The notes under the pieces: generated by a model
The model's input: the letters and a program-made list of their open reading frames with translations, nothing else
What the model was told of the DNA's origin: nothing
Database searches by the model: none
Part shown: positions 1 to 64,000 of the stretch, in pieces
Numbering within the stretch: position 1 is the first letter of the stretch
How the letters are laid out: each line of letters starts with the position of its first letter
Translations under genes and position numbers: made by a program
Source: Desulfobacteraceae bacterium
Lineage (GTDB): Bacteria; Desulfobacterota; Desulfobacteria; Desulfobacterales; Desulfosalsimonadaceae
Direction of reading: 5' to 3'
Length of the DNA stretch: 64,000 nucleotides
Assembly (NCBI GenBank): GCA_011389935.1
Contig: JAABTJ010000013.1
Span: 1 to 64,000, forward strand

Positions 1-138
1 AGTCCAATATCTGCGTTGCGCACAATTTTTGAAGAATCTCACGTACGGCTAAGTACTATCAATTCTTCAAAAATTGCGCGCGCCTTGATCTTGAACATTT
101 TACAAAGCCGTCTGAAAACGACTTTTTACGAGTCCATC
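1..138 (+). mobile_element. MITE-like 152-bp palindromic element, copy A (cut by window edge)
   Basis: This is the 3' nine-tenths of the element seen complete at 42052-42203 and 60660-60811. It begins about 15 bases inside the element and ends with the terminal motif GAGTCCATC. The inner stem is 20 bp, positions 18-37 pairing with 62-81 with one G-T pair, around a 24-base loop. The remaining terminal repeat and the left target-site duplication lie outside the window. No protein is encoded; the open frames that cross it are incidental. Confidence 0.75.
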
Positions 139-176
139 AAAGTTGAGGCCTTCGCAGAAAGTTTTCCGCAGGCGCT

Positions 177-1457
177 TTACTCTTCCGGGGGTGCAAAACC
201 GGTCCGCGTCGAATAATGATAAAACCGCCGGTTGGGAGAAACCGTGACAGGGGGAAGCCGGAAGGGGCCCCCGTATTCGCCGGATGCACGAAGCGTCAAC
301 TCATGGTCACCAACGCTCAGGGGGACCCGGATGAGGGTCATATACGCCGGCAGGGTCTCCCAGGCCCGGGTGTCGGGCTCTTCCATGAGAAAAAAGGCCA
401 CCCGCACCAGGAGTTCCAACAGGGGATCGTTGACTTGCTGCGCCAGGACTTCCTTGGTAGCCACCCGGGCGGTTTCCTTGGTCAGGATGCGTGTCAGCCG
501 GGTGTTGAGGGAATCCTTGAGCACCCTGCCCACATCCGTCGTCACCATTTGGATCGGCCCGAACGTGGGAGCTGCGTTGACCCGGGGCGCATAAAAGCTG
601 CGGGTCCGCTCCCGGTAGGTGGCGAACGAGAACCGGATTGACGGCGGAAGGACGATATTGCGGGGAATCTTTACGGGCGCGCGCCCCTGGCCGACGAACA
701 GGATCAGCTCCGCGTCAGCCGGCCGTTCTCCGGCCGCGTCGTCTGGCAAATGTTTCCGCCACTTTTCCACATCGTCGGAAAAACCCAACCTACCGGCGAT
801 GGCAACAAGTTTGTCCGCGACCGGTGCGGGATCGTTCATCTGCCCGGCCAGGTTTTTGTATTCGATGTAGGCGCCGTTGATCTCCCCGTTGATTTCAAAG
901 CAATGGGCGATGAGCGCCCGGGTGAAGTGGTCCCGGGCCGTTGCCTCGGGAAAAGCGTCCATCACCTCCAGGGCCTGTTTCGCTTCCACCAGGGCGCTAT
1001 CGGGGCGGCCCGTCAAAAGAAATCCCATCATCAGGTAGGTATGCACAAGGAGCCGCTCGGCGTATTCCCCCTTGTATTCGGTGATCCGCTCGGTGGTGAC
1101 CATGGATCCGGCCTGTTCCCTGGCGCTGATATAATCCTGCTGCCGGATCATGGAGGATGCCTCAAGCAGCGTGTCGATGCTCTCCTTGTAATCGCCGGCA
1201 TGGTGCTGGATCACCCCTTTTTCCATGTAAAACAGGAGCCGGTCGCGGTTGGCCACGTCCGTGGGTTCCGACAACGCATCTGCGGCCTGATCCAGCCGCC
1301 CGCCGTAGAAGTCGGACCGGGCCTGTTTCAGGGGGGCCGAGGCACATCCGCTGAAAACGAGGAACATCGCCAGCAAGCCCCATAAAGCTCCCTGCCGCCA
1401 GGTATTCGGAAAAAGCGGCCGGCCGTTACCAGCCCACAAACGGCTTGGCTTCTTCAC
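177..1457 (-). CDS. COG3014-like outer-membrane-type lipoprotein
   Basis: A 426-residue predicted lipoprotein. The N-terminus carries Lys/Arg residues, a hydrophobic stretch and the lipobox FSGC with Cys38 as the lipidated residue. The mature part is rich in short helical repeats around residues 45-230, consistent with a TPR-like fold, and then a strand-rich C-terminal half. The gene directly follows lpoB and overlaps its 3' end by about 32 bases, so the two are probably translated together. I recognise the pairing of an LpoB-like lipoprotein with a COG3014-type protein from other Gram-negative genomes, but the biochemical role is unknown to me. The start at 1457 is chosen because a later Met would leave too short a signal peptide. 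Confidence 0.7.
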   Translation of the reverse strand: MKKPSRLWAGNGRPLFPNTWRQGALWGLLAMFLVFSGCASAPLKQARSDFYGGRLDQAADALSEPTDVANRDRLLFYMEKGVIQHHAGDYKESIDTLLEASSMIRQQDYISAREQAGSMVTTERITEYKGEYAERLLVHTYLMMGFLLTGRPDSALVEAKQALEVMDAFPEATARDHFTRALIAHCFEINGEINGAYIEYKNLAGQMNDPAPVADKLVAIAGRLGFSDDVEKWRKHLPDDAAGERPADAELILFVGQGRAPVKIPRNIVLPPSIRFSFATYRERTRSFYAPRVNAAPTFGPIQMVTTDVGRVLKDSLNTRLTRILTKETARVATKEVLAQQVNDPLLELLVRVAFFLMEEPDTRAWETLPAYMTLIRVPLSVGDHELTLRASGEYGGPFRLPPVTVSPNRRFYHYSTRTGFAPPEE

Positions 1458-2046
1458 GGACGATCTCCACGCTGTCTGCCCATTCGATCAGGCTGGTTTC
1501 CAGATCGGTCAGTTCCAGCGTCAGGCTGTAGTACTGGAGCTTTCTTTTTCGGAGGCGCACCTGCCGGGGTTCATCCTTGGTGATGGAGCGCAGGGTGCCG
1601 GTGATCATGTATTCAGCGCCGACCTGGCGGGCTTTCTGAACCCGGGTTTCCAGTGTGACATCGCCGCCATGCTGATAAGAGAGCTCTTGTTCGATGGTTT
1701 CCCGCTGTATCCGGTTTACAAATCGGGCTTTTCCGGATGCCAGGATCCGCTGGCGGATATCGTCGGTGATCAAATCGGTGCTGATATGCTCGGATGTCCG
1801 GTTGGCGACGTTGTATATGATCACTACGGGGCGATCGTTTCTGGCCGCAAGGGGAGACCGGTTTTTCAGCGACTCCACCAGGTCGTTGACGATTTTGTTC
1901 TTGTCGGAAAAATCGTAGCTCGCATCATAGTGAATCGTGTCGGTGGGCTCATAATCCCGGGTGCTGGCATGGCATCCGGCCAAAAGGGAAACCGACAGGA
2001 TCGCCAGGGCGAGTGTGAGGCGCATCAAACGGGGTTGTTTTGTCAT
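1426..2046 (-). CDS. lpoB: LpoB-like penicillin-binding-protein activator lipoprotein
   Basis: A 206-residue lipoprotein of the LpoB/COG3417 family, which in enterobacteria reaches through the periplasm to activate PBP1B; the target here is inferred. The start at 2046 is preferred to the upstream ATG at 2106 because it has an AGGAGAG ribosome site about eight bases before it and gives a clean signal peptide ending in the lipobox LLAGC (Cys25). The mature domain contains the family core with VIIYNVANRTSEH, a QRETIEQELSYQ helix and the GAEYMITGTL strand. It is the first gene of a two-gene minus-strand unit with the COG3014-like lipoprotein. Confidence 0.8.
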   Translation of the reverse strand: MTKQPRLMRLTLALAILSVSLLAGCHASTRDYEPTDTIHYDASYDFSDKNKIVNDLVESLKNRSPLAARNDRPVVIIYNVANRTSEHISTDLITDDIRQRILASGKARFVNRIQRETIEQELSYQHGGDVTLETRVQKARQVGAEYMITGTLRSITKDEPRQVRLRKRKLQYYSLTLELTDLETSLIEWADSVEIVREEAKPFVGW

Positions 2047-2388
2047 CGTTGTTTCTCTCCTGATGAAATGTCGAATCGTAACCGCCGGCAGGGCCGCTGT
2101 GTTCATGCCCGCCGGTCATTTTTTATGTTTCATTCTATCCCAAAATCCAGAATACCGCAAGGCATAAAGGCATAAAGGCATAAATGCTCATCGTGGTCAC
2201 GGATGCAAATCCACAAAAAGGGTCCGCTTTGTCCGGACAAAATCGTTCTTAAATTTGCACGATGGCGAAAGCCGTTTTACATTTAGATTCTCGGCATCTT
2301 TCCGGTGTCATTTTTTCGCGTTTTTACGCGATCCGGATAAAATCAGCCTGTAAAACCATTTATTTTATTTGAGTAAAGGAGGTGTCCC
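2047..2388. other. divergent intergenic region between lpoB and wrbA
   Basis: This gap should hold the promoters of both divergent units, but I see no convincing -35/-10 pair. It contains three tandem copies of the 8-mer AAGGCATA (2159-2182) and a small perfect hairpin TCGCGT-TTTT-ACGCGA at 2316-2331, about 58 bases before wrbA, which could be an operator. No gene is visible. Confidence 0.4.
2159..2182. repeat. AAGGCATA tandem repeat, three units
   Basis: Three perfect head-to-tail copies of an 8-base unit lie about 110 bases upstream of the lpoB start. Such short arrays vary by slippage; no function can be assigned. Confidence 0.8.
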
Positions 2389-2988
2389 ATGGCAAAGGTC
2401 CTGGTGCTCTACTACAGTATGTACGGACATGTCGAAACAATGGCCAATGCGGTGGCGGAAGGTGTGCGGCGCGTTGAGGGCGTTGATGTGATCATCAAAA
2501 GGGTGCCTGAAATCATGTCGGAGGAATCGGCGCGCAACGCAGGCGCCAAGCTTGACCAGACGGCTCCCCTGGCGACCGTGGACGAACTGCCGGACTATGA
2601 TGCCATCATTTTCGGTGCTCCGACCCGGTTCGGGAACATGTGCGCGCAGATGCGTAATTTCCTGGATCAGACCGGTAAGCACTGGATGAGCGGCGCACTG
2701 GCAGGAAAGGTCGGCAGCGTGTTCACTTCCACGGCGACCCAGCACGGCGGCCAGGAAACCACCATCACTTCATTTCACACGACGCTTTTCCACCAGGGAT
2801 TTGTTGTCGTCGGGGTTCCCTACACCTGCAAGGCGCTTTTGAACATGGATGAAATCACCGGTGGCACGCCCTACGGCGCAAGCACCCTTGCAAAAACGGA
2901 CGGCAGCCGGCAGCCTTCTGAAAACGAGCTGTCCATCGCCCGCTTCCAGGGGGAGCACGTGGCTGAAATCGCCAAAAAGCTGGCGTAA
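2389..2988 (+). CDS. wrbA: WrbA-type NAD(P)H:quinone oxidoreductase
   Basis: A 199-residue flavodoxin-fold protein of normal WrbA length. The FMN phosphate-binding loop is [12 protein letters not shown] near residues 9-20, followed by the family segments GAPTRFGNM (about 79-87), [18 protein letters not shown] (about 105-122) and the C-terminal [14 protein letters not shown]. WrbA enzymes are tetrameric cytoplasmic FMN proteins that reduce quinones by two electrons. The start is supported by an AAAGGAGG ribosome site. It stands 68 bases upstream of rubrerythrin, so a shared role in oxidative-stress defence is a reasonable inference. Confidence 0.9.
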
Positions 2989-3056
2989 ACCGGCCGGGTG
3001 CCAGTAAACTTACAAAAGAAAAGAGGAAAATTGTTGCAGAAAGGAGTAATTTTCCC

Positions 3057-3605
3057 ATGAAACAGATAACCGAACAGCACATGATCAATGCATTCGGCGG
3101 TGAAAGCATGGCCAATATGCGGTACCGCCATTTCGCCGTGCAGGCGGAAAAAGAAAAATTTCCGAATGTGGCCCGCCTTTTTATTGCCGTGGCCCATGCC
3201 GAATATATCCATGCCGGTGATCATTACCGCGAACTGAAGCACCTCGACGGCGGATTCGTGGCAAATTCCATGGGGGCTTTCGGGCCGGGGGATACGCTCA
3301 AGAACCTGGGGCTTGCCATTGCAGGGGAGCAGTTCGAAATTGATGAAATGTATCCCGTATACATGGAAGTCGCACAATTCCAGGGCGAAAACAGCGCCTA
3401 CAGGAGCTTTGACTGGTCCTACCAAACCGAAAAGCAGCATCTGGCGCTCTTCCAGAGGGCAAAAGAGGCGGTTACCGGCGGCAGTGACGTGAACCTGGAT
3501 ACCATACAGGTGTGTGAGGTATGTGGATATACCTTGGAAGGTGAAGCGCCGGACCAATGTCCCGTATGCAAAAACGGAAAAGAAAAATTCACGGCGTTTG
3601 ATTGA
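3057..3605 (+). CDS. rbr: rubrerythrin
   Basis: A 182-residue rubrerythrin, a cytoplasmic non-haem diiron peroxidase of anaerobes. The N-terminal ferritin-like domain keeps the expected carboxylate and His positions (GGES near 16, AEYIH at 48-52, GEQFEIDE at 90-97, EKQH at 125-128). The C-terminal rubredoxin-like domain has Cys153, Cys156, Cys168 and Cys171 as two Cys-x-x-Cys pairs that bind one iron. The ribosome site AAAGGAG is well placed. It is followed after 24 bases by an acyl-CoA dehydrogenase that itself carries a rubredoxin-like tail, so the two are likely cotranscribed and may exchange electrons. Confidence 0.93.
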   Translation: MKQITEQHMINAFGGESMANMRYRHFAVQAEKEKFPNVARLFIAVAHAEYIHAGDHYRELKHLDGGFVANSMGAFGPGDTLKNLGLAIAGEQFEIDEMYPVYMEVAQFQGENSAYRSFDWSYQTEKQHLALFQRAKEAVTGGSDVNLDTIQVCEVCGYTLEGEAPDQCPVCKNGKEKFTAFD

Positions 3606-3629
3606 TCCCGCGCCGAACGGAGGTGACCC

Positions 3630-4976
3630 ATGCTTGATTTTTCACTCTCCCCGGAGCAGCTCGACCTTCGGGAAAAGGCCCGGCAGTTTGCAAGAGACGT
3701 AGTGTTGCCGGTTGCCTGGCATTACGACGAGAAAGATGCTCTGCCGCTGTGGGTGCTTAAAAAAGCGAATGATGCCGGGATCATGAATTCCGACATCCCG
3801 AAGGAATACGGCGGTGCGGGCTACGGCCTCGTGGAGGGGGCCATCGTGACCGAGGAGATCGCCGCGGCATGCCCCGGCCTGGCGACCTCGATTTTTGACA
3901 ACTCCCTGGGGTTTGAACCGATTGTGATTTCCGGCAATGATCCCCTGAAAGAAAAATACCTCCCGGAAATCGCAAAAAATGGCAGGCAGATCTGCTTTGC
4001 GACCTCGGAGCCGATGATGGGGTCGGATGTCGCCGGCATCCGGTGCAGGGCCGAAAAAGACGGGGACGACTATATCCTCAACGGCACCAAATACTGGATC
4101 ACCAACGCCGGCGTGGCCGATTACATGACCATCTTCGCCACCGTCGATCCCGAAAAAAAACATGACGGGATCTGCGCCTTTATCGTAGAAAAAGGATGGG
4201 AGGGGGTCCGCGTCGGCCGGCCGATTCCGAAACTCGGCCAGCGCACCTCCAACACGGCGGGCATCGACCTGAAAAACGTCCGGGTGCCTGCCGAGAACAT
4301 GCTTGCCCCGCCGGGAGAGGGGTTTATGCTTGCCATGAAAACCTTTTCCCGAACCCGTCCGATCATCGGCGCTTTTGCCGTTGGGGCGGCTCGCTCCGCA
4401 ATGGAATACGCTATTGATTATGCGAAAAAACGAAAGACGTTCGGCAGCAGCATCCATTCCTACCAGGCCATACAGTTCAAGCTTGCAGAGATGTACCAAC
4501 GGGTGGAAACATCCCGCCTGCTGGTCCTCAAAGGGGCCTGGGAAGCCGACAGCGGCATGGACCCGACCATCACCGCGTCCATCGGAAAATTCTACGCCAC
4601 GGAAAGCGCAATGGAGGTGTTAAACGATGCCCTTCAGATATTCGGCGGCTACGGATATACGAAGATGTTCCCCATTGAAAAGCTCCTCCGGGACACCCGC
4701 CTGTTCACCATCTATGAGGGGACCAGCGAGATCCAGCGGATGATCGTCGCCGGTTACCTGTTGAGCGCTTACGAGCCCGTCATGCCGGCGATCGAGGAAG
4801 TGCCGGTGCTGGTGGGCGCTGACGAGCCGCTTTTCGATGAAGACGGTCATCCGGCGGATACGCAGGCCTGGCGCTGCCCGCTCTGCGGATACGTGCACTA
4901 TGGCGAAGAACCTCCGGAAGAGTGCCCCCACTGTTTCGTGAAGGGGAAAGGGTTTGCGAAGGTCTGGCCCCGGTAG
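3630..4976 (+). CDS. acyl-CoA dehydrogenase with C-terminal rubredoxin-like domain
   Basis: A 448-residue fusion. Residues 1-380 form a full acyl-CoA dehydrogenase, an FAD enzyme that introduces an alpha,beta double bond into acyl-CoA; the motifs CFATSEPMMGSD, YWITNAG, FGGYGYTK and YEGTSEIQR are present, the last holding the usual catalytic Glu. A linker leads to a C-terminal domain at 414-448 with Cys416, Cys419, Cys432 and Cys435 in rubredoxin arrangement (CPLCGY and CPHC). Ordinary family members end near 380 and pass electrons to ETF. The start has the ribosome site CGGAGGTG. The acyl substrate cannot be told from sequence. Proximity to rubrerythrin suggests an electron route through the iron domain, which is inference. 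Confidence 0.88.
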   Translation: MLDFSLSPEQLDLREKARQFARDVVLPVAWHYDEKDALPLWVLKKANDAGIMNSDIPKEYGGAGYGLVEGAIVTEEIAAACPGLATSIFDNSLGFEPIVISGNDPLKEKYLPEIAKNGRQICFATSEPMMGSDVAGIRCRAEKDGDDYILNGTKYWITNAGVADYMTIFATVDPEKKHDGICAFIVEKGWEGVRVGRPIPKLGQRTSNTAGIDLKNVRVPAENMLAPPGEGFMLAMKTFSRTRPIIGAFAVGAARSAMEYAIDYAKKRKTFGSSIHSYQAIQFKLAEMYQRVETSRLLVLKGAWEADSGMDPTITASIGKFYATESAMEVLNDALQIFGGYGYTKMFPIEKLLRDTRLFTIYEGTSEIQRMIVAGYLLSAYEPVMPAIEEVPVLVGADEPLFDEDGHPADTQAWRCPLCGYVHYGEEPPEECPHCFVKGKGFAKVWPR

Positions 4977-5060
4977 GGGACCGGCCGCGTTTCCTGATGT
5001 TCTTGTATGAAATGGAATCCAGCCGCAATGGCTGACCCACCTGACAGGGAGGAAAGTACA

Positions 5061-5369
5061 ATGACGGATGTGAAAGACTACTGTGAACAGGTATATAAGC
5101 GGATGATCGGGTTGAAGGCAGGACTGTATGACGTGATTGCAAAGGCTGAAAAAATGCCGGATCCGGCCCATACGGAAGCAGCAAAAGAGCTGATGGCCAT
5201 GGTCGGCAACATTGATGCCGGATTGGAGGAATTGAAAAATCAATGTCCTGCAGACTGGTCTCCCAATAAAAAGAACATAGACGACAGCATGGCTCGCTTG
5301 TCTGAAACATTAAGCAAAACGGCCGACCGGCTCGGGGTGACGGTGCCCGATACAACGGCATGGCTTTGA
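5061..5369 (+). CDS. small helical protein of unknown function
   Basis: A 102-residue protein that I do not recognise. The start at 5061 is chosen over an upstream in-frame ATG (5007) because GGGAGGAAAG lies just before it. The sequence is mostly amphipathic helix, with a hydrophilic middle and an NKKN turn near residue 69, and has no signal peptide or membrane segment. One Cys lies near the N-terminus (residue 8) and one near residue 62. It follows the acyl-CoA dehydrogenase by 84 bases on the same strand and may belong to the same transcript. Confidence 0.65.
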   Translation: MTDVKDYCEQVYKRMIGLKAGLYDVIAKAEKMPDPAHTEAAKELMAMVGNIDAGLEELKNQCPADWSPNKKNIDDSMARLSETLSKTADRLGVTVPDTTAWL

Positions 5370-5419
5370 CGGCATGCCGTAACCGGCCGGATGAGTGCAA
5401 TTCAATATAGGGCCTGGCA

Positions 5420-5650
5420 ATGGATATCGACGTAACAGTTTCCATCGGCAAGGCCGCCGGTCAGGGGATACAGACGGTGGGAGATCTGCTGGCCGGTGTT
5501 TGCCACCAGGCCGGTCTGTACCTCATGGTTACCAATGATTTTGAATCGCGCATTCGCGGCGGACAAGGTTTCATGCAGCTTCGGATCAGCGATGAATCTT
5601 TGACCGCCCCGGACGACCGAAACCACCTGCTGGTGGCACTGATCCGGAAG
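5420..5650 (+). pseudogene. truncated 2-oxoacid:ferredoxin oxidoreductase gamma/alpha subunit fragment
   Basis: The first 75 or so codons match the start of the gamma domain of 2-oxoacid:acceptor oxidoreductases: IGKAAGQGIQTVGDLLA, then DFESRIRGGQGF and LTAPDDRNHLLVAL. Intact proteins continue for at least a further 100 residues, and several hundred in KorA-type fusions. Here the family match stops near 5645 and the frame then reads antisense through the end of the neighbouring thioredoxin-reductase-like gene to a stop at 5686. There is no clear ribosome site. I read this as the 5' remnant of a gene whose remainder was lost by deletion or rearrangement at about 5645-5655. Confidence 0.75.
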
Positions 5651-5652
5651 TT

Positions 5653-6564
5653 TTATCCTTTTTCGCTTTTTCGTTTGACGGCATAGGCGGCGGCCTCAAT
5701 GCCGGCCGTGCAGCCTTCGCCGACGGACTTGGCCACCTGCCAGGGCGGGCCGCAGATGTCGCCTGCGGCATATACGCCGGGCAGGTTGGTTTCCTGCTTC
5801 TTGTTGGCAGAGATGTATTTCATGGTGTCATCGAGGAGAATGCCCAGCTTGCCGGCAAAATCGACCGCTCCTTTCGCCCCGAGTTCGATGAAAACGCCGG
5901 TCACGGCAAGTTCGTCGCCGTTGTCCAGCACCAGGCCGGATACCGCGTCGCTTCCCTGTATCCGGACTACCTTGCGCCCTTCATGGAGCAAAACATCGCT
6001 CTGCCGTAGTTTTTCGGCAAGGAAGGCCTCCACGTCGAGCGCCTCGCAGACCAGATGGACTTCACTGGCGTAAAATATCATGGTCAATGCGGCGCCGACC
6101 GCAGCGCTCCCGCAGCCAACCACCGCTACGGCCTCGCCTTTGAACAGGGGGCCGTCACAGTCCACGCAATAACTCACGCCTTTTCCCACCAGGGCCTTTT
6201 CCCCCTCGATGTTCAGCTTATTGCGCGATATGCCCATGGCCAGAACAAGCGCATGGGCTTTCAAGACCTCTCCGCCGGCGGTTTCGACAATATATTGCCC
6301 GTTGTCGATGTCCAGCGCCATGACGTCTTTCTCCAGAGAATCCGCGCCCGCTTCCTGCGCCTTGGAAAGTGCGATTTCAAGCATTTCAGCGCCGGACTGC
6401 GTTGCGGTACAGCAGAAATTTTCAATGTGCGCATTATAGGCGCTGCTTTTTGAACTCTGGCCGATCACCAGGACGGACACTTTTCTGCGGGCTGCATGTA
6501 TGGCTGCCTGCAAACCTGCGGGTCCTGCGCCCAGGATGATCACGTCATACAATTGTGCGCTCAT
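5653..6564 (-). CDS. thioredoxin-reductase-like FAD/NAD(P)H oxidoreductase
   Basis: A 303-residue flavoprotein of the thioredoxin reductase family. It has the FAD-binding GAGPAG (12-17), the redox pair Cys133 and Cys136 in CVDCDG, a second nucleotide motif VVGCGSAAVG near 167, and the C-terminal FAD motif GVYAAGD followed by GPPWQVAKSVGEG. The active-site spacing fits TrxB, though CVDC replaces the classical CATC. The natural partner could be thioredoxin, a glutaredoxin-like protein or a ferredoxin-linked protein; none is encoded nearby. Its 3' end meets the broken oxidoreductase fragment, but the protein itself looks complete. Confidence 0.85.
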   Translation of the reverse strand: MSAQLYDVIILGAGPAGLQAAIHAARRKVSVLVIGQSSKSSAYNAHIENFCCTATQSGAEMLEIALSKAQEAGADSLEKDVMALDIDNGQYIVETAGGEVLKAHALVLAMGISRNKLNIEGEKALVGKGVSYCVDCDGPLFKGEAVAVVGCGSAAVGAALTMIFYASEVHLVCEALDVEAFLAEKLRQSDVLLHEGRKVVRIQGSDAVSGLVLDNGDELAVTGVFIELGAKGAVDFAGKLGILLDDTMKYISANKKQETNLPGVYAAGDICGPPWQVAKSVGEGCTAGIEAAAYAVKRKSEKG

Positions 6565-6926
6565 GCTGCCTTCTCCTTCTGGCTGTCAGTGGCCCTTCCA
6601 TGTGCGCCTGCCGGCGGCTGCACCAAGGGGTTTTTTGAACGATGCCTGCATGCTGCAAAAAAAAATGAGCCAAAACCGCTGATTATTGTTTAAATATATG
6701 CCCGGGACGCGGCAGTGTCAAATTCGTGTTGGCCGGGCTTACCTGGAAAACCGCAGGTATCGATTGCGCCCCGATTTTCCGATATGCCAAATCGCTCTCG
6801 GGTCGCGTCCGGCAAGGCACAGCCCCGGCGGGGATGGGTTGAGCGCTCCGGAAGGGATTTGCAATTTTTAAAATCAGAGACATTATTAACTCAGTGTTAT
6901 TTACCGTTTAAGAGAAAGGTGCTCTT
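6565..6926. other. intergenic region upstream of the metal ATPase
   Basis: About 360 bases between divergent genes. No gene, RNA motif or strong repeat is visible. TTGCAA (about 6859) followed after 16 bases by CATTAT, about 45 bases upstream of the ATPase start, is a weak promoter candidate only. Confidence 0.3.
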
Positions 6927-9101
6927 ATGACCACATCAAAACCCCGCGACGGATCTGAAAAAACCGACAGGAAAGGCCATGCCGGCGACGGCGGCCACAA
7001 TGGCCATGAAGCCCACGACAAGCATAGCCAGCATGAAAAGCACGACGGCCACGAGGGGCACGACGGCCACGACGGCCACGGCGGCCACGAGGGGCACGAC
7101 GGCCACGAGGGGCACGAGGGGCACGAGGGGCACGACAAGCATGCCGGCCATAGCGTGGAAATGTTTCGCACCCGGTTCTGGGTCTGCCTGGTCCTGACGA
7201 TACCGGCTTTGTTCTGGGAGCCGATGCTGCAGGAGTGGTTCGGGTACCGGGCGCCCGTGTTCCCGGGTTCCGGTTTGATTCCGGCCTTTTTTGCGACGCT
7301 GGTATTTTTGTACGGTGGATGGGTGTTTCTGAAGGGGGCGTTTCATGAACTGGCGGACCGGGTTCCGGGAATGATGACGCTGATCGGCCTGGCCATCAGC
7401 GTTGCGTTTATCTACAGCGCCGCGGTAACGCTTGGGTATGAGGGGCATGCGCTCTGGTGGGAGTTGGCTACGCTGGTCACCATCATGCTGCTTGGACACT
7501 GGATCGAGATGCGCTCCATTTTTCAGGCCCAGGGAGCGCTGAAAGAGCTGGCCAAATTGCTCCCGGATACGGCGGAACGTCTTCTTGACGACGACAATAC
7601 CGAGGAAGTGCCGCTGGAGAAGCTCCGTGAAGGAGATATGGTGCTGGTCCGACCGGGGGACGGCGTCCCGGCGGACGGGGTCGTCAAAAGCGGCAAAAGC
7701 GCTGTGAACGAGTCCATGATTACCGGCGAGTCAACGCCGGTGAACAAGCAATCGGGGGACAAGGTAATTGCCGGCACAATCAACGGGGAAGGCTCTTTGC
7801 GGGTCGAAGTGGCCGGTACCGGCGATGATACCGCCCTGGCCGGGATCATGCGCCTGGTAGAGGAAGCCCAGGGCTCGCGCTCCCGGTCCCAGGATTTGGC
7901 CGACCGGGCGGCGTTTTACCTTACACTGGTTGCCATCGGGGCGGGCGGATTGACATTTGTCGCCTGGCTGGCCTTCGGCGCCACCCTGGATTTTACCATC
8001 ACCCGCATGGTGACGGTGCTCGTAATCACATGCCCGCATGCGCTGGGCCTGGCTGTACCGCTGGTAATTGCTATTTCCACGACCATAGGCGCCCGGAACG
8101 GTCTTCTCGTTCGTGACCGCCGGGGGCTCGAGGAAGCGAGGCATCTCGATATCGTGGTATTCGACAAAACCGGCACCCTGACGCTGGGAGAGCACCGGGT
8201 TGTCGATATAAGCGTATCGGAGAAAATTTCGGAAGAAGAAGCCCTTCGTCTGGCTTCGGCCGTGGAACACGACTCGGAGCATCCGATCGCCCGGGCGTTG
8301 ATCGAAAGCGCCCGGGAAAAAGATATACAGACGCCGGGGGCAGAAGATTTTCAGGCCATTTCCGGCCACGGCGTGGAAGCGACCGTGGAAGGGAGAAAAC
8401 TGAAAGTCGGCGGCCCGGCTTTGCTTCGGCAGCTGGAGATTGACCCGACAGATGACCTGCGCAATGCAGCGGAGCGTTTTTCCGAAGCCGGTCGGGCAGC
8501 GGTCTACCTGGTCGAGGACAAGGACGTGCTTTCGGTCTTTGCCATTGCCGATGCCGTTCGCCCGGAATCCGTGGAAGCGGTGAAAAGCCTCCATGAACAG
8601 GGGCTTGAAGTTGCAATGCTCACGGGGGATTCCCGGGCCGTTGCCGACAGTGTCGCCAATGAGCTTGGCATCGACATGGTTTTCGCGGAGGTGCTGCCGG
8701 AGGACAAGGCCGGGAAGATCAAGGAGCTGCAGCGCGATGGAAAGCGCGTGGCCATGGTCGGCGACGGGGTAAACGACGCACCGGCGCTGGTAACCGCCGA
8801 TATCGGCGTTGCCATCGGCGCGGGAACGGATGTGGCGGTGGAAGCAGGCGACGTGGTCCTGGTCCGAAGCGATCCCCGGGACGTGGCCCGGATCGTTATT
8901 CTCAGCCGGGCGACCTACCGGAAAATGGTCCAGAACCTCTGGTGGGCCGCCGGGTATAATATCGTGGCCATTCCCCTCGCCGCCGGGGTTCTGGCATGGG
9001 CCGGGATATTGCTCGTTCCAGCGGTGGGGGCGGTGTTGATGTCCGCTTCCACGGTGATCGTGGCGATCAATGCACAGCTGCTGCGGCGGCTTGACATATA
9101 A
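6927..9101 (+). CDS. copB: CopB-type heavy-metal P-type ATPase with His-rich N-terminus
   Basis: A 724-residue P1B-type ATPase that uses ATP to export metal across the inner membrane. The N-terminal 75 residues are dominated by repeated GHxGHD/E motifs. Family landmarks are TGES (266-269), the metal-site motif Cys-Pro-His at 369-371 in the sixth membrane segment, the phosphorylated DKTGTLT (Asp413), His452-Pro453 and GDGVNDAP (Asp613). The CPH motif, in place of CPC, and the His-rich tail assign it to the CopB (P1B-3) branch, where copper and silver are the known substrates. AGAAAGG precedes the start. A SHOCT lipoprotein follows 23 bases downstream. Confidence 0.92.
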   Translation: MTTSKPRDGSEKTDRKGHAGDGGHNGHEAHDKHSQHEKHDGHEGHDGHDGHGGHEGHDGHEGHEGHEGHDKHAGHSVEMFRTRFWVCLVLTIPALFWEPMLQEWFGYRAPVFPGSGLIPAFFATLVFLYGGWVFLKGAFHELADRVPGMMTLIGLAISVAFIYSAAVTLGYEGHALWWELATLVTIMLLGHWIEMRSIFQAQGALKELAKLLPDTAERLLDDDNTEEVPLEKLREGDMVLVRPGDGVPADGVVKSGKSAVNESMITGESTPVNKQSGDKVIAGTINGEGSLRVEVAGTGDDTALAGIMRLVEEAQGSRSRSQDLADRAAFYLTLVAIGAGGLTFVAWLAFGATLDFTITRMVTVLVITCPHALGLAVPLVIAISTTIGARNGLLVRDRRGLEEARHLDIVVFDKTGTLTLGEHRVVDISVSEKISEEEALRLASAVEHDSEHPIARALIESAREKDIQTPGAEDFQAISGHGVEATVEGRKLKVGGPALLRQLEIDPTDDLRNAAERFSEAGRAAVYLVEDKDVLSVFAIADAVRPESVEAVKSLHEQGLEVAMLTGDSRAVADSVANELGIDMVFAEVLPEDKAGKIKELQRDGKRVAMVGDGVNDAPALVTADIGVAIGAGTDVAVEAGDVVLVRSDPRDVARIVILSRATYRKMVQNLWWAAGYNIVAIPLAAGVLAWAGILLVPAVGAVLMSASTVIVAINAQLLRRLDI
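7020..7136 (+). repeat. in-frame tandem repeats coding for the His-rich metal-binding tail
   Basis: The ATPase reading frame contains imperfect tandem copies of nine-base units such as GGCCACGAG and GGGCACGAC, coding for Gly-His-Asp/Glu triplets. The near identity of neighbouring units points to expansion by slippage, so the tail length may vary between strains. Confidence 0.85.
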
Positions 9102-9124
9102 AAAACAGCAGGGGAGGCGAGTCC

Positions 9125-9448
9125 GTGAAAACGAATCTGTTCCATTTTGCTGCAGTGGCGGTATCGGCGCTGCTTTTTACAGGATGCACGCATCGGCCGT
9201 ATGATCGGCCGATGGGGAGGTGGGATCACATGATGGGACCATACGGGTACGGGGGGATGTTTATGTGGCTGATACTGATCGTTCTTGTGGCCGTGATCAT
9301 CTGGTTTGTGATCGAGCGGAGCAGGGGCAATGAAAACGGGGCAGGCCAGGCGCGCGAAACCCCGATGGAAATTCTGAAAAAACGATATGCAAAAGGGGAA
9401 ATCACCAAAGAGGAATTCGACCGGATGAAAAACGAAATCGAATCCTGA
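9125..9448 (+). CDS. SHOCT-domain lipoprotein
   Basis: A 107-residue protein beginning with GTG after a GGGGAGGCGA ribosome site. Residues 1-21 form a lipoprotein signal ending in FTGC (Cys21). A His/Met/Tyr-rich stretch (MGRWDHMMGPYGYGGM) follows, then one strong membrane span (about 50-65), and a C-terminal SHOCT domain with the typical ILKKRYAKGEITKEEFD. The Met/His-rich segment and its position 23 bases after copB suggest a role in periplasmic metal handling; this is inference. A lipobox combined with a downstream membrane span leaves the topology open. Confidence 0.8.
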   Translation: MKTNLFHFAAVAVSALLFTGCTHRPYDRPMGRWDHMMGPYGYGGMFMWLILIVLVAVIIWFVIERSRGNENGAGQARETPMEILKKRYAKGEITKEEFDRMKNEIES

Positions 9449-9470
9449 AAAAAGGGCGTTTCCAACGGGC

Positions 9471-11300
9471 TCAGGCGGAGCGGCTCAAGCGCGATCGCCG
9501 GTGCTGTGCCGGAAGCACAGCCTTCCTTAGGCGGATTGATTTCGGCGTGATTTCGACCAGTTCATCGGAGCGGATGTAGTTGATGGCCCGCTCGATGGTC
9601 ATTGGCTTGACCGGCGAGAGAGTCACCGCGTCGTCCTTTCCCGAGGCCCGTATGTTGGTCAGCTTTTTTTCCTTGCACGGGTTGACGTTGATGTCCACTT
9701 CCCGGTTGTGTTCGCCGATGATCATCCCTTCGTAGCAGGGTTCTCCGGAGGATATGAAAAGCACGCCTCTCGGTTCCAGGTTGAACAGGGCGTAGGGCAC
9801 GGCGTTTCCTTGCCGGTCGGCGATAATGGAGCCGGTATAGCGGGTGGGGAAATCCCCCCGGTAGGGTTCGTATCCCGCAAAACCCGCATTCATAATGCCC
9901 GTCCCCCGGGTGTCGGTAAGAAACTCGTCCCGATAGCCGATCAGTGACCTTGACGGGACGGAAAACGACATCCGGATCCTTCCTGAGCCGTTGTTGACAA
10001 GGTTGATCACTTTCCCCTTCCGGATGGAGAGTTTTTCCGTTACCACGCCCAGGTAATTCTCGCCGCAGTCGATGAAAAGTTTTTCAATGGGCTCCAGTTT
10101 GACGCCGTTTTCGTACCGGAAGATCACCTCCGGGCGCCCCACGCAGAATTCAAAGCCTTCCCGCCGCATGGTTTCAATCAGGATGGCCAGCTGAAATTCC
10201 CCGCGCCCTTTCACCACGAACCGGTCCCGGCTGTCCGTCTCCTCCATCCGGATAGCCACGTTCATCAATGTCTCTTTTAGAATTCGTTCCCGGATTTTGG
10301 CGGACTGGACGTATTTTCCCTCCCTTCCGCTGAAAGGGGAGTCGCTGATGGTGAACAGCATGGAGATCGTCGGTTCATCCACGTTGATGCGCTCCAGGGC
10401 CTTGGGCTCCTCGGCGGTGCAGATCGTATCCCCGATGGTGACGTCTTCGATGCCGGAAAGAATAACGATGTCGCCGGGGTCCGCGGAGTGGACCGGCTGC
10501 AGGGTAGTTCCCCGGTAGACCTGTAGCCTTGTGACTTTCAGGGGAACGGCCCGGTTTGCCCGGTTTATGCAGACCAAGCGGTTGTTCGCCTCAATGCGGC
10601 CGTTTTTCACTTTTCCGATGGCCAGCCGCCCCAGGTAGTCGGAATAGCCGAGATCCGAAACCAGCATCTGGAAGGGTTCTTCCGGGCGGTACGAAGGCGG
10701 CGGGATTTTCGCCAGGATCGTGTCGAAAAGCAGGTGGAGGTTGTCGGTTTTGTCGCTGATTTCCTTTTTCACGATCCCTTCCCGGCCGATGGCATAGAGG
10801 CAGGTAAAATCGAGCTGTTCATCGGTTGCGCCGAGATCAATGAAAAGATCGTAGATTTCATCGAGCACCTCATCCGGACGAGCATCCTTGCGGTCGATCT
10901 TGTTGATAATGACGATGACGGAAAGGTTTGCCTCCAGGGTTTTTTTCAGGACAAACCGCGTCTGGGGAAGGGGTCCTTCCGAGGCGTCCACAAGGAGAAG
11001 GGCCCCGTCCGCCATGGAAAGGGCGCGCTCCACTTCGCCGCCGAAATCCGCATGCCCCGGTGTGTCGATGATATTGATGCGCACGTCATTCCAGACAACG
11101 GAGCAGTTCTTGGCCGCAATCGTGATGCCGCGCTCCCGCTCCAGGTCCATGCTGTCCATGATGCGCTCATCGATCACCTGGTCTGCGCGGAACAGGCCGC
11201 TTTGCCGGAACATGGCGTCCACAAGGGTGGTTTTCCCGTGATCCACGTGAGCGATGATGGCGATGTTTCTGATGTTTTCGTTTCTGATGTTCGGTTTCAA
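9471..11300 (-). CDS. typA: TypA/BipA ribosome-associated GTPase
   Basis: A 609-residue translational GTPase of normal family length. The G domain carries AHVDHGKTT (about 17-25), DTPGHADF and NKIDRKDA, followed by the EF-G-like domains II, III and V and the BipA-specific C-terminal region. TypA binds the 70S ribosome in place of elongation factors and is needed under stress or cold. The reading frame appears to start with TTG at 11300, since no ATG lies in the right place before the G1 loop; GGGAGC lies about twelve bases upstream. The gene stands alone and is convergent with the SHOCT gene. Confidence 0.93.
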   Translation of the reverse strand: MKPNIRNENIRNIAIIAHVDHGKTTLVDAMFRQSGLFRADQVIDERIMDSMDLERERGITIAAKNCSVVWNDVRINIIDTPGHADFGGEVERALSMADGALLLVDASEGPLPQTRFVLKKTLEANLSVIVIINKIDRKDARPDEVLDEIYDLFIDLGATDEQLDFTCLYAIGREGIVKKEISDKTDNLHLLFDTILAKIPPPSYRPEEPFQMLVSDLGYSDYLGRLAIGKVKNGRIEANNRLVCINRANRAVPLKVTRLQVYRGTTLQPVHSADPGDIVILSGIEDVTIGDTICTAEEPKALERINVDEPTISMLFTISDSPFSGREGKYVQSAKIRERILKETLMNVAIRMEETDSRDRFVVKGRGEFQLAILIETMRREGFEFCVGRPEVIFRYENGVKLEPIEKLFIDCGENYLGVVTEKLSIRKGKVINLVNNGSGRIRMSFSVPSRSLIGYRDEFLTDTRGTGIMNAGFAGYEPYRGDFPTRYTGSIIADRQGNAVPYALFNLEPRGVLFISSGEPCYEGMIIGEHNREVDINVNPCKEKKLTNIRASGKDDAVTLSPVKPMTIERAINYIRSDELVEITPKSIRLRKAVLPAQHRRSRLSRSA

Positions 11301-11436
11301 AATGATGGCTGCTCCCGTTAAAAATAAGTGGAAGGCAATATAACCCTTTATCGGTCAAATACAAGCCTTTTTTTGAAAGCCGTCCATTTCTGCCGGCTTC
11401 CTGCCAAGAAGATGTCTTGGACAGGGTTAATTTGAG

Positions 11437-11477
11437 TACAACCCATCTCAAAAAAATTTTTTTTGAGATGGGTTGTA
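11437..11477. repeat. CATCTCAAAAAAA palindrome, copy 1 (perfect 20-bp arms)
   Basis: TACAACCCATCTCAAAAAAA is followed by a single T and its exact reverse complement. A related palindrome is at 57389-57433. The A-run next to T-run centre would fold as a terminator-like hairpin in either direction. Confidence 0.85.
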
Positions 11478-11524
11478 GAAACGCATAATTTCATGGCCGT
11501 CCCACCCTTTTTTCCCATTGCTTT

Positions 11525-11564
11525 TCTCTGTGAATCTCTGTGTCTCCTCTGTGCCCTCTGTGGT
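11525..11564. repeat. CTCTGTG intergenic repeat, copy 1
   Basis: Clustered CTCTGTG units matching the region at 60567-60654. Repeats of this kind are widespread in bacterial intergenic DNA and give spurious open frames rich in Thr and Glu; no function is known to me. Confidence 0.7.
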
Positions 11565-11601
11565 AAAACCACCCTCACCGCATTTTCTGCACCACTCGAT
11601 C

Positions 11602-11662
11602 TTTTTTTTGAGATGGCTTGTAGAGTCTATCTCAAAATTACTTTTCGGCATTTTGAGATGGG
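11602..11662. repeat. CATCTCAAAAAAA repeat, partial copies
   Basis: TTTTTTTTGAGATGGCTTGTAG repeats the right arm of copy 1 in direct orientation, and CTATCTCAAAA at about 11628 pairs with TTTTGAGATGG at about 11651 over a short spacer. These look like degraded members of the same family. Confidence 0.65.
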
Positions 11663-11817
11663 TGCTTTATCTATGGGTTCGTAAAGTCCTATGAATCCAT
11701 GTCTTATTGATGCCTCTTTGTGTAAAGTCTTTGACTTTTCGGCTAACGTTTGAGATAAGAATGGAGCAACGGGTCGTATTTCCCTGTCCTTTCATTCCTT
11801 TTCAGCCAAGCGTCCTT

Positions 11818-14800
11818 ATGGAATCGATACAACAATACAGGATCATAAAAAAAATCCATGAACGCCGGGGAATGGTCGCCTACCAGGGAGAGCACGCGGA
11901 AAGCAAAGAACCCGTCCATATTGAGCTCATTCCTCTGTCCCGTGCATCCTCCCCTGAAATCGCCCGCTTCAAGCATGAATACCAAAAGATCCGAAGCATA
12001 GACAGCGATGCGGTCTTTGAGACGTATGACATTTTCGAACACGAAAACAGCATCGCCATCGTTTCCGAGCCTTTCTTCGGAAGGCCCCTGTTCGATCGTT
12101 TTGCTCCGGGGAATATGGATATTTTATCCTTCCTGAAGCTGGCCGCCCACTTGTCCCGGACGCTGGGGGAGATCCACAGCCACGGGATCGTTCACCATTG
12201 TCTTACGCCGGACTGTATTCTTTACGACCCCTCCAAGGAGCGCCTAAAACTGATTGGTTTTGGCCAGTATGGTACGATTTTCCGCATTTCGGAAGAAATC
12301 TATTCCCCATGGGTTGTCCGGCACATTTTGTCCTACATGGCTCCGGAACAAACGGGGCGCATGAATTCGCCGGTGGATTACCGGGCGAACCTCTACGCGC
12401 TTGGCGTTATTTTATACGAACTGTTATCCGGTTCGCCGCCGTTTGTTTCCGAAGATCCCATGGAAATCATTCATGCCCATATCGCCCGTCAGCCTGTGAC
12501 CCCTGAAGAAAAAAACGCCATGGTTCCGGCCGTTATATCCAAAATCGTCATGAAGCTCCTTTCCAAGACGCTCGAAGATCGCTACCAAAGCGGTTACGGG
12601 GTAATGGCGGATTTTCAGGAATGCGCACGCCAATTTAAAGAAACCAGGACGATCAGAGACGTGGTCCCGGGCCGTCAGGACCGTCCCATCGGCTTTCATA
12701 TGCCGGAGACGCTCATGGGAAGGGAAGCCGAAATCGATATGCTGAGAGCGGCTTATGAGCGGACCTGTGACGGCGCCAATGAAATGTTCGTGGTTTCAGG
12801 TGCGGCAGGCATCGGCAAGTCATCGCTCATCCGGGAACTGCAGAAATCCCTTGCGGCCGGTCCGGCCTATTTCATTGAAGGTAAAGCGGAGCAATATAAA
12901 CGCAACATACCGTATTATCCAATAATTCAAGCGTTCACCGATCTGGCCAATCAAATTCTCTGTGAGAGCGATGTTCGGGTTGCCGACTGCAAAAAAAAGA
13001 TTCTTGCAACATTCGGGGGGAATGCAGCGCTTCTGACCCAGCTGATACCGCAGTTTGAACATATTATCGGAAAACATCACGCAGCTGCTCCCCTTGATCC
13101 GGAGGCGTCCAGCATCCGGTTTCAATTGGTGTTTCGGGAATTTGTCAAGTCCTGCGCTTCAGCGATTCATCCGCTGGTGATTTTTATTGATGACCTGCAA
13201 TGGGCGGATCCGGCAAGCCTCGATTTTCTGGCAATGCTGGCCGGAGAGTCGGATATCCGGTACCTGCTGATCATCGGGGCGTATCACGACAACGACATGA
13301 GCGCCTCCCATCCGCTGCGGCTGAGTCTTGCCGATGTTGAAAAAAAAGGGGTGCCCATCCATTCGATTTCATTGCCCCCTCTGACGCCGGAACACGTCAA
13401 CCGTCTGATCGCAAGAGTGCTTTACTGCGATCCCGCTGATACAACAGCCCTTTCGGAAATCATTTTTAAAAAATCTCAAGGCAATCCCTTTTATATCCAT
13501 CAGTTTTTGAAAATTTTGTACGAAGACAAGATCCTGTATCTGGACCCGGAATCGGGCTTTTCATGGAACCTTGCAAAGGTTGCCGATATGCGGGTTTCCG
13601 ATAATGCGGTTGACTTCATGGCCCTGAAAATTTCCCGGCTGCCGGATGACACCCGCGAGACGATGCGCGTGTGCGCCTGTTGCGGAAACCGGTTCGACAT
13701 TCTGGTCGTTGCTGCCTGTCACGGCAAAACGGTAAATGATGTTGTGGCCGATCTTTCCCCGGCAAGGGAGGAAGGCCTGGTCGTATTTGCCGGGGATGCC
13801 GGCGAGTTTTGCCATGACCGGATCAAGGAAGCGGTTTACCGGCTTTTTTCCGAGGACGACAGAAAGCAGACCCATTATGCCATCGGCCGGTACCTTCTGG
13901 AAAACACGGCGGAGGACCCGGACGGTGAAAACGCGGCCGATATTGTGAATCATCTGAATATCGCCAATGAATGGGTTTCCTCTGCGGAGGAGCAAATCCG
14001 AACTGCGCGGCTGAACGCACAGGCCGGGGAGGCGGCCCTGGCTTCCGGGGCGTTTGATGCGGCCTTCCATTATTTTCAGACGGGCATTCAATTCCTTCGA
14101 AAAGGCTGTGCCATCTGGGCGCCGACGTCCATCTGGGAATCCCATTACGAACTTGCCCTCAGCCTCCATACCGGCTGCGCCAACGCCGCCTATCTGACGC
14201 TCGCCTACGGGGAAATGGAGCGGTTGTCGGAAGAGGTAATTGAACATGCCCGTTGTGTCAATGACCAGGTGAAAGTCCACATTGTTCGTCTCCACGCGCT
14301 CATGGCGCAAAACCGGCTTGATGAAGTCATACAGTACGGGCTTGCGGTACTGAACTCCCTGGGCGCGGCATTTCCCCGAAAGCCATCGAAAGGCAGCATT
14401 CTATTGGAGATGGCAAAAACCCGGCTGGCCGTCAGAGGGAAAACAACAGAAGCCTTCCTGAATCTACCCGCAATAACGGATCCGACGGTTCAGGCCCAGG
14501 TGGACATCATGGCCACCATCACGTCCACGGCATACTGGAACGCGCCGAGACTGCTTCCGATAATCCTCTTCCGGCTTATGCGAACGTTTTTATCGCACGG
14601 CAATAGCGGATTTTCACCGTATGTATATGCCGGATACGGATTTATCCTGTGCACGCTCGGCGATATCAATAAAGGCTACAGGTTCGGCCAGATGGCCCTG
14701 TCCCTGTTGTCGAAAATAAATGCCCCCCAATACAGGGCCCGCACCCTCATGGTGGTCAACACGTTTGTGCGGCACTGGAAAGAACACGCCGCCGGCGAAG

Positions 14801-17800
14801 CAGAGCCGCTTCTGGATGCCGTCAACAGCGGCATGGCCCATGGCGATATCGAATTTGCCGGTCATGCGATGATGGTGCACGGATACACCCGCTTCCTGCT
14901 TGGCGCCCCCCTTGGAGCGCTTGACGACGAACTGGAAAAGAACCGGAACAGTCTGCGCCGGCTTGGCCAATTGTCCAACCTGAATGTGGCCGGAATCTAT
15001 CACCAGGTTGTGACCAATGCAAAGGGAATGAGCGATGATCCATGCGCGCTGATCGGCAGTGCCTATGATGAAACGGTCATGGCGACCCTCCACGAGGAGG
15101 CCAACGACCGAACCTCCCTGATGCACCTCTACTTTGCGAAACTGATGCTGAACGTGTTTTTTGAAAATTCTGTCAAGGCTTGCCGGCATGCGCGGAAAGT
15201 CATGATTTATATCGACGGGGGGGCGGGCTCCCTGATCTATCCGACGGCATATTTTCTTGATGCGCTTGCTCACCTCGCCCGTTTCGAAAAAGCCGGCAGC
15301 CGGGAAAAGCGGAAAATCGTATTGCGGGTCTTGCGAATCCAGAAAAGACTGGCACAATGGTCGGCATATGCACCGGAGAATTTTCTTCACAAAGTTCGAT
15401 TGGTGGAAGCGGAAACGGCCCGGATCAAGAACAAAGACAAGGAGGCGATTGCTCTTTACAAAAAGGCCCTTGAAGGCGCCCTGGCCAACGGATACCTCCA
15501 GGAAGGCGCCCTGGCCGCGGAATGCCTGGGCCGGTTTTATCATCTGCGGGGGATAGAGGATTTTGCCGCTTCCTTTCTGACCCGCGCCCGCGCACTGTAT
15601 TTGAAATGGGGGGCGCATGCAAAGGTCCGCCAGATGGAGGGAAAATACGGCGGACTCCTTGAAGCGTCCCCGGGGATAATGACCGCTTTTTCGCCCGGTG
15701 ATCCCGCGCCGGACGCTGCGCCTGCCACCGGTGAAGACCGGCTGGACATGAGCGCCATTGTGAAGATGTCCCAGGCCATTTCCAGCGAAATTCAGTTGGG
15801 AAAACTGCTTGTGACGCTTATGCGCGTGATCATTGAAAACGCCGGTGCAGAAAAGGCCTTTCTGATATTGAACCGGAATGACCGCTTGGTGATCGAGGCC
15901 AGGGCGGATATAAACAGCGGCGATATTTCGGCGATGCCGTCCGTCCCGATTGAAGATTCCACAGAACTCTGCGCCAGGATCGTCAGCTATGTCCGGAGGA
16001 CCCGTGAATCCCTGGTGCTCGATGACGCGCAGCAGTCGAGCCGCTTTGCCGGCGATTCGCATATCCGCAGAAATCAGGTCCGCTCGGTCCTCTGCATGCC
16101 CCTTGTCCGCCAGCAGCAGTTGACCGGTGTGATTTACCTGGAAAACGACCTCACCCCGCATGCCTTTACGCCGGTTCGCCTGGAGATGATCACACTGCTG
16201 TCCACCCAGGCCGCCAATTGCCTTGAAAATGCCATTTCTTTCGAAGCCACACGGGCGGCTGAAAAAAACGCCCAAAAACAACGCGAGGAATATCAGAAGC
16301 TGATCGAAACCATGAACGACGGGTTGGTGATTACCGATTCCCGGCTTACCGTCATGTATGTCAATAAAGCCATCTGCCGGATATTCGGTAATTCCGCAGA
16401 GGCATTATGCGGCCGGTCGGTTATGGAATTTCTGGATGAAGCCAATCAGCAAAAGGTCAAGGTAGAGGCGAGCAAATGGGAGGAGCTGGACCGCCATGTA
16501 TTTGAAATCGATGCCATCGGTAAAGATTCAGAGTGCATTTCCCTGATCGTCTCTCCCAAACCGATTCATGATGAAGACGGCAACTTTTCCGGATTCCTGG
16601 CTATTGTGACCGATGTGACGGAGCTAAAAAAAGCCCGGGAGGAAAAAGAGGCTGCCCAGGCCCAGTTGATCCTGTCCCAGAAAATGGAGGCCATCGGGAC
16701 GCTTGCGGGGGGCGTTGCTCATGATTTTAACAACTACCTGATGATTATTATCGGATCCATCGACCTGATCGAGGTGAAAGGAACCCTGCCGGCGGACCTG
16801 GAAAAACACCTCTCGGATATCCGGAACGCGGCGGCGTCTTCCTCCGCGCTTACGCGGCAATTGCTTGCTTTTGGCCGCCGGCAGCGCTTGGAGACCATCC
16901 GTTTGGACATAAACGAGGTCGTCGAAAATGTTGAAAAGATGCTGCACCGGCTGATCGGTGAAAACATTCGATTGACCACCGGCCTCGCGCCGGATTTGAA
17001 GAAGATCAATGCGGATTACGGGCAAATGGAGCAGATCATCATGAACCTTGCCATAAACGCCCGGGATGCCATGCCCAGCGGCGGGAGCCTTCATCTGGAT
17101 ACCGCCAATGCGGTTATTGATGATAACTATTGCCGTCAGGTCCGGTACGCCAAGCCGGGGGAATTTGTCCGGTTGACCGTGGAAGATACGGGAGGCGGCA
17201 TGGACCGGGAGACCGTAGACAAGATCTTTGAGCCGTTTTTTTCGACCAAGGCCGCGGGAAAGGGAACGGGGCTTGGTTTGTCCGTGGTATACGGTGTCAT
17301 AAAACAGCATAATGGATGGATCAATGTGTACAGCGAACCGAACCGCGGCACCACTTTTTCTATATATCTCCCTGTTTCGGAAGAATGTGAAGACGGTCAG
17401 GAAGCCGTTGAGGAAAACCGTGACGAAGGGGGGAGCGGTCCATGGCGAGGAAACGGGGAGCGGGTCCTTTTGGTCGAGGACCAGCCGGAGGTGCGCGATG
17501 TGGTCACGCACGCACTGGAAACGAACGGATATGCCGTCACGGGGGCGGAAACCATCGCCCGTGCGCAGGCGTGCATGGTGCAGCAAGATATGCATTTCGA
17601 CCTGCTGTTTAGCGATATCGTGCTTCCCGACGGCAACGGCATCGATTTTGCGGATGCTTATCTCCGGTCGTTTCCGAACACAAAGGTGCTGCTGTCAAGC
17701 GGCTATACCGAAAAAAACGTCCGGCCCGAGATGATGCGGGAAAAGGGTTTCTGTTTTCTGCAAAAGCCTTATCATATCCAGGAAATGCTCAAAATTATCA

Positions 17801-17820
17801 AAACCATGCTGTCGGAATAA
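11818..17820 (+). CDS. giant pseudokinase-AAA-GAF-PAS hybrid histidine kinase
   Basis: A protein of about 2000 residues. Domains in order: a Ser/Thr-kinase-like domain (7-260), an AAA/STAND ATPase with Walker A GAAGIGKSS (about 327-335) and Walker B IFIDDLQWADP (about 455), a long helical TPR-like region (about 650-1290), GAF (about 1310-1470), PAS (about 1490-1605), HisKA with phospho-acceptor His1635 in GGVAHDFNN, HATPase (about 1740-1860), and a receiver domain with Asp1933 and Lys1983. The kinase domain has lost its catalytic residues (HRD Asp is Cys128, DFG Asp is Gly147). The histidine kinase and receiver look intact. The start is uncertain; in-frame ATGs exist at 11710, 11761 and 11818, and I use the last because the kinase fold begins right after it. 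The signal sensed is unknown. Confidence 0.88.
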   Translation: MESIQQYRIIKKIHERRGMVAYQGEHAESKEPVHIELIPLSRASSPEIARFKHEYQKIRSIDSDAVFETYDIFEHENSIAIVSEPFFGRPLFDRFAPGNMDILSFLKLAAHLSRTLGEIHSHGIVHHCLTPDCILYDPSKERLKLIGFGQYGTIFRISEEIYSPWVVRHILSYMAPEQTGRMNSPVDYRANLYALGVILYELLSGSPPFVSEDPMEIIHAHIARQPVTPEEKNAMVPAVISKIVMKLLSKTLEDRYQSGYGVMADFQECARQFKETRTIRDVVPGRQDRPIGFHMPETLMGREAEIDMLRAAYERTCDGANEMFVVSGAAGIGKSSLIRELQKSLAAGPAYFIEGKAEQYKRNIPYYPIIQAFTDLANQILCESDVRVADCKKKILATFGGNAALLTQLIPQFEHIIGKHHAAAPLDPEASSIRFQLVFREFVKSCASAIHPLVIFIDDLQWADPASLDFLAMLAGESDIRYLLIIGAYHDNDMSASHPLRLSLADVEKKGVPIHSISLPPLTPEHVNRLIARVLYCDPADTTALSEIIFKKSQGNPFYIHQFLKILYEDKILYLDPESGFSWNLAKVADMRVSDNAVDFMALKISRLPDDTRETMRVCACCGNRFDILVVAACHGKTVNDVVADLSPAREEGLVVFAGDAGEFCHDRIKEAVYRLFSEDDRKQTHYAIGRYLLENTAEDPDGENAADIVNHLNIANEWVSSAEEQIRTARLNAQAGEAALASGAFDAAFHYFQTGIQFLRKGCAIWAPTSIWESHYELALSLHTGCANAAYLTLAYGEMERLSEEVIEHARCVNDQVKVHIVRLHALMAQNRLDEVIQYGLAVLNSLGAAFPRKPSKGSILLEMAKTRLAVRGKTTEAFLNLPAITDPTVQAQVDIMATITSTAYWNAPRLLPIILFRLMRTFLSHGNSGFSPYVYAGYGFILCTLGDINKGYRFGQMALSLLSKINAPQYRARTLMVVNTFVRHWKEHAAGEAEPLLDAVNSGMAHGDIEFAGHAMMVHGYTRFLLGAPLGALDDELEKNRNSLRRLGQLSNLNVAGIYHQVVTNAKGMSDDPCALIGSAYDETVMATLHEEANDRTSLMHLYFAKLMLNVFFENSVKACRHARKVMIYIDGGAGSLIYPTAYFLDALAHLARFEKAGSREKRKIVLRVLRIQKRLAQWSAYAPENFLHKVRLVEAETARIKNKDKEAIALYKKALEGALANGYLQEGALAAECLGRFYHLRGIEDFAASFLTRARALYLKWGAHAKVRQMEGKYGGLLEASPGIMTAFSPGDPAPDAAPATGEDRLDMSAIVKMSQAISSEIQLGKLLVTLMRVIIENAGAEKAFLILNRNDRLVIEARADINSGDISAMPSVPIEDSTELCARIVSYVRRTRESLVLDDAQQSSRFAGDSHIRRNQVRSVLCMPLVRQQQLTGVIYLENDLTPHAFTPVRLEMITLLSTQAANCLENAISFEATRAAEKNAQKQREEYQKLIETMNDGLVITDSRLTVMYVNKAICRIFGNSAEALCGRSVMEFLDEANQQKVKVEASKWEELDRHVFEIDAIGKDSECISLIVSPKPIHDEDGNFSGFLAIVTDVTELKKAREEKEAAQAQLILSQKMEAIGTLAGGVAHDFNNYLMIIIGSIDLIEVKGTLPADLEKHLSDIRNAAASSSALTRQLLAFGRRQRLETIRLDINEVVENVEKMLHRLIGENIRLTTGLAPDLKKINADYGQMEQIIMNLAINARDAMPSGGSLHLDTANAVIDDNYCRQVRYAKPGEFVRLTVEDTGGGMDRETVDKIFEPFFSTKAAGKGTGLGLSVVYGVIKQHNGWINVYSEPNRGTTFSIYLPVSEECEDGQEAVEENRDEGGSGPWRGNGERVLLVEDQPEVRDVVTHALETNGYAVTGAETIARAQACMVQQDMHFDLLFSDIVLPDGNGIDFADAYLRSFPNTKVLLSSGYTEKNVRPEMMREKGFCFLQKPYHIQEMLKIIKTMLSE

Positions 17821-17960
17821 AACAGGCCGAAAGGTTGGGCCGTGCAAGTCTCTAAATAGCGTTGCAGAACCGTTTTTTTTAGGCGCCAATCTGTGTGACT
17901 GGATGCCATTCAACCCTTTTTAAGAAGGCGGATGTTTTTTGATGCCTGTGAGGAGGAAGT

Positions 17961-18983
17961 ATGTCCGTTGCAAAGCCGCGCATCGCCGTCATTGGCGCCG
18001 GCGCCATAGGCGGGATCACTGCGGCCTTGATGAAAAATGCCGGCTACGATGTGGAAATTGTATGCAAGTATGATGAACTGGCCCGCCGCATCAACGACAA
18101 AGGGATTTATGTGTTCGGATTTCGGGGGGAACACCATGTGCCGATGCCTGCCGTTGCAGAAATCAGGGAAATGCGTTCAGGCAATGACCTTATTTTTTTG
18201 GCAACCAAGGCGACGGATCTGATCCCAGCGGCAAAAGCGCTGCTTCCGTTTTTACATGACAAAACACGCGTGATTTCCCTGCAAAACGGTATTTGCGAGG
18301 AAGCCCTCGCCGAAGTCGTCGGCGAAGAGCATACGGTGGGGTGCGTTGTGGAATGGGGGGCCACAATGCATGCTCCCGGCGAGCTCGAGATGACCTCTGA
18401 TGGTGAATTTGTTATCGGGACCATCGACGGCCGGGAAGAACCCGCGCTGGATGTCATCAAGACTGCACTGGACGCCGTTTTGCCGACCACGATCACGGAC
18501 AATATCATGGGGAGGCTTTATGCCAAGTTGATCGTCAATTCCTGCATTACCTCCCTGGGAGCGGTCTGCGGTCTGTATATGGGCCAAATGCTGGCGGATC
18601 GAAAAATCCGGAATATTTTCATCGACATCATGCGCGAGGCCATGGCAGTGGCCGACGCCATGGGACTGCACGTGGAAACCATCGGCGGACGGCTCAACTA
18701 CTACAAATTCACGGAAGGAACGGGGCTTTTGTCCCAGATGCAGCGTCACCTGATGATACGCTTGATCGGTTTCAAGTACCGCAAGCTGAAATCGTCCAGC
18801 CTGCAGTCCCTGGAGCGCGGAAAGCCCACGGAAATCGATTATCTGAACGGCTATATCACGGAAAAAGGAAAGCAGCTTGGCGTGCCCACGCCGGTAAACG
18901 ATAAAGTCGTCTCTGTTATCAAGGAAATTGAGGCGGGTACCCGGGAGATCTCGCCAAAAAACTTTGACGATTTTTACGCATAG
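17961..18983 (+). CDS. ketopantoate reductase family (ApbA/PanE-like) dehydrogenase
   Basis: A 340-residue NAD(P)-dependent enzyme. The N-terminal Rossmann motif is GAGAIGG (about 11-17). The central YAKLIVNS contains the family Lys, and the C-terminal domain has ERGKPTEIDYLNGYI with the conserved Glu and Asp/Asn positions of 2-dehydropantoate 2-reductases. Classical PanE is near 300 residues; this longer form, with a helical insert around residues 245-280, is common among family members of uncertain substrate, so I do not use the panE symbol. AGGAGGAAG precedes the start. The gene is not beside other pantothenate genes. Confidence 0.82.
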   Translation: MSVAKPRIAVIGAGAIGGITAALMKNAGYDVEIVCKYDELARRINDKGIYVFGFRGEHHVPMPAVAEIREMRSGNDLIFLATKATDLIPAAKALLPFLHDKTRVISLQNGICEEALAEVVGEEHTVGCVVEWGATMHAPGELEMTSDGEFVIGTIDGREEPALDVIKTALDAVLPTTITDNIMGRLYAKLIVNSCITSLGAVCGLYMGQMLADRKIRNIFIDIMREAMAVADAMGLHVETIGGRLNYYKFTEGTGLLSQMQRHLMIRLIGFKYRKLKSSSLQSLERGKPTEIDYLNGYITEKGKQLGVPTPVNDKVVSVIKEIEAGTREISPKNFDDFYA

Positions 18984-19040
18984 AGGCCCTGCGCCGCTAT
19001 GGCAGAAAGTTTTACGAGCGGACGCCCGGAGGGTTTGGGC

Positions 19041-21563
19041 CTATTTTTTTTTCGCAAGCACCGTTTGGACCTTTGCGGCCAACTCGGAAACGGTGAACGG
19101 CTTTTGAATAAAGTTTACCTTTTCATTCAGGACCCCTTTTTGGGAAATCATATCGGCCGTGTGACCGGACATGAAAATGCACCTGATCCCGGGGTAAAGG
19201 GAATGGATACGCTCCGAGAGATCCCGTCCATTGATTCCCGGCATCACCACGTCGGTTATCAGCAGATGAATATCGCCGTCATGGCTGCCGGCCATGGTGA
19301 GGGCGTCTTCCGGGTTGACGGATGCGATCACCTGGTAGCCCAGGCTCTCCAGCATGGTTTTGCAGATGTCCAAATTCATTGGTTCATCCTCTACCACGAG
19401 GATGGATTCCCCGCAGCCCGGACGCTGGTTTTCCTGCATTTTTTTTCGTGCCGGCTCGGCCTGACCCCCTTTGTGCCGGGGAAGGAAAACGGTAAACGCC
19501 GTTCCCTGGCCCGGCTCGCTGTAAATGTTAATGAAGCCGTTGTTCTGCTTGACGATGCCGTAGACGGTGGCAAGCCCAAGGCCGGTACCCTTGCCGGTTT
19601 CCTTGGTGGTGAAAAACGGATCGAAAAGCTTCTCCAAAACCGGCTTGTCCATTCCGCAGCCGTTGTCGCTCACGGCCAGCATGACATACTCGCCCTGTAA
19701 AAAGCCTGCATGATCGCTGCAATAATCGGCATCAAAAGTTTTTCTGCCCGTTTCAATGCCTACCTTTCCCGCGCCGGAGACGGCATCCCGGGCATTGACG
19801 CAAAGGTTCGTCAAAACCTGGTCAATTTGCGAAGGATCCATTTTGACCGGCCACAAAGCGGGATCCGGGTGCCATGTCAGGTCAATATCTTCGCCGATGA
19901 GGCGCCGGAGGATTGTCAATCCGGATTCAATGGTATCGTTCAGGTCGAGGACGCGGGGTTCGATTACCTGCTTGCGGGCGAATGCCAGCAGTTTTCGCGT
20001 GATATCCGCCGAACGGGTTGCGGCATTGCGGATTTCCATCAGTTTCTTGTGCAGGGAAGACGATGAATCCACCTCCCCGAGGGCCAGTTCCGCATATCCC
20101 AGGATCACGTTGAGCATATTGTTGAAGTCATGGGCCACGCCGCCGGCAAGCTGCCCCACGGATTCCATTTTCCGGGCCTGGTTCAGCTGCTCCTGCAGTT
20201 TTTCCTGTTCCTTTTCGGCCTGCCTTCGCCTGGCATTGGTGAGCACCTGGGCGACGATGGATGCGGCCATGCTGGCAAAGGCTTCTTCATCCGAATACCA
20301 CTTGCGAACGGGCCCGATGTGTTCCAGGCAGATAACCCCTGCAAGCATCCCTTCAACAATAACCGCCGCATCAAGGAGGGAAGTGATGCCCATCGGTTCG
20401 AGGTAGTTCCGGGTTAATCCCTGTGTTTTCGGATCGGTTTGCGCGTTTTCCGCATACACCCGGCTTCCTTTCTGAATGGCGTCGAAGTATTCCGGAAATT
20501 CGGTAATCTTCAATACGTCTCCGCTGCAGTGCCGCTTGGTTTCCGCCTCAAAAAGAGAGGCGCAATGCAATTCAGTGCAATCCTTTGAAAGCATCCATAC
20601 GGAAGCCCTTGCCACATCGATGCTTTCGCTTAGAATCTCGGTGATCCGTCTGAGCGATTCGGATATTTCTTCGGTAAAAATCGATTCGTCAAGCACCATC
20701 TTGGCGACGGCCGCACGCTGGCGCCTTGCCCGGTTTTCACTATCCCGCAGGGCCTGCTCCGTTTTTTTTCGCTCCGTAACATCCCTCGTGCTGAAAAGCA
20801 GTTCTTTTGGATCGCCGTTTTCATCCAGAATACATCGCCCGATGGTTTCAAACCAGAGATGGCTGCCGTCCGCGCGCAGATAACGGTATTCCGCCTGTCG
20901 GAATGTTTCCCGGTTGGCAACGAATTCCGTAAAAACGTTCGACAGCTGCGCAAGATCCTCGGGATGGACAAATTCCAGGACATTCCGGCCGACCAGGGAG
21001 TCAAGGTCATATCCCAGAATTTTATGGGAATTGGCCAGAAACGTAAAATTGCCCTCTATGTCCGTCAAGGAAACCAGTTCGTAAATATTGTCCATAATGT
21101 ATTGGAGCAGCCGGGAATTTTCCTGCAGTGCTTCTTCCGCCTTTTTACGGGCGTCAATGGGCGTGGTAAATCCCTGGTAGTATGAGGTCCTGCCATGGTC
21201 ATCGGTGACTGCCCTTGCGTTGGTCGATACCCATACCAATGAACCGTTTTTGTGAATTAACTGGTGTTCATAGTTGACGACTTCCCCCCGGGTTTCCAGA
21301 ATGTGCTTGAAATGGTCTCTTCGGGCGGCATCCGAATAGAGTTGAGCGGCAATGTCCCTTATCGAGGTGACAAATTCAGCCGGCGTTTCATAGCCCAGCA
21401 TTTTCGCCATGGCCGGATTGGCAGTAAGAAATTTTCCGGCCGGCGTGGATACGAAAAAACCGATAGGGGCATTTTCCAGGATTTCAGGGCACTGTCGATG
21501 GAATTCCGGAATGGATTGGCTGCCGAACATGCCGTCCCTGCGGGAGGAATTGTCTTCCGTCAT
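19041..21563 (-). CDS. PAS-PAS-GAF hybrid sensor histidine kinase with receiver domain
   Basis: About 840 residues. The start at 21563 is chosen because GGAGA lies six bases upstream and an earlier frame extension has no ribosome site. Two PAS domains (about 20-145 and 150-270) are followed by a GAF domain (about 300-440), a HisKA/HATPase module with [11 protein letters not shown] as the phospho-His motif and [18 protein letters not shown] in the ATP lid, and a C-terminal receiver with VVEDEP, the acceptor ITDVVMPG and the Lys in FIQKPF. No membrane segment is visible, so it should sense a cytoplasmic signal. It is convergent with the reductase gene and divergent from the START gene. Confidence 0.9.
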
Positions 21564-21799
21564 GCGAATCTCCATTATGTGGGCAGGCGGGAAAATCCCT
21601 GAACATCGCGTTTGTCTCTGCTGCGAATCTATGATACAGGAATATGAAAAAATATTCAAAAAAAGGTTTACCGTCCCTATGTATTTCCGTCCGGATTGGT
21701 TGACAGCGATAAGCGGCACCGCCTGTTGCCGTCCATTTCTGCCGGTCGACAGCGATGGCGGAGATCGATTAACTGGAACTTTTGACAATTAAGGGCATT

Positions 21800-22468
21800 A
21801 TGATCAGGTCAACACGATTTTTCTTCTTTGCTGCATGGCTGACAGCTTTTTTTTTACCACTGACCCTTTTTGCCGCCGGAAACTGGGAGCAGACCGAAGC
21901 GGATCCCGAAAACGACATCCTGGTATATACCCGGAGCGTCGAATACTCCCCGATCAAGGAATATAAAGGCAAAACAACGGTTACCGCATCCCTTGACGCT
22001 TTGGTCTGCCTGATGGCCGATGTGGAATCGTTTTCCCGGTGGATGCATAACGTGGAATCCTCCAGGACCCTGGAACGGATAAGCGATACCGAGCGCATTA
22101 TCTATGTGGCCCAGGGGGTGCCCTGGCCGATGTCGAATCGCGACCTTGTCCTTCATTCGAAATTACGGGTGGATCCGGATACGAGAAAGGTGACCATTGA
22201 CGTGGAGGCCAGGCCCGACGCATATCCCGAGCAGGAAGGGTATTTCCGGATACGGGTGATGACGAGCACGTGGCAGTTCACGCCCCAGGAAAACGGAAAG
22301 GTCGAGGTCGTTTACACAACCCACGTGGATCCCGGCGGAAATATACCTTCCCAGCTTGTAAACGCCCATACCCTAGACACGCCGCTCAATTCATTGCGCG
22401 GGCTGCGGGAGATGATTCAAAAACCGGAGTACAGCGAGGCGGTCATGGATGTGCTTCATACGCCCTGA
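21800..22468 (+). CDS. secreted START-domain lipid-binding protein
   Basis: A 222-residue protein with a signal peptide (RSTRFFFFAAW, then a hydrophobic run, cleavage near AAG at about 27). The mature part is a START/Bet v1-like fold: GNWEQTEADPENDI at the start, a WMHNVESSRTLERI stretch, VPWPMSNRDLVLHS and the C-terminal helix LNSLRGLREMIQKPEYSEA. START domains hold lipids or other hydrophobic molecules in a cavity; the ligand here is unknown. The start at 21800 follows AAGGG. The gene sits between a sensor kinase and a diguanylate cyclase. Confidence 0.8.
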   Translation: MIRSTRFFFFAAWLTAFFLPLTLFAAGNWEQTEADPENDILVYTRSVEYSPIKEYKGKTTVTASLDALVCLMADVESFSRWMHNVESSRTLERISDTERIIYVAQGVPWPMSNRDLVLHSKLRVDPDTRKVTIDVEARPDAYPEQEGYFRIRVMTSTWQFTPQENGKVEVVYTTHVDPGGNIPSQLVNAHTLDTPLNSLRGLREMIQKPEYSEAVMDVLHTP

Positions 22469-22601
22469 GCACACCCGGGGGGTTCCTGCTATCCTGTCGA
22501 CTTCCATAAGAAGGTTCCGGATACCCTTTGTCTGTATCAAAACCCCAAAACCGTGCCCTTATGGCTTGCACAGGAAAGCGTTTTCAGGAGCACCCGTTAC
22601 C

Positions 22602-23504
22602 ATGAAGCTTGAAAAGGAAATGTATGAACAGATTGTGGAAAATCTTCATGATGGGCTGTACTTTGTGGATACCAACAGGACCATAACCTACTGGAATAAA
22701 GCGGCGGAGCGGATTTCGGGTTTTTCCGCAGAAGAGGTTGTCGGGAGATCCTGTTCGGACAATATGCTTACCCATGTCGACCAGGAAGGAAACAGCCTCT
22801 GCAAAGGGATGTGCCCGCTTGCCGAAACCATCACCGACGGCAAGCTTCGCGAAGCCCATGTGTACATGCACCACAAGAACGGACACCAGGTGCCGGTTTC
22901 GGTTCGCGTCAGCCCCCTACGGGATAAGGACGGCACGATTACCGGCGCCATTGAACTCTTTGCGGACATCAGCAACCTGGTGGCCAATGAACTGCACGTA
23001 AAAGAGCTTAAAAAACTCTCCTACCTTGACTCCCTCACGCAACTGGCCAACAGGCGGTATATCGAAAAGGAGCTCCAGGGACGCTTTGATGAGAAAGCGC
23101 GCTACAACACGTCGTTCGGCGTTTTGTTTATGGACCTGGACTGCTTTAAAACCGTAAACGACACCTACGGCCATGACGCCGGGGATAAGGTGCTTCAGTT
23201 CGTCGCCAATACGCTTGCAGGCAATTCCCGCCCGTTTGACCTGTACGGCCGCTGGGGGGGGGAGGAGTTTATTGGAATCCTGCGCAACGTAAATGCCAGA
23301 GAAGTGGAGATCCTGGCCAACCGGATGCGATCCCTCATAGAAAAGGCATATATGATGTACGCGGGGGAAAAGCTGTGCGTTACGGTTTCCATCGGCGCAA
23401 CCCTTGTCAGGGACCCTGACTCGGTGGAAAGCCTGTTAAAGCGAGCTGATCTGCTTTTGTACAAGAGCAAGGCGGCCGGAAGAAACTGCGTAACCATGGA
23501 TTGA
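22602..23504 (+). CDS. PAS-GGDEF diguanylate cyclase
   Basis: A 300-residue cytoplasmic protein. A PAS domain (about 5-125, with NLHDGLYFVDTNRTITYWNK) is joined by a short helical linker to a GGDEF domain. The active-site loop reads GGEEF, an accepted active variant, and the product-inhibition site RxxD (RPFD) lies just before it. It should make cyclic di-GMP from two GTP, with output controlled by the PAS ligand. The ATG at 22602 is used since CAGGAG lies upstream and the PAS domain begins directly after it; the open frame upstream overlaps the START gene and is not needed. Confidence 0.9.
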   Translation: MKLEKEMYEQIVENLHDGLYFVDTNRTITYWNKAAERISGFSAEEVVGRSCSDNMLTHVDQEGNSLCKGMCPLAETITDGKLREAHVYMHHKNGHQVPVSVRVSPLRDKDGTITGAIELFADISNLVANELHVKELKKLSYLDSLTQLANRRYIEKELQGRFDEKARYNTSFGVLFMDLDCFKTVNDTYGHDAGDKVLQFVANTLAGNSRPFDLYGRWGGEEFIGILRNVNAREVEILANRMRSLIEKAYMMYAGEKLCVTVSIGATLVRDPDSVESLLKRADLLLYKSKAAGRNCVTMD

Positions 23505-23536
23505 CGCGGTTGGAAACAACAAGGGCGGGGAGCGCG

Positions 23537-24049
23537 TCAAAAAGCGAGCATGAGACTGAACGTTGCCTGGAATATGGGGGATTCGGGATAACCGAGGTAA
23601 TCATGGTCCGCACCCGCGGTGATCTTGGCTGCGCTTGAAAACCCGATATGCGTGGTCAGCATTCGCTCCAGCCCCAGCGCGCCGATAAAACCCGTATCAC
23701 TGCCCGCGTCGTGGTCAAAATGGCCTGCGCCCAAATGGATAAACGGACTGTTCATGTAGCGGCCAAAGTAGTATTTCACGCCGACGTCGACGATACGCAG
23801 CGCATCCCCCCGGGCGTATCCAAGGTGCAGGGCGATATCCCCGCCGATTCCTGCCTGGCCGTGAACATTCCACATACCCCTGTCCTGGTTTTCATCGACC
23901 AACTTGATAAGGTCGATCCCGATGCCATGGCCCGCTGCCGGCTCGGGAAAAGAAAAAACAGCGGCGAAAAGGGCGATGATCAATGTCAGTTGTATTTTTT
24001 TCAATTGCAAGGGCCTCGAAAGTGGATTGCTGGAGAATGGTGCCCGCAT
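23537..24049 (-). CDS. small outer-membrane beta-barrel candidate
   Basis: A 170-residue protein with a hydrophobic signal segment ending near EPAAGHG (about 41). The mature part alternates short hydrophobic strands with turns rich in Gly, Asp and Asn (for example GIGGDIALHLGYARG and GVKYYFGRYMNSPFIHLG) and ends in Phe, a pattern of small eight-stranded outer-membrane barrels. I do not recognise a family. No strong ribosome site precedes the start. It is convergent with the diguanylate cyclase. Confidence 0.65.
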   Translation of the reverse strand: MRAPFSSNPLSRPLQLKKIQLTLIIALFAAVFSFPEPAAGHGIGIDLIKLVDENQDRGMWNVHGQAGIGGDIALHLGYARGDALRIVDVGVKYYFGRYMNSPFIHLGAGHFDHDAGSDTGFIGALGLERMLTTHIGFSSAAKITAGADHDYLGYPESPIFQATFSLMLAF

Positions 24050-24491
24050 TTTCTGAATTTTTCAAGTTTTAAATGCGCCATTAAATGCGCCATCGTCGGC
24101 TGTCATTCTACCCGGTTGTCTTCAGGGCGCCCTGTGCCCGTATTTTTGCAACTTGACCCGAACGGAGAATCCTGCCCCGGTGGCGTTTCCTTGAAACAGG
24201 ACACTACGGTAGATAAACCGGCCAGGCGAATTGGATTGTCGAGGCAGTCAACGGGGGGTACCGTGCATGGTTTGACCGACAAAACATTTGCATGTCCCCT
24301 TTGATAGTGGTATTAAAGTAGAATCACAGATGATTCTACCATGATATACTTGCGAGACATTTGCTTTCCCCATATGTACGACAGCGTCCTTTCGACTCTT
24401 GCCAACGCTGGAATTTCAGGATGTTTTTTTGTTGCATCAGGCACAATGCAGGCGTGCCTGCAGGTTACAATAACACTATCAGGAGGCTCTA
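24050..24491. other. intergenic region upstream of the symporter gene
   Basis: About 440 bases. It holds a 12-base direct repeat (TTAAATGCGCCA twice, 24069-24092), a hairpin TAGAATC-N6-GATTCTA at 24319-24338, and a palindrome GCAGGC-GT-GCCTGC at about 24449-24462 just upstream of a TACAAT hexamer (24466-24471). The last two could be regulator sites for the downstream symporter gene. The open frames crossing it are not supported. Confidence 0.4.
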
Positions 24492-25886
24492 ATGGTTCGT
24501 TCTCTTCAGTTAATGAAATTCCCCGGCGCTGGCAAGGCTTTTGCGGCGCTTCTTTTCCTGGTCCTTTTTTTTGGTGCATTGTCCCCGGCCATCGGGAGTG
24601 AAGACCTTTATACAAAGCTCTCTCATATTGCCAGAAGCGCGGAAGACATCTCCCTGTTTCATGAACTGAAAACCGCATCGAGGGCCCTTGACTGGGAAAC
24701 AGCAGATGCATCCGAGTTTAAAGGGCACCTGCGGTATCTGGAAGCGGAAAAGGCCGGCGGGACAAATGATGAAACCGGCATTTACCTGGTCCGAAACATC
24801 ACCGGCGAGTTGTACATCCTTTCGGTACCCGAAGAAGCGGATATCGATTCGGCAGGAGAGACTTCCCCCTATAACAATCTTTCGGACCTCATGGGCATGA
24901 AGCTCCACTTCAAGCTGCTGGAAAAAGAGGGGGTGGTCGACGGGGAAACATACAGCTTTGCGAGATTTCAGGAGAGACCCACCCAGCTCTTATACGACCG
25001 CGTTTTCAAGATATCCATTATCCTGATGCTTTTCTTCGTGATGGTGGGTATGGGCCTGACACTGACGCTCAACGATTTTAAATTTGTTTTCCTGAAGCCC
25101 AAGGGCATCATTACCGGGGCCCTCCTTCAGTGGGTCGTGATGCCGCTTATTGCCGTGGCCATGGGGCACCTGATGGGTTTTTATCATGCCTTTCCCTTTA
25201 TTTTCGCCGGCATGGTGCTGATTACCGTCAGTCCCGGCGGCGTCACCTCGAACCTGATGACCTACTACGCCAAGGGCGATCTGGCGCTATCGATTTCCCT
25301 GACCTCTTTTTCAACCGTTCTCTCGCTTTTTTTCACCCCCTTTCTGCTGGCCCTCTACTGCGCCAACATCGAGAACGTGACCGTTCCGGTAGCCCTTATT
25401 GTTCAGACCATTATTATCCTGGTGATCATTCCCCTGTCCGTCGGCATGACGGTTCGCGCTTTCTGGATGGAATTCGCCAAGCGCGCCACACCGTTTTTCT
25501 CCCTGCTCGGGATCGTTGCCCTGCTGTTTCTGATCCTGGCGGGCATCCTTGGGAACCTCGAAGTGTTTACCGATACGCAGCGCTACGGGTTTAAATTCTA
25601 CAGCATGGTGTTCATGCTGACGATGCTGGGCATGATCGTCGGTGCGGTTATTTCAAAGCTTTTCGGCGTTGACAACGCCCAGACCCGCGCCGTGTCTCTT
25701 GAAACGGGACTCAGGAATGCTTCTCTTGCAATGGCTATCGCAATTTTAATACAGGATTACATGGGAGACTTCTACAGCTCTATGTTCATTACATCGGCCT
25801 TCTTCGGCCTGTTGATGTATGCGGCGGGATTCCTTTCCATCGCTGTTTTCAAGAAGCTGCTCCCCGTCGACAGCCGGCCGTTGTAG
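24492..25886 (+). CDS. bile acid:sodium symporter (BASS/SBF) family transporter with N-terminal periplasmic domain
   Basis: A 464-residue membrane protein. Residues 1-36 look like a signal peptide or first membrane helix; residues 37-165 form a soluble hydrophilic domain; residues from about 170 hold some nine to ten membrane helices of the SBF/BASS fold. Family motifs are SPGGVTSNLMTYYAKGD and ETGLRNASLA, equivalent to the two crossing-helix sodium and substrate sites. Usual bacterial members are near 320 residues and lack the N-terminal domain. The substrate may be an organic acid; it cannot be set from sequence. A strong AGGAGG precedes the start. The penicillin acylase gene follows after 55 bases, possibly in one operon. 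Confidence 0.85.
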   Translation: MVRSLQLMKFPGAGKAFAALLFLVLFFGALSPAIGSEDLYTKLSHIARSAEDISLFHELKTASRALDWETADASEFKGHLRYLEAEKAGGTNDETGIYLVRNITGELYILSVPEEADIDSAGETSPYNNLSDLMGMKLHFKLLEKEGVVDGETYSFARFQERPTQLLYDRVFKISIILMLFFVMVGMGLTLTLNDFKFVFLKPKGIITGALLQWVVMPLIAVAMGHLMGFYHAFPFIFAGMVLITVSPGGVTSNLMTYYAKGDLALSISLTSFSTVLSLFFTPFLLALYCANIENVTVPVALIVQTIIILVIIPLSVGMTVRAFWMEFAKRATPFFSLLGIVALLFLILAGILGNLEVFTDTQRYGFKFYSMVFMLTMLGMIVGAVISKLFGVDNAQTRAVSLETGLRNASLAMAIAILIQDYMGDFYSSMFITSAFFGLLMYAAGFLSIAVFKKLLPVDSRPL

Positions 25887-25941
25887 TGCCGGTTGCCAAA
25901 CACGGTCCTTTTTAAACAGATTGTCACCAAGGAAGCATTCG

Positions 25942-28521
25942 ATGCCTAAAAAAATCAATTCCGGTGTATCCGGAGCGATCGCGCTGTTGCTTTCTGCATT
26001 TTTTGTGATGGTCTTTCTGCATGGCTGCACGATTCTTGATTACCGGCTGCAGCGAACCGTGCACGGGGAAACCGGTTCCGTTGAACTGCCGGGCCTCCGC
26101 TTTGACGCCTATATTCGTCGGGATGAAATGGGCATTCCGGTTGTTCAGGCCGTTGACATGGATGACCTGGCGTATGCATCCGGATATGCGATGGCATCGG
26201 ACCGGCTGGCCCAGATGGTCTCCTATAGCCTGCTGGGTCAGGGCCGCCTGGCAGAAATGGCCGGCCCGCCGGTGCTCGACATTGACGTCTATGTCCGGAC
26301 CCTGGATCTGCCGAGTGCTGCCAGAAAACAGTTTGAACAACTCCCCCCGAAGTACCATCAAATACTCGCGCGGTTTTCCGACGGGGTGAATGCGTACCTG
26401 GACACCCACATGGACCGGCTGCCGCTGGATTTCAAGCTTTCCGGATATACGCCCGAAGCCTGGCAGCCGATCCATTCCCTCTACATTTTCAACGTACTGA
26501 ATCTGGGGCTTTCCTTTAACCTGCATGAAGAGGTTGCTTTTTTGAATATTGCCCGGGTACTTGGCCCCCAAAAGGCGGCCTGGCTGTTTCCCGTGCACCC
26601 GGATGAACCGCTGTCTTTTGACAAGGCGCGGGTTCTCGGGGAGTTGTGGGGGGAGAACGGGAAAGGGGAGTTTCAGGCCGGCATTGACGAAGATCTGCGG
26701 ATCCTTACCGACGCAGGAGAACAGCTGGCAAGCATCCTGATGCCAATGGGTGTTGCGGCAAGCAACAACTGGGCCGTTTCGCCATACAGAACGGCCAAAG
26801 GCGCATCGGTTGTCGCCAACGACACCCACCTTCCGCTGGAGCATCCCCCCATCTGGATGCTCTTGCAACTTAAAGCCCCGGGGTATCACGTAGCGGGCGT
26901 GGCCATGCCCGGGATTCCGGCAATCGTGGCCGGATACAACGGGGATGTTGCCTGGGGCATGACCATGGTCATGGGGGACAGCCAGGATGTTTTCATCGAG
27001 CAGATCCGGCAGATTGATGGAACAGACCACTACCGCTACAAAGGAGAGTGGCATCCGGTAACGACCCGCACGGAAACGTTTCACGTAAAGGGCTCGGATC
27101 CGGTGGAAAGAACCATCGCATCCACGCGGCACGGGGTCCTTTTGAACCAGGCCCTGTCATCAAAACCCGCTCATCCGCTGATGCCGCCGGAAACGAAAAG
27201 CGATTTTCGCCTGGCCGTTCAAACCACGCTCCACGAACCGGACAACTCACTTGAAAGCATTTATGCGCTCAATACCGCAACGGATATGGACGCCGCCCGG
27301 GAGGCTATCCGCCGTATCCGGTTCATGAACCTGAATTTCATCTACGGCGATGCGGACCATATTGCCTGGCAGGTTTCGGGGCGCTATCCGGTCCGCAAAA
27401 ATGGCCGCGGCCATCTTCCGTCCCCCGGATGGACCGGTGAGTATGACTGGGCGGGATTCCTCCCGGTAGATCGGCATCCTCATGCCATGGATCCGGTTCC
27501 CGGGTATCTGTATACCGCCAACAACCGCACCATCGACCCCGGCGAAGGGCCCGTTCTCGGATCCAGCTGGTATGCCCCCGAGCGGGCCGAGCGGATACGG
27601 CAACTGCTGTCGACCGACGATGCGTATGACTTCAGGGCTGCCGTGAAAATGCAAAACGACCGTCATGATGTGATGGTCAAAAAATTGCAGGACCTGTTTT
27701 TCGACTCCCCGACGGCCGGTGAAATTGCCGAAGCCATTGACGGGTGGGATGATCCCCGGCGGGGGGACCAGGCCCGGCTGGCGCTGGACATTTTGCGGGA
27801 TTTTGACGGCAACATGACGGCAGAGGCATCCGGTGCGGCCATTTACGGCATTTTTCAGCACGCGCTCACCCGGAATCTTTTTGAAGATGAACTGGGGCCC
27901 GACGACGGGGTCGCGTGGCAAAGCTTCCGGAGCCTCAACCGGGGCATTTACGGGCCGGTGCAGGACCATTTGTTTGAAAGACCGGAAAGCCCTTTCTGGG
28001 ACAATATTCATACGCCGGACAAATCAGAGACAAGGGCGGAGATCATTGCCGCCTCCCTGGCGGATGCGGCGGCCTACGCCCGGAAAAAAATGGGGCGCAA
28101 CCCGGAAGACTGGCAATGGGGTAAAATTCACGCCTATACCTGGCGGACGCCGACGACAAAGATGCGAAAGCATTTCCCGCTGTTTCAGCGATTCGGGGCA
28201 TGGATGATTTCCCGGTATACCGACCGGGGACCCTATCCGGCCGGCGGCGGATTCAACACCCTCAACGTGGCCGCGTATCACCGGGGGGAGAATTTTGACG
28301 TCTGGCTGATTCCCGCCATGCGGATGGTGGTCGATTTCGGGCGTGACGAACCGCTTTTTCTGGTGAACAGCGGCGGGCAGTCCGGAAACCCGGCCAGTCC
28401 CCATTACGACGACGGGATCCCGGTTTTTCTCTCCGGTGGTAACCGGCAGATGGCGTATCGCCCCGAAAATATTCGGAACCAGTACAAAAATGTTTTCACA
28501 TTACAGGCCCCGCAGCAATAA
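25942..28521 (+). CDS. penicillin acylase family (S45) lipoprotein hydrolase
   Basis: An 859-residue Ntn-hydrolase. The N-terminus is a lipoprotein signal with FLHGC (Cys29). The nucleophile is Ser274 in AASNNWAVSP, which becomes the N-terminus of the beta subunit after self-cleavage; family segments such as RDEMGIPVVQA, GYNGDVAWGMT, YTANNRT and GGGFNTLNVA are all present. Family members cleave amide bonds of penicillins, cephalosporins or acyl-homoserine lactones; the natural substrate here is unknown. The start at 25942 follows AAGGAAG and avoids overlap with the symporter gene. It is probably anchored in the periplasm. Confidence 0.9.
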   Translation: MPKKINSGVSGAIALLLSAFFVMVFLHGCTILDYRLQRTVHGETGSVELPGLRFDAYIRRDEMGIPVVQAVDMDDLAYASGYAMASDRLAQMVSYSLLGQGRLAEMAGPPVLDIDVYVRTLDLPSAARKQFEQLPPKYHQILARFSDGVNAYLDTHMDRLPLDFKLSGYTPEAWQPIHSLYIFNVLNLGLSFNLHEEVAFLNIARVLGPQKAAWLFPVHPDEPLSFDKARVLGELWGENGKGEFQAGIDEDLRILTDAGEQLASILMPMGVAASNNWAVSPYRTAKGASVVANDTHLPLEHPPIWMLLQLKAPGYHVAGVAMPGIPAIVAGYNGDVAWGMTMVMGDSQDVFIEQIRQIDGTDHYRYKGEWHPVTTRTETFHVKGSDPVERTIASTRHGVLLNQALSSKPAHPLMPPETKSDFRLAVQTTLHEPDNSLESIYALNTATDMDAAREAIRRIRFMNLNFIYGDADHIAWQVSGRYPVRKNGRGHLPSPGWTGEYDWAGFLPVDRHPHAMDPVPGYLYTANNRTIDPGEGPVLGSSWYAPERAERIRQLLSTDDAYDFRAAVKMQNDRHDVMVKKLQDLFFDSPTAGEIAEAIDGWDDPRRGDQARLALDILRDFDGNMTAEASGAAIYGIFQHALTRNLFEDELGPDDGVAWQSFRSLNRGIYGPVQDHLFERPESPFWDNIHTPDKSETRAEIIAASLADAAAYARKKMGRNPEDWQWGKIHAYTWRTPTTKMRKHFPLFQRFGAWMISRYTDRGPYPAGGGFNTLNVAAYHRGENFDVWLIPAMRMVVDFGRDEPLFLVNSGGQSGNPASPHYDDGIPVFLSGGNRQMAYRPENIRNQYKNVFTLQAPQQ

Positions 28522-28715
28522 GGTGGTTTTTGCGCTTTGATTTTTTGATTTCTGCCCGGATTTTTCTTGTTTCCAACACCAATCGTTGTATTATAAAAGT
28601 TTTTGGTGCCCCTGCATCCGGCTTGAATGCATCGGGTGCACCAATGCAAAATACAATACGGCGATAGGGAGGAAAGCGGCTTGAAACCCATTGGTTTCAC
28701 CGTGAATAAATATCA

Positions 28716-30083
28716 ATGACATCTGTTTTTTCGTTTTACCGACTCTTTGAGAAGGATATTCACCAATGGGCAAAAGCAGGGCCTGTGCCGCCTCATGGCA
28801 AGGGGGTGCCGGTTCGAATGGAAAAGCGCCTTCCGCTCGGCGTAAATATTCCCGCTTTGGTCGGTTCTGCAGCAGGCATGAACCGTTTCTATTTCAAGGA
28901 CCGCCGCAACCGCTATGAAACCGGTGCTATCGGCTGCGTCCGGGCATATGGCGACGAATCTGACGGCGCTTTCCCTATTGAACAAGCCGATCTCCTCTGG
29001 GAAGAAGACCGGCGGTTTACACTTTTTGGCGGAATGAGTTTTTTTGATGAACCAACGCCGCCGGAATGGGATTCGTTCGGAAGAATCCGTTTTGTTTTGC
29101 CCCTTCTGGAATTGCACCGGGAAGAAAACGTTTGCAGGATGGTTTTGAACGCCTTTCCTTCCGAATCCGCGTCGCAGTCGGATTTCGCCGAAAATCTTCT
29201 TGAAACGCTTAAAAATCTTGACGCCATGCCCCCTTCCGTGCAGGACAAAGGCATACCATCGTATACGGAAACTTTGAACCCGGGGCGGCAAAGGTGGCAG
29301 GCGCTGGTTGATACGGCCCTGGATTGGCTCCGTGAAAACGGCGCCCGAAAGGTGGTGCTCGCCCGTAAGAAAGTTCTGAAAAGCACGGAATTGTGGGATC
29401 CCGTCGCGCTGTTTCACTGCCTGGGTCAAATACGGGAGGATGCCTTTCTTTTTTTCTGCGGGCAGAAAAACGGGGATGCATTTATGGGGCGTTCGCCGGA
29501 GCGTTTGTTCCGCATCGCACAGGGCTTTCTCGCATCGGATGCCATTGCCGGCACCCGGCGGCGCGGTGATGATCCGGAAGACGATGCGCGTCTTTCCGCA
29601 GAGTTGATGGCATCGGTCAAGGATATTCTGGAGCACCGTTTTGTGGCGGATTATATCCGGGCGCAATTGGCCTTTCTCTGCAAGGATGTGACAATGGAAG
29701 CATCCGCCAGTCCTTTGAAGCTTCGGCACCTGCAGCATATTATCACACGGGTATCCGGCCGTGTTGCGAACGGTCACGCCCCATTCGATATCATGGAGCG
29801 GCTTCATCCAACACCCGCGGTGGGCGGTATGCCGCCAAGGTTGTCAAGAGAGCTGATCATGCGCCTGGAACCGTTCGGCAGGGGGTGGTTCGGCGCCCCT
29901 ATCGGTTGGATGAGGAAAGATGCGGCCGAGTTTGCCGTGGGTATCCGTTCGGCCCTGGTCCGCGGCACCGAACTGCACCTGTTCGGCGGGGCGGGGATTG
30001 TCACGGGCTCGGATGCGGAAATGGAATGGCAGGAGACCGGGCATAAGATGGAAAATTTTACCCGTATTCTGCGGGGGTGCTGA
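28716..30083 (+). CDS. menF: isochorismate synthase
   Basis: A 455-residue chorismate-binding enzyme that turns chorismate into isochorismate, the first step of classical menaquinone synthesis. The C-terminal catalytic domain has ARKKVL, FMGRSPERLF, AIAGTRRRG, HRFVADYI, HPTPAVGG and GAGIVTGSD, all typical of MenF/EntC. The N-terminal third is the more variable part of these enzymes. The ATG at 28716 lacks a clear ribosome site, and 28818 is an alternative. It opens a seven-gene men operon; its stop codon lies within a few bases of the menD start. Confidence 0.92.
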   Translation: MTSVFSFYRLFEKDIHQWAKAGPVPPHGKGVPVRMEKRLPLGVNIPALVGSAAGMNRFYFKDRRNRYETGAIGCVRAYGDESDGAFPIEQADLLWEEDRRFTLFGGMSFFDEPTPPEWDSFGRIRFVLPLLELHREENVCRMVLNAFPSESASQSDFAENLLETLKNLDAMPPSVQDKGIPSYTETLNPGRQRWQALVDTALDWLRENGARKVVLARKKVLKSTELWDPVALFHCLGQIREDAFLFFCGQKNGDAFMGRSPERLFRIAQGFLASDAIAGTRRRGDDPEDDARLSAELMASVKDILEHRFVADYIRAQLAFLCKDVTMEASASPLKLRHLQHIITRVSGRVANGHAPFDIMERLHPTPAVGGMPPRLSRELIMRLEPFGRGWFGAPIGWMRKDAAEFAVGIRSALVRGTELHLFGGAGIVTGSDAEMEWQETGHKMENFTRILRGC

Positions 30084-30085
30084 AG

Positions 30086-31861
30086 ATGGCGCCGAATCAG
30101 CTGCTCAGACATATCAACACGCTATGGCCGGTTCTGATCGTCTCGGAGTTGGCAAAAAGCGGCATCGACACCTATTTTGTTTCTCCCGGAAACCGGAACG
30201 TTCCCATAATGGCGGCGCTCGCTTCGGTAGAAGGGGTTGTTGCAAGATTCAGCCTTGATGAGCGCGCCTCGGCCTACCGGGCGATGGGGCATGCCAAAGC
30301 AACGGGCGTTCCCGGCGTTCTGGTCTGCACGTCCGGCACGGCCGCAGCCAATTATTACCCGGCGGTAATCGAGTCGTTTCGCGACGAGATTCCCCTGATC
30401 GTCTGGAGCGCCGACCGGCCGCCTGAACTGGTCGTCGCCGATGCCAACCAGACCATCGAGCAGGCGGGCCTTTTTGCTCGATTCGTCCGCAAAAGCCTGC
30501 ATCTGCCATGCCCTTCGGCGGACTTTCCCGTTCAGGCTCTTCTGTCCGAAATTTGCGATCTGGCCGCCGTTAAAAACGGCCCCGTACACATCAACCTGCC
30601 GTTCCGCGAGCCGCTGCTATCGCCATCGCTCCATTCTCCGGACGCGGACCCGGTCCAAACCGATATTGTTGAAGCTGTCAGGAAGATCCTTGAAAACCCC
30701 CATCCCCACACAATCCATGTGGACGCCGCCGATTTTCTGCCGGCCGCTTTTTTGAAGGATTCTCCGGATTTTCAAAGAATCAAGCATATCCTTTCCGGCT
30801 GTAAAAGGGGGCTTGTGGTGGCAGGCCGGTCTGAAGACAAGGACGATGCGGAAACGATACAGGCATTTGCAGAAAAGCGCAAATGGCCCGTCTACTGTGA
30901 TATTGCCTCAATGCTCAAAGGCAGGCTTGCAGAAAATGCCGAAATTCCCTTTCTGGACCATCCGGATGCACTGGCGCTTATTTTTGCGTATGATCCGGAC
31001 GTGATCGTCCAGTTCGGGGGCGGCCTGGTCTCAAAGGCCTACTATGAGAAGGTTTTGAAGAAAGAGGACTCCCCGCCGAAACTCATCCAGATCTCCACGA
31101 AGACCGGCATCCGCGACCCCTCGCACGCCGTAGCTTTCCGGATGAGGATGACAGCCAAGCAGGCGGTTTCGATTCTCGGGTCTGCGGTTTTCGCGGCACC
31201 GGATGCCCATGCCGTTTCAAAACTGGTCACACGATTCCACGATCTCACTCGGAAAATCATCCAAAATACGCCGGATGACGTGCTTTCCCATCCGGTGATT
31301 GCAAAGATTGTTCATGGGCTGGTCCCGGAAAATGAGGCGCTTTTTGCCGGCAATTCATTGGTTGTCCGTGCGTTTGACACGGTCGTCCCTGGCGTCGGCA
31401 GGAAGATCGATGTGGTTACGAACCGGGGGGTTTCCGGTATCGAGGGGAATATCGCAACGGCGGTGGGGTATGCCGAGTCCGCAGGCAGACGCGTCACCGC
31501 AGTGCTTGGGGATATCTCCTTTCTGCACGATCTCAACTCGTTGATGCTGGTTTCGGAATCAAAAGTACCCGTTGTTATCCTGGTGATCAACAACCGGGGG
31601 GGGCGGATTTTCGAGCGGCTGCCGGTCGCGGGGTTTGAAGGAATACCAATGGAGTGGGTGACCATGCCCCATCAGTACAACTTTCAGATGGCAGCCGGCC
31701 TCTTCAACATCCCATACCGGGAGGTGGGCACGCCCGGGGATTTGAAAGTTGCATACCACGAAGCGCTGGGAGGAAATTGCAGCGCGTTGATTGAAATACG
31801 CCTTTCCCCGGAGGCGGATCTGGATGTTTACCGGGCGCGCACTGCATTGGGGCGACCCTAA
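30086..31861 (+). CDS. menD: SEPHCHC synthase (menaquinone biosynthesis)
   Basis: About 591 residues. MenD is a thiamine-diphosphate enzyme that joins 2-oxoglutarate and isochorismate to make SEPHCHC. Visible motifs include FVSPGNRNVPI near the start, LVCTSGTAAANYYPA, SADRPPEL, GVSGIEGNIATAVG with LGDISFLHDLNSL (ThDP/Mg binding) and NNRGGRIFERLP. The ATG at 30086 follows GGGGGTG; a GTG at 30077 overlapping the menF stop is the alternative. The close packing with menF indicates coupled translation. Confidence 0.94.
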   Translation: MAPNQLLRHINTLWPVLIVSELAKSGIDTYFVSPGNRNVPIMAALASVEGVVARFSLDERASAYRAMGHAKATGVPGVLVCTSGTAAANYYPAVIESFRDEIPLIVWSADRPPELVVADANQTIEQAGLFARFVRKSLHLPCPSADFPVQALLSEICDLAAVKNGPVHINLPFREPLLSPSLHSPDADPVQTDIVEAVRKILENPHPHTIHVDAADFLPAAFLKDSPDFQRIKHILSGCKRGLVVAGRSEDKDDAETIQAFAEKRKWPVYCDIASMLKGRLAENAEIPFLDHPDALALIFAYDPDVIVQFGGGLVSKAYYEKVLKKEDSPPKLIQISTKTGIRDPSHAVAFRMRMTAKQAVSILGSAVFAAPDAHAVSKLVTRFHDLTRKIIQNTPDDVLSHPVIAKIVHGLVPENEALFAGNSLVVRAFDTVVPGVGRKIDVVTNRGVSGIEGNIATAVGYAESAGRRVTAVLGDISFLHDLNSLMLVSESKVPVVILVINNRGGRIFERLPVAGFEGIPMEWVTMPHQYNFQMAAGLFNIPYREVGTPGDLKVAYHEALGGNCSALIEIRLSPEADLDVYRARTALGRP

Positions 31862-32005
31862 TTGTTCCTGCCATGCGTCATGTGGCAGGTTTATTCTTTG
31901 CAGCAAGGGCGCAAAAACGCCCGGCCCGATCATTCATGCAAGATGCAATGAACGCAGCCGTCGGATATGGATTGCTGCGCCTTTTTAAAAAAGGGAGAGG
32001 AATAT

Positions 32006-32896
32006 ATGGCTTCACAAATTTTCGATCCGGCCCGGTGGCGGGTCGTGGAAGGGTTTTCATTTTCCGATATCACCTATCACCGTGCCGTGGAGCAGGGGAC
32101 GGTCCGGGTCGCTTTTAACCGGCCGGATTCCCGGAATTCTTTTCGTCCGCAAACGGTGGACGAACTTTACACGGCCCTGGACCATGCCCGAATGAGCAGT
32201 GATGTCGGCGTGGTAATCCTTACCGGAAACGGTCCGTCCAAAAAGGACGGCGGATGGGCTTTCTGCTCGGGCGGGGACCAGCGGATCCGCGGAAAAGACG
32301 GGTACAAATACGAGGGCGCAGACGGAATCGATGCGGCAAAACTGGGGCGGCTTCATATCCTGGAAGTGCAGCGGCTGATCCGCTTCATGCCCAAGGTGGT
32401 CATGGCGGTTGTGCCGGGATGGGCCGCGGGGGGCGGGCACAGCCTGCACGTGGTCTGTGATCTCACCATTGCATCGGCCCAGCACGCCCGGTTCAAGCAG
32501 ACCGACCCGGACGTGGCTTCCTTTGACAGCGGGTATGGATCGGCGTACCTGGCGCGGCAGGTGGGGCAGAAACGGGCGCGGGAGGTCTTTTTTCTCGGCC
32601 TGTCCTACACGGCACAGGAAGCCTATGAAATGGGCATGGTAAATGTCGTTGCGGATCACGCGGACTTGGAAAACAAGGCCCTTGAATGGGCGGCCATTAT
32701 GAATTCGAAGTCGCCCACCGCCATGCGCATGCTCAAATACGGGTTCAACCTGCCCGACGACGGTCTGGTCGGCCAGCAGCTGTTCGCCGGGGAAGCCACC
32801 CGTCTGGCCTACGGCACCGAAGAGGCGGAAGAGGGGCGGGCCGCGTTCGTGGAAAAACGGCCCCGGGATTTTTCACGCTTTCCCTGGCACTACTAA
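32006..32896 (+). CDS. menB: 1,4-dihydroxy-2-naphthoyl-CoA synthase
   Basis: A 296-residue crotonase-fold enzyme that closes the second ring of o-succinylbenzoyl-CoA. MenB-specific segments are FCSGGDQRIRG (about 77-87), GWAAGGGHSLHVVCDL and DVASFDSGYGSAYLARQVG near residue 175, plus the C-terminal EEGRAAFVEKRPRDFSRFPWHY region that distinguishes MenB from enoyl-CoA hydratases. The start at 32006 follows GGGAGAGG. It lies 144 bases after menD and 13 before menA. Confidence 0.94.
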   Translation: MASQIFDPARWRVVEGFSFSDITYHRAVEQGTVRVAFNRPDSRNSFRPQTVDELYTALDHARMSSDVGVVILTGNGPSKKDGGWAFCSGGDQRIRGKDGYKYEGADGIDAAKLGRLHILEVQRLIRFMPKVVMAVVPGWAAGGGHSLHVVCDLTIASAQHARFKQTDPDVASFDSGYGSAYLARQVGQKRAREVFFLGLSYTAQEAYEMGMVNVVADHADLENKALEWAAIMNSKSPTAMRMLKYGFNLPDDGLVGQQLFAGEATRLAYGTEEAEEGRAAFVEKRPRDFSRFPWHY

Positions 32897-32909
32897 AAAT
32901 ACATTCCGC

Positions 32910-33800
32910 ATGACGATCGCTTCCAACGACATATCCGTATGGGTCATGGCTGCGCGGCCGCGCACGCTGACTGCAGGACTTTCGCCGGTCGTCCTGGGCG
33001 CTGCGCTTTCCCATGATGCCGGGTTGTTGCGCCCGTGGGTGAGCCTGTTTGCGTTGTTGAGCTGTCTGCTTCTTCAAATCGGCACGAACCTGGCCAACGA
33101 CTATTATGACGCGAAAAACAAAATCGACGGGGAAAACCGGCTGGGGCCCGTGCGGGTAACCCAGACGGGACTGATCCCGCCGCATCGGGTAAGAGCGGCT
33201 TTCCTGTTTTGTTTCTGCCTTGCCGCCATGCTGGGGCTCCCGCTGGTGGTAAAAGGCGGATTGCCCATACTGGCAATCGGCATTCTGTCGCTTGTTTTTG
33301 CCTATCTCTATACCGGCGGCCCTTATCCCTTGGCCTATTACGGCATGGGAGAGGCGCTGGCATTCATTTTTTACGGGCTCGTTGCAACCGGCGGGGTGTA
33401 TTACCTTAACACGCAGCACGTCTATGTGGACGTACTTGTCGGCGGAGCGGGTTTGGGCTTTCTGGCCGCATTGCTCATGGGGATCAACAACCTTCGCGAT
33501 ATTCATACGGACCGTGCCGCCGGGAAGCACACGGTGGCAGTGATGCTCGGGGAGAACGGTGCGCGCGGCTTTGTTGCAGTGCTGCTCGTTTCCGCGCTCT
33601 GTACGCCCGCTTTATTTGTCTTGATAAACCCTTCTCAGCCGTGGGTGCTTTTGGCATCTGCGGGCGTGGTTCCGTTTGTACGAAGGTTTATCGGGATTGT
33701 AAGTGCGCCTGTGGATGCCGGGTTCAACCGTATATTGGCTGCCGCCGGACAGTATCTGTTCGTTTACGCGGTATTGTTTTCCGCAGGGGTTTTGCTGTAA
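32910..33800 (+). CDS. menA: 1,4-dihydroxy-2-naphthoate prenyltransferase
   Basis: A 296-residue UbiA-family membrane enzyme that attaches the polyprenyl tail to dihydroxynaphthoate. About eight to nine membrane helices are visible. The first Asp-rich motif is NDYYDAKNKIDGENR (about 66-80), preceded by AARPRTLTAGLSPV; the second is NNLRDIHTDRAAGKHT (about 193-208). It sits 13 bases behind menB with no separate promoter in view. Confidence 0.92.
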   Translation: MTIASNDISVWVMAARPRTLTAGLSPVVLGAALSHDAGLLRPWVSLFALLSCLLLQIGTNLANDYYDAKNKIDGENRLGPVRVTQTGLIPPHRVRAAFLFCFCLAAMLGLPLVVKGGLPILAIGILSLVFAYLYTGGPYPLAYYGMGEALAFIFYGLVATGGVYYLNTQHVYVDVLVGGAGLGFLAALLMGINNLRDIHTDRAAGKHTVAVMLGENGARGFVAVLLVSALCTPALFVLINPSQPWVLLASAGVVPFVRRFIGIVSAPVDAGFNRILAAAGQYLFVYAVLFSAGVLL

Positions 33801-33910
33801 CCGGGCAAAGCGGAAAAGCCTAAAAAGCGAAGAGGGTAAAGGGAAATTTCACAATGCGACCCCCGCGCCCTGTGAAATCGGCCATTTGTGGGTACATGGC
33901 GTTAATTGAT

Positions 33911-34972
33911 ATGATGATTACCGATATTTGCGTGTATTATTTCCGCCTGCCGTTCGTGCGGCCCATGATCGTTGGGAAACACACCCTGCGGGAACGGGAG
34001 GGGTTTCTCCTGCGAGTGGCGGACGGCGAGGGGAATACCGGGTACGGGGAAGTCGCCCCGCTGCAGGGGCTGGACGCGGTTACCCTGGAAGACTGCAGAA
34101 AGGATCTCCATACTTTTTCCAGAGTGGCGAAAACAGGTTCATTTGCGGATTTGCCGTTTCATCCCGTGGTCAACTTCGGCATTGAAAGCGCGTTATTTTC
34201 CCTGGCTGCGGGAAAAAGCGTCGGTGTGGAGGATTGGCCGGAAAAACGGATCGAAGCTGATATAAACGGCCTGTTTGTTCCGGATATGGATCCGGAGGCG
34301 GAACGTGAGCAGGCAGAGAGGCTGTTACAGTGCGGGTTTTCAACGATAAAGGTCAAGATCGGCAGGCTTTCCCTGCAGGCGGAAGCCGCATCGATCCGGC
34401 GTCTTTGTGAACGGGCAGGGAGAAATTTATTGCTCCGGCTGGACGGGAACCGGTCGCTGTCGCCTGCCGTTTATGAACGGTATTTTCAGGAGATGCGGGA
34501 TCTCCCTGTGGAATATGTGGAAGAGCCGTTGGAAAACGGGGATTTTGAAAAAGCGGGGGAGGTTGGCTGGCCCCTTGCCGTGGACGAATCCCTGCCGGTG
34601 TACTGGGACAGAGAAAATTGCCGGTTTCATGGACTGCCCGAAGCCGTTACCCGTGTTGTTGTCAAGCCCTCGACGCCGGCCGGGTTCAGGGGGGTGATGC
34701 GGTATTTCTCTGAAAAGGAAAGCGAAAGGCTTTTGCCCGTGGTCAGTTCCGCCTTCAACTCGGTGTACGGCATTTGCAGTCTGCTGCTTTTTTTGCAGCA
34801 GGTCCCCGCTGCGGATCGGATCGCCCATGGTCTGGACACCGGTTCCTTTCTGAAAAGCGATCTTGCAGAGAACGTTCTGCAGGTGGAAAACGGGCGCCTG
34901 TCCGCCCGGGTGAGTCTGCTGTGGGAAAAGGATTCATTGGATGACCGGATGCTTACGGAGATCGACCTGTGA
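33911..34972 (+). CDS. menC: o-succinylbenzoate synthase
   Basis: About 353 residues of the enolase superfamily; dehydrates SHCHC to o-succinylbenzoate. The KxK pair sits in STIKVKIG, the metal ligands in LRLDGN, YVEEP and VDESL, and the second catalytic Lys in VVKPST. The start is unsure: ATGs at 33896, 33911 and 33914 are in frame and none has a good ribosome site. I use 33911 because the barrel-lid domain starts directly after it. The stop overlaps the menE start (TGATG). Confidence 0.88.
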   Translation: MMITDICVYYFRLPFVRPMIVGKHTLREREGFLLRVADGEGNTGYGEVAPLQGLDAVTLEDCRKDLHTFSRVAKTGSFADLPFHPVVNFGIESALFSLAAGKSVGVEDWPEKRIEADINGLFVPDMDPEAEREQAERLLQCGFSTIKVKIGRLSLQAEAASIRRLCERAGRNLLLRLDGNRSLSPAVYERYFQEMRDLPVEYVEEPLENGDFEKAGEVGWPLAVDESLPVYWDRENCRFHGLPEAVTRVVVKPSTPAGFRGVMRYFSEKESERLLPVVSSAFNSVYGICSLLLFLQQVPAADRIAHGLDTGSFLKSDLAENVLQVENGRLSARVSLLWEKDSLDDRMLTEIDL

Positions 34973-36435
34973 TGGCCGAAGACTTTATAAAAGGCGGCCG
35001 CCTCGATGTCAGCGCTGTATTTGCCGCGTACCGGCATCTCCCGGCAATCGTCGCTGTCGGGCAGGAGCCCGCCATTTACACGTTCGAAGAGATTGCCCGC
35101 CGAACCCAATGGCTCTATCGCCGGTTCGATCAGCTGGGAATCGCCCCCGGAAGCCGTGTTGCGGTATACATGCTGAACAGCCCCCTCCATTTCCTGATTT
35201 TCTTTTTGTCCTGGATCCGACACGACCTGTTTGTCCCGTTGAACGTCCATGCGCCTCTTGAAGAAGCGCTCAGGGAATCTTCGCCGGATGCGGTTATCGG
35301 GCCGGATTGGCTTGGGGATCGTATATCCCTGGAAGGCGCTCCCCGGTTTATCCCGGTCGACACCTTGTTTCAGGATATGCGGATGGAGAAGGCTTGCGGT
35401 TTTGATTTTCCGGAAGTGGACCTGGACCGGGAATGCTCACTGGTCTTTACTTCCGGATCGACCGGCCGGCCCAAGGGAGTGGTGCACACCGTCGGCAACC
35501 ATGTTTACAGCGCTGCCGGGGTCATCTCTTTTTTCGGGCTTACCCCTGATGACCGGTGGCTGGTCAGCCTTCCGATCCATCACGTGGGCGGATTGTCCAT
35601 CTTTGCACGCACGTTTTTGTCCGGCGGCGCAGCCGTATTCCTCCCCACCCGGCAGGCCGTTGACCAGGCGCTTGTAGAGAAAAAAGCCAGTTTCATCTCC
35701 GTTGTCCCGACCCAGCTGATTCGCTTCATGGTCTCCCCCGGGATCCCGGAAGCGCTTTCACATGTGCGGGGGATCCTTTTGGGCGGCTCCCCGGTACCCG
35801 GCTGGGTCATTGACAAGGCACTGGACCTTTCTTTGCCAATCATCCCCAGCTACGGATCCACGGAATCCTGCTCCCTTGTGACGGCCGTGGCGCCGGGTTC
35901 CGACCGGGCGGCATATAGGACAGCCGGGAAGCTGCTCCCCCACAGAAAACTGTCGACCGGTGAAGACGGCCGCATCCGGCTTGGCGGAAAAACCCGGTTT
36001 GCATATTACCTCGAGGATGAAACGCCGATTTTTCCGTTTGAATCGGGTTGGTTCGCCACATCCGATTTAGGGAAAGCCGACGCCGATGGCAACTGGAGAA
36101 TTCTCGGCCGGGCCGATGACGTATTCATTTCCGGCGGGGAAAACATCAACCCCTTTGAAATAGAGCGGCACCTGATGGCCATCGACGGCATTGACGCAGC
36201 CGTGGTCGTGCCCGCCCCCCACCCGGAATTCGGCCATGTTCCCTGGGCATTTGTTTCTTCTCCCCTTGTCCCGGACCCTGCGGATATCGCATCGGAATTG
36301 AGAAAAACCCTCCCCGGGTTCAAGGTTCCCAAAAGAATCCTCTTTATGAATCCCGCGGATACGGCATCGGGCATCAAGACAGACCGGGCTTTCCTGAAGC
36401 AGAAAGCCCTGCAAATGGCTGGGGGGAAGTTATGA
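34972..36435 (+). CDS. menE: o-succinylbenzoate-CoA ligase
   Basis: About 487 residues of the acyl-adenylate family. The phosphate loop is FTSGSTGRPKGVVHT (about 161-175), followed by GGSPVPGW, PSYGSTESCSL, SDLGKADADGNWRILGR and the C-terminal Lys-containing PGFKVPKRI. It activates o-succinylbenzoate with ATP and CoA, giving the substrate for MenB. ATG at 34972 overlaps the menC stop by one base; the menE stop overlaps menH in ATGA, so all three are translationally coupled. Confidence 0.92.
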   Translation: MAEDFIKGGRLDVSAVFAAYRHLPAIVAVGQEPAIYTFEEIARRTQWLYRRFDQLGIAPGSRVAVYMLNSPLHFLIFFLSWIRHDLFVPLNVHAPLEEALRESSPDAVIGPDWLGDRISLEGAPRFIPVDTLFQDMRMEKACGFDFPEVDLDRECSLVFTSGSTGRPKGVVHTVGNHVYSAAGVISFFGLTPDDRWLVSLPIHHVGGLSIFARTFLSGGAAVFLPTRQAVDQALVEKKASFISVVPTQLIRFMVSPGIPEALSHVRGILLGGSPVPGWVIDKALDLSLPIIPSYGSTESCSLVTAVAPGSDRAAYRTAGKLLPHRKLSTGEDGRIRLGGKTRFAYYLEDETPIFPFESGWFATSDLGKADADGNWRILGRADDVFISGGENINPFEIERHLMAIDGIDAAVVVPAPHPEFGHVPWAFVSSPLVPDPADIASELRKTLPGFKVPKRILFMNPADTASGIKTDRAFLKQKALQMAGGKL

Positions 36436-37232
36436 AAACGTGCCTTCACTTGACCTTTTTCAGGGAAAAAACCGAATTTCCCCTTGTCCTTCTGCACGGG
36501 TTCATGGGAAGCGCGGCCGCTTTTGAACCCTTGGTTTCGTTTCTGCCCAAAGAACTTGGTGCTGTAGGAATCGATCTGCCGGGCCACGGCAAAAGCCTGT
36601 TTTCCGGATCGTCGTGCGTGGACGCCCTCCGGTCCTTTGAAGACGTTTCAGCAATGATTCTTGAAGATCTTCTGCGCGCAGGCATCGGGCGGTTTTCCCT
36701 CTACGGCTATTCCATGGGGGGGCGCCTTGCCCAGCAGGTGGCTCTGGCCGATCCGGACCGCGTGCATCGCCTGATCCTCGAGTCGGCCGGATTCGGGATT
36801 GCCGATCCCCACAAACGGCAAGAGCGGTATCACCGGGACTGCCGGCTTCTTGACGATATCCGGTGCAAGATGGATTTTGACGCCTTTCTGGACTGGTGGC
36901 ACGATATGGACCTGTTTTGCACACTTTCCCCGGAGATCAAAGCAAGGCGCAAGTCGGAAAAACAAAAAAACGACATTGCTCAACTCAAGAAGGCCATGGA
37001 ATTGTTGAGCGTGGGAAACCAGCCGTACCTGCTGCCGGGCCTGGCGTCCGCACCGTTTCCCGCGGCCCTTCTATACGGAGAAAAGGATGCCAGATACATG
37101 GCCATTGCGGATAATGCCGCAAAAAGCCTCCCCCGGGCGCGCGTATACAGCATTCCGGAAGCCTCCCACGATATCCACGGGGCGTTTCCCCGAAAAGTCG
37201 CCGGCGTCATTGGGGAATTCCTTGCTTCATGA
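36432..37232 (+). CDS. menH: SHCHC synthase, alpha/beta hydrolase
   Basis: A 266-residue alpha/beta hydrolase. MenH removes pyruvate from SEPHCHC to give SHCHC. The oxyanion segment LLHGFMGS, the DLPGHGKS loop and the nucleophile motif GYSMGG (Ser near residue 96) are present; the C-terminal EASHDIHGAFP holds the catalytic His. The position as last gene of menFDBACEH, joined to menE by a four-base overlap, supports the assignment over a generic hydrolase. The 3' end overlaps the convergent membrane-protein gene by six bases. Confidence 0.88.
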   Translation: MKTCLHLTFFREKTEFPLVLLHGFMGSAAAFEPLVSFLPKELGAVGIDLPGHGKSLFSGSSCVDALRSFEDVSAMILEDLLRAGIGRFSLYGYSMGGRLAQQVALADPDRVHRLILESAGFGIADPHKRQERYHRDCRLLDDIRCKMDFDAFLDWWHDMDLFCTLSPEIKARRKSEKQKNDIAQLKKAMELLSVGNQPYLLPGLASAPFPAALLYGEKDARYMAIADNAAKSLPRARVYSIPEASHDIHGAFPRKVAGVIGEFLAS

Positions 37233-38342
37233 ACTGCCGACGGGCGCTTCCGCTTTCCCATGGTCGGCTTTGGAAAACAGGATGATATACAGGTATACGC
37301 CGTAGGATATCGTCGCGACAACCGCCATGAGGGGGTAATAGCAGCCCAGGGGGGCAAAAAGCAAAACGGTCAGCCAGTGAAGGACAATGGTGCTTTTGGA
37401 GTGGAGTTGTATGGGAAAATCGTTGTAGCGGCAGATAATGGCCAGGCCGCAAAGATTCCAACCGTAAAGCGCTGAAAAGGAATGGAGCCGCATGAGCCAT
37501 ATCAGCCGGGCAGAATCATAACCCGGCGCAAATTCCATAAAAATGTAGGCAATGCCGGTCACGGACGTGACAATCAGAAAACCCATGCCCGATATCAAAA
37601 ACTGTTTCTGCTGCAGGTTTTTTCCCAGGCGGATGAAGAGGTAAAAGACCATTACCACGGAGGCGAACAAAACCGTGCTGACGGCGATCTGGGGCAGAAA
37701 CACTTCTGCCAGGATAAACCCGAAAAAAATGATCACGCCCAGGTTAATCAGCCAGAATGCCGCATTTTTGAGAAGACCGACCTTACCTGCATGGTTTTCC
37801 ATGATCGAAAAAACCAGGGACATGGTAATCAGGGACAGGGGGAAGGAATAGCCCAGGAAAAACAGGTTGAGCGCAAGCTTGGGGATGGTGATGAAGTGGT
37901 AAATTTCCGCATTGATGATCACCAGTGCCGCGATGACCATGCCGATGGACAGGCAGAGCAGGGCGGCATGGTGGAATTTGTCGGAGACGGACACCTGTTT
38001 TCTGAAAAAATCCCACGGGAAAAAAGAGAACTTCCGGATGCGGATGGCCTCTACGATCGCCACGAGAAACGGGGTCACGATCAGTACGGGCACATAGATG
38101 TTCAAAAAGGCGCTGAAGGCATATGCGACGCTCAGAAGCAGGAACCAGCGGACCCTGGGAGAGAGCGTGTCCCGGGGTTCGGTGTAATGAAGCAGTATGG
38201 TGCAGCCCGTGCACAGGTTGAACAGAAAAATATGGAGGCGCTCATAGCCATATGTGTCATGCGGCCAGAGCAGTGCCAGAAACCCGAATGCAAGGGCGAC
38301 GGTCATCATGATCATGAACAGCAGCTTGTATGGTATTTTCAT
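37227..38342 (-). CDS. polytopic membrane protein of unknown function
   Basis: A 371-residue integral membrane protein with about eleven hydrophobic helices and short loops. I do not recognise the family. It has polar residues within helices such as HDTYGYERLHIFLFN, CTGCTILLHY and EIYHFITI, and a His/Asn-containing stretch LHSFSALYGWNLCGLAII near residues 295-312. It follows the TIGR01777 gene by 14 bases on the minus strand and so is probably in the same operon. Its stop lies inside the end of menH. No clear ribosome site other than AGGGC was seen. Confidence 0.75.
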   Translation of the reverse strand: MKIPYKLLFMIMMTVALAFGFLALLWPHDTYGYERLHIFLFNLCTGCTILLHYTEPRDTLSPRVRWFLLLSVAYAFSAFLNIYVPVLIVTPFLVAIVEAIRIRKFSFFPWDFFRKQVSVSDKFHHAALLCLSIGMVIAALVIINAEIYHFITIPKLALNLFFLGYSFPLSLITMSLVFSIMENHAGKVGLLKNAAFWLINLGVIIFFGFILAEVFLPQIAVSTVLFASVVMVFYLFIRLGKNLQQKQFLISGMGFLIVTSVTGIAYIFMEFAPGYDSARLIWLMRLHSFSALYGWNLCGLAIICRYNDFPIQLHSKSTIVLHWLTVLLFAPLGCYYPLMAVVATISYGVYLYIILFSKADHGKAEAPVGSS

Positions 38343-38356
38343 GGTGCCCTGTGGTT

Positions 38357-39742
38357 CTATTTTGTTTTGCCCAATAGGTGCGAAAGAGCTGATGTCAGTT
38401 CCGGATGCCGGAACTCGTAGCCGGATGCCGCAAGTTTTTCCGGTATAACCCGGGTGCTTGAAAGCACGGTTTCCCTCCCCATTTGCCCGAAAACCATTTT
38501 TACGACAGTTTCCGGTACCTTGACCAACGCGGGTCTTGAAAGGACCCTGCCGAGCGTTTTTGCGAAGTGACGGTTTGCCGCCGGTTCAGGGGAGACGAGG
38601 TTGACCGGCCCCTCAATGGAAGGGGTTGCCGCGATATGCAAAACCGCGTCCGCCACATCGTCGATGCCGATCCAGCTCATGTACTGGTTTCCGGTTCCAA
38701 TCGGACCGCCAAGACCCGCGGAAAATAACGGCAGCAGTTTCTGCAGGGCGCCGCCCGCGGGGGTCAGCACAACGCCGATTCTCAGGAAAACCGTTCTGAT
38801 CCCTGCACTGATGGCCGGCGCAGCCGATGCCTCCCATTGTTTACAGACCGTGGATATGAAATCGTCCCCGGGTCCAGTGTTTTCCCCAAGCACTTCTTCG
38901 CCGCGGTTTCCGTAATATCCGATGGCGGAGGCGCAGGCAAACAATTTCGGCGGATTTTTCATTTTTGCCAGGGTCTCTGCCAGAAGGGCCGTGGATCGCG
39001 TGCGGCTTTCCAGGATCCTTTTCTTTTTGGCGCCTGTCCATGGGCTGTTTCCGATATTTTCACCGGCAAGATGGACAACTGCATCGATATTGTCCAGTTT
39101 TTCCGCATCGATGACGCCCCGGGACGGATTGAAATAAATGTCATCGGATATTGGCGCAGGAGGGGTTCGGACAAGGCGGACCACCCGGTGCCCGCCGGTA
39201 GTGAAAAAAGGGATCAACGTGGATGCAATCAGGCCGCGGGCCCCTGAAATCAGGATGTTCATTGGCAAAAGCCCGTATTTCCGGTGGGCCGCCAAATCGG
39301 AAGCGATTGTATGGTGCCTGTACGTAAAGATTTTATGCAGGCGGTCTCTGACGGTGTTTCCAAAAACGGCCCCGGATAAGCCATGAAAGGGGAGGGCATA
39401 CTCGATCCGGTCTTCCATGACGCAGGCGTCCCCGCCGTCCGGGGTGAAGCTATGGGTGTGGACCCATCTGGCGAACGGCCCTTTTTCCTGGACATCCTGA
39501 AAAAGGCGGTTTTTTTCATAGACCGTGTGCCGGGCCGTCCAGTTCATCGGGAGCCCCCGGAGCGGGGTAATTTTCAGGCGGACTTCACTCCCCGGGGCGA
39601 TGCCGTTGCTCTGGCTCAAAAGCTGTATCCTGTCCCACGGGGGGCTTAAGCGCTCAATGGCGCCCGGCCGCTCGTGCCAGGCAAAGACGCTTTCCACCGG
39701 TTCATAGATCCGGCTCTCCTTTGCAAAAACGCTCCCCTTCAT
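38357..39742 (-). CDS. TIGR01777-type NAD(P) epimerase with N-terminal SRPBCC domain
   Basis: About 461 residues. Residues 1-155 form an SRPBCC (Bet v1-like) domain starting SRIYEPVESVFAWHERPGA. Residues from about 160 form the extended SDR domain of the TIGR01777/SulA-like family: ILISGARGLIASTL as the nucleotide motif, VHLAGENIGNSPWTGAKKK, SRTRSTALLAE, SAIGYYGNRGEE and the C-terminal domain with VISEKL-like sequence. The function of the family is not settled. The ATG at 39742 overlaps the stop of the upstream small Cys-rich gene as ATGA, which decides the start and points to coupled translation. Confidence 0.87.
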   Translation of the reverse strand: MKGSVFAKESRIYEPVESVFAWHERPGAIERLSPPWDRIQLLSQSNGIAPGSEVRLKITPLRGLPMNWTARHTVYEKNRLFQDVQEKGPFARWVHTHSFTPDGGDACVMEDRIEYALPFHGLSGAVFGNTVRDRLHKIFTYRHHTIASDLAAHRKYGLLPMNILISGARGLIASTLIPFFTTGGHRVVRLVRTPPAPISDDIYFNPSRGVIDAEKLDNIDAVVHLAGENIGNSPWTGAKKKRILESRTRSTALLAETLAKMKNPPKLFACASAIGYYGNRGEEVLGENTGPGDDFISTVCKQWEASAAPAISAGIRTVFLRIGVVLTPAGGALQKLLPLFSAGLGGPIGTGNQYMSWIGIDDVADAVLHIAATPSIEGPVNLVSPEPAANRHFAKTLGRVLSRPALVKVPETVVKMVFGQMGRETVLSSTRVIPEKLAASGYEFRHPELTSALSHLLGKTK

Positions 39743-39933
39743 GGTTTTTCCGGTTTTTTGCCGGGTGGGCATGCACAGGGGGCCGGTGTTTGCCCCAGGC
39801 AGACGCTGCAGCGGTTGTCCCCGCACATCTGGCAGGAAAAGCAGTCTTTGCATGCATGCTTCTTTTTTGCGGCATCGCCGGCTTCCGGCACGTAGAGCAT
39901 GCCTTTGAGCCCGGGCATCTTGATAAACGGCAT
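39739..39933 (-). CDS. small Cys-rich, probably metal-binding protein
   Basis: A 64-residue protein with eight Cys residues between positions 28 and 54: HACKDCFSCQMCGDNRCSVC followed by a CAC pair, then a Pro/Lys tail. The spacing would suit zinc or an iron-sulfur centre. The start at 39933 is preferred to the ATG at 40035 because GGGAG lies about eight bases upstream. It overlaps the TIGR01777 gene in ATGA, so both are made together. I do not recognise a named family. Confidence 0.65.
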   Translation of the reverse strand: MPFIKMPGLKGMLYVPEAGDAAKKKHACKDCFSCQMCGDNRCSVCLGQTPAPCACPPGKKPEKP

Positions 39934-40222
39934 TGCTTTCTCCCGGATGATCCATATTGATGCGTTTGAAAATCGGGTTGTTCCGCTGTTCATTTTTTCT
40001 GCATAGTCGGACAACACCAGTATATAACTTTTCAAAAGTGATATTTCAATTGCTGTTTATGGGCGTTTTTTTGCCGAAGATTCCGAAGCCATGAAAGAAA
40101 GATGGGCAAGGCGGGAGTTTGCCATTTAATTTTTTGCGGATATCTGGTAAGGGAAGGATTGTTTTTACTGGATAATACATGGTTGTTGATGTGGATGATA
40201 ATGCACTTTCAGCGAGGAAAAA

Positions 40223-41512
40223 ATGGCTGGCAAAACTATTGCGGAAAAAATTTTCGACGCGCATCACGCGGATAACCCGGCAGGCGATATTCACGTGATT
40301 TCCCTGGACGCGGTATTCTGCCATGAAATCACCACACCCGTGGCCATAAACGACTTGGCGGCCAAGGGGAAGGACCGGGTTTTTGATTCCGATAAAATCA
40401 TGGCGGTCATCGATCATGTCACGCCCGCCAAGGACTCCAAGACAGCGCTTCAGGGGAAGATTTTACGGGAATGGGCCCGCAGGCACAATCTAAAAAACTT
40501 TTTCGACGTGGGCAGAAACGGGGTCTGCCATGCCCTTTTTCCGGAAAAAGGATTTGTGCGGCCGGGGTATACCATCATCATGGGGGATTCCCATACATGC
40601 ACCCACGGTGCATTCGGCGCGTTTGCCGCAGGCGTCGGCACCACGGATCTGGCCGTAGGGATATTGAAAGGCGTTTGCGCGTTTCGCTATCCCAAATCGA
40701 TGAAAATCATCATCAATGGGGATTTGCCCGATGGCGTCTTTGCCAAGGACCTGATCCTTCATATCATCGGAAAAATCGGGGTTAACGGTGCCACAGACCG
40801 GGTGATCGAGTTTGCCGGGCCTGTGGTTGAAAAAATGAGCATGGAATCGCGGATGACCCTTTGCAACATGGCGGTCGAGGCCGGCGCAACATCCGGCATC
40901 TGCTATCCGGATGAAACCACGGTGGAGTACCTGTGGCGGTTTATCAGCGATCAATATCCGTCCAAAGAAGATGCGCTTGCCGATTACCGGTCCTGGCTCC
41001 CGGATCCGGATGCCGAATACGACAAGATCATTGAAATCGACGCATCCGCACTTGCCCCTTTGGTCACCTTCGGGTACAGGCCGGATAATGTGAAACCGGT
41101 GTCTGAAATGGAAGGAACCCCCGTGGACCAGGTCTACATCGGTTCATGCACCAATGGCCGCATGGAAGACCTCCGTGCGGCGGCCGGGGTGTTGATGGGG
41201 AAACGGATCAGCGATTCCGTGAGGGGCGTCGTATCCCCGGCCACGCCCGGCATATTCAATCAGGCCATGGAAGAAGGTATTCTCAAAACATTCATGGATG
41301 CCGGTTTCTGCGTGACCAATCCGACCTGCGGCGCCTGCCTGGGGATGAGCTGCGGCGTTATTGCCGAGGGAGAGGTCTGCGCGTCCACGACCAACCGGAA
41401 TTTCAACGGTCGCATGGGCAAAGGGGGAATGGTGCATCTTATGAGCCCGGCAACAGCAGCGGCAACCGCCCTTGCCGGCTGTATAACCAATTCCAACCTG
41501 TACAAAGGATAA
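40223..41512 (+). CDS. leuC: 3-isopropylmalate dehydratase/homoaconitase-type large subunit
   Basis: A 429-residue aconitase-superfamily protein that carries a [4Fe-4S] cluster. Cluster ligands lie in SCTNGRMEDLR (Cys near 310) and CGACLG (Cys pair near 370). The early motifs DHVTPAKDSKTA, GDSHTCTHGAFG and GVGTTD are also present. The length of about 430 marks the archaeal/anaerobe-type LeuC, which includes homoaconitase and 2,3-dimethylmalate dehydratase, so leucine synthesis is the likeliest but not the only role. No leuA or leuB is in the window. The leuD gene follows after 16 bases. Confidence 0.85.
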   Translation: MAGKTIAEKIFDAHHADNPAGDIHVISLDAVFCHEITTPVAINDLAAKGKDRVFDSDKIMAVIDHVTPAKDSKTALQGKILREWARRHNLKNFFDVGRNGVCHALFPEKGFVRPGYTIIMGDSHTCTHGAFGAFAAGVGTTDLAVGILKGVCAFRYPKSMKIIINGDLPDGVFAKDLILHIIGKIGVNGATDRVIEFAGPVVEKMSMESRMTLCNMAVEAGATSGICYPDETTVEYLWRFISDQYPSKEDALADYRSWLPDPDAEYDKIIEIDASALAPLVTFGYRPDNVKPVSEMEGTPVDQVYIGSCTNGRMEDLRAAAGVLMGKRISDSVRGVVSPATPGIFNQAMEEGILKTFMDAGFCVTNPTCGACLGMSCGVIAEGEVCASTTNRNFNGRMGKGGMVHLMSPATAAATALAGCITNSNLYKG

Positions 41513-41528
41513 AGCGAGGGGTTTGATC

Positions 41529-42053
41529 ATGAATCATTTCAGCGGCAGCGTCTTGTTTCTGGATAGAAGCGACATTAACACGGACGAAATCATCCCGGCG
41601 AAGTACCTGACCGAAATAAGCAAAGAAGCGCTCAAGCCGTACCTGCTCGAGGATCTTGCCCTTGAGGGGTTTGATCCGGCACACGATATCGCAAACCGCC
41701 GGGTGATTGTCACCCGGGCCAACTTCGGTTGCGGCTCTTCCCGGGAGCACGCCCCCTGGGCGCTTGAGGTAAACGATATTCGAATGGTCATCGCCGAAAG
41801 CTTTGCCCGGATTTTTCGCCAGAACATGTTTAATTGCGGAATGCTGGCCATTGAGCTGCCTTCCGAAGAGATCGACCGGATCCTTGATGAATTTGCCGGA
41901 AAGAAAGCTACCATCGAGGCGGACCTGGAAAAAGGCGTTTTGCACGTTTCCTCTGAAGGCAAAACGGCTGAAATCGGATTTTCCATCTCGGACTTCGACC
42001 GGGCGCTGGTCAAGGCCGGGGGGTGGCTGGAATTTGCGGATGAGAAGTATTGA
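41529..42053 (+). CDS. leuD: 3-isopropylmalate dehydratase small subunit
   Basis: A 174-residue partner of LeuC forming the swivel domain. It has DRSDINTDEIIPAKYLT near the start, NFGCGSSREHAPWAL (about 70-84) and the NCGMLAIELP stretch. ATG at 41529 follows GAGGGG; a TTG six bases earlier is less likely. A 152-bp MITE has inserted exactly at the stop codon; the TGA is kept because the element begins with GA after the duplicated target AGTATT. Confidence 0.87.
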   Translation: MNHFSGSVLFLDRSDINTDEIIPAKYLTEISKEALKPYLLEDLALEGFDPAHDIANRRVIVTRANFGCGSSREHAPWALEVNDIRMVIAESFARIFRQNMFNCGMLAIELPSEEIDRILDEFAGKKATIEADLEKGVLHVSSEGKTAEIGFSISDFDRALVKAGGWLEFADEKY

Positions 42054-42203
42054 TGGCACCGTAAAAAGTCCAATATCTGCGTTACGCGTGATTTCTCAGA
42101 ATTTTACGTACGGCTAAGTACGCTGCATTCTTCGAAATCACGCAAGCCTTGATCTTGAACTTTTTACGGAGCCATCTGAAAATCGACTTTTTTCGAGTCC
42201 ATC
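42052..42203 (+). mobile_element. MITE-like 152-bp palindromic element, copy B, with 6-bp target duplication
   Basis: The element runs from GATGGCACCGTAAAAAGTCC to GACTTTTTTCGAGTCCATC; the two ends are imperfect inverted repeats. A perfect 6-base direct repeat, AGTATT, flanks it (42046-42051 and 42204-42209). The inner stem GCGTGATTTC (42086-42095) pairs with GAAATCACGC (42134-42143) although its sequence differs from copies A and C, so pairing has been kept by compensating changes. It has no coding capacity and would need a transposase from elsewhere. Confidence 0.88.
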
Positions 42204-42311
42204 AGTATTGACAACCAAGCCGGGTAGAAAAAGCCAAAATGAATTGTGGGGGCAATATTTCACATGCCCCCACGCTTGATAGTGGTTGTAACGCGTTAGC
42301 CGGCCCGGCTG

Positions 42312-42722
42312 TCAGGACCGGATTTCGATTTTCCTCGGTTTTGCCTTTTCTGCCTTCGGCAGCACGAGTTTCAAAACCCCCTCAGAAAGATGTGCATCGA
42401 TCTTTTCCTGGTCGATCAGCTCGGGGATCGTAAACTGCCTGAAATACCTTCCCACCTCGTATTCTACAAGCAAATCCTCTTCCTCTCCCTGTTCCAACGG
42501 TTCGATTTCTCCGGCGATGGTGAGCGTGTTTTCCCGGAGATCAATATCAACATTGTCCGATTTTACGCCCGGCATATCCGCCAGGAGGTTGATCTCATTT
42601 TCGGTTTCGAATATATCGACAGGCGGAATAAACACCGGACCGGATCGGGTATGCTCCGTTGCGCCGGAGACCTCCTGCTTCTTTCCGACCTGGATTTCTT
42701 TGCCTTCGTCATGGTGTGTCAT
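42312..42722 (-). CDS. Hsp20/alpha-crystallin small heat-shock protein (second gene)
   Basis: A 136-residue small heat-shock chaperone. The alpha-crystallin domain spans about 30-130, with PPVDIFETENEINLLADMPG at its start and GVLKLVLPKAEKAKPRKIEI at its end, including the family GVL and the C-terminal I-x-I (IEI). The ATG at 42722 is chosen over 42752 because AAAGGAGGG lies eight bases upstream. It follows the first Hsp20 gene by 39 bases and is probably cotranscribed; paired Hsp20 proteins often form mixed oligomers. Confidence 0.9.
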   Translation of the reverse strand: MTHHDEGKEIQVGKKQEVSGATEHTRSGPVFIPPVDIFETENEINLLADMPGVKSDNVDIDLRENTLTIAGEIEPLEQGEEEDLLVEYEVGRYFRQFTIPELIDQEKIDAHLSEGVLKLVLPKAEKAKPRKIEIRS

Positions 42723-42761
42723 TTGCCAAGCCCTCCTTTCGATATTGTTCACCCGAGATGT

Positions 42762-43217
42762 TTATTTTATGTCAATTTTTCTGGGTTTCGCCGCTTCGGC
42801 CTTGGGAATTGTCACTTGAAGAATGCCGTTTTTCAGTGTGGCCGAAATCTTGTCCCGATCAATTTCCCCGGGAAGGGCGATGGCGCGGGAAAAACGTCCG
42901 CCTTCCCGCTCTCTTCGATGGTATTTCGCCGAACGGTCAACGGCGATGCGGCGTTCTCCGCTGATGGTAATATTGCGTCCCATGGTTTGAATCTCCAGTT
43001 CTTCGCCCGCCACACCCGGCAATTCGGCACGCAGGACATATGCTTCCGGTGTTTCTGTCAGGTTTACCAGGGGAAAAACGCCCGCAGTTCCGCCGGCGAT
43101 TGCGGAAGGGTCCACCTGCTGAAATACTTGATCCAGGTGCCGCCGCATACGGTCAAGCTCTTCAAAGTGCGTTCTCAAGCCATATGTTGGAAAATTCAGC
43201 AATCCTCTTGTGAACAT
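42762..43217 (-). CDS. Hsp20/alpha-crystallin small heat-shock protein (first gene)
   Basis: A 151-residue ATP-independent holdase. The N-terminal arm contains DRMRRHLDQVFQQ, the crystallin domain begins near 48 with PLVNLTETPEAYVLRAELPG, and the end carries NGILQVTIPKAEAAKPRKIDI with the I-x-I motif. CAAAGGAGGG precedes the start. It leads the two-gene hsp20 unit, with a sigma-70-like promoter about 140 bases upstream. Confidence 0.92.
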   Translation of the reverse strand: MFTRGLLNFPTYGLRTHFEELDRMRRHLDQVFQQVDPSAIAGGTAGVFPLVNLTETPEAYVLRAELPGVAGEELEIQTMGRNITISGERRIAVDRSAKYHRREREGGRFSRAIALPGEIDRDKISATLKNGILQVTIPKAEAAKPRKIDIK

Positions 43218-43581
43218 GTGACAGCCCTCCTTTGTTATCGTTTTTGACGCCTTCCAGGACTTTTTCTTTCTCTATTCCAGATTGGACGAAACAAAACGTT
43301 TTTTTGTAGCCTTTTTTGTGTTAATATTATGTTATATCAGTAATTTGAAGCAAAATTAATATAAGCATCAAGTATTGCGTGTCAAGATTGTTGAATGTAA
43401 TTTTTTTTTTAAATCTCCTTTACAATAGTTTACGTTTACGTTATTTTTCCCGAAAACAGTCGTAATCATAGCAAACAGCGTCTTTTCCCATCTACAGGAT
43501 ACCGTGAAGAAATCAGCAACGATCGCTGAATGCGATATCCTGTGATGACGATTATTCAGATGGATTTCGGGGAGGTGGGCA
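43218..43581. other. divergent intergenic region between hsp20 pair and acyl-CoA dehydrogenase
   Basis: About 360 AT-rich bases. The minus strand carries the hsp20 promoter (43358-43385), leaving a long leader of roughly 130 bases before the first Hsp20 gene. No CIRCE-type inverted repeat was found. No promoter for the plus-strand gene could be picked out. Confidence 0.5.
43358..43385 (-). promoter_or_regulatory. sigma-70-like promoter of the hsp20 pair
   Basis: Read on the minus strand, a perfect TTGACA (43380-43385) is followed after 16 bases by TATATT (43358-43363), five of six bases of consensus. The surrounding sequence is AT-rich. It does not resemble a sigma-32 promoter. Confidence 0.6.
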
Positions 43582-44730
43582 TTGGATTTTGACTTGAATA
43601 CAGAGCAGGAAATGATTCGGAAGGAAGTCCGGAAGTTTGCCGAAAAGGAGGTCGCCCCCGTTGCCATGGCGTTGGACGAGCAGGAGGCGTTTTCCCCTGA
43701 GTTGACCAAAAAAATGGGGGATATCGGTCTGTTCGGCATGTTTGTTCCGGAAGAATACGGCGGCCAGGAACTCGATTATATTTCCTACATTATTGCCGTG
43801 GAAGAAATTGCGCGTGTCGACGGGTCCCAGGCGGCAACCATTGCTGCTGGAAATTCCCTGGGCATCGGACCGATCAACTATTTCGGCACAAAACGTCAAA
43901 AGGAAAAATACCTCCCGACGCTCTGCACCGGGAAAGGATTGTGGGGATTCGGATTGACCGAGCCCACGGCCGGATCGGATGCGGGGGCCTCAAAAACGGC
44001 TGCGATCCAGGACGGCAAGGAATGGGTGTTAAACGGTTCAAAGATATTTATCACCAATGCCGCCTGCGAGCTTTCCATGGGCGTGACGGTTCAGGCCATT
44101 ACCGGGCACAAGGAAAACGGAAGACCGGAATATACCTGTTTTCTGGTGGAACAGGGAACGCCCGGGTACAAAGCCCTTCCCATGCACGGGAAAATGATGT
44201 GGCGCGCATCGAATACCGCCGAACTGTATTTTGACGATGTGCGCATACCCGAAGAAAATGTTCTTGGAAAACCGGGGGAAGGGTTTCACCAGATGCTCTC
44301 GACCCTGGACGGTGGACGCCTTTCCATTGCTGCCATGGGGCTTGGCGGCGCGCAGGGGGCGTATGAGGCGGCCCTGAAGTATGCAAAAGAGCGGGTTCAG
44401 TTCGGAAAGCCCATATCCCGGTTTCAGGCCATTGCCTTTAAGCTGGCGGATGCCGCCACCGAGCTTGAATGTGCTCGGAACCTGCTTTACAAGGCCTGCT
44501 GGCTTCGCAGCAAAAAACGGCCGTTTCAGAAGGAAGCCGCAATGGCAAAAGTTTACTGCTCCGAACTGATGGGGCGCATTGCCGACAATGCCGTTCAGAT
44601 ACACGGCGGTTACGGGTTGATGAAGGAATACAACGTGGAGCGTTTTTTTCGGGACCAGAAGCTGCTCGATATCGGGGAAGGCACATCTGAAATTCAGCGT
44701 CTGGTGATTTCCCGCTATATCGGCTGCTGA
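43582..44730 (+). CDS. acyl-CoA dehydrogenase (isovaleryl/short-chain type)
   Basis: A 382-residue FAD enzyme of standard length. It starts with TTG at 43582, six bases after GGGGAGGTG, giving the typical N-terminus MDFDLNTEQEMIRKEV. Motifs include GFGLTEPTAGSDAGA, KIFITNA, GGRLSIAAMGLGGAQGAYE, QIHGGYGLMKEY and the C-terminal LDIGEGTSEIQRLVI with the likely catalytic Glu. It leads a run of genes whose products fit oxidation of isovaleryl-CoA; the substrate is inferred from those neighbours. Electrons would leave through ETF, which is not encoded here. Confidence 0.88.
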   Translation: MDFDLNTEQEMIRKEVRKFAEKEVAPVAMALDEQEAFSPELTKKMGDIGLFGMFVPEEYGGQELDYISYIIAVEEIARVDGSQAATIAAGNSLGIGPINYFGTKRQKEKYLPTLCTGKGLWGFGLTEPTAGSDAGASKTAAIQDGKEWVLNGSKIFITNAACELSMGVTVQAITGHKENGRPEYTCFLVEQGTPGYKALPMHGKMMWRASNTAELYFDDVRIPEENVLGKPGEGFHQMLSTLDGGRLSIAAMGLGGAQGAYEAALKYAKERVQFGKPISRFQAIAFKLADAATELECARNLLYKACWLRSKKRPFQKEAAMAKVYCSELMGRIADNAVQIHGGYGLMKEYNVERFFRDQKLLDIGEGTSEIQRLVISRYIGC

Positions 44731-44810
44731 TTGGCATTTCCTTCTGCACGGTTCCATATTTTTTATAAATCCACTTGGTAATTCCAACGTTCCACACACA
44801 GGAGGGAGTA

Positions 44811-45599
44811 ATGGCGAATACCGAAAGCGTTCTTCTGTCTGAAACCCATGAACAGGTTGCCGTGTTGACGTTGAACCGGCCGGATGCCATGAACGCCGTC
44901 AATTTTGACATGCTCAATGCCATCAAGGCAGAAGTGGCGTCGATTCGGTTCAATCCGGATATCCGGGTCGTCATTATCACGGGGGCCGGGGAAAAGGCCT
45001 TCTGTGCGGGGGCGGACCTGAAAGAGCGCTCCACCATGCCGGAACTCCGTGTCCGGGAGTTCATTTATACCATTCGGCGCCTCTTTTCTGATATTGAATC
45101 CTTGAACAAACCGGTCATTGCGGCGGTAAACGGATTTGCATTGGGGGGGGGGACAGAGATGGCCCTGGCTTCGGATATCCGTATCGCCTCGATGAACGCC
45201 TCCATGGGATTGACCGAAACACGCCTGGCCATCATTCCTGGCGCCGGCGGTACCCAGCGCCTGCCGCGGCTTATCGGCCGGGGCAAGGCAAAGGAGCTGA
45301 TCTTTACGGGTCGGCGGGTGGACGCCAGAGAGGCGCTGGATATCGGGCTTGTCAACCAGATCTGTGAGCCGAATCTGCTGATGGACGAGGCCATGAAGAT
45401 GGCACGGATGATATGCGAGGGTGGCCCCATCGCTATCGGTCAGGCCAAGTACGCCATTGACGCCGGTCTTGAAACCGATTTGAACACCGGGCTGGCCATT
45501 GAATCGAACGCCTACTGGATCACCATTCCGACGAAAGACCGAATGGAAGGCATCTCCGCATTTCTGGAAAAACGAAAACCGGTGTATGAAGGAAAATAG
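44811..45599 (+). CDS. enoyl-CoA hydratase/crotonase, possibly methylglutaconyl-CoA hydratase
   Basis: A 262-residue crotonase. The oxyanion-hole segments are FCAGADLKER (about 64-73) and NGFALGGGTEMALASD (about 106-121), and the catalytic Glu lies in GLTETRLAIIPGAGGTQRLPR. The start at 44811 follows GGAGGGAG. Placed between an acyl-CoA dehydrogenase and a carboxyltransferase, it may hydrate 3-methylglutaconyl-CoA to HMG-CoA; a general enoyl-CoA hydratase is the alternative. Confidence 0.87.
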   Translation: MANTESVLLSETHEQVAVLTLNRPDAMNAVNFDMLNAIKAEVASIRFNPDIRVVIITGAGEKAFCAGADLKERSTMPELRVREFIYTIRRLFSDIESLNKPVIAAVNGFALGGGTEMALASDIRIASMNASMGLTETRLAIIPGAGGTQRLPRLIGRGKAKELIFTGRRVDAREALDIGLVNQICEPNLLMDEAMKMARMICEGGPIAIGQAKYAIDAGLETDLNTGLAIESNAYWITIPTKDRMEGISAFLEKRKPVYEGK

Positions 45600-45685
45600 C
45601 AACTCTATTTTTGGTTGGATGAAAGTTTTCAGATATTGGATTTTTCAAAGGCCATTACTATTAGAGCATACAGGGGAGCGCATTG

Positions 45686-47275
45686 ATGAGCGAAAACAGG
45701 CAGCACTGGTTACGCGAGGAAGCCAGGCTCGATGAACGGGTCGCTGAAGCGACCATGCCCGGAGGGCAGAAAGCCATCGACCGGCTGGCAAAGCAGGGGA
45801 AAAAGCCGGTCCGGGAGTTGATTGAACGCCTTATTGATCCGGGCACGGAATTTTTTGAGCTTTCCCGTATCGCCGGTTTCGGGATGAATTATCCCGGCGT
45901 GGAGGATGTCCCCTGCGCCGGCGTCGTCACCGGCCTTGGCAAGATTTACGGCAACTGGACCATGATTATTGCAAACGATTCCCGCGTCAAGGCGGGCACC
46001 TATTTTCCCATAACCCTGAAAAAACATATACGGGCACAGGCCATTGCCGAGGAAAACGGCCTTAACTGCGTCTATATCGCCGATTCCGGCGGGGCTTTCC
46101 TGCCGATGCAGGTGGAAGTGTTTCCCGATGACGGACACTTTGGATCGATGTTTTACAACATGGCCCGCATGTCCGCCAAGGGGTTGAAACAGGTCACCAT
46201 GAGCACCGGCGGCAATACCGCAGGGGGTGCGTATATCGTGTTCATGGCCTGCGAGTCGGTCATGATCGATAAAATGTCCTACTCGTTTCTTGGCGGCCCC
46301 CCCCTGGTAAAAATGGCCACCGGCGAGGAAATTTCCGCGGAAGATCTGGGCGGGGCAAGGGTGCACACCCATGTTTCCGGCGGAGCCGACCATTTCTGCA
46401 AAGACCAGGACCAGGCCATCGACCGGGTCAAAGAGATATTGTCCCTGGCCCCATTGCAGAATATTCACTTGCACCGGTATGAAGAGCGCCCCCCGGCACA
46501 TCCTGTTGAACGGTTGTACGACATCCTTCCGACGACCGGTTCCCAGGCCATCGACGCCCATGCCATTATAGAGGCGATCGCTGATGACAGCGTTTTTTCC
46601 GAATACAAGAAACATTATGCGCCCGGGCGAGGCGATAATCTGGTTACCGGCAGAATCCGCCTGAAAGGGTATCCTGCGGGAATCATTGCCTCCAACAAGA
46701 TCGGTGTGATCTTCGAAGAAGCCGCGCGCAAGGCAGCGGAATGGATCGTTCGCTGCAGCCATGAAAAAATCCCCATTATATTTCTCCAGGGGTCGCCCGG
46801 ATACATGGTCGGCTCCGACGCGGAGCACAACGGCATCGGCAAATACGGTGCGGACATGGTCCGTGCGGTTTCCTGCGCACAGGTACCCCGAATCCAGCTC
46901 GTTATCGGGCAGGACAACGGTGCTGCCAACTACGGCATGTGTGGCAGGGCGTACAGGCCGAAGTTTCTGTTTCACACCATGCGGAGCCGGACCTCGGTCA
47001 TGAGCGGCCGGAGCGCCGGGGGCGTACTGCTCTCCATCGAGGATCGGAAGCGGGAAGCTTCGGGCGAGCCCATGACCGATGAGGAGCGAAGCCGCTTTTA
47101 CGAAAAAATGGTGGAAAAATACGACGGCGAAGCGCATCCGTTCTACTGCGGCGCCAGGCTGCTGAGCGATCGGGTGCTGAAATTTTCAGAGATTCGCGAT
47201 TGGCTGGCAATGGCACTGGAAGTAAGCCATATCCGGCCGGTCGGGGATCCGTCGTTTGGTAATTTCAGATTTTAA
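45686..47275 (+). CDS. acyl-CoA carboxylase carboxyltransferase (methylcrotonyl-CoA carboxylase beta-like)
   Basis: A 529-residue carboxyltransferase with two crotonase-like halves. Segments include DSGGAFLPMQVEVFPD (about 135-150), GNTAGGAYIVFMACES, GGPPLVKMATGEE and, in the second half, SPGYMVGSDAEHNGI and GQDNGAANYGMCGRA. In methylcrotonyl-CoA carboxylase this subunit moves the carboxyl group from biotin to the acyl-CoA. The biotin carboxylase/carrier subunit is not next to it and is not in the window. ATG at 45686 follows CAGGGGAG. The closest alternative is a glutaconyl-CoA decarboxylase-type subunit. Confidence 0.85.
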   Translation: MSENRQHWLREEARLDERVAEATMPGGQKAIDRLAKQGKKPVRELIERLIDPGTEFFELSRIAGFGMNYPGVEDVPCAGVVTGLGKIYGNWTMIIANDSRVKAGTYFPITLKKHIRAQAIAEENGLNCVYIADSGGAFLPMQVEVFPDDGHFGSMFYNMARMSAKGLKQVTMSTGGNTAGGAYIVFMACESVMIDKMSYSFLGGPPLVKMATGEEISAEDLGGARVHTHVSGGADHFCKDQDQAIDRVKEILSLAPLQNIHLHRYEERPPAHPVERLYDILPTTGSQAIDAHAIIEAIADDSVFSEYKKHYAPGRGDNLVTGRIRLKGYPAGIIASNKIGVIFEEAARKAAEWIVRCSHEKIPIIFLQGSPGYMVGSDAEHNGIGKYGADMVRAVSCAQVPRIQLVIGQDNGAANYGMCGRAYRPKFLFHTMRSRTSVMSGRSAGGVLLSIEDRKREASGEPMTDEERSRFYEKMVEKYDGEAHPFYCGARLLSDRVLKFSEIRDWLAMALEVSHIRPVGDPSFGNFRF

Positions 47276-47304
47276 AGATAAAAGGGAAAAGATTGAATTT
47301 CACG

Positions 47305-47494
47305 GATGGCTGTGGATGCTCCCTTTGGCAACTGTGAGGGCTTGGTGATATCTCTATGGCTTGTTTCGCAACATCCTGGAAACTCGCCCCGCCGATGGCG
47401 GGACTCAGACAATCCAGGAGGTTTTGCTGCACTTCGCCAAGAGCTATCAACCAAGCCTTCCCAATGTTGCCTTCCGGCAGCATCTATAGCCATC
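47305..47494 (-). repeat. structured palindromic element, copy 1
   Basis: About 190 bases that fold end to end. On the minus strand the outer arm GATGGCTATAGATGCT pairs with AGCATCCACAGCCATC; GCAAC (47466-47470 on plus) pairs with GTTGC (47328-47332); GGCTTGGT pairs with ACCAAGCC, extended by GATA/TATC; TCCTGGA pairs with TCCAGGA (47374-47380 and 47413-47419); and the tip is CCCGCC-N3-GGCGGG (47388-47402). AGCTCTTGGCGAAG and GCCATAGAGAT are shared with copy 2. It has no gene and is not a tRNA. It may be a non-coding RNA or mobile palindrome. Confidence 0.75.
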
Positions 47495-47604
47495 AATCAA
47501 ATTTTTAATTACAGAATAACCGTTTAAAATGGCTTAGCGGAAAAATCATACATAAGGGAAACTGCCTTTGGTTGTGAAGTTATCAAATGGTAAAATTTCA
47601 TAAA

Positions 47605-47786
47605 GACGGCGGCGGTATTGCCCGGAGCAACATTGGGAGGGCCTGGCGGCAGCTCTTGGCGAAGATAAGCCAGTCGTCCTGAATTGTTTGCGCCCCGATA
47701 GGGGCGAGTTTTCAGGACGCGGCGTATCGAGCCATAGAGATGCCCCATGGGCCTCACAGTTGCTACGGGCAATACCGACAGCCGGC
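47605..47786 (+). repeat. structured palindromic element, copy 2 (inverted relative to copy 1)
   Basis: About 182 bases with the same fold as copy 1 but different bases in the stems. CGGTATTGCCCG pairs with CGGGCAATACCG; GCAAC (47627-47631) pairs with GTTGC (47759-47763); GGCCTGGCGGCA pairs with TGCCCCATGGGCC with small bulges; GTCCTGAA (47676-47683) pairs with TTCAGGAC (47711-47718); the tip is CGCCCC-GATA-GGGGCG (47691-47706). Base-pair swaps relative to copy 1 occur in the outer, middle and tip helices. Confidence 0.75.
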
Positions 47787-47884
47787 GTTTGAAATTGTAA
47801 CCTTTTTTTCTTCTTCGAAGAAATTTGATGCGCTCGTAATTATTTACAGCATATAATAACCATTTACCGTTTCAGGAGGAATGA

Positions 47885-48904
47885 ATGGGCAAGCTGAATT
47901 TTCCAAAGAAGGTCGTGATCGGCGATATTACTGTCAGGGACGGGTTCCAGCACGAGGAGATCTTTGTGCCGACCCGCGCCAAGCTCTGGGTGCTCGAAGA
48001 GTTGATCTTATCCGGCATCCGGCGGCTGGAGGTGACCAATTTCGGAAATCCCAAGCGGATGGTGCAGTTTGAAGACGCCGATGAACTGTACAAGATGCTT
48101 TTCAAGAGCAAACGCGTGGCTCACCTGCTTGACGAGGTGGAAACCACATCCATCACCATTCGCGAGCAGGCGGTCGACCGGGCCATCGAGGCCAGGAAGA
48201 ACGGCCATGGCCCGGATCGGATCCTGTTTATGGTGTCGACTTCCGAATCGCACCACAAGACGAATTCCGGCACATCCTTGGAAGAATACTGGAAAATGTG
48301 TGAAAAATACATTCCCAGGGCTCACGACGCCGGAATTAAGGTCTGCGGCACCGTGAGTACGATATGGGGCTGCCCCATTGAAGGCCCGACGGACATGCGC
48401 AAGGCCGTGGAATTCACCCGGCGCTGGCTGGACATCGGCGCAGACGACATCGAGCATGCCGACCATGACGGATCCGCCCCCCCCAACCGGGTATATGATT
48501 ATTTCTCCATGATTCTGGACGATATCCCGGACACATCCAAGCACATCGCCCATTTCCACGTGACCCGCGGATGGGGTCTTGCCAATGTACTGGCGGCGCT
48601 GCACGCCGGGATCACCCATTATGAATCCACGCTTGGCGGGACCGGGGGGCAGCCCGCGAATTTCGTGGACCGGGTGCCCACCGGCGGGACCGGGGAGTAC
48701 TACTACAAAGATCCTTCGATTACCGGCCTGGTATCGACCGAGGACATGGTCGTAATGATGGACGAGATGGGGATCGATACGGGCCTGGATGTCGACAGGC
48801 TCCTTGCCGCCGGTGGCATGGTGGAAAAAATTTTAGGCCGCCGGCTGCGTTCGGAAACCGTCCACTCCGGCCGGATTCCCAAGGAGTTGACCGGAAGGAA
48901 GTAA
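47885..48904 (+). CDS. HMG-CoA-lyase-like (DRE-TIM) protein
   Basis: A 339-residue protein of the HMGL-like/DRE-TIM metallolyase family. The N-terminal motif DITVRDGFQHE supplies the catalytic Arg and metal-binding Asp; HFHVTRG supplies the two metal-binding His; ESTLGGTGGQPAN is the active-site loop. In authentic HMG-CoA lyase that loop contains a catalytic Cys in GGCPYA; here it reads GGQPAN, so the Cys is missing, and the residue after HFH differs as well. Context (carboxyltransferase before, acetoacetyl-CoA synthetase 13 bases after) supports HMG-CoA cleavage, but a related aldolase or lyase is possible. AGGAGG precedes the start. Confidence 0.8.
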   Translation: MGKLNFPKKVVIGDITVRDGFQHEEIFVPTRAKLWVLEELILSGIRRLEVTNFGNPKRMVQFEDADELYKMLFKSKRVAHLLDEVETTSITIREQAVDRAIEARKNGHGPDRILFMVSTSESHHKTNSGTSLEEYWKMCEKYIPRAHDAGIKVCGTVSTIWGCPIEGPTDMRKAVEFTRRWLDIGADDIEHADHDGSAPPNRVYDYFSMILDDIPDTSKHIAHFHVTRGWGLANVLAALHAGITHYESTLGGTGGQPANFVDRVPTGGTGEYYYKDPSITGLVSTEDMVVMMDEMGIDTGLDVDRLLAAGGMVEKILGRRLRSETVHSGRIPKELTGRK

Positions 48905-48917
48905 AAAGGAGATGACC

Positions 48918-50879
<1,962 letters not shown>

Positions 50880-51362
50880 AATCCGGTGAAAAGGGGTTTT
50901 TGTTTTTCGAATTGAAAGAGCAGGTTTTAATCGCTTGAATTTTAGCGAGTTCTCCTGTAGGCTACGTTGTGTTTTGTAGACAGGTGTATACAAAATAAAA
51001 CAGTTTCCCTTTTTCGCCGGATATCGATATGTTGTACCGGCGTTTTCCAATCAGGTGGTCGCACCATGCAGCCTGATACGCTCGTGTTCCGTTATTGCCG
51101 GGTTGAACGGTTTTTGCCGTCCACTCTCCTTTCTTGCGGTGCCTGATTCTGGTATTATGACCCCCCGGTCAGTTTGCCCGCGATGTGAAATTGTTTTTAT
51201 GGCATTGAATTTGCACGAATTTCAAAGAAGCGTAATTTTTATTCGTAAAAGTCGATTTTCAGATGGCGAAGAAAAAAGTTCACAATGAAGCGCAACGCAG
51301 ATATTGAACGTTACGAAGCCATCTTTTTTATATAACCATAGCGATCACCAAAGAGGTGTTAT
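50880..51362. other. intergenic region with a deleted MITE copy
   Basis: About 480 bases with no supported gene. The only recognised element is the shortened MITE copy D on the minus strand (51241-51323), ending 39 bases before the GGDEF gene. No terminator hairpin or clear promoter is visible in the rest. Confidence 0.5.
51241..51323 (-). mobile_element. MITE-like element, copy D, lacking the central stem-loop
   Basis: On the minus strand the sequence runs GATGGCTTCGTAACGTTC, AATATCTGCGTTGCGC, then directly TTCATTGTGAACTTTTT and GCCATCTGAAAATCGAC. These match the flanks of the complete 152-bp copies, while the central hairpin, about 65 bases, is absent. The breakpoints are at the GCGC motifs on both sides of the stem. 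The outer end is worn (TTCGTAAAAG in place of GACTCGTAAAAAG). Confidence 0.75.
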
Positions 51363-52550
51363 ATGCAAGACGCACCCGTCGGCAGTTGCATCAAGCAATT
51401 TATTGAAGAATTTGAATGCCTCAAGCGGAAAAACGGCGAGCCCTGCCGGATGAACGGTGCCGACATGTTGCGAATTATCAAGAAAAACGATTTTGAAAAT
51501 ATCGTAAAACGAACAAAAGACTACGAAGACTACCGGCAAAATTGCGCCGGTATCGAATGGAAGATGCTTTCCGTTTTTACCCTTGCGGATTTTTTTGAGT
51601 CCATTCTCCCCGGGATCAAGCGAATTTTTCAAATGCCCTATGTATGGCTTACTGTTATTGAAGGCACCCCCCTTGCCGATTTGGTATCCCCTGCAATGGA
51701 GAATGAAGCGGTCAATAAGCATGCAGCTTTTATACAGGCCTCCCAGTTTGAACGGTTTGTTACAGACGACTGCAAACCGGTTTATGCCTGTAATTACACG
51801 TCACCCTATTCCTCGTTTTTTCCCGGTAACCATAATTTTACCGTGCGTTCCCTGGCGATTATGCCGCTCTACATTGACAATACGCTTGTCGGCGCCATGA
51901 ATTTCGGGCATTTTGTTTCCAACCGGTTTGCACCGGCCACGGACAACAGTCTGATCGAGCAGTTCATGCTGCAAGTATCGTTATGTCTTTCCAAAATTTC
52001 CGCCCATGAAAGACTCCGGCGCCTGCATCTTCATGATCCCTTGACGGGGTTGCTGAACCGGCCGTCCCTGGTGGCAGAGCTGAAGCGGAAATTCAGCATG
52101 TCATTGCTTCATGGAAAGGGCCTTTCGGTACTGTTTCTGGACCTGGACGGCTTCAATGGATTAAACGAGTTATACGGCCATGAGTACGGCGACATGGCGG
52201 TCCAATACGTTGCCAGAACCATCCGGTCGTTGGCTCGTCCGGAAGATGTTATTGCCCGGTTCACCGGGGACGAGTTCGTACTGGTGCTTCCCGATGCAAG
52301 GGGGGATATGCCGGAGGGGCTGGTCCGGCAGATGCAGGACTACCTGGACAGCCATCCGTTTGATCATGAAAATATACGATTTCGCCTGTCCCTGTATTAC
52401 GGCATTGCCTCCATCCATGAAAAAAACGTGGAAAATCCGGCGCAATTGCTTCAAGCTGCCTACAAACGTCTGAAGGAATCCAAAACGGAGGAGTATGCGC
52501 CGTTGCAGGAGGAAGGAAAAGCGTTGATCTACAAAATCAGGGCCTCCTGA
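51363..52550 (+). CDS. GAF/DUF484-like GGDEF protein with altered TGDEF loop
   Basis: A 395-residue cytoplasmic protein. The first 210 residues contain a GAF-like sensor region (SVFTLADFFESILPGI to the LYIDNTLVGAMNFGHF strand). The C-terminal GGDEF domain begins HDPLTGLLNRPSL and carries an active-site loop RFTGDEF in which the first Gly is Thr, with an intact RxxD product-inhibition site (RPED) just before it. Loss of the first Gly often lowers cyclase activity, so it may be a weak cyclase or a cyclic di-GMP sensor. The terminator-like hairpin at 52603 follows it. Confidence 0.85.
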   Translation: MQDAPVGSCIKQFIEEFECLKRKNGEPCRMNGADMLRIIKKNDFENIVKRTKDYEDYRQNCAGIEWKMLSVFTLADFFESILPGIKRIFQMPYVWLTVIEGTPLADLVSPAMENEAVNKHAAFIQASQFERFVTDDCKPVYACNYTSPYSSFFPGNHNFTVRSLAIMPLYIDNTLVGAMNFGHFVSNRFAPATDNSLIEQFMLQVSLCLSKISAHERLRRLHLHDPLTGLLNRPSLVAELKRKFSMSLLHGKGLSVLFLDLDGFNGLNELYGHEYGDMAVQYVARTIRSLARPEDVIARFTGDEFVLVLPDARGDMPEGLVRQMQDYLDSHPFDHENIRFRLSLYYGIASIHEKNVENPAQLLQAAYKRLKESKTEEYAPLQEEGKALIYKIRAS

Positions 52551-52602
52551 TCCGGCCGGCGGCATAGGGGGCCGCCGGAGATTGTAACCATATAACCATG
52601 AA

Positions 52603-52632
52603 AAAGCGCCAGCCTTGACGGCTCGGCGCTTT
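52603..52632 (+). terminator. hairpin between the GGDEF gene and arfB
   Basis: AAAGCGCCAGCC and GGCT-C-GGCGCTTT pair over 12 bp with one bulged C around a TTGAC loop, followed by ATATTTT. It fits a Rho-independent terminator, and lies only ten bases before the arfB start. Confidence 0.65.
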
Positions 52633-52642
52633 ATATTTTACC

Positions 52643-53065
52643 ATGCGGAACAATTCAGATATAATAGAGATACCGGACAATGAAATCGAGCTTACCGGAA
52701 TCGGCGCAAAAGGGCCGGGCGGGCAGAGCGTGAACAAGTCCGCCACCGCCATACATTTGCGGTTTGATATAAAATCCTCTTCGCTGCCCGACAAATATAA
52801 AGAGCGCCTTTTGGCCACAAAAGACCAGCGTATTACCAAGTCCGGTGTTATTGTCATCAAATCCATGCGATACCGAAGCCTTGAAGCCAACCGGGAAGAA
52901 GCCGTCCGGCGACTTTATTTGCTTATCCAGAAGGCAACGGCGCCGATCAAGCATCGAAAACCCACTCAACCGGGTTTTCAGGCAAGGCAGCGGCGGATGG
53001 ATCAAAAAACAAAGCGCTCCCGGATAAAGTCAACCCGTAGAAACGTGGATCCGGCGGGGTACTGA
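52643..53065 (+). CDS. arfB: ArfB-like peptidyl-tRNA hydrolase / ribosome rescue factor
   Basis: A 140-residue class-I release-factor-like protein that lacks codon-recognition domains. The catalytic GGQ lies in KGPGGQSVNKSATAIHLRF (GGQ at about 26-28) and the basic C-terminal tail HRKPTQPGFQARQRRMDQK with a following KTKRSR is the part that enters the empty mRNA channel of stalled ribosomes. It hydrolyses peptidyl-tRNA on non-stop complexes. The start matches the family N-terminus, but no ribosome site is visible between it and the hairpin ten bases upstream. Confidence 0.88.
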   Translation: MRNNSDIIEIPDNEIELTGIGAKGPGGQSVNKSATAIHLRFDIKSSSLPDKYKERLLATKDQRITKSGVIVIKSMRYRSLEANREEAVRRLYLLIQKATAPIKHRKPTQPGFQARQRRMDQKTKRSRIKSTRRNVDPAGY

Positions 53066-53247
53066 GCCCTTATTTTGTTGACGCGCCGGAAACGGAGATT
53101 TTGTCATAACGGCTTGCTTTTTCAAAAGTGGACGGTAATATTTGAATATACCCGAACGTTCCGTTTTTGCGAGCCCATATATTCGGCCGCTTGAAATAAT
53201 ATTTGATTTTTTTTGCAATGTGTGTCGCGTGAAGGGAAAATCAGGAG

Positions 53248-56200
53248 ATGAAAAAGCTCATCAAGGTCATCGGCATTCTCGCAGTGATTCTCGTTGTGGC
53301 CGTCGTGGGGCTGCTGGTTGCAGCAAAAATCCTCATCACCCCCGAAAGGGTTCGCCAGGTGGTGATTCCACTGGCCGAAAAGCAGCTGAACAGGCCGGTA
53401 TCCATCGGTGATATCGAAGTGCGTCTTTTTTCCGGAATCGTGCTCTCCGATTTCAGGATCGGGGGAAAGGACGAACCGGAGGATTTCGTTTTTGCCCAGT
53501 CCCTGGTGTTGCGTTACCAGCTGTGGCCGCTCATTCGCCGTGCTGTCATCGTGGACGAAGTGAGGCTGGTTTCACCCAAAATACACATAGAGCGCTATGA
53601 AAACGGAAAGTTCAACTTCAGCGACCTGCTGGACAAAGGGAAATCCGATGAAGACGAGGCCCGAACGCCTGCGGAAGCGACGGAAGAAGGCGCTGAAGCA
53701 GATGGCGGGATGCCCATCGACCTGCTCGTCAATGAAATTGTCATCTCCGGCGGCCGGCTTGTTTTTATAGACCAAATGGTGGACCGGGAATATCTCTTGT
53801 CCGAATTGATGGTCTCTGTTACCGACCTTTCCCCGGATCGGCCGTTTCCCTTTGATGTGTCCGCGAAGATAAACAGCGCCCCGGTTTCCGTTTCCGGTAC
53901 GGTAAGCCCGGTGACGCAGGGCGTCACCGCGGATGTCCGTATACAGGAACTGGACGTTTTCCCTTTCATGGTGTATGCGCCGGACGATTTTCCGGGAAAG
54001 CTTTCTTCCATGAAGCTTGGCGTGGACATCCGGGCGGATGCAACAGCGGATAGGGTGGCTTCCGACGGACGGATATCCGTGACCGAAATCGATTTTCTGC
54101 CGGCCGATATGCCGGACGCGCATGTAAAAAACGCCCGGTTTCAATTGGACTATGACGTAAATGTGGACCTGGCATCCGAAAACATCGCCATTGCAAAGGC
54201 GGATGCGGACGTCAACGGGATTCTGCTGGCCCTGTCCGGAAGCGTCTCGTCTTACGGCCAATCGCCGGTTCTCGATATGCGGGCCCGCCTGCCGATGATC
54301 TCCCTGTCCGACATCGTCGGGGCGGTGCCGCCAAAGCTCGCGGAACCGATACTCGAGATGCGCCCGGAAGGGCGCATCGGTGCGGAAATGCATTTGAAGG
54401 GCTCTCCGAAAAATCCGGAATCCCTTGTTGAAAAAGGGGACATCACCCTTGAAAACGTCAGCGTTGCCTTGAAAGACCCGACGCCCCCTGTCAGCGGCGG
54501 ATTACACATTGCAAAAAGCAGCGCTGGTGCCGGAGATCCTGTCACGTACCTATTTGATATGCCTGTACGGGTAAACAACGCCTTGATAAACCTTGACGGC
54601 ACCATAACCCCTGGAACGCGCCGTGTGAGAGCGTCTATCCGGACAGAGAACCTGGATGTAACTCCATTCATGGTGTATGCGCCGGACGATTTTCCGGGGA
54701 AGCTGTCCTCTATGAAGCTTGGCGTGGACATCCGGGCGGATGCAACAGCGGATAGGGTGGCTTCCGACGGACGGATATCCGTGACCGAAATCGATTTTCT
54801 GCCGGCCGATATGCCGGACGCGCATGTGGAAAACGCCCGGTTTCAATTGGACTATGACGTAAATGTGGACCTGGCATCCGAAAACATCGCCATTGCAAAG
54901 GCGGATGCGGACGTCAACGGGATTCTGCTGGCCCTGTCCGGAAGCGTCGCGTCTTACGGCCAATCGCCGGTTCTCGATATGCGGGCCCGCCTGCCGATGA
55001 TCTCCCTGTCCGACATCGTCGGGGCGGTGCCGCCAAAGCTCGCGGAACCGATACTCGAGATGCGCCCGGAAGGGCGCATCGGTGCGGAAATGCATTTGAA
55101 GGGCTCTCCGAAAAATCCGGAATCCCTTGTTGAAAAAGGGGATATCACCCTTGAAAACGTCAGCGTTGCCATAAATGATCTGGCACCGAAAATCAGCGGG
55201 GGGATACGACTTGAAAACGATACGGCCGCATCGGATAATCTTTTGATTCAAGCGGCCGGAGAACCGTTGCAATTGCGTTTTACTGCGAAGGATCTGATGG
55301 GAGAAATAAAATATATCCGCCACACCCTCACGGCTGAGCGGCTCGACATCGACAGGCTGCTTGCGGCAATGGGAACTGGCGAAGACGATCGCTCTTCGGC
55401 TCCCCCGCCCGACGGGACGCCCAAATCGCCAGAGCCAGGTCCTTTTGATCTTCCCCTGGACGTAAAAGGGGACGTACGAGTGGCCAATGCCGTTTTCAAG
55501 GGGCTGGCAGTGGATAATTTCGACCTTCAATACCAGCTCAAAGACAACGTCTTTACGGTCAACCACATTCGTGGCAACGTGGCCGGGGGGACGATTTCAG
55601 GCAAGGCAGAGACGCGGCTCGACCGCACGCCGCTTGCATATACTGCGGATATATCCGTGCAGGACTCCCGGGCGGAACATCTGTTGAATGCCCTGTTTCC
55701 TGCCGCTTCCAATACCGTTTACGGCAACTTTTTTCTAAACGCGGCGATTAACGGAGAGGGGATAAGCTGGCGCAATATCAGCCGGTCGCTTACGTCAACG
55801 GCGGATGTGAATGTCACCAACGGCCGCCTGACAGGAAGCGGGCTTGCGGGCGGTCTTGCCGGATTTATCGGTACCGAAAGACTTGAGGTGATCAATTTTG
55901 ACTCCCTGAAAGGGGACGTGCAGTTGAAGGAGGGAAAGTTCACACTCGATTCGCGCCTAACAAGCGACGAGGTTCGCATGGCGCCTGCGGGCATGATCGG
56001 GTTGGACGGATCTCTTGATCTTTCCCTGGATATGCGTTTGTCGCAGGCGCTTGCTTCGAAGATCGGGGGCAGGGACCTGGTATCGGTGCTTTCCCGAACC
56101 GGTGACGGATGGACCCTTGTTCCCGTGAAGGTCGCCGGCACCTTGTGGTCGCCGAAATTCGAGATTGATGCGGCCGCAGTAACGGATCAACTCAAGGAAA

Positions 56201-56355
56201 GGGGAAGGGAAGAGATCCGGCAGCAGCTGCAGGATCGGGTGCTTGACAGGCTTTCCCCCAAAGATCGTGAAAAGACGGACGGGCAAACTGGCAAGGAAGA
56301 AAAAAAGCCGCTTGAGGAAGAACTTGAAGATACAATGCGTAAGCTATTTAATTAA
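53248..56355 (+). CDS. AsmA-family inner-membrane-anchored protein with internal duplication
   Basis: A 1035-residue protein with an N-terminal membrane anchor (about 5-28) followed by a long periplasmic beta-rich region. The N-terminal AsmA signature is EKQLNRPVSIGDIEVRLFSG, and the C-terminal AsmA-like part includes LDIDRLLAAM, VRVANAVFKGL and the GLAGFIGTERLEVINFD segment. AsmA proteins are linked to outer-membrane lipid transport. Residues 240-409 and 474-643 are near-identical repeats, 234 residues apart. The tail from about 990 is charged and probably coiled (DQLKERGREEIRQQLQDRV). AAGGG lies about ten bases upstream of the start. Its 3' end overlaps the convergent dehydrogenase gene by four bases. 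Confidence 0.88.
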   Translation: MKKLIKVIGILAVILVVAVVGLLVAAKILITPERVRQVVIPLAEKQLNRPVSIGDIEVRLFSGIVLSDFRIGGKDEPEDFVFAQSLVLRYQLWPLIRRAVIVDEVRLVSPKIHIERYENGKFNFSDLLDKGKSDEDEARTPAEATEEGAEADGGMPIDLLVNEIVISGGRLVFIDQMVDREYLLSELMVSVTDLSPDRPFPFDVSAKINSAPVSVSGTVSPVTQGVTADVRIQELDVFPFMVYAPDDFPGKLSSMKLGVDIRADATADRVASDGRISVTEIDFLPADMPDAHVKNARFQLDYDVNVDLASENIAIAKADADVNGILLALSGSVSSYGQSPVLDMRARLPMISLSDIVGAVPPKLAEPILEMRPEGRIGAEMHLKGSPKNPESLVEKGDITLENVSVALKDPTPPVSGGLHIAKSSAGAGDPVTYLFDMPVRVNNALINLDGTITPGTRRVRASIRTENLDVTPFMVYAPDDFPGKLSSMKLGVDIRADATADRVASDGRISVTEIDFLPADMPDAHVENARFQLDYDVNVDLASENIAIAKADADVNGILLALSGSVASYGQSPVLDMRARLPMISLSDIVGAVPPKLAEPILEMRPEGRIGAEMHLKGSPKNPESLVEKGDITLENVSVAINDLAPKISGGIRLENDTAASDNLLIQAAGEPLQLRFTAKDLMGEIKYIRHTLTAERLDIDRLLAAMGTGEDDRSSAPPPDGTPKSPEPGPFDLPLDVKGDVRVANAVFKGLAVDNFDLQYQLKDNVFTVNHIRGNVAGGTISGKAETRLDRTPLAYTADISVQDSRAEHLLNALFPAASNTVYGNFFLNAAINGEGISWRNISRSLTSTADVNVTNGRLTGSGLAGGLAGFIGTERLEVINFDSLKGDVQLKEGKFTLDSRLTSDEVRMAPAGMIGLDGSLDLSLDMRLSQALASKIGGRDLVSVLSRTGDGWTLVPVKVAGTLWSPKFEIDAAAVTDQLKERGREEIRQQLQDRVLDRLSPKDREKTDGQTGKEEKKPLEEELEDTMRKLFN
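53965..54473 (+). repeat. AsmA internal duplication, unit 1
   Basis: About 509 bases nearly identical to 54667-55175, at an offset of 702 bases. Only a handful of substitutions are visible, for example AAAAAC versus GAAAAC and GTCTCG versus GTCGCG. Confidence 0.92.
54667..55175 (+). repeat. AsmA internal duplication, unit 2
   Basis: Second near-identical unit. The flanking 190 or so bases before each unit are clearly related at protein level (for example ELDVFPFMVYAPDD and NLDVTPFMVYAPDD) but much more diverged in DNA. Confidence 0.92.
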
Positions 56356-57338
56356 AAGGATAAATCAATAAGAACTTTCAGGCTTCCTTTTTCCATTGCA
56401 CGGGCAAAAGCCTCAGGAAACCGGGAAAACGGGTATACCGCGTCTATGAGCGGCGTCACATCGACCGCATGGTTTTGAAGAACATCCAGGGCAAGTGACA
56501 TGCTGCCGCACCGGGACCCCTTGATGGTGAGCTCATTGACCACAACCGGGGCCATGTCGATATTCGACTTTTCGAAGGTAGTGGTTTTTACCAGTACCGT
56601 CCCCCCTGGACGGGTCAGGGGGATGCACCAGTTGATGCCTTCCGCATTTCCCGTGGCATCGACCGTGATATCGAAGACGCCCAGCTGCGATGCCAGTGCC
56701 GCGGGATCCGCATGCGTATCCATTAGAAAGGTGTTTACTTTCTGCTGGCTGGCGATAGACAGTTTCTCCTGGTGACGCCCCAGCAGCACGACCCCCTCGG
56801 TGGTTTGCCGCAGCCCCAGGGCGCAGAGAATCCCCAGGCATCCGTCGCCAAGCACCGCAACACGGCTTCGGCTTCCGAGAGGTGTCTGGCGGGTAATTTC
56901 AAGGGCGGCGGCCAAAGGTTCTGTAAATGCTGCCGGCCGGGTTTCCACGGATGCGGGCACGGGGTAAAGGTTTTTTGCCGGAACCGCGCAATACGCCGCA
57001 AAAGCCCCGTTGTGTCCCCGAATTCCCAAAACCCGCCGATGGGTGCAGTGTTTTTCGTCAGCACAGGTGCCGCATCCGAAATTGATGTCCGCCACAACCC
57101 GTTTTCCCTCCATTTCCGGCCAGTCCGGGCATTTTTCCACCACGCCGACAAACTCGTGGCCGGGTATGCCGGTAAAACCCGCATACCCGTGAAAGATAGC
57201 GATATCGGTTGCGCAGATACCGGCCATTAAAACCCGCACCAGGGCATCTCCTGCCTGCTGTTCGGGCATTGGCGCATCCACCGTCACGACCGCTCCATTC
57301 TCAAAGCGGATCGCCTTCATGAAGGGCTGGTTCGGCAT
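56352..57338 (-). CDS. zinc-dependent alcohol dehydrogenase (MDR family)
   Basis: A 328-residue medium-chain dehydrogenase. The catalytic zinc ligands are Cys in GICATD (about 43) and the His-Glu pair in IPGHEFVGVVE; a Cys cluster in FGCGTCADEKHC marks a structural zinc lobe. The nucleotide fold has VLGDGCLGILCALG rather than the usual GxGxxG, which resembles glucose/sorbitol-dehydrogenase relatives. The substrate is unknown. Start 57338 gives MPNQPFMKAI; 57320 is an alternative, and neither has a clear ribosome site. A long palindrome lies between it and thyX. Confidence 0.83.
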   Translation of the reverse strand: MPNQPFMKAIRFENGAVVTVDAPMPEQQAGDALVRVLMAGICATDIAIFHGYAGFTGIPGHEFVGVVEKCPDWPEMEGKRVVADINFGCGTCADEKHCTHRRVLGIRGHNGAFAAYCAVPAKNLYPVPASVETRPAAFTEPLAAALEITRQTPLGSRSRVAVLGDGCLGILCALGLRQTTEGVVLLGRHQEKLSIASQQKVNTFLMDTHADPAALASQLGVFDITVDATGNAEGINWCIPLTRPGGTVLVKTTTFEKSNIDMAPVVVNELTIKGSRCGSMSLALDVLQNHAVDVTPLIDAVYPFSRFPEAFARAMEKGSLKVLIDLSF

Positions 57339-57388
57339 TTCAGAGGTGTCTTACCATCCGGAATCGGATTGTCGTTTGTGTACTTGGC

Positions 57389-57433
57389 CTACAGGCCATC
57401 TCAAAAAAAAGATTTTTTTGAGATGGCTTGTAG
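57389..57433. repeat. CATCTCAAAAAAA palindrome, copy 2, possible terminator of thyX
   Basis: CTACAGGCCATCTCAAAAAAA pairs with TTTTTTTGAGATGGCTTGTAG over 21 bp with one mismatch. It is close in sequence to the palindrome at 11437-11477. Placed 17 bases past the thyX stop, it could end that transcript. Confidence 0.85.
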
Positions 57434-57449
57434 CACATTTGCGGCGCCG

Positions 57450-58253
57450 TCAAACCTTGCTATGCCCGAAGGTCCAGCTGCCGGCGTCCTCGTCAAGCTG
57501 CATGTCCTGGAAGAAATTGGGAAAACGGGTCTTGCAGATTTCGGCGATCTGCCCCACAACGATGCGGATTTCTTCCTCTGCATGCGGTGATGTGCGCATT
57601 TCAATGATGTGCCTCCAGGAGCGGAGATTCCCGGTAACCATTATGGTGGTGCCCAGACCGATGGGGGCAAGCCGTCTGAACATGGAGGTCAGCTGTTTCT
57701 TGGTGGTGAAATCCTGTATATCGGCCATGCCGAATATGTTGGAGAGTTCTTTCTGCGTGTTTTCCAGAAAATCCACTACCTCTTTGATTTTCTTTTCCGC
57801 CTGATCATTTGATTTTGCAGAATCCGGAACCCAGAAGGGGATATCATCCAGGCGGACGTACCGCAGGCTTTCCTGGCTGTACGCCATGCCGGCGCGATGC
57901 CGGACAAGTTCGTGGGTGAAGACACGGGAGACATTTCTGCATATGAATGTCAAACATGCATGCTCCAGCACGGATCCGTGGCCGCTTTTGAGTACATTGC
58001 CGATATAGGCGTCGTTGCCCTGGCGAACGGTCGTGACGTTGGGATTGGTGGCCTCGGGTTTTTGCGGATCATATGGCTGCCAGCTCCGGTAGCACATCCT
58101 GCCGGCGGCTTCGACCAGGTTTTCACTGTCGGAAACGGTCGGATCGGGACGCCATTCCGGGCTGCCGATATCTTCCAGGTAAGCACTGAGGCCGTCCGGT
58201 TCGAGCATGGTTTTGGCAACCAGGTACACTTTCGGCTCTTGGATCGGTCGCAT
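57450..58253 (-). CDS. thyX: flavin-dependent thymidylate synthase
   Basis: A 267-residue ThyX, which makes dTMP from dUMP using FAD, NADPH and methylene-tetrahydrofolate. The signature region reads ELVRHRAGMAYSQESLRY (about 120-137), and GHGSVLEHACLTF and EIRIVVGQIAEICKTRFPNF are also typical. The Ser after RHR lies one residue further than the usual RHR-x7-S spacing. The start at 58253 follows GGGAGAG; the upstream frame extension overlaps the permease gene and is not used. It is third in a minus-strand run after the hydrolase and permease. Confidence 0.87.
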   Translation of the reverse strand: MRPIQEPKVYLVAKTMLEPDGLSAYLEDIGSPEWRPDPTVSDSENLVEAAGRMCYRSWQPYDPQKPEATNPNVTTVRQGNDAYIGNVLKSGHGSVLEHACLTFICRNVSRVFTHELVRHRAGMAYSQESLRYVRLDDIPFWVPDSAKSNDQAEKKIKEVVDFLENTQKELSNIFGMADIQDFTTKKQLTSMFRRLAPIGLGTTIMVTGNLRSWRHIIEMRTSPHAEEEIRIVVGQIAEICKTRFPNFFQDMQLDEDAGSWTFGHSKV

Positions 58254-58311
58254 ATAGAACTCTCCCTTTTCTATTTTTCGTTTCCATTTGCAAGGCAGGG
58301 CATTCCCCGGC

Positions 58312-59400
58312 CTATGCCTCCTTTTTGTCCCTTTCGTCTTCCGGAATGCTGGCAAGCGTTTTCAGCCAGGCTTTCATTACCGCATGGACAAGCGTTGCCA
58401 GGGGTATTGCCAGAAAAAGACCCCATATTCCCCATAGTCCCCCGAAAAAGAGTACCGCTACGATAATAGCGACCGGGTGCAGGTTCACCACTTCCGAAAG
58501 AAGCAGCGGGACAAGGATGTTTCCGTCGATAAGCTGAATAATGCCATAGGCGATCATCACGTAGACAAATTCCGCCCCGAATCCCCACTGGAAAAAAGCC
58601 ACGAGCAATATGGGTATGGTCATTACGGTGGCGCCGATGTAGGGGACGAGCACCGATATACCTACGAAAAACGAAAGCAGCATGGCGTAATTTAAATCAA
58701 GCAGCAAAAAGGTGATAAAGGTTGTCGCCCAGACGAGGAAGATTTCAAGCATTTTACCACGAACGAAATTGGCCACCTGATGGTTGGCCTCGCTCCAGAC
58801 CTCTTCTGAGAGTTCCAGATTTTTGGGAAGCAGTCTGGTGATCCATGCCAGCAGCATGTGCTTGTCCTTCAGGAAAAACAAGACGAGAAAGGGGACCAGG
58901 ACCAGGTAAATAAGCAATGAAATCAAGTTGCGAAGCGATGAAACCGTAAACATCAGCACGTTTTGCCCCAGCTTTCCCATTTCCGAGCGGATAACGCCGA
59001 AAAGTTGACGGATCTGGGTCTCTGAAACATATTCCGGATACCGCTCCGGAAGCCTGAGAAGAGTATGCTGAACGCTGGATACATATTCAGGCAGATCATG
59101 GACAAGCTGGCCGACCTGCTTGGACATCAGGGGGAAAATGCCCGCGATCAGCAGGAAAAGGCAGGCGAGAAAGAGCAGGAACGTAACGGCAACGGCAATG
59201 AATCGGGGAATCCGTATCGCCGTAAGACGTGAAACAAAACCCTCCAAAACATATGCGATGATCAGCGCCAGGAAGACGGGCTGCAGCATGTTGCCCACCA
59301 GGATCACCGTAAGAAATGCGCCGATAAGAATAAGCCAGAGGGTGATCACCTGGGGGTGGGAGAAGTACTCATGGAACCAATCCTGAAGCATTTTGATCAT
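58312..59400 (-). CDS. AI-2E family (PerM-like) membrane permease
   Basis: A 362-residue inner-membrane protein with about eight helices. Family segments include GNMLQPVFLALIIAYVLEG near residue 36, VLVPFLVLFFLKDK (about 165-178), VPYIGATVMTIPILLVA and QLIDGNILVPLLLSEVVNLHPVA, then GLWGIWGLFLAIPLATLVHAV. Members include putative autoinducer-2 exporters and sodium/proton antiporters; the substrate here is unknown. It lies 36 bases after the hydrolase gene and 58 before thyX. It ends in a charged tail (EDERDKKEA). Confidence 0.87.
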   Translation of the reverse strand: MIKMLQDWFHEYFSHPQVITLWLILIGAFLTVILVGNMLQPVFLALIIAYVLEGFVSRLTAIRIPRFIAVAVTFLLFLACLFLLIAGIFPLMSKQVGQLVHDLPEYVSSVQHTLLRLPERYPEYVSETQIRQLFGVIRSEMGKLGQNVLMFTVSSLRNLISLLIYLVLVPFLVLFFLKDKHMLLAWITRLLPKNLELSEEVWSEANHQVANFVRGKMLEIFLVWATTFITFLLLDLNYAMLLSFFVGISVLVPYIGATVMTIPILLVAFFQWGFGAEFVYVMIAYGIIQLIDGNILVPLLLSEVVNLHPVAIIVAVLFFGGLWGIWGLFLAIPLATLVHAVMKAWLKTLASIPEDERDKKEA

Positions 59401-59436
59401 GTGCGTTGCCCCGGCGGCTGGATCGATATACGGTTG

Positions 59437-60288
59437 TCATATGTGATCATTGAGCCAGTTTTCAAGGTCATTGATCACCTGCTTTCGGTAGTTGTCGGCC
59501 TCATTGTATATCTCATGGTACATCTCTTCATAATACCCGAGGGTCTTGTCATCCGATGCAATATTTGTGAAAAAGGTGCGGGATGCTTCGGGGTTGGCGA
59601 GCCGGTCATCGCCTGCAACCTGCATCAAAACGGGTATTTGTAAACGATTTGCGTTTTTCATTGTCTCTTCGGTGGTTTTCATGAATTCGATTCCCCATCT
59701 TGCGGTAATCCGCCTGTGTACGAGGGGATCGGCAAGATATGCATCAACGACTTTCTGGTCATGGCTTAAAAACCGGACTTCCAGTTCGTTGTCAAAGGAA
59801 AAGGCGGGCATCAGGATCGACATCAACCGCGCGACTGCGACCTTGGCAGCAGGCGGTTTTTCCGCCGGTGCCAGACCGGGGGAGGAGGCAATGACGCCGT
59901 TTAGTGTATTTCCCCGCTGCTGCGCATAGTTCAGGGCGATCAGCCCGCCCATGCTGTGGCCGAGAAGGAAAAAAGGAGCATCCTTCGAAAGCGCGCTGCG
60001 GAACTTTTCAATCATGATTTCAAGATCATCGATATATTCCTGGAAACGTGCGATATGTCCGCGTTTCCCCTGGCTCTTTCCGTGTCCCCGATGATCGTAG
60101 GAAAACACCGTAAACCCTTCTGATGTAAGGTCTTTCGTTAAACGGGCATATCGGCCGCTGTGCTCCCCAAGGCCGTGGGCGATAAGAATTGCGGCCCGCG
60201 CGTTTTCAACAGGGTGATGCCTGTAAAACAGCCGGGTACCATCTTTTGATAAAACATGATCCGTAATTTCAGAAATCTTCTCCGTCAT
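59437..60288 (-). CDS. alpha/beta hydrolase, monoacylglycerol-lipase type
   Basis: A 283-residue hydrolase. The motifs are AHGLGEHSGRY (oxyanion region), YDHRGHGKSQGKRGH, the nucleophile GHSMGG (Ser near residue 108), an acid in QVAGDDRLANPEAS and the terminal His in MYHEIYNEAD. This combination is typical of the lysophospholipase/monoacylglycerol lipase group. The start at 60288 is chosen over 60351 since GGCAGGAACC lies just upstream. It leads the hydrolase-permease-thyX run. Confidence 0.87.
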   Translation of the reverse strand: MTEKISEITDHVLSKDGTRLFYRHHPVENARAAILIAHGLGEHSGRYARLTKDLTSEGFTVFSYDHRGHGKSQGKRGHIARFQEYIDDLEIMIEKFRSALSKDAPFFLLGHSMGGLIALNYAQQRGNTLNGVIASSPGLAPAEKPPAAKVAVARLMSILMPAFSFDNELEVRFLSHDQKVVDAYLADPLVHRRITARWGIEFMKTTEETMKNANRLQIPVLMQVAGDDRLANPEASRTFFTNIASDDKTLGYYEEMYHEIYNEADNYRKQVINDLENWLNDHI

Positions 60289-60566
60289 GGTTCCTGCCTT
60301 TCTGGTAAAAATTTCGGTCACATGTTTACAGCCGCCCGTACCGGCTGACACTTCCTTTTATAGTCGTCTATTCTGCCGCGGATAATGTTCATGCGATTTT
60401 CCGCCGGCATTCATTGGATCAAAAGGGGAGACACAAGACGATTCTACACAAATGAAGCAACAATATCAGCTTTTTTTGCAATCTGCAAATGGAACTTCAG
60501 GAGGCATGAGCCTGCAAAGAATCGACAGGATAGTAAGGAAGGAAACAGGGGAGGGGGGAGGCGAGG

Positions 60567-60654
60567 CCCACAGAGAAAACCACAGAGATCCACAGAGGGG
60601 GACTGTCAGCCCCCCTGTTTTGCTCTGTGGATCTCTGCGTCTCCCCTGTGGTTA
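60567..60654. repeat. CTCTGTGG inverted repeat, copy 2
   Basis: CCACAGAG units on the left (ACCACAGAGATCCACAGAG) face CTCTGTGG units on the right (CTCTGTGGATCTCTG) around a central GGGGG-ACTGTCAGC-CCCCC core. It is the same family as the tract at 11525-11564. Confidence 0.75.
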
Positions 60655-60659
60655 TGCTT

Positions 60660-60811
60660 GACGGCTTCGTAAAAAGCCCAATATCTGCGTTGCGCACAAT
60701 CTTTGAAGAATCTTACGTACGCCTAAGTACGCTCAATTCTTCAAAAATTGTACGCGCCTTGATCTTGAACTTTTACCTTTGCCGTCCAAAATCGGCTTTT
60801 GCGAGCTCATC
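60660..60811 (+). mobile_element. MITE-like 152-bp palindromic element, copy C, with 6-bp target duplication
   Basis: It starts GACGGCTTCGTAAAAAGCCC, ends GCTTTTGCGAGCTCATC, and is exactly the length of copy B. A perfect 6-base direct repeat ATGCTT flanks it (60654-60659 and 60812-60817). The inner stem 60692-60711 pairs with 60736-60755, and the loop contains ACGTACGCCTAAGTAC, close to copies A and B. No coding capacity. Confidence 0.88.
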
Positions 60812-60895
60812 ATGCTTCGTTTCCGGTCATTAGACGCCGCAGATATGCGCTTCCGACCATCCGGCAGCCTCTACACCGCTGCACGGCGATTCGTA

Positions 60896-62104
60896 TCATT
60901 GCTTGTACTTGCCGATAATGCCGATGCTGCAGATGTTCTGGAACGGAAAACCACCGAGATTATGGGTCATGCCCAAACGCGGGTTTTCAATCTGTCGTTC
61001 TTCGGCACGACCGTGGAGCTGCAGGTACATTTCATAGAGCATGCGCAGCCCGGAAGCCCCGATGGGATGTCCGAAACATTTGAGCCCGCCGTCCACCTGG
61101 GCGGGAACACCGCCGTCCCGATCGTAAAATCCGTCCATAATATCCTTGATGGCTTTGCCGCGCTCGGATATGTGGAGATCTTCATAGGTGACGAGCTCGG
61201 TTATGGAAAAGCAGTCATGCAGTTCCATCATGGAAATCTCTTGTCTCGGATTTTCCACGCCGGCTTCCTTGTACGCTTCTATACTGCACTTCGAGGTGGT
61301 CACGAAGTGGTCCCCGTCCCAGCTGTCAAAACCGGACTCCTCGCCGCTGCTTAGCGCCAGCTGAAGCGCCTTGACCGTGACGAAATCCGTTTTCCCCATT
61401 TTTCTTGCAATTTCCGGTGTGGTTACGATCGCACAGGCCGAACCGTCGCTGACGCCGCAGCAGTCGAAAAGCCCCAACGGATGGGCAATGATGGGGGACG
61501 CCATGACCTGGTCCACGCTAACCTTTTTGCGAAGGTGGGCCTTGGGGTTGAGCGAGCCGTTTTCATGGCTTTTTGCCGAAATGTGCGCCATGGCGCGCTT
61601 GAGATCTTCGTCTTTAATCTTGTATTTCGCGGCATACGCCGATGCCAGCTGTGCAAAAGAGCCGGGCGCGGTCAGGTTGGGCCACCATTGCCACAGGAGG
61701 GAGCCGGTGTTGGAGCCGCCGCCGGGAAGCCCGCCATACCCCGTATCCTTGAGCTTTTCAACGCCCAGCGCAAGACATATGTCATAGGCGCCGCTGGCCA
61801 CCGCGTAGCATGCGCCGCGGAAGGCCTCGGTGCCCGTTGCGCAATAGTTTTCAACCCGGGTGACCGGTATTTTCTGCAGGCGCAGCGTGGTGGCCATGGG
61901 CATGGCCGTTTTGCCGACGTTCACCTCGTCCATGCACGTTCCAAACCATGCGGCCTGGATATCTTTCTGCTCGATTCCGGCATCGGCCACGCATTCCTCG
62001 AACGCCTCCAGCATAAGCTCCTCAGCGCCAATGTCCCACCGTTCACCAAAGCGGGTGCAACCCATACCGATGATTGCGACTTTATCCTTTATCCCTGTAG
62101 CCAT
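60896..62104 (-). CDS. thiolase-fold protein (SCP2/lipid-transfer type)
   Basis: A 402-residue thiolase-superfamily protein. The nucleophile Cys88 lies in ENYCATGTEAF, the central motif is MELHDCFSITELV, and the C-terminal CFGHPIGASG gives the active-site His. The usual second catalytic Cys near the C-terminus (CxG) is not evident, as in SCP2-type thiolases. ATG at 62104 is chosen because AGGAGG lies six bases upstream, while the ATG at 62110 abuts it. It follows the OB/SDR/SCP2 fusion gene by about 70 bases, and such thiolases often work with a DUF35 OB-fold partner, which that fusion provides. Confidence 0.86.
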   Translation of the reverse strand: MATGIKDKVAIIGMGCTRFGERWDIGAEELMLEAFEECVADAGIEQKDIQAAWFGTCMDEVNVGKTAMPMATTLRLQKIPVTRVENYCATGTEAFRGACYAVASGAYDICLALGVEKLKDTGYGGLPGGGSNTGSLLWQWWPNLTAPGSFAQLASAYAAKYKIKDEDLKRAMAHISAKSHENGSLNPKAHLRKKVSVDQVMASPIIAHPLGLFDCCGVSDGSACAIVTTPEIARKMGKTDFVTVKALQLALSSGEESGFDSWDGDHFVTTSKCSIEAYKEAGVENPRQEISMMELHDCFSITELVTYEDLHISERGKAIKDIMDGFYDRDGGVPAQVDGGLKCFGHPIGASGLRMLYEMYLQLHGRAEERQIENPRLGMTHNLGGFPFQNICSIGIIGKYKQ

Positions 62105-62177
62105 TTTCATCCTCCTGGCTTTTGTGTTGTATGTTTTTCCTTGCAGGTTTTCGATTTTACTGCTTTTATCGCCCGAC

Positions 62178-64000
62178 CTACCGCATTTTGAACAGCTTTC
62201 CGATGAGCTGTGATTTCATGACGTCACCGCCGATCTTGAGCTTGCCGGATGTGAAAGCGGCCATTGGGTCGAGCTTTCCGGAAATCATGTCGATAAAGTC
62301 GTTGTCCGATATCTTCAGCGTGCAGGATGGTTTTTCAGCAACGCCCTGCGTTACGGTGCAGGCCCCATCGGAAACGCTGACGGTCCAATCCCCGCCCCCC
62401 GGGCCGGAAATGGAATACTGGAAGACGACATCCACCCCCTTGGCGGCTTCCGGGTCAAAGGCTTCGGGCATTTTTTCGAAAATTTCGGAAACCGAAGGGC
62501 CGGCGGCCTTGCCCGCCTCCCCGCCGCTTCCTTTTTTGGGTTCTTCGGGGGGGGCCATCATCGCAAACATTGCACTGTTGAGGTCTTCCATCTCCTTTGC
62601 CCCGGCCATGTCATTGATGGCAGAAAAGTTTTCACTGATCTCCTCCGGTGTGGGGGGCGCGTCTTCTTTCCCCAGCTTGACCCCCTTGCCGGTCAATACG
62701 GCCGCTCGGTTGAAATACCCCATGCCCGTATTGAATATTCCGCCCGATTCCCCGCAGGCGTCGCTGCACAGATACAGCGCAATGGGGACGACGAACTCCG
62801 GCTTCATTTTTTCGAAAATGTCCGGCGGCATGACGTCTTCGGTCAGTCGGGATGCGGCGATCGGTGCAATGGTATTGACGTGGATGTTGTATTTTTTTCC
62901 TTCCAGCTTGAGGGTGTTGGCCATTCCCACCAGGGCCATTTTGGCCGCGGAGTAGTTGGTTTGGCCGAAGTTTCCGTAAAGCCCTGCTGCCGAGGTCGTC
63001 ATGAGGATACGGCCGTAGCCGTTCTCCCGCATCACCGCAAATGCGGGGCGGGTTACGTTGTACGCGCCGTTTAAGTGAACGGCAAGCACCGCGTTCCAGT
63101 TTTCCGGCTCCATTTTGATAAAGCTCTTGTCTCTCAGGATGCCGGCATTGTTGATAAGGATGTCTATTTTCCCGAACGTATCCACGGCGGTTTTGACGAT
63201 ATTTTCGCCGCCTTCCGGCGTTGCCACGTTGTCGTAATTGGCGACCGCTTTGCCGCCCGCGGAAATGATCTCGTCGACCACCGCCTGGGCCGGGGTGGCG
63301 GAACCCCCGCCGGAGCCGTCCCTGGCACCGCCAAGGTCGTTGACGACCACGACGGCCCCCCGCCTGGCAAGTTCCAGGGCATAGGCCTTGCCGAGGCCGC
63401 CTCCGGCGCCGGTAACAATGGCCACCTGGCCGTCAAATTGTATTCTGGAGAGTTCTTCCACCGCCCCCGGAATCGGGGTGGCTTTCCAGAAGTAATTCAC
63501 AAACCCGCGATTCTTATCCTCCCCCCGTTTTCTGAACACCATGCGGACCGGGAGGCCGACCTTGATTTCGTCCAGTTTGCAATCGGTGAAATCCGCATTG
63601 AAACGACCCCCCCCCTCAAACTGGATCATGCCGTAAATATGGGGCGGATCAAGGGATACGGCGAGGAGGTCCCCGGTATAGGTTTTTACCTTTGCGGGGA
63701 TTTCCGAATATTCGTAGTCTTCCTGGGAGTGCCTGGCAAGGCATTCCGGATTGACGCACACCTGGGTTTTCGGAAACTGCGGCGTGCCGCAGGCGTTGCA
63801 TTTCCCGCCCACGAGCCCGAGGATCATATTGCGCTTCCGGTACAGGGTCGTCATGGCGGTCTGGGTCTCCGCCTCGGCCCGGATGCCCATGTCCGGATTG
63901 ATCAAATCGCGGAAGACCAGGAACTTGGAATAGTTGTCGATGGTCTCCCGGTTTTCCTCAGCGGTTGTAAAGGGTGCGCGTTTTTTACCGTTTTCGATGT
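62178..64000 (-). CDS. DUF35 OB-fold / SDR / SCP2 fusion protein (N-terminus beyond window)
   Basis: At least 607 residues, open to the right edge with no stop or start before it. In order from the visible end: an upstream segment ending ETIDNYSKFLVFRDL, a rubredoxin-like zinc ribbon (CNAC and CVNPEC) with an OB fold (DUF35), a full short-chain dehydrogenase with GAGGGLGKAYALELARRG, NNAGILRD and the catalytic YSAAK, and a C-terminal SCP2 domain (WTVSVSDGACTV to LKIGGDVMKSQL). The SDR part resembles the hydroxyacyl-CoA dehydrogenase of MFE-2 proteins. The missing N-terminus may be an HMG-CoA-synthase- or thiolase-like domain, a guess. The likely role is acyl-CoA chemistry together with the thiolase downstream. 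Confidence 0.85.
   Translation of the reverse strand, partial: IENGKKRAPFTTAEENRETIDNYSKFLVFRDLINPDMGIRAEAETQTAMTTLYRKRNMILGLVGGKCNACGTPQFPKTQVCVNPECLARHSQEDYEYSEIPAKVKTYTGDLLAVSLDPPHIYGMIQFEGGGRFNADFTDCKLDEIKVGLPVRMVFRKRGEDKNRGFVNYFWKATPIPGAVEELSRIQFDGQVAIVTGAGGGLGKAYALELARRGAVVVVNDLGGARDGSGGGSATPAQAVVDEIISAGGKAVANYDNVATPEGGENIVKTAVDTFGKIDILINNAGILRDKSFIKMEPENWNAVLAVHLNGAYNVTRPAFAVMRENGYGRILMTTSAAGLYGNFGQTNYSAAKMALVGMANTLKLEGKKYNIHVNTIAPIAASRLTEDVMPPDIFEKMKPEFVVPIALYLCSDACGESGGIFNTGMGYFNRAAVLTGKGVKLGKEDAPPTPEEISENFSAINDMAGAKEMEDLNSAMFAMMAPPEEPKKGSGGEAGKAAGPSVSEIFEKMPEAFDPEAAKGVDVVFQYSISGPGGGDWTVSVSDGACTVTQGVAEKPSCTLKISDNDFIDMISGKLDPMAAFTSGKLKIGGDVMKSQLIGKLFKMR

Follow-up and report, generated by a model that had tools for sequence, protein, structure and literature searches.

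An inverted pair of imperfect hairpins, lying between two genes in the genome of a relative of sulfate reducers, is probably a single copy of a MITE-like mobile element, palindromic and non-autonomous, whose core is selected as a folded single strand. The copies are intergenic, multicopy and bounded by TIRs, with TSDs in two other subfamilies, and these properties identify them as MITE-like mobile repeats. Their stems change in a mostly compensated or wobble-tolerant manner and their loops stay fixed, which points to selection on the core as a folded strand. Among the observations against this reading are that no significant TSD was found in the genus itself, that no transposase lies near the copies and that other subfamilies show little or no wobble asymmetry. 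Taken as a family, the elements are best read as a superfamily of MITE-like repeats, new and widespread, whose structural core is conserved; the kind is familiar and the variant new.

An inverted hairpin pair between two genes

The pair was analyzed within a window of 64,000 nucleotides (the whole stretch of DNA under study). Its features are as follows.

45683-47275, plus strand: upstream gene, acyl-CoA carboxyltransferase (Carboxyl_trans, Pfam PF01039, E 3.1e-111)
47287-47516, minus strand: copy A of the palindromic element (R1 covariance model 153.6 bits, E 1.9e-35; fold z -9.16)
47315-47484: core hairpin of copy A (5' inner end of the copy near 47516, 3' outer end near 47287)
47350-47360, minus strand: conserved junction word GCCATAGAGAT, copy A
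47432-47443, minus strand: conserved junction word CTCTTGGCGAAG, copy A
47517-47580, no strand: spacer separating the two inner (head) ends, without promoter consensus
47581-47806, plus strand: copy B of the palindromic element (R1 156.7 bits, E 3.3e-36; fold z -10.51)
47614-47776: core hairpin of copy B
47653-47664, plus strand: conserved junction word CTCTTGGCGAAG, copy B
47731-47741, plus strand: conserved junction word GCCATAGAGAT, copy B
47885-48904, plus strand: downstream gene, HMG-CoA-lyase-like (Pfam PF00682, E 1.7e-29)

Both copies belong to the training set of R1, a covariance model built from 30 cores; the unit boundaries are approximate and come from family conservation and alignment. 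A first-pass annotation made from the letters alone had described two copies of 180-190 bases in opposite orientation that fold alike. Orientation and common fold are confirmed, while the full units turn out to be longer, at about 220 nt (about 47287-47516 and 47581-47806). The inverted arms of the pair run from 47308-47390 to 47701-47783 (73% complementary), with a second set at 47390-47445 and 47651-47706. Minimum free energy was -104.5 kcal/mol for copy A on the minus strand (shuffle mean -63.3, z -9.16) and -123.6 kcal/mol for copy B on the plus strand (shuffle mean -73.8, z -10.51), and for both copies 0 of 200 dinucleotide shuffles folded as well as the real sequence.

Full units measure 204-232 nt, have no coding capacity and form one long imperfect hairpin each, in which the TIR is followed by a GC-rich arm that varies and a core whose internal loops are fixed. 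Family conservation places a sequence like TATAAAATGRYCAATTTC at the inner end and one like GAAATTGAACCTTWT at the outer end, the inner end of copy A having diverged. The junction segments that had been singled out as nearly unchanged are indeed near-constant in the family, and CTCTTGGCGAAG and GCCATAGAGAT occur exactly twice each within the window, always inside copies A and B. The compensatory base swaps named at the same time are real in the window pair and hold in the 30 genomic copies. The swap in the tip stem is likewise real, but many related copies lack the GC tip hairpin (GAGTCCCGCCATCGGCGGGGCGAGT).

An empty site is available for comparison: in the relative G002, the carboxyltransferase gene is followed directly by the HMG-CoA-lyase-like gene, without the element, and the aligned flanks lie 17 bp apart. 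The window also holds three copies of a second multicopy repeat of about 140 bp (CGTAAAAAGTCCAATATCTGCGTTGCGCACAATTTTTGAAGAAT...; 1-139, 42065-42204 and 60673-60813). This repeat is common in the window's own genome, has further copies in many other fetched loci of the genus and is nested in some hairpin pairs, in the spacers at G000 contigs C35 and C44.

Copy number, pairing and ends

Searching the window's own genome for the word CTCTTGGCGAAG returned 35 copies. The covariance-model search of related genomes that the first-pass annotation had proposed was productive: R1 found 38 distinct sites in the same genome from 58 matches, the excess arising from several palindromes that are matched on both strands. 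Five genomes of the same genus gave 40, 31, 47, 24 and 7 matches, and R1 matched 18 of 60 genomes in all (own genome included), reaching other genera of the family and order, for example in Desulfococcus multivorans DSM 2059 (G045), where the model matched 43 copies. R2, a model of the wider core, matched 64 of 395 genomes of the phylum, representing 41 of 246 genera. A pattern of the inner core was found in at least 117 stretches of the GTDB collection. MAGs labelled Deltaproteobacteria, Desulfobacterales, Syntrophales/Smithella or Pseudomonadota account for nearly all of them; the remaining matches are two Thermodesulfovibrionales contigs and one Baia match, probably chance. The core in two Thermodesulfovibrionales MAG contigs (L221 and L303) lies outside the window's phylum, through either horizontal transfer or misbinning, and in L303 it sits near 5S rRNA and tRNA genes. 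The exact pattern is absent from IMG/VR, which gives no sign of viral carriage. Hairpin copies lie near the ends of G000 contigs C2, C13, C21, C24, C39, C43 and C44, and in C9 a matching outer end does so, suggesting that the repeats break assembly.

Elements are concentrated between genes: with ORFs defined simply by length, 87 of 100 placed elements were intergenic, compared with 13.5% of random points. Neighbouring copies within 2 kb at 40 fetched loci form 35 pairs, of which 33 have the minus/plus arrangement; the other two are a plus/minus pair spaced by 1.8 kb and a direct pair. The outward ends of the minus/plus pairs are GAAATTGAACC ends. In the genus, the cores of close pairs are separated by 58-611 nt, and those of one looser minus/plus neighbour by 1325 nt. 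Copies of subtypes I and II are found together repeatedly, at C2, C14, C21, C24 and C32, and their similarity extends into the spacer, from which we infer that the pair itself is the spreading unit; the other spacers are mostly unlike each other.

The ends differ between subfamilies. Elements of the window's genus have TIR ends of the TCAATTTC type, and no significant TSD was found there (best z 2.7-3.1 among some 150 combinations of offset and length). In D. multivorans the TIR is CTCAACTTTCGACTTTCAT, flanked by 7-bp direct repeats (TSD) that match at 70.5% of positions compared with 41.3% for re-paired flanks (z 6.8). A further subfamily, GGCTGTTGCCC, has GGCTGTTGCCCAAA ends and a 4-bp TSD (78% versus 48% expected, z 9.7). 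These differing ends and duplication lengths suggest that different transposases carry the same core. Some GGCTGTTGCCC-subfamily insertions (L205, L297 and L286) show longer flanking direct repeats (11-13 bp) or interrupt a perfect palindrome at its middle; a TGTCA-like symmetry shared by many flanks hints at a target preference. A cluster at 887100-891000 of D. multivorans (L351), perhaps a tandem array, comprises four partial matches to the core together with several TIR sites within about 3.5 kb.

No transposase recurred beside the copies, neighbourhood clustering having returned only common housekeeping families and read-throughs of the hairpin. Nor was a parent IS recognised in the own genome, where the closest matches to the TIR mostly coincide with copies of the core, or in a non-exhaustive search of other genomes.

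Covariation, fixed loops and strand asymmetry

In the genus alignment, built from 30 genomic copies, standard pairs make up 95.7% of cells compared with 82.8% in shuffles that do not account for the relatedness of the copies, and 30 of 49 pairs have changed on both sides. On the same controls the covariation score is 0.415 versus 0.168 when shuffled; with slid partners it reaches at most 0.104, a slide of one column being enough to remove the signal. The phylum-wide alignment A3 (40 sequences) behaves similarly, with 95.4% paired cells versus 76.0% and a covariation score of 0.589 versus 0.221, again relative to shuffles that ignore kinship, and all 9 of 9 pairs of the inner stem covary. The first-pass annotation had named a lack of covariation beyond phylogeny, or a match to a known IS end or a protein gene, as grounds for giving up its proposal; covariation is present relative to shuffles that ignore kinship, and neither a known IS end nor a protein gene was recognised in the element.

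The internal loops, by comparison, hardly change. The words GGCGAAG, TGTTTGAGC, GCGAGTTT and AGCCnTAG are near invariant across the phylum and across different TIR types. In A3, TGGCGAAG, TGTTTGAGC, GCGAGTTT and AGCCnTAG are nearly constant, a constancy that comes in part from choosing the sequences by pattern. Loci L066-L076, which R1 found without the pattern, mostly carry the same conserved words.

On the strand carrying CTCTTGGCGAAG, and with pairs defined strand-neutrally, G-T(U) cells outnumber A-C cells 174 to 20 in the genus. Counted by pairs, the asymmetry is 37 versus 13 (p 9e-4), and it is seen in single genomes (G000 alone, p 0.011; G001 alone, p 0.003); since the copies are related, none of these counts represents independent events. 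Consensus folding energy is -70.3 on the CTCTTGGCGAAG strand versus -40.6 on the other, and the background substitution bias in unpaired columns is only about 1.5-fold, in the same direction. This large excess of G-T over A-C indicates that the single-stranded form of the CTCTTGGCGAAG strand seems to be selected, so that selection seems to act on one single strand, RNA or ssDNA, in the window's genus at least. Other subfamilies show the same lean weakly (G-T to A-C cells 36:21, 11:4, 6:1 and 10:5; not significant by pairs).

These results are consistent with the following scheme. In the genus, two head-to-head units would move as one into the gaps between genes, and their ends would presumably be acted on by a transposase provided in trans. 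The core, oriented 5'-CTCTTGGCGAAG...GCCnTAGAG-3', would be selected as a folded single strand, which may be RNA transcribed through the core or ssDNA exposed in replication or transposition.

Alternative explanations and known systems

Covarying stems and fixed internal loops are what the element shares with the structured RNA families of Rfam 15, none of which it matches. The first-pass annotation could name no known RNA family with these motifs, and none reaches its gathering score on the element in the window or in the relatives scanned; the best sub-threshold matches are at chance level. Above the gathering score, the scanned loci contain only 5S rRNA and tRNA, nearby and off the element. 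The core may be an undescribed structured RNA (or an obligatory ssDNA structure) found across Desulfobacterota-type genomes and riding several transposon end types, with the fold conserved and not the mobility signals; we put this forward tentatively.

It is somewhat doubtful that the elements are purely selfish palindromic DNA, in which the hairpin would serve only TIR-mediated transposition and stem compensation would come from template-switch correction of palindromes during replication. Full-length palindromes with TIRs and TSDs in relatives agree with this idea, as does the lack of strand bias relative to genes. So do the D. multivorans TIR sites: with 17 bases and two mismatches allowed, the TIR matches 376 times (183 + 193) compared with 2 for the control, and many of the sampled sites are units of 55-149 bp that have lost most or all of the core and kept TSD-like flanks. 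Such deletion forms may be in-place palindrome deletions or mobile derivatives. Template switching can produce compensation in palindromes, but it should also erase mismatched, asymmetric loops, and GGCGAAG, AGCCnTAG, TGTTTGAGC and GCGAGTTT have stayed near invariant across the phylum and TIR types; the wobble asymmetry in the genus likewise speaks against it.

A stand-alone family of regulatory or small RNA genes, copied by transposition and with transcription starting at the pair's inner ends and running outward, is unlikely. The strand-specific fold is conserved as it would be in such a family, and the 5' ends of both units, which face the spacer, open with a sequence similar to TATAAAATG that looks like a -10 box. 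However, the column profile upstream of the units contains no -35 conservation, no promoter or terminator match was found in the window, and elements in tandem gaps are 22 sense and 33 antisense, so that neither orientation to the genes is clearly preferred. Such features would be expected of a dedicated RNA gene, and the copies show none of them clearly. The first-pass annotation had left the choice between a new RNA and a palindromic mobile element. Its mobile half is upheld by multiple intergenic copies, TIRs, TSDs in related subfamilies, the empty site and pairing; its RNA half survives only as a structured single strand under selection (covariation in genus and phylum, fixed junctions, wobble asymmetry in the genus), and the missing promoter, terminator and strand preference tell against the rest.

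REP/REPIN sequences mobilised by RAYT are palindromes of 20-40 nt with a GTAG or CGTC tag (PMC3733652), and the element resembles them in being palindromic, intergenic and paired in inverted orientation. Mobilisation of one-strand hairpins by a Y1 (HUH) transposase, with the inverted pair as the unit and no TSD, would also fit the fixed pairing, the strand-specific structure and the lack of a significant TSD in the genus. We nevertheless consider it improbable. The units, at about 220 nt, are several times longer than 20-40 nt, no constant GTAG/CGTC tag appears in the alignment, related subfamilies have TSDs and no Y1 transposase is linked. Y1_Tnp was mapped in 60 genomes and the surroundings of its matches were examined in nine. 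It was not found in three same-genus genomes that carry 24-40 copies (82-91% complete), and no examined Y1 locus has the element nearby. The Y1 transposase genes of G000 and G003 (L361, L364 and L185) are instead bounded by or adjoin their own 28-33 nt inverted repeats (GGGGGACGCCC..., GGGGTCAGGC...), an element family apart from the hairpin core.

Integron attC sites are imperfect single-strand hairpins with a variable tip and sequence-variable stems. That attC-like recombination sites bound mobile cargo here is highly improbable: the imperfect hairpin with its variable tip and stems is reminiscent of attC and a complete ORF for a GNAT acetyltransferase (Pfam Acetyltransf_7, E 2.4e-12) lies inside one pair (G000:C2:5437-6363, L125), but the element is larger and has other motifs, 33 of 35 pairs are inverted where attC sites lie in direct orientation between cassettes, no integron-type core site was seen by eye, and most minus/plus neighbours enclose a few hundred bases of spacer, sometimes with another repeat. 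The GNAT gene is possibly an accidental gene cassette. The C32 spacer holds a small ORF without assignment; cargo capture was set aside, these two being exceptions with no general cargo found.

The element agrees with the known bacterial MITEs (e.g., NEMIS/Correia, RUP and Nezha) in size (70-300 bp; 204-232 nt here), lack of coding capacity, TIRs, copy number (38 copies in the own genome) and intergenic placement, and, in two subfamilies, in TSDs. It differs from them in being a single long hairpin with a loop-and-stem core kept across the phylum and across TIR types, in the inverted pairs without detectable TSD of the window's genus and in that no parent IS was found. Publications on these repeats were not found in the open-licence literature, where absence is weak evidence; passages found in the D. 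multivorans genome paper mention only CRISPR repeats and 45 mobile-element genes (PMC5109826).

MITEs are usually seen as ends without content. For the present family it is the content, a hairpin core with fixed loops, that recurs in 41 sampled genera, and the ends and target duplications vary by subfamily. Should the core prove to function as an RNA or ssDNA signal, it would be an unrecognised and abundant element of environmentally important sulfate reducers and syntrophs, and its occurrence in the cultivated Desulfococcus multivorans makes it open to testing there.
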